A stretch of 20,009 nt of DNA. It comes from a virus. Below the pieces are notes generated by a model that was not told the origin of the DNA, did not search any database, and worked only from the letters and a program-made list of their open reading frames with translations. The stretch covers positions 1-20,009 of the IMG/VR virus record IMGVR_UViG_3300044638_009634. One strand, written 5' to 3'. The first letter of the stretch is position 1. Every line of letters starts with the position of its first letter. The position numbers and the translations under genes were made by a program. This document shows, piece by piece, positions 1-20,009 of the stretch.

Positions 1-1
1 A

Positions 2-610
2 GGCAATATTACAGGTAGCGTGAGCGGAAGCGTTGGAAGTGTAACAGGTAGTGTTGGTAGTGTAGTAAATCCTGTTTTAGTTTCACTTAACTCAATGTCA
101 GGTATAGCTGGAACTGTTTGGACATATTCACCAAGGACATTAACAAGTGGTGCTGGTATTACTGCAGGTGATGTTTGGACATACAATATCTCTGGAATTG
201 CAACTACAGGTACTGCTGGAGCAACCTTAAATAGTGCTGCAGTTGCTGGAAGTGTAGTAAGTATCGTAAATGGTCCTTATAGATTAACCTCTATAGCCGA
301 AGGAACTGATGGCAGAATTGATATTCTTGCAGATAGTGTTCAAACCATTCAGCTTAACTGCTTAGATGGATTTGGGCAACCTTTTAACATTACTGGTTAT
401 AGTTGTTTAGTAAATGTTTATGACATTTCTGGAGCTTTAGCGGTTACCTATACTCCAACAGTTGATTTTGCAAGTAGTGGTATTTTGAGCTTTGATATTG
501 ACACAGATGTAACTGGTGTATCAAGCACATATACTCTTATTGTTGAGCTTACTGCTGGTGCAGAAGTTGTTCAGCTTGGCCCATTACAAATCTTAGTGAG
601 ACCTCTCTAA
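2..610 (+). CDS. Structural protein with GSV/GSVTGS repeats and Ig-like C-terminal part (5' end outside window)
   Basis: The frame is open to the left edge, so this is treated as a partial gene. An internal GTG at 20 would be a start only if the gene truly begins there, which is unlikely because the same repeat pattern continues upstream of it. The first roughly 25 visible residues are low-complexity repeats of the type NITGSVSGSVGS and VTGSVGSV. Repeats like these are common in phage structural proteins of environmental phages. The last 90 or so residues (from IQLNCLDGFGQPFN to the C-terminus) look like an all-beta domain and resemble the N-terminal immunoglobulin-like domain of phage baseplate upper proteins (BppU-like); this is by eye only. 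The stop overlaps the next ATG by 1 nt, placing it in the neck/tail operon. Its role may be virion surface decoration or a neck-associated structural protein; function is not established. Confidence 0.7.
   Translation, partial: GNITGSVSGSVGSVTGSVGSVVNPVLVSLNSMSGIAGTVWTYSPRTLTSGAGITAGDVWTYNISGIATTGTAGATLNSAAVAGSVVSIVNGPYRLTSIAEGTDGRIDILADSVQTIQLNCLDGFGQPFNITGYSCLVNVYDISGALAVTYTPTVDFASSGILSFDIDTDVTGVSSTYTLIVELTAGAEVVQLGPLQILVRPL
8..66 (+). repeat. Short coding tandem repeat (GSV / TGSV units)
   Basis: Degenerate repeats of a 9-18 nt unit coding for Gly-Ser-Val and Thr-Gly-Ser-Val run from the left edge to about 66. The start of the tract lies outside the window, so the copy number is unknown. 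Confidence 0.65.
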
Positions 611-1233
611 TGCCAGGAAATTCTGTTACAGTTGATTCTGCAACTTTTAGATTATTAACTCAAAGAAATAATCTTGATTTAATAGTTGTTGCTGCAGCTT
701 CTGTTACCGCTCAGATTATGATTGATAATATTTCATCTAAATCTGGTGGTGGAAAAGCATATAAAAGAAAAGGTGGCTTAGGTTATCATATTGCATCAGC
801 TCCGGGAGAATTTCCTGCAAAAGATTCTGGAGCTTTAGCAGCTGGAATCAGTGTTAACTTAGGTAGAAATCCTGATGAATCAGATGTTCAAATTAAATCA
901 GAATATGCTTTAGACCTTGAATTTGGAACATCAAAAATGGCATCAAGACCATTCATCATTAGTTCTTTAAATCAAGCTATGAGTACAAGACTTCCAGAAA
1001 TTATTAATACAGTTGTTTCATATATTAATAATGGAAATTCTAGTGGTTCGAGTAGTACTTCAAGTAGTAGTCAAGTAAGTAGAGTGAGTCCTTATCTTCA
1101 ACAAACTATTAGAGATGCATCTAATGATATTGCAGAAGCAAAAGCAGGTTTAGCAGATATTATGGATAGAAGAAGTGGATATAGTGACCTTTCTATTCCA
1201 GGTAAATCACCAACAACATCAAGTAGAGAATAA
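610..1233 (+). CDS. HK97 gp10-like neck / head-tail joining protein
   Basis: The 207-residue product is probably a tail-completion or head-tail connector protein assembled at the neck. The visible signature is the motif around YALDLEFGTSKMASRPFI (about residues 98-115), which matches the Y.LEFGT.KM.ARPF pattern of the HK97 gp10-like family. It is preceded by a basic Gly-rich segment and followed by a helix. The C-terminal part has a Ser/Gly/Asn-rich linker (about residues 143-157) and then a charged helical tail, which makes it longer than typical gp10 proteins of about 110-150 residues. The ATG overlaps the upstream stop (TAATG) and no strong Shine-Dalgarno is seen, suggesting translational coupling. 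It is followed by the tail-terminator-like gene, the order expected for a neck module. Confidence 0.75.
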   Translation: MPGNSVTVDSATFRLLTQRNNLDLIVVAAASVTAQIMIDNISSKSGGGKAYKRKGGLGYHIASAPGEFPAKDSGALAAGISVNLGRNPDESDVQIKSEYALDLEFGTSKMASRPFIISSLNQAMSTRLPEIINTVVSYINNGNSSGSSSTSSSSQVSRVSPYLQQTIRDASNDIAEAKAGLADIMDRRSGYSDLSIPGKSPTTSSRE

Positions 1234-1235
1234 CT

Positions 1236-1712
1236 ATGGCATTTGAACCATTAGAAATACAAAAGTGGATATATGAAACATTGCAAGGTGATAATACTTT
1301 GCAAACGCTTTTGGCTGGGTCAAGAGCGCCTAATTATCAAGTTGGTGTGTATTCAGAAATAGCACCTGAAAGAGATGCAACTTCTCAAAATATGCCACAG
1401 TTACCTTATGTAGTTTTTACTAGGTCTGGTTCTGTTGGTTCAGACGAGACTGTTCTTTGTGGTGGTAGATACTATACAATTCCTGCGTATAGAGTAACAG
1501 CGTGGGATAATAATAATGGTTCTATATCATATCAAAGAATTAAACCAGTTATTGATAGAGTAGATGTTTTACTCAGTCAACAAAAAGTGACTGTCAATGG
1601 TATTACTTTCTTTTGCCAAAGATATGACACTAGTCAACCGTTCGAGCTAAGCGGAGACGGTCGATTCGATTATGGACTTACACTTTTGTATAGGTTCAAT
1701 ACTTTAGTATAA
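1236..1712 (+). CDS. Tail completion / tail terminator-like protein
   Basis: This is a 158-residue protein. Its N-terminus (EIQKWIYETLQGDNTLQTLLAG) has the form of DUF3168/gpU-like tail terminator proteins: a helix with a short loop, followed by alternating beta strands such as LPYVVFTRSG and YYTIPAYRVTAWD and ending in FDYGLTLLYRFNTL. Such proteins cap the tail tube and connect it to the head. The assignment rests mainly on this fold-like pattern and on its place between a gp10-like protein and the probable tail tube protein; no catalytic or diagnostic motif is present. It starts 2 nt after the upstream stop. A minor-tail or neck protein of another family remains possible. Confidence 0.6.
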   Translation: MAFEPLEIQKWIYETLQGDNTLQTLLAGSRAPNYQVGVYSEIAPERDATSQNMPQLPYVVFTRSGSVGSDETVLCGGRYYTIPAYRVTAWDNNNGSISYQRIKPVIDRVDVLLSQQKVTVNGITFFCQRYDTSQPFELSGDGRFDYGLTLLYRFNTLV

Positions 1713-1727
1713 TAAGGGTTATAAATT

Positions 1728-2168
1728 ATGCCACAACCAGTTTTAGTTTCTGATATTGCTGTTGCCATTAGTTTTGGCGCAGATGCACAATCTGTTGGTG
1801 GAGCAGGTATTATTCCTGCATCTCCATCTGCTCAATTTGAATGTCAAGCAAAGACACTCTCTGCTACAATTGAAGCAAGAACACAAGATTTAACCACTCT
1901 TTGCTCAACCACTGAAGCAACATTTACCACAGGTTTAACAGGAACCTTGGATATTGAACTTTTCGTTGATGATACTACAGGGCCAATCTTTTTAGGTAAA
2001 ACTGGATATCTTTGTAAAGTAGAAGTTGCAATGGGTGGTGGAGGTGGAACTATAATCTATCAAGGATTAGTTACTACCGAAACACAAACCTACGAGAACA
2101 ACAATGTTGAAATGGAACGAGCATCCATTAAATTGGGAGCATTTGGTTTCAACGCAGTAGCTTCGTAG
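1728..2168 (+). CDS. Probable major tail (tube) protein
   Basis: This 146-residue protein is rich in Thr, Gly and Val and is predicted to be all-beta, with strands such as TFTTGLTGTLDIELFV, GYLCKVEVAM and TIIYQGLVTTETQTY. That is the expected build of a siphovirus tail tube subunit. Its place directly before the tail assembly chaperone and tape-measure genes is the strongest evidence, because the tube protein almost always sits there. A good Shine-Dalgarno (AAGGG, 1714-1718) lies 9 nt before the ATG, consistent with a highly expressed gene. No family-specific motif is recognised, so the name is based on size, composition and order. Confidence 0.7.
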   Translation: MPQPVLVSDIAVAISFGADAQSVGGAGIIPASPSAQFECQAKTLSATIEARTQDLTTLCSTTEATFTTGLTGTLDIELFVDDTTGPIFLGKTGYLCKVEVAMGGGGGTIIYQGLVTTETQTYENNNVEMERASIKLGAFGFNAVAS

Positions 2169-2180
2169 TAAAGGACAATA

Positions 2181-2567
2181 ATGATTAAGAGTTTATCGAA
2201 AGTTAAAAAAGTAGTTGCAAGGCCTTCAGTAAAAGTTAATATTAAAGATTACACTGAAGGTAATGAAGATTGTTTTGTTGAATTCAAAGAGCCAAGTGCT
2301 GCATCGATGTTTCCAGATTCGGATATTATTCAAAAACTAAAAATTAAATATCCGTTCTATCCAGACACAATGCTTTATCAAATCATTCTTCTAGGCAAAT
2401 GTTATGTTAACACTGCTGAAGATGGAGATAGTTTTAATGCAACACATAGCATTGGTGATTTAGCTAAAAATAATAAAGATTGTTTTTTCTATCTTTTAAG
2501 TGAGTTTTTAGCTGCTTTCCCAACTGCTGACATTGAAACTAGGATTCCAGAAGCAAAAAACGACTAA
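2181..2567 (+). CDS. Tail assembly chaperone, zero-frame product (gpG-like)
   Basis: This 128-residue protein lies between the tube protein and the tape measure, the standard place of the siphovirus tail assembly chaperone (lambda gpG equivalent), which coats the tape measure during tail assembly and is absent from the virion. It contains a predicted helical core (for example SDIIQKLKIKYPFYPDTMLYQIILLGKCYV and NNKDCFFYLLSEFLAAF). Shine-Dalgarno AAAGGA (2170-2175) sits 5 nt before the ATG. The gene ends only two codons after a canonical slippery heptamer, so a fraction of ribosomes should make the extended product listed separately. No sequence family is recognised with certainty; the call rests on position plus the frameshift signal. 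Confidence 0.8.
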   Translation: MIKSLSKVKKVVARPSVKVNIKDYTEGNEDCFVEFKEPSAASMFPDSDIIQKLKIKYPFYPDTMLYQIILLGKCYVNTAEDGDSFNATHSIGDLAKNNKDCFFYLLSEFLAAFPTADIETRIPEAKND

Positions 2568-2746
2568 TCGGATGTTCTGGACAAATACTTTATTACTGCT
2601 TGAAGTATTTGAAAAGGCATCCGACAGAACTAGATTTAACTCTTGACCAAATGGCAGAAATTGCGTATGTGGCAAAAGAAATCGAGAAAGCAGAGGCTGA
2701 AAATGCCTCTGCAATCTTGAAAGCATTACTTGGAAGTAGATTTTAA
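2181..2746 (+). CDS. Tail assembly chaperone, -1 frameshift product (gpGT-like fusion)
   Basis: In the -1 frame, an open frame without its own start codon runs from the slippery site to a TAA at 2744-2746, immediately before the tape-measure ATG at 2747. Slipping at A AAA AAC (2555-2561) joins residues 1-127 of the chaperone to 61 new residues (beginning RLIGCSGQILYY and ending ALLGSRF), a 188-residue product. The extension is helical and charged, with segments such as TLDQMAEIAYVAKEIEKAEAENA. This matches the gpG/gpGT arrangement conserved in long-tailed phages, where the T extension recruits the tube protein while G coats the tape measure. The coordinates span both frames; the C-terminal part is read in frame 2561-2746. 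Confidence 0.8.
2555..2630 (+). promoter_or_regulatory. Programmed -1 ribosomal frameshift signal (slippery site plus downstream structure)
   Basis: The heptamer AAAAAAC at 2555-2561 is in the X XXY YYZ register (codons AAA AAC). Six nt downstream a perfect 7-bp stem forms between 2568-2574 and 2618-2624. It encloses an 8-bp hairpin (2583-2590 with 2603-2610). A further 6-nt complementarity (2574-2579 with 2625-2630) crosses the first stem and could form a pseudoknot or an alternative fold. Confidence 0.8.
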
Positions 2747-4492
2747 ATGGCAACTTTAGCAACTGTTCAAATACAATTTAAAAGCGTTGGTGGAAACCAA
2801 GTTAAAAAGGATACCAATGATATCTTAAACCTGATGAAAGGCTTAGGTGCTCAAATTGGTGTTGCTACTTCTTTGGCTGAGTTATTTACTCACGCTATTA
2901 TTGGTGCAGCTAAAGGAATTGCGCAGTTAACAGTTGCTGCATTTGAAAACTACAAATCTTTCGAAACTAATATCTCTGCTTTAGCAATGTATCAAACAAC
3001 TCTTGTTGGTACTTCTAATCAACTTCAAAGATTAAGAACATTATCATTAGAACCTGGTCTTTCTTTAGACCAAGTTTTAAAAGGTGTTACTTATCTTGAA
3101 GCAGCAGGTTTTTCAGCAAAAGTATCAGAAAGAGCTATAAAAGAATTTGGTAATGCACTAGCTTTAGCAGGAAAAGGTTCTGAAGACTTAGCAGGTGTTC
3201 AGTTAGCATTAGGTCAGATAAAAAGTAAGGGCATTATTTCTGCTGAAGAAATCAATCAAATTGCAGAGCGTGTTCCTCAAGTAAGAGCTGCTATTGTTAA
3301 AGCATTTGGAACTGGTAATACAAAAGCATTACAAGAAATGCAAATTCCAGCCACAGAGTTTATTACCAAAGTTACTGACCAATTAGCAAAGTTACAAAGA
3401 GCACCAAGAACCATTGCAAGTACTCTTAAAAATGTAACTGATTCATTTAAATACGCAAATATTATTATTGGAAAAGGTTTTAATGACATAATAAATGCAT
3501 CAGCAGGTTTTAATAACTTTAAACTATTCTTTGAAAACTTAAAACAGATATCAATGGAAATTTCAGGCATTTTATCTGGTTTTGCAAAGACAGAAGCTTT
3601 TAAAGAGATTCAAAGACAAATCCACGATACTTTAACTATTTTTCATTCTTTAATTCCAGGAATGGCTAGAAGTTTTGCTATTGGATTAGCATTTGTAACA
3701 TCATTTTCTATCGACTTAATGAAGATAGGAAACAGTATGTACAATTTTTTTGGACAACTATTTCACGAGCCAACAAAACTTTGGGAAAAAGAACTTAAAG
3801 CATTTTTAGATTTCTTTAACTTTGCATTTGTTGATGGTTTTCGAGTATTTTTTATTGAAATAGAGCTGGGTTTTACTAAGCTTAAAAGACTAGCTACTCT
3901 TCCAGGTACTCAAGCAAATAGGGAAGCTTCTAATAGAGTTGTTGAACTAGAGTTTCAAAAGAAGTTTATCAATAGAAGAATTGATGATGCTTTAGCTGGA
4001 AGAAGAGAAGGTCAACAAGGTTCTCCATTATATAAGATGCTTCAAAGAACAGCTGAAGGTCTTCAAGGTATGCTTCCTAGTATGACTGGAGACCAAAATA
4101 ATATCGTTTCAAAAGCATTAAATATTTATGACGATATTATGAAAAATGCTGGTTTTAACACTGTTTTACCAAGTGGATTAAAGCCTGGTGGAATGGGTCC
4201 AGTAACAGATACTATTGACAAAGGCAATGAAAAGAATGGTAAAAAGCTTGATTTGATTGTTCAGTCAACTCAAAAACAAGTTGAGCTTACACTTAGAAAC
4301 CTTACTTATGGTGGTGGAGAACTAGCCGCTCAAGGTTTATCTACTGTTCAAATGCAAAACTCTAAAACATATGGAAGAGCAACATCATCACCTGTTATTA
4401 ATGCTACAAATGATATAACTCGTGGTGTGGAAAAGATTGTTAGAGGCTATTCTGGTTCAAATAACTTAAACTTTAACTTTCGGAGGTCATAA
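2747..4492 (+). CDS. Tail tape-measure protein
   Basis: The 581-residue product is the ruler that sets tail length and is extruded through the tube at infection. Residues about 72-185 match the tape-measure N-terminal domain (TIGR02675-like): NQLQRLRTLSLEPGLSLDQV, then LALGQIKSKGIISAEEINQIAERVP, a well-known signature. Hydrophobic stretches at about 41-65 and near residues 305-325 fit the membrane-interacting segments seen in these proteins; the rest is largely helical. By the usual 0.15 nm per residue rule the tail would be roughly 85-90 nm, an inference. It begins right after the stop of the frameshifted chaperone, with a GGAAG 10 nt upstream, and its stop overlaps the next start in TAATG. 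Confidence 0.9.
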   Translation: MATLATVQIQFKSVGGNQVKKDTNDILNLMKGLGAQIGVATSLAELFTHAIIGAAKGIAQLTVAAFENYKSFETNISALAMYQTTLVGTSNQLQRLRTLSLEPGLSLDQVLKGVTYLEAAGFSAKVSERAIKEFGNALALAGKGSEDLAGVQLALGQIKSKGIISAEEINQIAERVPQVRAAIVKAFGTGNTKALQEMQIPATEFITKVTDQLAKLQRAPRTIASTLKNVTDSFKYANIIIGKGFNDIINASAGFNNFKLFFENLKQISMEISGILSGFAKTEAFKEIQRQIHDTLTIFHSLIPGMARSFAIGLAFVTSFSIDLMKIGNSMYNFFGQLFHEPTKLWEKELKAFLDFFNFAFVDGFRVFFIEIELGFTKLKRLATLPGTQANREASNRVVELEFQKKFINRRIDDALAGRREGQQGSPLYKMLQRTAEGLQGMLPSMTGDQNNIVSKALNIYDDIMKNAGFNTVLPSGLKPGGMGPVTDTIDKGNEKNGKKLDLIVQSTQKQVELTLRNLTYGGGELAAQGLSTVQMQNSKTYGRATSSPVINATNDITRGVEKIVRGYSGSNNLNFNFRRS

Positions 4493-7400
4493 TGCCAATA
4501 AGAGATAAGACCCTTGACGACCTAGATGTAAGAGTTTATGTTGATTATGCACAAGAACGTCAAAACACTTTAGGACCATACACCTTAGCCACAGATGGAA
4601 CACAACTTGATGCTGGTTCTGCTGTTAACTGTATTATTGACCCTGTAACTCTTTCTGTAATGGGAAAACCACTTCCTATGACAGCGGAATGGAATGATAA
4701 AACAACTCCCTGTTCTGGTCATTATTACAGATTTCAAATTTCAGACTTTACTTTTTCTGGAGCTGGTGGGTCTTCTAACTGGCGTAAAAATGACTATAGA
4801 AAAACAGGCGATACTTATATTGTTTGTAATGCTAGTGACCCTTTAATTACAGCTGCTACCGTAAGTTTAACTCAAGGTGTAAAGCGTAATGAACCACTCT
4901 TTCTTTCATATTCAAAATTAGCCAAGAAAGAACAAGATGACAGGCCTGCTATTAGTGTTTATTGGTCAAATGCTACTAACATTGACAGAGACTTAAAACT
5001 TAACTTTAAACACGATGGCTCTTGTGATGTCTTTCGTGGATATAAGAATCTTTCAGGAACAATAACCTCAAGCTCTTCATCTCAAACTGTTAATGGAATA
5101 AGTTCTAACTTTACTTATGAGTTAGTTTCTGGACAAAATCTATATGATTTTTATGGTCGATTGATAGGTGTTATTGATACTGTTAATAGCGATACTCAAC
5201 TAACATTACAATCAAATGCAGTTATTACTTTTGTTGGAAGATATTTTACTAATGCACTAGTAATTGATGCAGTAACAAAAATACAAATATCTGGTCCTGA
5301 AAAAATACAATCCTTTAGTCGTACTGAAAGCAACTATTCTAAAGGAAGACCAATATCAACAATTGCTAATCCTAATGACCAATATAATGATGTTTTTATT
5401 ATTCCTTGCCGTGGAAAAGAGTTATTAGTTTTAACATCTTATGGACTTAACTTTAGCATTAGTTTTCCTGACTTAAACTTACCAGACCCACCTGCAAATG
5501 TTAATGTTTATAATGCTCAAATACCTGCAGTTGAACCACCAAACATATCTTCTCAACCTATAATCACACCTTCAGGCACCTTTTCTATTCAAATACCTAA
5601 CGGAAAGGTTCAATTTCAGCTTGCAAAACTATACTTTTTGGACAACTGGAACATTACATCACAAAGGATTCAAACAGCTTCCAGTCCTCCAGCTTTGCCA
5701 ACTTATTTAACAGGAACATTATCTTGTGATTATGGCTCTTCCACTATTACTGGAACTGGCACATTATTTACCAGTGAAATATCTGCTGGTGACCGTATTT
5801 ATTATTACGATTCAAATAACTTACTTAATAGTATTTTTCTTGGCATCGTTAATGTTGTTACTAATGATACTACTTTTACTCTAACAACTGCAGCTCAAAA
5901 TAAACTTAATGATGCTACATTCTCAAAAGAAGCAGAGTTAGCAGGAACAATAGCTTGGACATTAGATTCTCAAATTGTTACTGGTACTGGAACTAACTTT
6001 AATCCTGAGATAAGTGTTGGTGATTGGCTCTATACAAGTGAAAACTATCTTATTGGTCAAGTAGCTCAAATAAATAGCGACACAGAGTTAGAGTTATTTG
6101 ATGTTGCAACTTATAGTGGTTCAGGCATTTTTTGGAAGAATCTTAATCAATACATTGAAAGATTTGTTAATCCACAAGTAGAGTTTTTCTCATCAGTATT
6201 ACCAACATCAACAGACACTTTAGGAATAGATTACAGTGTTCTTGATGGCAGTGGAAATGTAATAAATGGTGGAATCTTTAACAGTGTAAGAAATGAATTC
6301 AAACTTCAAATCTATCATTACAATGATGATGATTCTTCTGACACTGCATCTTCAGATAAGGGCTTTATGTTCTACTCTCTTGATGATGTTTATCTTTTAA
6401 GAAACTTATCAACAAGAGATAGTATTGCTGACATTACAGATGCATTAGAAACATTATCTATTAACAGACAAGAAGCTGGTCAACTTACTCTTAACTTGAG
6501 TGGAAGACAACAACTATTACAAGATGCAGGAATGGTTAATCCAGACCAAACTGCTAATAGACCAGTCAAAGTAATGTTAGAACCAAGACGTTTTATGCTT
6601 ACTGGAACTATTTCTAAGTCTGGTAATGATGTAGTAGGTATTAACACACTATTCCAATCAGAATTAAATGGATATTCTAAGCTTTATCTTCAGGATGGTA
6701 CTTTTATTGGTTATGTTAATAATATAACTAGTAATACAGCTCTTACACTTGTTACTCAAAATGCTAATAACTATGCAGATGTATCATATTCAGATGACCC
6801 GATTTATCAGCCTATTTCTCTTTTCGAAGGCTATCTTAACTCACCAGAAATCACTTATATCCAAGGACCTAATTTTGAAAAATATTCCTTGCTTGGTTTC
6901 GAGGCTATAGACAAGTTACAAAGATTAAATCAAGTTTACTATTCTGAAGCTCCAAATTTTGATTCTGTTAACTTAGAAAAGATATTTGGCGTTAATCTTA
7001 TCTATGCTGGTGCTGGGAACAATGACCCTAACAAAACTGATTTACAAGTAACAGATACTATCAATACCTATCAAATACCTATAAATAGAAACAACTCTAA
7101 TGGTCAATATAACTATGTTGCTAACCTTGGAGATAATGTAGGTGGTTATCTTGAAAAGTTAAGAAGTGACTATGCTCAAAACTTTACTTTGTTTTGTCGT
7201 GGCGCTTGGGTTCCTTCTCAATACAATCAAAATCAATATAATAACTTCTTCCAGTTTCAACTAAGAGATTTAGATTACATTGAAAACTTATTCGAAACTG
7301 TTCCAATGGATTTATTTCTTTCGGAATATGATGCTGAAAGTTTATTTGGTCTTCCTATTTATCAGTCTTACAAGCGTACTATTCGTGGTTTAAAAAGAGT

Positions 7401-8415
7401 ATGGGAAAGACCAGAAGCTAATAGAATTTTTATCATTGGATTAGACAAAACTAATGGTTCAAGAATCCAATATTTAAAAGAGGATACTGCTGCACAAAAT
7501 CCTTACTATTCTCCAGCTGATAGACCAAGAAACTGGACAGGAACAGTTGACCCTTATGTAATGATTAATGATAAGCTCAACTGTAATACTGATGTGGTTC
7601 AAACAGCAGACCAATTTTATGCAAGATTAACACCAGGAAGAGAAATAATAGAATTTCAATCTGACCTTTTAACCACTTGGGATTATGCGAGTAAGTTTGT
7701 TCCTACTAATAGAATTCCCTTATTAGGAACTATTACTTATGGTGCTACTAATCAAGTTTTAGGTTCAAGTACAGAGTTTACAACAGAGTTACAAGTTGCA
7801 GACAGTATATTTAATCCACAAGGACAATTGATTGGAGTGGTAGAAAGTATTCAAAACAATTCTCAACTTACTCTTATGAATGTTCCAGCAATTAGTGATA
7901 ATGATGGTGGATTTTACAATGACTATACTGTTTACCTTGAGCAATATAATTATCTTGATATTGGTGATTTAGTAAGATTATATGATATTTTTGGACTTTA
8001 CCAAGATTATATGATTATTGATTGGCAATGTGATTTCTTGCAAGAGTATATTACAGATGAAAATATTCCAGTAAGACAAGCAACTTACAGAGCTAAACAG
8101 ATAGATGTTCCTGTTAATAATCCTCCGATTTTCTCTTTTTATAACCAAGGTATACCAGCAGATAACCAGTGGATTATTACGCAGGGATATGAGATGAATT
8201 ATGTTGTTTCTGCATCATCCGAAGCAACAGAAGACATTACTTATTCTCTTGATACTTATCCACCAGGTATGGTTATTAATGCTAACTCTGGAGCAATAAC
8301 TTGGACACCTACTTCGTTGCAACAAAATAAAATATTTGATGTTATTGTTTTAGCTTTTGATGGAACAGACTCATCAGAATACAAATTTCAAGTAAGGACA
8401 TATAGTACTCTTTAA
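4492..8415 (+). CDS. Large tail-tip / tail hub protein with five beta repeats and C-terminal Ig-like domain
   Basis: This 1307-residue protein directly follows the tape measure, where distal-tail, hub and tail-associated proteins are encoded. Residues about 600-1070 include SINRQEAGQLTLNLSG, SLFEGYLNSPEITY and EKYSLLGFEAIDKLQRL, resembling the hub domains of siphovirus tail-tip proteins (gp27/Tal-like), though this is a weak resemblance. Five copies of a 60-75 residue beta module with consensus GTI..G...VTGTGT.F..EL..GD.IY....LIG.V..I.SDT.LTL start near residues 187, 406, 483, 703 and 1078. Residues about 1220-1300 look like a putative-Ig (He_PIG) domain with PPGMVINANSGAITWTPT. No N-terminal signal or membrane segment is visible. 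A strong Shine-Dalgarno GGAGG (4482-4486) precedes the ATG at 4492. Receptor or glycan binding through the repeats is an inference. Confidence 0.75.
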   Translation: MPIRDKTLDDLDVRVYVDYAQERQNTLGPYTLATDGTQLDAGSAVNCIIDPVTLSVMGKPLPMTAEWNDKTTPCSGHYYRFQISDFTFSGAGGSSNWRKNDYRKTGDTYIVCNASDPLITAATVSLTQGVKRNEPLFLSYSKLAKKEQDDRPAISVYWSNATNIDRDLKLNFKHDGSCDVFRGYKNLSGTITSSSSSQTVNGISSNFTYELVSGQNLYDFYGRLIGVIDTVNSDTQLTLQSNAVITFVGRYFTNALVIDAVTKIQISGPEKIQSFSRTESNYSKGRPISTIANPNDQYNDVFIIPCRGKELLVLTSYGLNFSISFPDLNLPDPPANVNVYNAQIPAVEPPNISSQPIITPSGTFSIQIPNGKVQFQLAKLYFLDNWNITSQRIQTASSPPALPTYLTGTLSCDYGSSTITGTGTLFTSEISAGDRIYYYDSNNLLNSIFLGIVNVVTNDTTFTLTTAAQNKLNDATFSKEAELAGTIAWTLDSQIVTGTGTNFNPEISVGDWLYTSENYLIGQVAQINSDTELELFDVATYSGSGIFWKNLNQYIERFVNPQVEFFSSVLPTSTDTLGIDYSVLDGSGNVINGGIFNSVRNEFKLQIYHYNDDDSSDTASSDKGFMFYSLDDVYLLRNLSTRDSIADITDALETLSINRQEAGQLTLNLSGRQQLLQDAGMVNPDQTANRPVKVMLEPRRFMLTGTISKSGNDVVGINTLFQSELNGYSKLYLQDGTFIGYVNNITSNTALTLVTQNANNYADVSYSDDPIYQPISLFEGYLNSPEITYIQGPNFEKYSLLGFEAIDKLQRLNQVYYSEAPNFDSVNLEKIFGVNLIYAGAGNNDPNKTDLQVTDTINTYQIPINRNNSNGQYNYVANLGDNVGGYLEKLRSDYAQNFTLFCRGAWVPSQYNQNQYNNFFQFQLRDLDYIENLFETVPMDLFLSEYDAESLFGLPIYQSYKRTIRGLKRVWERPEANRIFIIGLDKTNGSRIQYLKEDTAAQNPYYSPADRPRNWTGTVDPYVMINDKLNCNTDVVQTADQFYARLTPGREIIEFQSDLLTTWDYASKFVPTNRIPLLGTITYGATNQVLGSSTEFTTELQVADSIFNPQGQLIGVVESIQNNSQLTLMNVPAISDNDGGFYNDYTVYLEQYNYLDIGDLVRLYDIFGLYQDYMIIDWQCDFLQEYITDENIPVRQATYRAKQIDVPVNNPPIFSFYNQGIPADNQWIITQGYEMNYVVSASSEATEDITYSLDTYPPGMVINANSGAITWTPTSLQQNKIFDVIVLAFDGTDSSEYKFQVRTYSTL
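5050..7930 (+). repeat. Five dispersed copies of a coding beta-module repeat
   Basis: Copies begin at about 5050, 5707, 5938, 6598 and 7723, each coding for 60-75 residues that start with [L]xGTI or [L]xGTL and end at the strand LTL or LEL. Copies 2 and 3 are adjacent; the others are inserted between unrelated segments. The similarity is clear at protein level and only partial at DNA level, so these are old duplications or repeated insertions. Confidence 0.75.
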
Positions 8416-11411
8416 TGCCTATTGGACCCATTGGTGGTGATTGCATTGATGATATTTCTTCTCGTGGTGGAAGAAATTCTGGTATTTCCTTTTTAGGAAA
8501 CCATACTATAAAAATTCTTGCCGTAGACCCATCATTTGCAAAACCACCAGAGTTTTATGAATATGACCGAAGTGTAGATTATGTTTATATTGGTAATCAC
8601 TTTGGTTTTGAATTTCAACTAACTTTCTATATGAATCTTAAAGGTTCTGCTGATGTACCTAACTTTGGATATTGGAGATGGACATACTTATGTGATGTTA
8701 ATATAAACTATCCTGATGGTTATGTATTTAGCCAAACTGTTTCATTAGGGACTGACTTGATAGACCCATTAGTTTATAATTTCAAAGAAGTTTCATTTCC
8801 TATCACTTTCAGCACAACAACAATTTTTAATCCACAAGGAAGAGTAAACCTTACAGAAGATGATACTTATGGTTACTACCCTCCGCATTTAACTCTTGAT
8901 TTATATGAGATAATTCCATCAGGAACAACACCATCCATAAGTGTAACAGTACAAGGCTTGGATGGAGCTACTGTAACATCAAATGCTCACGTTTTGACCA
9001 CTAATGCGACAACAGAATATGATTACACTATTAGCACAAAACTACACGCTAGTGGTGCTTCCGCAGGTGTTCAACCATTACAAATTAATAACTTAACATT
9101 AAATGAACTAGCATTACCTGATTACACATATTTGCACGTTATTGATTCTAATAACTATTTCTATCAAACAACAGGCGTAGATGCAAAAGTTCAAGGTTCT
9201 GATAATGCTTTTGGAGACCCTGTTTACAATGAAATAACAGCTGTTACAAGTGTTATTTTTGAAAGAAATGTTAAAAATAAGGGCATAGTTAACTCTTGGC
9301 AAAGCTCTTTTCCAGATGATTTAGATGTTGTTATAGATAGTTTTGATTACACTGGAAGAACAGTTAATTTTACTGGTTCTTTTGACCAAACTAACTTATT
9401 TCAAAGATATCAATTCGACTCTAATATTAAACTCGCCGGAGTTGATAATTTTGAAAACTTAGCATTTGATAATCTTCCAAGTGGATATATTTCAAACACT
9501 ATTACCCAAGCATCTTTATATGCAAATGGGGATTATATTGAAGCCACAAGATTACCTTTTCGTGCTTGGTCAAAACCTGGAGCAGATATTTATCACATTA
9601 AAAATACTGTTTTAGCAGGTACTGGAAACTCTAGAACTTATCCAAATGGATATTCATTTGCAAGTTACAGATATTTAGATGTTACTGCTGGAAATGCTAC
9701 TACTGTTCCTCAAAATGGAAAAGTTACTATTTCTCAAAATGGCACAAATACTATCTTAGATTATGATGTTGTTTGGCCAGCAGGAACAGCAACAACAAGA
9801 ATAGACTTATGTTTTGCTGGAATTGCTCATACTACTTTTCCATTTCCAAATACACAATCTCAAGATAATCCATATCCAAGAATCAACTTTATTTGGGGAG
9901 ATTTATCTGGAACTGGAAGAACTATTAATCAGGATATGTATGGCATTGGTCAAATTCAAAATGTTATAGCAACTGGAAATATTACAGTATCTCAATTCAA
10001 GTTAACAAGAAATGATAACACAGGTAAAGCATCATTAATAGCTCCATTTTCTGCAGGTCAAGGTTCAATTGGAAATACTTCTAATGGTTTTTTTCAATGG
10101 CAAACTAATAGTCCAACAAGAGTTTTCTTAGGGAGAAGATTTTGGGAACAAGATGTTGATGGAAAAAATGAAGAAGAATATGACCTCTCATATGAATATT
10201 TAATAAGCCAAAGTACGCCTATAGTAACTGACAAATTAAATGTTGAAGGCCTTTGCAATAACATTCAAAACAGAGTTGGAAGAATGCCTAATGGAAATAA
10301 TTATACTATTCACACTGGTTGGCAGGCTTCAGCATCTTATTCTGGAGCTGGTTCTTCTGCATACTTAACACACAGATTTGATAAGTTTATTGCTTATGCA
10401 TCTTGGCTTAATGGTAACGGACTTCAATATCTTAATGGTGTTTCTAACTATTCTATTCTTAGAGATTTGAGTCAAGAATCTGGTGATAGAGATATTTACA
10501 CTCAAATGATTTTTGATAGGATAAACACTACTTATCCTCCAGATTATTTTGATGCTTTTGGAATAGAGACACCAGGTGAGACAAGTTTAATTCTTAATAG
10601 CTTTTCTTGTCTACGTTCTGTTGGTCACGGTTTAGTACAACAATCTCAACTTGGTCAAAATGTAAGATATGAAACTAACACTGGTTTTTATCAAGGTGAA
10701 GCAACTACTGATGTATTAGGTGGATATCAAACAGGATTACCTGGCGGTACTGGACAAATAAACACTAGAATTAACTTTAATGCTAACTTAGTTAATATTC
10801 CAACTGCTTTTAATGCAAAACGTAATAGAGGTGCTTTTTATTATGTTATTGCACCAGATGCTAATATTATTAGTGCTGATATTAGTGGTTTTTATCAGCA
10901 TTTAATTGGATATGATAATTCTGGAACTCTTACACTAATCTTATCAGACACTCATAACTTTTCTAATTTCATTTATTTGAATACTAATATTATAAATATC
11001 CAAAATGGTGCTGTTAGATGGAAAACTAAAACAGATGAAAACCAAATTATTGCTACTATCGAAGATTTAGTTGGTAGTGTAAAAAGATATGAGATTGCAA
11101 ATTTAATAACTGGAGTAGCAGGAATGGCAACAACACTAGGAACTGGAACACAACCAGCTCTTGCTATTAACAAAAACGGATATGAACTGCACTTTTTCCG
11201 AACAACAGATAGTGGCGGAAGCATTAAAAGAGTAGGCATTGATAACGTAGGACAAATAGTAGTTGCATCCTCAATAGTTGTCACTGGAAATGTTACTACT
11301 AATGGTCTTGCAGCGTACTGGTATGATGACGTTCCATACCTAGTATACTCTCACGCTACAAATGGAATCACAGTGCTTTCATCACAGGATTATGGAATCA
11401 CATTCAGTTAG
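8415..11411 (+). CDS. Large structural protein, probable tail fibre / receptor-binding protein
   Basis: This 998-residue protein is beta-rich and dominated by Asn, Thr, Ser, Gly and Tyr, typical of phage tail fibres and tip proteins. It lies between the hub-like protein and the endolysin. No family is recognised for the first 800 or so residues. The last 150 residues look like part of a sialidase-like beta-propeller: strands such as NKNGYELHFFRTTDSGGSIK and AAYWYDDVPYLVYSHATNG, followed by SSQDYGITFS, which fits the Asp-box pattern S-x-D-x-G-x-T-F. The protein ends exactly at that motif, so the propeller appears incomplete or the motif closes the fold. The ATG overlaps the upstream stop (TAATG). 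Glycan binding is plausible but not shown. Confidence 0.7.
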   Translation: MPIGPIGGDCIDDISSRGGRNSGISFLGNHTIKILAVDPSFAKPPEFYEYDRSVDYVYIGNHFGFEFQLTFYMNLKGSADVPNFGYWRWTYLCDVNINYPDGYVFSQTVSLGTDLIDPLVYNFKEVSFPITFSTTTIFNPQGRVNLTEDDTYGYYPPHLTLDLYEIIPSGTTPSISVTVQGLDGATVTSNAHVLTTNATTEYDYTISTKLHASGASAGVQPLQINNLTLNELALPDYTYLHVIDSNNYFYQTTGVDAKVQGSDNAFGDPVYNEITAVTSVIFERNVKNKGIVNSWQSSFPDDLDVVIDSFDYTGRTVNFTGSFDQTNLFQRYQFDSNIKLAGVDNFENLAFDNLPSGYISNTITQASLYANGDYIEATRLPFRAWSKPGADIYHIKNTVLAGTGNSRTYPNGYSFASYRYLDVTAGNATTVPQNGKVTISQNGTNTILDYDVVWPAGTATTRIDLCFAGIAHTTFPFPNTQSQDNPYPRINFIWGDLSGTGRTINQDMYGIGQIQNVIATGNITVSQFKLTRNDNTGKASLIAPFSAGQGSIGNTSNGFFQWQTNSPTRVFLGRRFWEQDVDGKNEEEYDLSYEYLISQSTPIVTDKLNVEGLCNNIQNRVGRMPNGNNYTIHTGWQASASYSGAGSSAYLTHRFDKFIAYASWLNGNGLQYLNGVSNYSILRDLSQESGDRDIYTQMIFDRINTTYPPDYFDAFGIETPGETSLILNSFSCLRSVGHGLVQQSQLGQNVRYETNTGFYQGEATTDVLGGYQTGLPGGTGQINTRINFNANLVNIPTAFNAKRNRGAFYYVIAPDANIISADISGFYQHLIGYDNSGTLTLILSDTHNFSNFIYLNTNIINIQNGAVRWKTKTDENQIIATIEDLVGSVKRYEIANLITGVAGMATTLGTGTQPALAINKNGYELHFFRTTDSGGSIKRVGIDNVGQIVVASSIVVTGNVTTNGLAAYWYDDVPYLVYSHATNGITVLSSQDYGITFS

Positions 11412-11436
11412 TTTAGTTTTATTTTTAATAAAAATT

Positions 11437-11958
11437 ATGCAAAAAGAAATAGCAACACTAGCAGCAGACGAAGCAGTTAAAAATATTGGAGTGACTGAGA
11501 CTGACAAAGATAACCACGGTCCAGCTGTTAAGAAATACTTGAAAACTGTAGGACTTGAAGAAGGTTTTGCTTGGTGCGCAGCATTTCTCAAATACCGTTA
11601 TATTGTTGCTGCTGAACAACTTGACTTGACACTAAGTAAATCATTCTTAAAGCTTGATGGCTATACTCCAAACTGGGAAAAATATGCTAAAAACAATAGT
11701 ATTTGGACATCTGTAGCAGAAGCGAAAGCTAATCCATTACTTGTGCAAAAAGGACACGTTGCATTGTTTTATTCATCTGAAAAGAAAAGAATCTATCACT
11801 GTGGAATAGTAATATCTTCCAACGAAAGTGGTGTCTTACTTGTGGAAGGGAATACTAGTGGAGGACCTGGAGTAGATGCAAATGGTGGAGGTGTGTTTTT
11901 AAAAAAGAGAAGTTGGACTGCTCTTGGCATTAAGGGCGGTTTTATGAGGACTTATTGA
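11437..11958 (+). CDS. Endolysin, NlpC/P60-CHAP-like cysteine peptidase
   Basis: This 173-residue protein probably cleaves host peptidoglycan at the end of infection. The visible catalytic elements are Cys47 in GFAWCAAFLKY, His121 in YHCGIVI and Asn139 in LLVEGNTSGG, in the order Cys-His-Asn of CHAP and NlpC/P60 peptidases. Between them, GHVALFY is the strand usually preceding the His. The N-terminus (EIATLAADEAVKNIGVTETDKDNHGP) matches the substrate-side helix seen in related phage cell-wall peptidases. The ATG at 11437 is preferred over an in-frame ATG at 11362, because the extra 25 residues are translated inside the upstream fibre gene and look like noise. No convincing Shine-Dalgarno is present. 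No separate cell-wall-binding domain, signal peptide or holin is seen nearby. Confidence 0.85.
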   Translation: MQKEIATLAADEAVKNIGVTETDKDNHGPAVKKYLKTVGLEEGFAWCAAFLKYRYIVAAEQLDLTLSKSFLKLDGYTPNWEKYAKNNSIWTSVAEAKANPLLVQKGHVALFYSSEKKRIYHCGIVISSNESGVLLVEGNTSGGPGVDANGGGVFLKKRSWTALGIKGGFMRTY

Positions 11959-12121
11959 TAATATTGGATTTAAACAACGAATATTCCTATCACTATATGC
12001 AAACATTAGAAATGGAAATATTTGCAGAAACTTACAGAAAATATGGCATTTTTTACATTGAAAGGACTACATTACATTGATTAATAATTGCACTTCGAAA
12101 GAACAGTTGATAAGAGAAACT

Positions 12122-12152
12122 AAAAAAACCAGGCGATAAGCCTGGTTTTTTT
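12122..12152. terminator. Bidirectional Rho-independent terminator
   Basis: A perfect 7-bp stem ACCAGGC / GCCTGGT (12128-12134 with 12140-12146) with a 5-nt loop is flanked by an A tract on the left and a T tract on the right. It can stop the rightward late transcript after the endolysin and the leftward transcript of the nuclease gene. Confidence 0.9.
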
Positions 12153-12198
12153 ATTGGTTAAGGAATAGGAAAATATAGGTGAACGTCTAACAAAATTA

Positions 12199-12573
12199 TT
12201 ATACTATACTTAGATAATTTTTGATAGTCTTTATTCCATTTTCAGCATCAGTTACAACAACAAAAAGTGTTGGAATGTCGCTATGCTCATTGATTAATCT
12301 CGCATAATCTTTTTGCTCTGTGGACAATTTTCCTTTGAGAGTTTTAACTTCTATCCACAAACCAGCATAACCACCCTTTGCAACAGGAACAATCAAATCA
12401 TAAACTCCCCTTCTTAAACCCAGCTTTTTTAACCACGCCACAATTGAAAAAGACGTGCCAAAAAAACTATTTGGGCAATGAAAAATTGTCTTCAAAACTC
12501 TATACTCCTCCTCATTAGCCTTTATCCAGCTAACAATAGGAATATGCACATTTGATTCTGTTTCTCTTGCCAC
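12199..12573 (-). CDS. VRR-NUC domain nuclease
   Basis: This 124-residue protein matches the small stand-alone VRR-NUC family (PD-(D/E)XK fold), related to Holliday-junction resolvases and the FAN1 nuclease domain. Key positions are Asp59 in GLRRGVYDLIVP, Glu75 and Lys77 in GLWIEVKT and Gln87 in GKLSTEQ, in the usual D..ExK..Q order. In phages such enzymes are thought to process branched DNA during replication, recombination or packaging. It is encoded opposite to its neighbours, between a bidirectional terminator and a divergent promoter region. The only start upstream of the domain is GTG at 12573. It has no Shine-Dalgarno, and a -10-like box (TAGAAT) ends only 6 nt upstream, so the mRNA may be leaderless. 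Confidence 0.88.
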   Translation of the reverse strand: MARETESNVHIPIVSWIKANEEEYRVLKTIFHCPNSFFGTSFSIVAWLKKLGLRRGVYDLIVPVAKGGYAGLWIEVKTLKGKLSTEQKDYARLINEHSDIPTLFVVVTDAENGIKTIKNYLSIV

Positions 12574-12579
12574 AAAAAT

Positions 12580-12608
12580 ATTCTATACCTTTTTTGATAA
12601 TTTTGCAA
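12580..12608 (-). promoter_or_regulatory. Probable sigma70-type promoter of the nuclease gene
   Basis: Read on the minus strand, TTGCAA (12608-12603) and TAGAAT (12585-12580) are separated by 17 nt. The expected transcript start coincides with the GTG start codon. Confidence 0.55.
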
Positions 12609-12616
12609 GGAGGGTA

Positions 12617-12645
12617 TTGACAACAACTTGAATAACTGATATATT
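12617..12645 (+). promoter_or_regulatory. Strong sigma70-type promoter of the rightward operon
   Basis: A consensus TTGACA (12617-12622) and TATATT (12640-12645) are spaced exactly 17 nt. The expected start near 12652 leaves a short leader with AAGGA (12663-12667) before the GTG at 12675. It likely drives the unknown gene and the ATPase, and could be an early promoter using host RNA polymerase. Confidence 0.8.
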
Positions 12646-12674
12646 CCTAATGGTTATATGAAAAGGAACCCCAA

Positions 12675-13130
12675 GTGAATAAGTTTATCAAGATATTGGT
12701 TGATGTTAACAATGAATGGAACGAAGAGAATCCGTTCTACAAGGAAGATGCAAAGTTAGGTTTTTTTCCACTACCAGGAATTCATATCCTCATTGAAGAA
12801 AATGCTACTGACAAGATTAATCAAAAGTTATGGTTAATCAAGCCTAACAATGCAATCATATTAGAGAAAGATTTTATCTCTGGCAAAAAGCACTGTGATG
12901 TTTTTGAAATATCTGAAAGTGTAATGAAAGAGCTGGAAGAGATATATGTCTGGAACAAGGACAATGCTAATCATCAATTTCGTCCAAACTCCAGATTATT
13001 TTTAGGCACATTCAAAACCACTTATTATTTCAAAGAATTATATTTTGATTTTAATGAGAGCGTTTTCATTATCAACACTATGGTTGATAGTGGAGAACAG
13101 TTTTCTGCTAAGTTTGGAAAAGGAAAGTAA
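12675..13130 (+). CDS. Unknown protein, first gene of the rightward operon
   Basis: This 151-residue protein is not recognised. It is soluble, mixed alpha/beta and rich in Phe, Asn and Lys, with repeated aromatic beta strands (for example LWLIKPNNAIILEKDFI and KTTYYFKELYFDFNESVFIINTM) and no membrane segment, signal peptide or catalytic motif that I can identify. The start is GTG at 12675, with AAGGA 7 nt upstream and the consensus promoter at 12617-12645. It ends 4 nt before the ATPase start, so the two are probably co-transcribed and may act together in replication. Such position-based reasoning does not give a function; a replication accessory or host-takeover protein are both possible. 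Confidence 0.7.
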   Translation: MNKFIKILVDVNNEWNEENPFYKEDAKLGFFPLPGIHILIEENATDKINQKLWLIKPNNAIILEKDFISGKKHCDVFEISESVMKELEEIYVWNKDNANHQFRPNSRLFLGTFKTTYYFKELYFDFNESVFIINTMVDSGEQFSAKFGKGK

Positions 13131-13134
13131 AAAA

Positions 13135-14088
13135 ATGTTATTTAATAAATACAAAAGGACCAGTACGTTGAAAGCAAAGTATAGGAATGAACCCTATGAC
13201 AGATTTCTAATTGAAGATTTGATTGAAACCAACTCATTAAACCTTCTTGTTGCTCCATCATTTACAGGCAAAACATATGTTGCTATGGACATTTGTAGAG
13301 CGATTATCAATGGTTCAGATTTTTTAAACAAAGACTGTGAAAATGGAAGTGTTATTTATTTCGACAATGAAATGAAAGAAAAATACTTCTACAAGAGAAT
13401 GGAAAAGATTAACTTCCAAGATGATAATGACAACTTCATCTATTATAATAATGTTTTTCCAGACGTTAGTAATGAGAGTGAAAAACAATTCTTCATTGAA
13501 AAAATGAAAGAGTTTGTTGATGATGAAGGTGCTAATCTAATCGTTGTTGATTCACTTAACTCTAGTAGTAATGGATTAGATGAAAACTCTAACAAAGATA
13601 TGAGAGAGTTTATGGATTTCTTAAACCAAGTAAGTGCCATATGTACTGTTTTGGTAGTTCATCACACTTCAAAATACAACAATCCAAAATGCCTCACAAG
13701 AGAAGATATTAGAGGTGCTTCTTGTATTTTTAATATCTGTGACAACGTTTTTGTGATTGATAGCGATGATGATGTCAAAACATTTAAATCACTAAAGTCA
13801 AGAAATGCTGAAAAGTTACCAAAACCTATTCCTTTCAAATTTCAAAACTGTGGTGATGAGTTAGTTCTTATTACCACAGAACCAAAAGTTAAGGCTGAAA
13901 AACCATCAAAAGAGCAGGTTCTAGAGCTTTTTAAGGATAACAGTAACAAGACAGTTTTATTCAAGCATTTTCGAGATAATGGATTAGCTTTCACAGACCA
14001 ATGGATGACTAAGCTTTTAGAAACTATTCCACAAATAGACTCTAAGAAGGGTTTGAATAACTCCACCATTTTCTTCTTAAAAAGTTAG
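13135..14088 (+). CDS. RepA/KaiC-like AAA_25 ATPase, probable replicative helicase
   Basis: This 317-residue protein has the RecA-fold core of RepA-type hexameric helicases (AAA_25). Walker A is APSFTGKT (residues 40-47), a likely catalytic acidic motif YFDNEM follows at 75-80, Walker B is NLIVVDS (134-140), the HH motif VLVVHHTSK is at 172-180, and RGAS at 193-196 corresponds to the conserved loop of this family. The C-terminal 60 or so residues (from SKEQVLELFKD) form a helical domain that may bind DNA or a partner. It would unwind DNA or load the replication machinery. The ATG at 13135 is preferred: AGGA (13121-13124) lies 10 nt upstream and an in-frame start at 13045 would lie inside the preceding gene. 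No primase domain is fused and no polymerase is in the window. Confidence 0.85.
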   Translation: MLFNKYKRTSTLKAKYRNEPYDRFLIEDLIETNSLNLLVAPSFTGKTYVAMDICRAIINGSDFLNKDCENGSVIYFDNEMKEKYFYKRMEKINFQDDNDNFIYYNNVFPDVSNESEKQFFIEKMKEFVDDEGANLIVVDSLNSSSNGLDENSNKDMREFMDFLNQVSAICTVLVVHHTSKYNNPKCLTREDIRGASCIFNICDNVFVIDSDDDVKTFKSLKSRNAEKLPKPIPFKFQNCGDELVLITTEPKVKAEKPSKEQVLELFKDNSNKTVLFKHFRDNGLAFTDQWMTKLLETIPQIDSKKGLNNSTIFFLKS

Positions 14089-14091
14089 TTA

Positions 14092-14132
14092 AGCGGTTAT
14101 GCGGTTCTGCTTATATAGTAATACCGCAGAAC
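14092..14132 (+). repeat. GCGGTT direct/inverted repeats with alternative stems
   Basis: Two direct copies at 8-nt spacing (AGCGGTT 14092-14098 and TGCGGTT 14100-14106) face an inverted copy (ACCGCA, 14123-14128). The overlapping pair GTTCTGC (14104-14110) and GCAGAAC (14126-14132) makes a competing 7-bp stem. This could be iteron-like protein binding sites or a switchable RNA fold. Confidence 0.55.
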
Positions 14133-14149
14133 TAATTCTCTTCTATAAT

Positions 14150-14168
14150 TGGCCAGAGACTCTGGCCA
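14150..14168. promoter_or_regulatory. 19-bp perfect palindrome, operator-like
   Basis: TGGCCAGAG, one central A, then CTCTGGCCA form a perfect 9-1-9 dyad. A one-base spacer suits a dimeric DNA-binding protein better than a hairpin. It lies just right of a TATAAT (14144-14149), so it would overlap a transcript start if that box is used, though no good -35 is seen. Confidence 0.6.
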
Positions 14169-14190
14169 TATGTTATTAGGATAAGAAAAG

Positions 14191-14208
14191 CAAAACCTAA
14201 AGGTTTTG
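14191..14208. repeat. 8-bp inverted repeat
   Basis: CAAAACCT (14191-14198) and AGGTTTTG (14201-14208) are separated by two A residues. It may be a DNA-binding site or a small hairpin with a tetraloop. Confidence 0.5.
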
Positions 14209-14219
14209 AAGCGTTACCA

Positions 14220-14252
14220 ATGACCAGTACTTCTTAAAATCGTACTGGTCAT
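14220..14252. repeat. 11-bp perfect stem-loop
   Basis: ATGACCAGTAC (14220-14230) pairs perfectly with GTACTGGTCAT (14242-14252) around an 11-nt AT-rich loop. It is not followed by a T run, so it is not a typical terminator. Confidence 0.65.
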
Positions 14253-14319
14253 AAACACCACTCAAAAAGGATATTTTTGGATAATAATCTTGGTTTGGAT
14301 AGAGAAAAAGAACCAAAGA

Positions 14320-14328
14320 TGTTATAAT
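14320..14328 (+). promoter_or_regulatory. Extended -10 promoter of the regulator/sigma operon
   Basis: The box TG-T-TATAAT (TATAAT at 14323-14328) is a consensus extended -10. There is no -35 at the normal distance. The TTGGTT/AACCAA dyad (14290-14295 with 14311-14316) lies just upstream and partly in the spacer, where a regulator could bind. Confidence 0.65.
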
Positions 14329-14338
14329 AGTAGTGATA

Positions 14339-14344
14339 AGAGGA
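14339..14344 (+). promoter_or_regulatory. Ribosome binding site deciding the XRE gene start
   Basis: AGAGGA lies 8 nt before the ATG at 14353. It supports this start over a longer reading frame that begins at 14290, upstream of the promoter. Confidence 0.75.
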
Positions 14345-14352
14345 ATAGTAAG

Positions 14353-14565
14353 ATGCAAAAACAAGATATGCTAATAACCAGTTTAACACAAGTAGAACTA
14401 GCAGATAAGTTAGGTGTTTCTCAACCGTTGATAAGTAAGTGGATGAGTGGAAAATGTATGCCTAGAGTTAAAACCATTAGGAAAATAGCTCAAGCAACAG
14501 GATGTACTGAAGAAGAGTTACTAATGTACTTGTATGCAAAAAATAAAGAACTGGCGAGACTTTAA
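14353..14565 (+). CDS. XRE-family helix-turn-helix regulator
   Basis: This 70-residue protein is almost entirely a lambda-repressor-like HTH domain. The positioning helix is TQVELADKLG (residues 12-21) and the recognition helix is SQPLISKWMSG (23-33), followed by MPRVKTIRKIAQATGCTEEELL, the usual third and fourth helices. It is too short to carry a dimerisation or peptidase domain, as in Cro-like or small excise-type regulators. It is preceded by an extended -10 promoter and a group of palindromes that are candidate operators, and its end overlaps the sigma-factor gene by 32 nt, which suggests coupled translation. An autoregulator of the sigma operon is a reasonable guess. The N-terminal longer form is rejected because of the promoter position. 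Confidence 0.85.
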   Translation: MQKQDMLITSLTQVELADKLGVSQPLISKWMSGKCMPRVKTIRKIAQATGCTEEELLMYLYAKNKELARL

Positions 14566-15301
14566 CTGGTCTAGAAATAACAAAAATGGAAACCTCTCTT
14601 TTGAAGAAGAGGTTTTCTTGTGTTATGAAGTTAACAATGGCAATAGAGAAAAAGCATTAAACATTCTCATTGACCAAAACATTAATATGGTGCATAAGAT
14701 ATCCAAAAAATACTTATGGTGTAATATTCTTTACGAAGACTTATTACAATATGGAGTTGAAGGACTAATATCTGCTGCTCAAAACTTTGTTCCTGAAAAA
14801 GGTTACAAATACAATACTCTTGCTGGTCATTATGTTTTAGGTCGCATAAGAAGAGCTATTGAACAACACAATAGAATTATAAAAGTACCTGCTCACGTTA
14901 ACTTAGCCACATTAAAACTACTTGATATTGAAACTGAAAAGGAAGTAACAGATGAAATGCTACTTCCAATGGTTAACAAGAGAACCACACTTAATACTCT
15001 CAAATCAGCAGTGGAAGTTAAAAATACTCAAATATTAGAGATTGATTCTATTTTCCAAATAAGTGATGCTAAACTGGAAATAGATGAAAAAAAGATAGCA
15101 ATAGAACAAATATTACAAACCTTAAGACCAATCGAAATCACTTGCATTAAACTCAAATTTGGTCTTGATAATAATCTCTCTCTCACATACAAAGAAATAG
15201 ACAAAATAGTTAGTGCTGATTCTGAAGGTCTAATCAACAGGGCTATGATAAAACTTAGGAATATCGAGGGAATAGAGGAATTCCTAAGATATTTAAAGTA
15301 A
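14534..15301 (+). CDS. Phage-encoded sigma70-family RNA polymerase sigma factor
   Basis: The 255-residue product would redirect host RNA polymerase to phage promoters. Region 2 spans about residues 41-122: NMVHKISKKY, then EDLLQYGVEGLISAAQNF, PEKGYKYNTLAGHYVLGRIRRAIEQHN and IIKVPAHV, closely following the RpoD pattern ([28 protein letters not shown]...IRLPVH). Region 4 is about 188-250: EQILQTLRPIEITCIKLKFGL, then LTYKEIDKIVSADSEGLINRAMIKLR in place of the usual TLEEIG...RERIRQIEAKALRKLR. Region 1.1 is absent and region 3 is short. The start at 14534 overlaps the XRE gene by 32 nt and has no clear Shine-Dalgarno; a TAA at 14522 limits any upstream start. It is likely the regulator of late transcription, but its target promoter is unknown. 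Confidence 0.88.
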   Translation: MQKIKNWRDFNWSRNNKNGNLSFEEEVFLCYEVNNGNREKALNILIDQNINMVHKISKKYLWCNILYEDLLQYGVEGLISAAQNFVPEKGYKYNTLAGHYVLGRIRRAIEQHNRIIKVPAHVNLATLKLLDIETEKEVTDEMLLPMVNKRTTLNTLKSAVEVKNTQILEIDSIFQISDAKLEIDEKKIAIEQILQTLRPIEITCIKLKFGLDNNLSLTYKEIDKIVSADSEGLINRAMIKLRNIEGIEEFLRYLK

Positions 15302-15328
15302 TATTATCTGACAGGTTATAATAATAAT

Positions 15329-15544
15329 ATGGAAACTATTGAGACAGTTGAAAAGGTTAATGTTAGTTGTCGCATTCAAATAGCAATAACCAAAGAAAAT
15401 GGAAATTTTATGAGTGCTGAAGAAGTTAAGGCTTTTCTCTACGAATATGCAGGAAATCCTCAAGAATCTATCATACATTTAATCGAACAGGATAAGGTTG
15501 TCATTGAATCATTGTATTTTAGTGACTCCGAAAAAATAGTGTAA
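15329..15544 (+). CDS. Small unknown protein
   Basis: This 71-residue protein is not recognised. It is acidic and soluble, with a beta strand (VNVSCRIQIAITKENGN), a helix starting MSAEEVKAFLYEYA and a final strand (DKVVIESLYFS); no motif stands out. It lies 27 nt after the sigma gene and ends in TAATG with the following HTH gene, so it belongs to the same transcript. A TATAAT at 15317-15322 lies just upstream, but without a matching -35, so a separate promoter is uncertain. The Shine-Dalgarno ACAGG is weak. Size and position would suit a small regulator or anti-sigma-like partner, but nothing in the sequence shows this. Confidence 0.65.
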   Translation: METIETVEKVNVSCRIQIAITKENGNFMSAEEVKAFLYEYAGNPQESIIHLIEQDKVVIESLYFSDSEKIV

Positions 15545-15837
15545 TGGCAAGAAAAGGTGGAAAAACATTAAATCCTAGAATTAAGGATGAAGAAAGACTA
15601 GCAATCACCAAGTTTGATATGGAAAAAATAGGCAGAAGAATGGGTGTTTCTGGTTCTCTTGTAGGTTATTGGTTCAGAGGTCAAAGATATCCTAAAGAAC
15701 ATCAAATTGACGCTCTTGTGTATGCAATTGATGGTGATAGGGATGAGGTTGTTGCTTTCCTAAAAAAGAAGCACGAAGAATGGAAAGAAAAAATAAGACT
15801 GGAAGACCTTGAATACAAATGCCAAAAAGAGAAATAA
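15544..15837 (+). CDS. Small HTH DNA-binding protein upstream of the terminase
   Basis: This 97-residue protein has a probable HTH at residues 26-52 (MEKIGRRMGVSGSLVGYWFRGQRYP), similar to XRE-type domains, and then a highly charged helical tail (KKKHEEWKEKIRLEDLEYKCQKEK). The N-terminus is basic and Gly-rich (MARKGGKTLNPRIKDEE). The start overlaps the preceding stop in TAATG and the end overlaps the small terminase by 19 nt, so its expression is tied to packaging genes. It could be a packaging-site recognition partner, a second part of the small-terminase function, or a transcription regulator of the late genes. The HTH is plausible, not certain. Confidence 0.65.
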   Translation: MARKGGKTLNPRIKDEERLAITKFDMEKIGRRMGVSGSLVGYWFRGQRYPKEHQIDALVYAIDGDRDEVVAFLKKKHEEWKEKIRLEDLEYKCQKEK

Positions 15838-16235
15838 CACCAGAGTGCCAATCAACAGCCGTATCAATGATTCTGTTGGGAAAAACAGACCAAGAAATAA
15901 AAGCTGAATGTGAAGTTGGACACGATTATATTGCAAGACTAAGGAAAGATATTGAATTGGCTCCAAAACCGCAGGAATATTTAGAACAGGTAAGAAATAA
16001 CCTTGGAGATATGATTGCGAAAAGTTTAACCACTCATTTGGATGCAATGAATAGGATAGCAGAGGTAGCAACAGATGAAAGATACATTAGGGGAGAATCG
16101 GCAAAAGATATTGCAGAGCTTCACTCCAGACTTGAGCAATGGACACTTTCAATTCTCCAAGCAAGCCACAGCCTCAGTGGACCAGGTCAGACAAGAGATA
16201 TTACTGTCCAAGAACTACCAGAAAGAAAAGAATGA
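15819..16235 (+). CDS. terS: Probable small terminase subunit
   Basis: This 138-residue protein lies directly before the large terminase and has the build of TerS: an N-terminal HTH (about residues 12-42, STAVSMILLGKTDQEIKAECEVGHDYIARLRKD), a helical oligomerisation region (about 52-84 and 94-118) and a short, flexible C-terminal tail (GPGQTRDITVQELPERKE) of the kind that contacts the large subunit. In the phage it would bind the packaging site and start genome cutting. The start overlaps the preceding HTH gene by 19 nt, with only a weak GGAAG upstream. The C-terminal part is overlapped by the possible start region of the large terminase. Family assignment is by position and architecture. Confidence 0.7.
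   Translation: MPKREITPECQSTAVSMILLGKTDQEIKAECEVGHDYIARLRKDIELAPKPQEYLEQVRNNLGDMIAKSLTTHLDAMNRIAEVATDERYIRGESAKDIAELHSRLEQWTLSILQASHSLSGPGQTRDITVQELPERKE
16061..16065 (+). promoter_or_regulatory. Candidate ribosome binding site for the long form of the large terminase
   Basis: AGAGG lies 9 nt before ATG 16075, inside the small-terminase gene. It is the main support for the long start; the other in-frame start candidate (GTG, 16177) has no such site. Confidence 0.45.
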
Positions 16236-17538
16236 TTATATAAAATATCTTACTCTTAACTCTCCAAAACTATTTACTTTTTCACATCCTCATATTCAAC
16301 TCATTAGCGAATATTTAATGAAAGTGATGAGTGGTGAAATAAAAAGACTGTGCATAAACTTACCTCCAAGACACGGAAAGTCAGAAACAGTAACAGTGAG
16401 ATTTCCAGCTTATTTTATGAGTAAGAATCCTAATGTTAATGTAATGGTGGCAGGATATAACCAAAACATTGCAAGAAGATTCTCCAGAAAAACTAGACAG
16501 ATAATGAGCGAAACTATTGGGCTTGATGAAACAAATGCCTCAGTAGATGAATGGAGAGCTGTTAATAATTCCTACTACTATGCAGCATCCACAAGTAACC
16601 CCAGAACCGGAATTGGATTTAACCTAATTATTTTGGATGACTTGGTTAAAAACAGAGAAGAAGCAAATTCTAAAATACAATCTGACAAAGTTGAAGATTT
16701 TTACCGAGAAGATTGCTACTCAAGACTAGAACCTGATGGAGCTATTATCATTTGCAATACTAGATGGTCCGAAAATGACATTATTGCAAGAGCTATAGAA
16801 ACTGAACCTGAGAACTGGACTGTCCTATCATTACCTGCAATTTGTGATGACCCTGATAATGATTTGCTAGGAAGATTAGAAAACGAAACCTTATGGCCAA
16901 CCAGATACAACTTGGAAAAACTATTAGAAATTAAAAAAGCTATGGGTGACTTTGGTTTTTCCGCATTATATCAACAAAGACCTGTGCCAAAAGAAGGTGG
17001 ACTATTTAAACCAGAAAGAATAGAAATTGGTAACCCTGGAAATATTTTAAGAAAGGTAAGAGCTTATGACTTGGCAGCATCATCTGGCAAGGGTGACTAT
17101 ACTGTGGGACTATTACTTGGAGTTGATGAAACTCAAAAATATTGGATTCTTGATGTTTATAGAGAACAAGCTTCCACTGATAAAAGAGATAGAGCAATAC
17201 TTCAAATAGCTGATAATGATGGTAAAGATACTAGAATAAGACTACCACAAGACCCAGGAGCAGCAGGTAAGTCATTAATAGACCACTTCGTAAAACACTT
17301 GGCTGGTTATTTAGTAATAGCAAAAGCAATCTCTGGTAATAAAGAAACAAGAGCTGAACCTGTTGCAATACAAGTGAATAATGGAAATGTTGGTATGGTA
17401 AAAGCACACTGGAATGCTGAGTTTATTAGAGAAATTAGCAACTTTCCATACTCCAAAAATGATGACCAAGTGGATGCCTTAGCTGATGCATTTGATGAGT
17501 TAGCCAAGGTGAGAGTTAAGAGATTTTTTGCTGTGTAA
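16075..17538 (+). CDS. terL: Large terminase subunit (ATPase and nuclease)
   Basis: This protein drives genome packaging and cuts the concatemer. Numbering from ATG 16075 (487 residues), the Walker A motif is PPRHGKSE (97-104), the Walker B acidic pair is in LIILDDL (DD at 188-189), and coupling-type strands lie between. The C-terminal nuclease domain begins near RKVRAYDLAAS (Asp332) and ends with DDQVDALADA (Asp467), matching the psiM2_ORF9/Terminase_6-type C-terminal domain, with RLPQDPGAAGKS between. The start is uncertain: ATG 16075 has an AGAGG 9 nt upstream but overlaps the small terminase by 161 nt, and its first 35 residues look like out-of-frame translation; GTG 16177 is the alternative. 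The portal gene follows after 30 nt. Confidence 0.92.
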   Translation: MKDTLGENRQKILQSFTPDLSNGHFQFSKQATASVDQVRQEILLSKNYQKEKNDYIKYLTLNSPKLFTFSHPHIQLISEYLMKVMSGEIKRLCINLPPRHGKSETVTVRFPAYFMSKNPNVNVMVAGYNQNIARRFSRKTRQIMSETIGLDETNASVDEWRAVNNSYYYAASTSNPRTGIGFNLIILDDLVKNREEANSKIQSDKVEDFYREDCYSRLEPDGAIIICNTRWSENDIIARAIETEPENWTVLSLPAICDDPDNDLLGRLENETLWPTRYNLEKLLEIKKAMGDFGFSALYQQRPVPKEGGLFKPERIEIGNPGNILRKVRAYDLAASSGKGDYTVGLLLGVDETQKYWILDVYREQASTDKRDRAILQIADNDGKDTRIRLPQDPGAAGKSLIDHFVKHLAGYLVIAKAISGNKETRAEPVAIQVNNGNVGMVKAHWNAEFIREISNFPYSKNDDQVDALADAFDELAKVRVKRFFAV

Positions 17539-17568
17539 TAATAAAATAGCAAACTTGAGGATTTAAAT

Positions 17569-19206
17569 ATGGGCTTATTCGACTTTTTCAAAAACACAAA
17601 ACAGGTTAACCAAGCAATTACTGATGAGAACTTGCCTCTTCCACTAAGAATGAGACAACAAGGTTATCTTACAGGAATTGGTGGTAATGACTTGTACGCA
17701 ATGCTATCAAGACGCTTACCTTCATCCTCAAGAGACTGGAGTGTAGTAGCTGGTGACTTGATGCTTAACTCCATCGTAGCAATTGCAATGGACTACTATG
17801 TTAAAGCTTTCTCTCAAGCCGTTCCTATGGTTTATCAAAAGAATATTGATGGTGCTTATGAGAAAAATGAAAACCACCCAATCTTAGACCTTATTTCTAA
17901 TCCTAATTTTCAACTCTCTCCAACAAGATTTTGGAGCAACATTATAATTGACTACAAACTTTACGGAAATGCATACATTAGAAAAATAAGAAACTCTAAA
18001 ACTAAAGAAGTTATAGCCTTGCAGTTTCTTCCATCACAACAAGTTAAACCAATTGGAGATGATACTAATGCTCTTGTGCAATGGAATTATGTGGTTGATG
18101 GAAGACAATTTGCTGTTGAACTTGATGATATAATTCACATCGCTTACGGAAGAGACCCAGTAGACTTTAGACTCGGACGATCACCCCTCTCAAGCACATT
18201 AAGGGAAATAGCTACAGACAACCAAGCTTCCTCAACAGCTTATGGACTTATGGCTAATGCTGGACTTCCTTCAATTATGGTAAGCCCAGATGTTAAAGAT
18301 GATGTTGTTGATGTGTCTGATGATGACTTGCGCACAATGAAGAAAAGACTTACAGACTCTTTTGTAGGTGATAATGCAGGTTCTATCGCTGTTATGTCAG
18401 GCCCTTTTAAACTTGAAAGAGTATCATTTTCACCTAATGATATGGCTCTTGATGCAATTAGACATACTCCAGAAGAAAGAATATCAAGCGCACTAGGACT
18501 TAACTGCCTTGTATTAAATTTGAGCGCAGGACTAGAAAACTCAACTTACGCTAACTTGAAAGAAGCTGAACAATCTGCCTGGAATCAAGGAGTTATTCCA
18601 CTCTTAAGAACACTTGCAGAATCTATTACACAAAACCTAATGTATGAGTTTTCTGAAAGCAAAAAAGGTGACTATTTCGACTGGGACTTGGGCAAAATTA
18701 CAGCCCTAATGGATGATGTTGATGACCTTGCTAAAAGAATCTCAGAATTATATATCTCTGGAATTATTGATAGAGCAGAAGCAAGAAGAATGTTAGGAAT
18801 AGGAACCAACCCTACAGACGAACAAGTTTTCCACCCAGATTCTATGCCAACACCAATACTTACAGAAAATCCAAACATAGAACCACAAAAAAATATTAAA
18901 GCCCTTCCAACAGAAAAAATGAAAGAAGAAGCTAAACGTGGACTTGCTTGGAGAGAAGAATTTGGACGAGGTGGTAGTAATCCTGGTTTTGCAAGAGCTA
19001 AACAAATAATAGCTGGAGAACCAATATCAGATTCAGATGTTAAACAAATATTCGCTTTCTTCTCCAGACACGAAATAGACAAAAAAGCTGAAGGGTTTAA
19101 CATAGGAGAAGAAGGCTATCCATCAAACGGAAGAATCGCTTGGTCACTTTGGGGTGGAGATGCTGGTTTCGAATGGGCAAAAAAAGAAAGAGCCAAAATC
19201 CAATAG
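17569..19206 (+). CDS. HK97-family portal protein with extra C-terminal domain
   Basis: The 545-residue portal forms the dodecameric ring through which DNA enters the head. Typical segments include WSNIIIDYKLYGNAYIRKIRN, ELDDIIHIAYGRDPVDFRLGRSPL, APxL-like LGLNCLVLNLSAG and ENSTYANLKEAEQSAWNQGVIPLL. The HK97-type body ends near residue 430. Residues about 445-545 form a second module (GLAWREEFGRGGSNPGFARAK, then FFSRHEIDKKAEGF and YPSNGRIAWSLWGGDAGFEWA), a conserved domain I have seen mostly next to phage head proteins or as their tail, of unknown function. Here it is fused, so the protein is about 100 residues longer than the portal body alone. GAGG (17557-17560) lies 8 nt before the ATG. 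The gene ends at a strong terminator. Confidence 0.92.
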   Translation: MGLFDFFKNTKQVNQAITDENLPLPLRMRQQGYLTGIGGNDLYAMLSRRLPSSSRDWSVVAGDLMLNSIVAIAMDYYVKAFSQAVPMVYQKNIDGAYEKNENHPILDLISNPNFQLSPTRFWSNIIIDYKLYGNAYIRKIRNSKTKEVIALQFLPSQQVKPIGDDTNALVQWNYVVDGRQFAVELDDIIHIAYGRDPVDFRLGRSPLSSTLREIATDNQASSTAYGLMANAGLPSIMVSPDVKDDVVDVSDDDLRTMKKRLTDSFVGDNAGSIAVMSGPFKLERVSFSPNDMALDAIRHTPEERISSALGLNCLVLNLSAGLENSTYANLKEAEQSAWNQGVIPLLRTLAESITQNLMYEFSESKKGDYFDWDLGKITALMDDVDDLAKRISELYISGIIDRAEARRMLGIGTNPTDEQVFHPDSMPTPILTENPNIEPQKNIKALPTEKMKEEAKRGLAWREEFGRGGSNPGFARAKQIIAGEPISDSDVKQIFAFFSRHEIDKKAEGFNIGEEGYPSNGRIAWSLWGGDAGFEWAKKERAKIQ

Positions 19207-19254
19207 ATTAAAAAAATAGTATAAGAATAACTGTTTATCTGGGGAGAAAAAACA

Positions 19255-19291
19255 AAAAAAAAGACTAGAAATCTGTCCTAGTCTTTTTTTT
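19255..19291. terminator. Bidirectional Rho-independent terminator after the portal gene
   Basis: The arms 19255-19268 and 19278-19291 pair perfectly (GACTAG / CTAGTC extended by A/T tracts) around a 9-nt loop. The A tract on the left and T tract on the right make it work in both directions, ending the packaging transcript and the convergent minus-strand transcript. Confidence 0.92.
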
Positions 19292-19292
19292 G

Positions 19293-19523
19293 TCACACTT
19301 TCATATCAATAGTGTAAAGCTCCATTTTTTCAGAAAGCTTGTACTTTATTCCGACTTGCCTGATGTGACCACTTTCTAATTCTTGAAGTATAGAGAACTT
19401 GCGCTCTTTCACACATTCAATAATCAACCTGTCCAAATAATCTTCCGCCCCAGATAAAGAACTAAATAATAATTCTTGCTTATCTTCTAACTCATTAAAA
19501 TCTGCAATTTCTAATACATACAT
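19293..19523 (-). CDS. Small unknown protein (minus-strand pair, second gene)
   Basis: With the ATG at 19523 the product has 76 residues (MYVLEIADFNELEDK...). A GTG start at 19541 would add six residues and overlap the upstream gene by 8 nt. It is mostly helical and charged, with no membrane segment or recognised motif; SSLSGAEDYLDRLIIECVKERKF is the best-defined helix. The stop lies immediately beside the bidirectional terminator. It shares a transcript with the gene upstream. Phages often carry such small, early, leftward genes that modify the host, but nothing in this sequence identifies a target. Start choice is uncertain because no strong Shine-Dalgarno is present at either codon. Confidence 0.65.
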   Translation of the reverse strand: MYVLEIADFNELEDKQELLFSSLSGAEDYLDRLIIECVKERKFSILQELESGHIRQVGIKYKLSEKMELYTIDMKV

Positions 19524-19533
19524 TCTTTTTTTC

Positions 19534-19794
19534 TCACACACTAATCTGATAATATCTTTGATTCATTTCTTTGATAAAATAATAAAAACTTACTCTAATA
19601 TCACTTAAATGTTCCAAATCAATATTCTTGCAATCTTTAATAGCTTTCATTACATTCTTCTTATCAACAATTCCTGTCTCATTCAAATTGTCTTTAATCT
19701 CATAATAAAAACTATCCAAATCACCAGGAAGATATCTCCCACTAATCTCAATCACTTCTTCAACCAAAAACTTTAAATCAACAGTTGTTTTCAT
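19534..19794 (-). CDS. Small unknown protein (minus-strand pair, first gene)
   Basis: This 86-residue product starts at ATG 19794, chosen because AAAGG (19807-19803 on the minus strand) lies 8 nt upstream; a GTG further up (19815) has no such site. It is helical and acidic, beginning MKTTVDLKFLVEEVIEISGRYL and continuing with KKNVMKAIKDCKNIDLEHLSDIRVSFYYFIKEMN; no family is recognised. Its promoter lies at 19820-19849. It is followed by the second small gene with a short overlap or gap depending on that gene's start, so the two form an operon. A function cannot be given from sequence alone. Confidence 0.65.
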   Translation of the reverse strand: MKTTVDLKFLVEEVIEISGRYLPGDLDSFYYEIKDNLNETGIVDKKNVMKAIKDCKNIDLEHLSDIRVSFYYFIKEMNQRYYQISV

Positions 19795-19819
19795 TATTCT
19801 AACCTTTCCTAACACTCTT

Positions 19820-19849
19820 ATATTACCATACTTGCATATAAATAATCAA
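19820..19849 (-). promoter_or_regulatory. Probable promoter of the minus-strand pair
   Basis: Read on the minus strand, TTGATT (19849-19844) and TAATAT (19825-19820) are 18 nt apart, with TGG directly before the -10 making an extended form. It sits between a terminator upstream and the first gene's ribosome binding site. Confidence 0.65.
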
Positions 19850-19850
19850 G

Positions 19851-19880
19851 AAAAAACCCCTATATTTCAAGGGGTTTTTT
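19851..19880. terminator. Bidirectional Rho-independent terminator
   Basis: A GC-rich stem CCCCT / AGGGG, extended by paired A and T tracts (arms 19851-19861 and 19870-19880), surrounds an 8-nt loop. It ends the partial minus-strand gene at the right edge and insulates the following promoter. Confidence 0.9.
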
Positions 19881-19881
19881 T

Positions 19882-20007
19882 TCACTTACTTTCTAAATAG
19901 TCTTGCACTGCTTTAAGAACTTCAGCATCGTTTTTACATTTCAGTGCAATTCTTTTAATTGCATTCAGCTGTATTTTTTCACTTGTATTCTCAAGCATAG
20001 CCAATTC
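19882..20007 (-). CDS. 3' end of an unknown gene (5' end outside window)
   Basis: The minus-strand frame is open to the right edge and codes for 41 visible residues ending in AEVLKAVQDYLESK before a TGA at 19884-19882, right beside a terminator. It is helical and rich in Lys, Leu and Glu (ENTSEKIQLNAIKRIALKCKND). The frame is judged coding because the other two minus-strand frames are closed by stops and because the stop is followed at once by the terminator. Too little is visible to assign a function. Confidence 0.55.
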   Translation of the reverse strand, partial: ELAMLENTSEKIQLNAIKRIALKCKNDAEVLKAVQDYLESK

Positions 20008-20009
20008 AT

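Follow-up and report, generated by a model that had tools for sequence, protein, structure and literature searches.

G/GT frameshifting is widespread, and in phage lambda it takes place at G_GGA_AAG, a site without a known stimulatory structure. In lambda and other long-tailed phages, the genes are ordered tail tube, G, T, and tape measure, and a -1 shift close to the end of G leads into T, which lies in the -1 frame (PMC5009743). Among the bacterial systems covered in the relevant parts of that source, the stimulators are stem-loops (dnaX), elaborate stem-loops (IS911), or pseudoknots. In E. coli dnaX, an A-rich heptamer (A_AAA_AAG) is followed by a stem-loop with an 11-bp stem, and a Shine-Dalgarno-like element lies 10 nt upstream. 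The g-t genes of Haloarcula virus HCTV-2, an archaeal virus, use A_AAA_AAC, and the account of them in the same source mentions no structure. IS3411-type apical-loop/internal-loop stimulators and pseudoknots begin with a stem-loop just past the site, and in IS elements a second stem-loop lies 44–104 nt downstream (PMC5009743). In E. coli, A_AAA_AAC is poor compared with A_AAA_AAG (PMC5009743), a point against the reading given below. For two phage chaperone genes, frameshifting of 6–7% has been given (PMC3711429).

The locus that we describe lies in a stretch of 20,009 bases (the window), which is the entire virus record IMGVR_UViG_3300044638_009634. It shares the lambda gene order, with a -1 frame that is entered close to the end of G. 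Where lambda has G_GGA_AAG and no known structure, this locus has A_AAA_AAC, as in HCTV-2, and a covarying stem-loop (H1). As in dnaX, the A-rich heptamer is followed by a stem-loop, here after a conserved 6-nt spacer, and there may be a Shine-Dalgarno-like element 10 nt upstream (weak here); H1 is longer than the dnaX stem and, unlike it, is interrupted. As in the IS3411-type systems, the stem-loop is just past the site, but the H1 loop has no conserved complementarity to downstream sequence. The genes and the slippery site are as follows.

1728–2168, + strand: gene for a tail tube (major tail) protein, directly upstream of G, predicted from an AlphaFold model
2181–2567, + strand: G, tail assembly chaperone, zero-frame product of 128 amino acids (open reading frame with a weak fold match)
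2555–2561, + strand: slippery heptamer A_AAA_AAC, in exact register with G
2558–2746, + strand: T, a conserved protein sequence that extends G in the -1 frame by 61 codons past the slip
2747–4492, + strand: gene for the tape measure protein (Pfam PF20155 TMP_3 and PHROG tape measure families)

We consider it highly probable (about 0.9) that the tail assembly chaperone of this siphophage is made with a programmed -1 ribosomal frameshift of the G/GT type, with the H1 hairpin at the site. The slippage, its stimulation by H1, its efficiency, and the roles of the proteins are what we infer for it. Most ribosomes would end G at the TAA at 2565–2567, and a minority, stalled by H1 6 nt past A_AAA_AAC, would slip by -1 and continue into T, producing the fusion GT. 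The analogy with lambda suggests that G coats the tape measure protein and that GT also recruits the tail tube protein.

At the downstream end of the gene order, the 581-amino-acid tape measure protein matches PF20155 (TMP_3) with 57.3 bits against a cut-off of 41. Directly upstream of G, the AlphaFold model of the encoded protein (pLDDT 69) matches tail tube proteins, including lambda gpV and those of phages 812 and 80alpha (best E 1.2e-4), which suggests that this gene is tail tube-like. The model of G (pLDDT 87.6) weakly resembles the HK97 tail assembly chaperone: 2ob9 is the top Foldseek match in the PDB (E 0.3, probability 0.80, a weak match), and the two highest rows of a structural alignment are 3klu YqbN (Z 6.0) and 2ob9_A (Z 5.4), both weak scores. 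Neither G nor T matched a PHROG or Pfam family. Two overlapping open reading frames thus lie between the tail tube and tape measure genes.

The 3' end of G reads AAA AAC GAC TAA. After a -1 slip, the ribosome would read KRLIGCSGQILYYCLKYLKRHP..., and this frame continues for 61 codons beyond the AAA at 2558–2560 before it closes at the TAA at 2744–2746; the tape measure ATG is next, at 2747. A preliminary description of this DNA, made from the sequence alone, had placed A AAA AAC in perfect register two codons from the zero-frame stop, with a -1 frame open for 61 codons up to the tape measure gene, and both statements are confirmed.

To find relatives, we used several searches. G alone as a query returned 1 locus, and an alignment of G returned 20 loci; the slippery site was not used in the G search. 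A DNA pattern made of the site and the outer arm of H1 identified 14 contigs, all with G and T. A search with T returned 63 loci (one of its two peptide patterns overlaps the slippery site), and the G-alignment and T searches combined amount to 64 contigs. In total we have 84 loci, i.e., the window and L019–L101, with some contigs counted twice. Once identical sequences were dropped, 60 remained: 21 close ones (group 1, which includes the window), 2 intermediate ones (L058 and L059), and 37 in a distant group (L062–L101). Searching 50,697 phage records with tblastn, using G, the tape measure protein, the tail tube protein, and the G and T of a distant relative, gave no match. We propose no host because searches of genome contigs with the tape measure protein or G were also empty.

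The site and the frame are conserved. AAAAAAC with a T-like -1 frame is present in 83 of the 84 loci, and the remaining locus (L036) has A_AAA_AAA; the preliminary description had named a lack of such conservation as grounds for dropping its gpG/gpGT reading. Among the loci found through G, all 20 have a slippery run of A in register and a T-like frame (19 with A_AAA_AAC and 1 with A_AAA_AAA). A 144–148 amino acid open reading frame precedes G in all 60 distinct sequences. Purifying selection acts on the -1 frame of T, with a pN/pS of 0.30 for codons 23–57 (210 pairs). Overall, the conserved site, frame, and gene order strongly support the gpG/gpGT reading.

Three further features lie around the heptamer.

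2541–2544, + strand: AGGA, a weak candidate for a Shine-Dalgarno-like element 10 nt ahead of the slippery site (GG conservation and codon bias)
2568–2624, + strand: H1, a nested stem-loop (outer stem 2568–2574:2618–2624, inner stem 2582–2590:2603–2611) after a spacer at 2562–2567
2574–2630, + strand: crossing match 2574–2579:2625–2630, judged to be a chance match

In the window, the 79 nt past the heptamer fold at -23.9 kcal/mol, with a z-score of -5.84 relative to dinucleotide shuffles, and the H1 fold has a z-score of -4.16 relative to randomisation that preserves the amino acids. Among 3987 segments of 75 nt, the H1 fold takes rank 18 by stability, so it is not the window's most stable fold. 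With the same amino-acid-preserving randomisation, the 21 close sequences have a mean z-score of -3.26, with p ≤ 0.01 in 16 and p ≤ 0.05 in 18; the exceptions with p > 0.05 are L025, L034, and L035. Low fold z-scores also occur within G (down to -2.09, or -3.47 with another codon table), and a scan of G in the close group found no conserved helix there, so only covariation at the level of helices is specific. (An 8-bp match noticed by eye inside G, in the window and in the relative nearest to it, was not general across the alignment.) An Rfam search of the window and of eight loci gave no match.

The 7-bp outer stem, which the preliminary description had correctly placed 6 nt downstream of the site, is complete, with 7 pairs, in every one of the 21 close sequences. 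In L036, a C-G pair became A-U (one compensatory change) and an A-U pair became G-U, and the stem was retained; L036 is the only variant among 20 distinct rows (C-G 19 and A-U 1 at one pair, A-U 19 and G-U 1 at the other). The near-invariance of the outer stem leaves it with a modest permutation result, as 83 of 2000 permutations reach the observed value. For the inner stem, 169 of 189 cells are paired, against a maximum of 168 among permutations that preserve the codons, and none of 2000 reaches the observed value; the exchanges are A-U/G-C and C-G/U-A. The check for covariation in relatives that had been suggested at the outset comes out in favor of the inner stem and, modestly, of the outer one. 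The enclosed hairpin that had been noted is present, but with 9 bp (11 bp in the MFE fold) rather than 8, and both stems had been seen without noticing that they form one nested hairpin.

A change of reading frame could also arise if RNA polymerase slipped on the run of A, so that a GT message would be produced by transcription rather than by the ribosome. The homopolymer of 6 A at the site (7 in L036) invites this explanation. Six A is a short run for transcriptional slippage, and polymerase slippage would leave unexplained both the register of the heptamer and the conserved hairpin at a ribosomal spacing. We therefore view a transcriptional origin of GT as very unlikely.

It is also conceivable that the heptamer suffices for the shift and that H1 serves message stability or termination after G. 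The lambda shift is not known to need more than its heptamer, the link from H1 to the shift is one that we infer, and another hairpin in the same segment (H2, below) is conserved as well. The relatives argue for a role at the site. In L058 and L059, the outer stem is replaced by another helix of 8 bp (GUGUAGGU:ACCUACAC), and the 6-nt spacing is identical despite the different helix sequence. The distant group, with the same heptamer, has a shorter stem of its own that begins about 8 nt past it (2570–2575:2594–2599 in window numbering) and is present in 37 of 37 sequences with 222 of 222 core cells paired; one pair is U-A in 31 and A-U in 6. (The nested fold of this group is barely above randomised coding sequence, with a mean z-score of -1.24 and p ≤ 0.01 in 2 of 37.) Furthermore, a scan for terminator patterns in the window listed neither H1 nor H2. 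An unrelated role for H1 is thus improbable, and we continue with H1 as the likely stimulator of a ribosomal shift.

The preliminary description had proposed that a 6-nt complementarity crosses the first stem, as a possible pseudoknot or as an alternative to that stem. Six Watson-Crick pairs are indeed present in the window, and L025, L028, and L031 also have all six (wobble allowed), which is what a stimulatory pseudoknot (H-type or related) or a two-state switch would need. The helix is complete in just these 4 of 21 close sequences, however, and the nearest relative of the window (L038) has 3 of 6 pairs. It behaves as the controls do: 90 of 126 cells are paired, against a permutation mean of 88.2 (526 of 2000 permutations reach the observed value), its covariation score is reached by 194 of 500 shuffles, and in 35% of shuffles the H1 loop finds a 6-bp Watson-Crick match somewhere in the 40 nt of 3' flank. 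G2574 is also used by the outer stem, and forcing the crossing pairing gives -17.4 instead of -23.9 kcal/mol, a cost of 6.5 kcal/mol. The geometry, with arms that have no linkers, implies that a coaxial H-type fold would not be plausible, and the doubt expressed earlier about a strained fold was correct. The two pairings do not look like alternatives either, as only the outer stem is conserved. The core pairs of the crossing helix probably persist through their location in conserved T codons. Overall, the crossing helix has no detectable part in the frameshift, and a pseudoknot or switch built on it is most improbable.

A broader search for pairing between the H1 loop and 2625–2731 found no 5-bp helix in at least 60% of the 21 close sequences, which also speaks against a pseudoknot and against IS3411-type kissing of the H1 apical loop with a downstream hairpin. 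Among helices of 4 bp, three placements from the apical loop and one from the 5' internal loop have all their pairs in 13–15 of 21, near the permutation means. In the distant group, an H-type pairing GGUUG:CAACC is possible in 30 of 37 sequences, whose variation is too small for a covariation test.

Upstream of the heptamer, a GG at -12 or -13 is widely retained among relatives. Where close relatives have Lys at -14, the codon is AAG in 11 of 11 (background for G, 84 of 249), and where distant relatives have Arg at that place, the codon ends in GG in 32 of 32 (background, 77 of 280), in both cases among related sequences. The duplex energy with the anti-Shine-Dalgarno sequence is significant in 1 of 21 close and 0 of 37 distant sequences. 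The GG near -12 is thus a possible, weak candidate for a Shine-Dalgarno stimulator.

The preliminary description had the frameshift site right and overlooked a second conserved hairpin downstream of it.

2690–2712, + strand: H2, hairpin 2690–2697:2705–2712 inside T, identified by covariation, with its end 34 nt ahead of the tape measure ATG

In an unguided scan of T in the close group, H2 was the top of 12,720 six-pair placements, ahead of both H1 stems. Its 168 cells include 156 that are paired, against a permutation mean of 141.7 and a maximum of 151 (0 of 2000 permutations reach the observed value), and one pair takes five forms (G-C 9, A-U 5, U-A 4, C-G 1, G-U 1). All 8 pairs are present in 15 of 21 sequences, with 7 in L019, L030, and L032, 6 in L041, 5 in L036, and 4 in L023; H2 is absent from L058 and L059. 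In each of the 21 close sequences, its 3' end lies 30–35 nt from the tape measure AUG; the Shine-Dalgarno region there is about half unpaired. Our guess is that H2 acts on tape measure expression or on message stability, in a stretch that would be crossed by few ribosomes. It is possible, though doubtful, that H1 sets the ratio of G to GT and that H2 tunes tape measure synthesis or shields T, a segment that would go nearly untranslated. If both hairpins do act in this way, the stoichiometry of three tail assembly proteins would be set within a single stretch of about 200 nt.

Frameshifting at such a locus and its stimulation by a stem-loop are both known in kind; what is new here is the covariation record and H2. 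In the parts of the literature that we consulted, we found no hairpin before the tape measure gene and no stimulatory structure for G/GT, which does not prove their absence. The covariation lies inside a protein-coding frame, where the downstream stem-loop outlasts sequence change, with a different outer helix in the intermediate relatives L058 and L059. The roughly 60 natural variants could show how stem strength tunes the chaperone ratio of phages on A_AAA_AAC, a heptamer that is weak in E. coli, and H2 offers a new lead ahead of the tape measure gene.

The distant group has other hairpins in these genes. Within its T, a hairpin of the AUAGCC GAGG UGGCUAU type (2651–2657:2661–2667 in window numbering), 96–112 nt from the start of the heptamer, was first of 7,260 placements and 8.5 standard deviations above codon permutation. 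About 37–69 nt into its G lies another covarying hairpin, 5.1 standard deviations above permutation, with one pair that is C-G in 19 and G-C in 14 sequences; the close group has no counterpart of this early-G hairpin.

Elsewhere in the window, the non-coding stretch at 14095–14250 contains consecutive palindromes and is among the strongest local folds (z-score -4.36); it separates a small open reading frame from a gene for an AAA_25 ATPase and may serve in control or as an origin. A gene for a sigma-70-like factor (Pfam Sigma70_r2, PHROG 351) is at 14534–15301.

Follow-up and report, generated by a model that had tools for sequence, protein, structure and literature searches.

A candidate replication origin in a family of uncultured phages: the hairpin cluster that follows a RepA-like helicase gene

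Introduction

The complementary-strand origin of the single-stranded DNA phage G4 holds several hairpins within ~130 nt that are usable by the host primase. Replication of the Sulfolobus plasmid pRN1 needs a stem-loop that begins 54 bp downstream of the replication gene; the terminator that lies between the two is dispensable. The stem-loop is conserved in structure more than in sequence, and the plasmid's replication protein has a winged helix at its C-terminus (PMC4234260, PMC3869888). A similar stem-loop has been proposed 3' of the replication gene in phage BIP-1/BPP-1 (PMC4234260, PMC3869888). Replication of RSF1010 involves RepC as the iteron-binding protein, RepA for unwinding and RepB' as the primase at the ssiA and ssiB stem-loops (PMC6925257, PMC4234260).

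Here we analyse a cluster of inverted repeats that follows the gene of a RepA-like ATPase in a 20,009-nt stretch of viral DNA (IMG/VR record IMGVR_UViG_3300044638_009634; hereafter the window). We consider it likely that this cluster is the replication origin of the phage, a cis-acting DNA element placed immediately after the gene of its own replicative helicase; the origin function itself we infer from sequence comparison.

On paper, the element resembles the pRN1 and RSF1010 origins in layout. As in pRN1, a structured region lies directly 3' of the replication gene (six of six lineages compared here), a terminator stands between the gene and the stem-loop (four of six), and the stems are kept while the sequence changes. 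The C-terminal winged helix of the pRN1 protein may have a counterpart here in an H-H-H-β-β unit that is seen in an AlphaFold model and has no match in Pfam. The pRN1 origin, however, is a single stem-loop of 100 nt served by a protein with prim-pol and SF3 helicase parts, whereas this locus has several short hairpins with 8-bp tandem repeats and a 317-aa AAA_25 RecA-fold ATPase without a primase domain. Shared with the RSF1010/IncQ oriV are the RepA-family helicase (PDB 1g8y is the closest solved structure by sequence; the hexameric state is putative here), the repeats in the origin, and the stem-loops, which are exposed as priming sites there and putatively so here. Unlike RSF1010/IncQ, the locus has no ~20-bp RepC-type iterons and no recognised RepC or RepB' primase, and the element lies 3' of the helicase gene. 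Because of these differences, the element belongs to neither the pRN1 nor the RSF1010 family. It is also like the G4 complementary-strand origin in having several hairpins that a host primase could use, although G4 is a ssDNA phage.

Results

The interval under study (14089-14352) extends from the stop codon of the ATPase gene (ORF to 14088) to the ATG of an XRE gene at 14353, and the sigma-70-like gene that follows overlaps this small XRE regulator gene. The features of the region are as follows.

12675..13130, + strand: small protein that shares the operon of the ATPase, gene conserved 5' of the ATPase gene (homologues in contigs L005, L016, L018, L019 and L094)
13135..14088, + strand: RepA-like (RSF1010-type) RecA-fold ATPase with a predicted C-terminal winged-helix-like domain at residues 258-315, from profile and model
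14092..14110, + strand: element A, 8-bp tandem repeat AGCGGTTA/TGCGGTTC/TGC from the stop codon, at the same place in six lineages
14104..14132, no strand: hairpin GTTCTGC/GCAGAAC, arms changed yet matching in L016 and L094
14139..14269, no strand: block with 83% identity to the DNA that follows the inverted ATPase gene of L016
14150..14168, no strand: element C, 19-nt palindrome TGGCCAGAGACTCTGGCCA, in six lineages with two-sided changes at 4 of 8 pairs
14191..14208, no strand: hairpin CAAAACCT/AGGTTTTG, with a counterpart in L016
14220..14252, no strand: 11-bp hairpin ATGACCAGTAC/GTACTGGTCAT, with an L016 counterpart that has one mismatch
14287..14320, no strand: TTGGTT/AACCAA pair (14290-14316) ahead of the -10, without a visible counterpart in relatives
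14300..14328, + strand: XRE/sigma operon promoter, extended -10 TGTTATAAT, with the -10 at 14323-14328
14353..15301, + strand: XRE regulator (14353-14565) and sigma-70-like factor (14534-15301)

Re-reading of the sequence recovered, each in its place, all of the inverted repeats that a first-pass annotation had listed. GCGGTT copies are found at 14093-14098 and 14101-14106 with an inverted partner within 14123-14132; this group had been described as direct and inverted repeats and is really a period-8 tandem repeat running from the ATPase stop codon, and its second copy also supplies the 5' side of a hairpin of 7 bp (14104-14110/14126-14132). The 264 nt hold three perfect hairpins (arms of at least 8, loop of at most 15); dinucleotide shuffles hold 0.02 on average, and none of them (0/2000) had as many as three. 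Across all 20 kb of the window there are nine such hairpins, several being ordinary terminators. The RNA fold of the interval gives z-scores of -5.0 on the + strand and -4.8 on the - strand. The repeats of the proposed five-repeat cluster are real, but the conserved unit spans ~14089-14269 and not the whole interval. TATAAT is found just 5' of the matching operon in those relatives that were read; the TTGGTT/AACCAA pair, present beside the promoter in the window, has no obvious counterpart by eye at the promoters of relatives and probably lies outside the conserved element.

Named phage records gave no DNA-level match to the window and only distant protein matches. The IMG/VR contigs include one record, L003, that is almost the same as the window (98%), as well as a family that shares the XRE-sigma-TerS-TerL gene order. 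L003 is 100% identical to the window over 13883 to 14730 and so gives no covariation. Six divergent lineages bear the ATPase, namely the window, L005, L016, L018, L019 and L094, and the five other ATPases are 30-45% identical to the window protein. A dense hairpin region lies directly 3' of the ATPase stop codon in every lineage; its fold z-scores range from -4.6 to -6.9 for the strand of the gene and from -4.1 to -7.1 for the opposite strand. Whole-region MAFFT alignment of the window with L005 misaligned most hairpins, and elements were compared singly instead. Several further features of these contigs were observed. Positions 19798-20009 of the window are 92% identical to L020, a mosaic patch where other shared regions are mostly 64-79% identical; positions 1-75 of L016 form a perfect inverted repeat (arms of 37 bp, centre of 1 nt), which, at a contig end, is probably an assembly artefact; and a conserved acidic protein of ~80 aa is encoded between the promoter and the XRE gene in most relatives (for example L004:1246-1482, L005:1795-2085 and L094:1748-1995), with no copy found in the window or in L018.

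The elements keep their order and pairing as their sequences change. Element A recurs as a period-8 GCGGTT-like tandem repeat at the stop codon in all six lineages (p from <0.001 to 0.11 each), and the first hairpin occupies the same place with changed but matching arms in L016 (GGTTCGTC/GACGAACC) and L094 (GGTTATTC/GAATAACC). Taken over 17 nt, the palindrome reads GGCCAGAGACTCTGGCC in the window and L016, GGCTCGAGACTCGAGCC in L019, GGCTCGAGCTTCGAGCC in L005, GGCCAGAGCTTCTGACC in L018 and TGCTCGAAATTCGAGCA in L094, and a pattern scan with the window-type palindrome matched L003 and L016 only. Four of its eight pairs are altered on both sides among the lineages, and 97.5% of the cells of the alignment pair, versus 83% when shuffled and at most 48% when slid. 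Uncompensated drift of the arms, which the first-pass annotation had taken as the sign that would speak against its proposal, was not seen: palindrome and first hairpin keep pairing. Symmetric change alone does not prove single-strand folding, because a double-stranded palindrome could behave likewise as the dimeric protein that reads it changes. Direct repeats of 10-12 bp follow the palindrome in L094, L019 and L005 (p ≤0.008) and, more weakly, in L016 and L018, and further hairpins close the element.

The main alternative is that the cluster acts as structured non-coding RNA, whether as the 3' tail of the helicase mRNA or as a small RNA of its own, and might for example control helicase expression or replication. 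The strong fold z-scores, the survival of the stems through sequence change, the nearly end-to-end packing of hairpins in L005, L019 and L094, and the conservation of loops and linkers along with the stems between the window and L016 would all suit such a molecule. Selection on one RNA strand is, however, expected to favour wobble on that strand, and G-T pairs make up 19 of the 422 confident pairs (span ≤70 nt) formed by the ATPase strand and 19 of the 435 formed by its complement; folding is equally strong on both strands. In L005, L018, L019 and L094, moreover, an intrinsic terminator lies between the gene and the palindrome (none is present in the window or L016), and the ~20-30 bp from terminator to palindrome in these four is too short for a full promoter and start; no conserved promoter reading into the element was found among the six lineages. 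Rfam searches with the window and five relatives returned no match, and a known Rfam RNA or tRNA identity was rejected. The lack of a wobble strand preference, together with the terminator and the absence of a promoter reading in, indirectly favours action as DNA rather than RNA, and we consider the RNA explanation unlikely.

The layout of L016 tells a link with the helicase apart from a link with the XRE operon. In this contig the ATPase and its upstream partner lie on the opposite strand, divergent from the XRE operon, and the cluster is still 3' of the ATPase stop, beyond the inverted gene and ~1.5 kb from the XRE promoter. Window positions 14139-14269 are 83% identical to it over 131 nt, while the ATPases share only ~33% of residues. 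Because the element moves with the inverted ATPase, it belongs to the helicase and not to the XRE/sigma promoter, and the XRE and sigma genes are its neighbours, not its partners. This bears directly on the suggestion that the repeats are protein-binding operators, for XRE or other proteins, that control the XRE/sigma operon, a suggestion that draws on the adjoining XRE gene and on the proximity of the 19-nt palindrome and repeats to an extended -10 promoter. The sites do not stay with that promoter in L016, relatives that encode 50-60% identical XRE proteins and lack the ATPase have no palindrome, and the promoter-side TTGGTT/AACCAA pair is without evident counterpart; an XRE operator cluster was rejected on the first two grounds, and we judge operators of any kind very improbable. 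An RNA leader of the XRE operon, also raised in the first-pass annotation, is ruled out in its simple form by a promoter that sits 3' of the hairpins (-10 at 14323) and by the distance of the cluster from the promoter in L016. About as improbable is a terminator array insulating the helicase gene from the next operon. The palindrome, like the CAAAACC hairpin, scores as terminator-like in the window, but it is not followed by a good run of T and, in the four lineages that have a real terminator here, comes after it; nor does insulation call for 8-bp repeats, several distinct hairpins or a block that stays 83% identical next to a gene that changes fast.

The start of the ATPase (13135) was picked from the alignment and gives a product of 317 aa. 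The protein matches AAA_25 (4e-26) and, in a profile search, RSF1010 RepA, PDB 1g8y (3e-7). Its AlphaFold model (pLDDT 80, six sequences) shows a RecA-type core followed by a C-terminal H-H-H-β-β unit, and Foldseek ranks KaiC, DnaB-type and RepA helicases first. The C-terminal unit reads as a predicted winged helix; Pfam searches of this region alone gave nothing significant. Compared with L003, the ATPase core is 11.6% divergent and the C-terminal domain and element are 0% divergent, with the break at the linker near residue 250, a single event that fits a C-terminal domain tied to the element. The divergent tract itself (window 13091-13882) ends sharply at the linker between nearly identical flanks, which points to a domain-level recombination swap. 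Since the C-terminal domains of the window and L016 are only 29% identical, versus 83% for the DNA block, the ATPase itself may not read this block, or the block may be the product of a recent exchange. The small protein encoded upstream has a predicted β4-α-β4 fold for which the best Foldseek match is PUR-alpha (probability 0.97, TM-score 0.23-0.29), a lead only that the protein may be weakly PUR-alpha-like and perhaps a phage single-strand-binding protein. The ORF lists of the 32-kb L016 and L018 contigs, which are possibly incomplete, and ten unassigned ORFs contained no recognisable primase, polymerase, separate initiator, RepC or RepB'.

Where the ATPase is missing, its slot holds other, rep-like genes, mostly with 21-22-bp iterons in front of them and no comparable hairpin cluster, and the palindrome is absent from those relatives examined (L004, L007, L008, L015, L020 and L021). 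One rep-like family fills the slot in L004, L007, L008 and L015. Four clear copies of a 21-bp iteron lie upstream of this gene in L004 (305-409) and L008 (5168-5272), a weak 21-bp repeat does so in L015 (p 0.007), and L007 shows no hairpin cluster and no clear iteron array. A second rep-like type in L020 and L021 has 22-bp repeats directly upstream (4433-4517 and 4945-5022, respectively). The rep-like genes matched no replication family; because of the iterons and their position, they are read as putative replication initiators. In the window interval, the best tandem score for 15-26-bp repeats has p 0.14, leaving the 8-bp repeats only. The window also encodes a Holliday-junction-resolvase/endonuclease-like protein beside the replication slot (12199-12573, - strand), with homologues in L007 and L015, both of which carry the other replication module.

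Hairpins were also surveyed 3' of AAA_25 helicase genes in general, using 25 loci that were non-redundant after 60% clustering and 225 other gene ends from the same contigs as controls. At least two perfect hairpins within 300 nt downstream, counted unfiltered, were present at 8 of 25 AAA_25 loci versus 5 of 225 other ends (p 3e-6), and at 4 of 20 loci when the six focal loci were left out (p 0.003). Removal of terminator-like hairpins with a T-run filter left 5 of 25 versus 4 of 225 (p 0.0006), and 3 of 20 once the focal loci were again set aside (p 0.013). Distant AAA_25 genes (frames of 576-871 aa) are followed within 300 nt by two to three perfect hairpins in L139 (after 3239), L154 (after 5963), L147 (after 5969) and L141 (after 6023), and some of these use a repeated arm, such as CGTTGCA in L139.

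Discussion

Among the three explanations put forward in the first-pass annotation, a replication origin is the best supported. Several observations argue for it: the hairpin region follows the ATPase stop codon in six lineages and moves with the inverted gene; iteron-type modules replace it in most ATPase-less relatives examined; the palindrome is kept through two-sided changes and is accompanied by 8-bp repeats at the stop codon; the ATPase is RSF1010 RepA-like with a predicted C-terminal winged helix, and this domain and the element are together undiverged from L003; G-T pairs show no strand bias and a terminator precedes the palindrome in four lineages; and hairpins are enriched after AAA_25 genes, with pRN1 and RSF1010 as mapped precedents. 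GC skew, which is confounded by gene direction, leaves the site unmarked.

As an origin, the element might work as follows. The predicted winged-helix-like C-terminal domain of the ATPase, or a partner, would bind the 8-bp GCGGTT repeats, and the hexameric RecA-fold ring would load and open AT-rich DNA. The exposed single strand would then fold into the palindrome and the hairpins that follow, which would offer start sites to a primase, probably that of the host, as none was recognised in the phage. The small, weakly PUR-like upstream protein could hold the single strand.

A broader proposal, which we advance tentatively and think possible rather than probable, is that of a minimal replicon in which the RepA-like helicase (with the small PUR-like partner) and the hairpin array suffice, with no phage iteron-binding initiator or primase and with host enzymes priming. 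It would be one of several interchangeable cassettes in this uncultured phage family, and helicase-plus-3'-hairpin origins would be widespread in phages with AAA_25 helicases.

Origins are rarely known for uncultured phages, and the rule of a hairpin cluster behind the gene of a RepA-like helicase allows testable origins to be predicted from sequence, as does its complement, that 21-22-bp iterons are expected instead where another rep-like gene is present. If the element is an origin, the pRN1/BIP-1 layout would also occur with another helicase superfamily.
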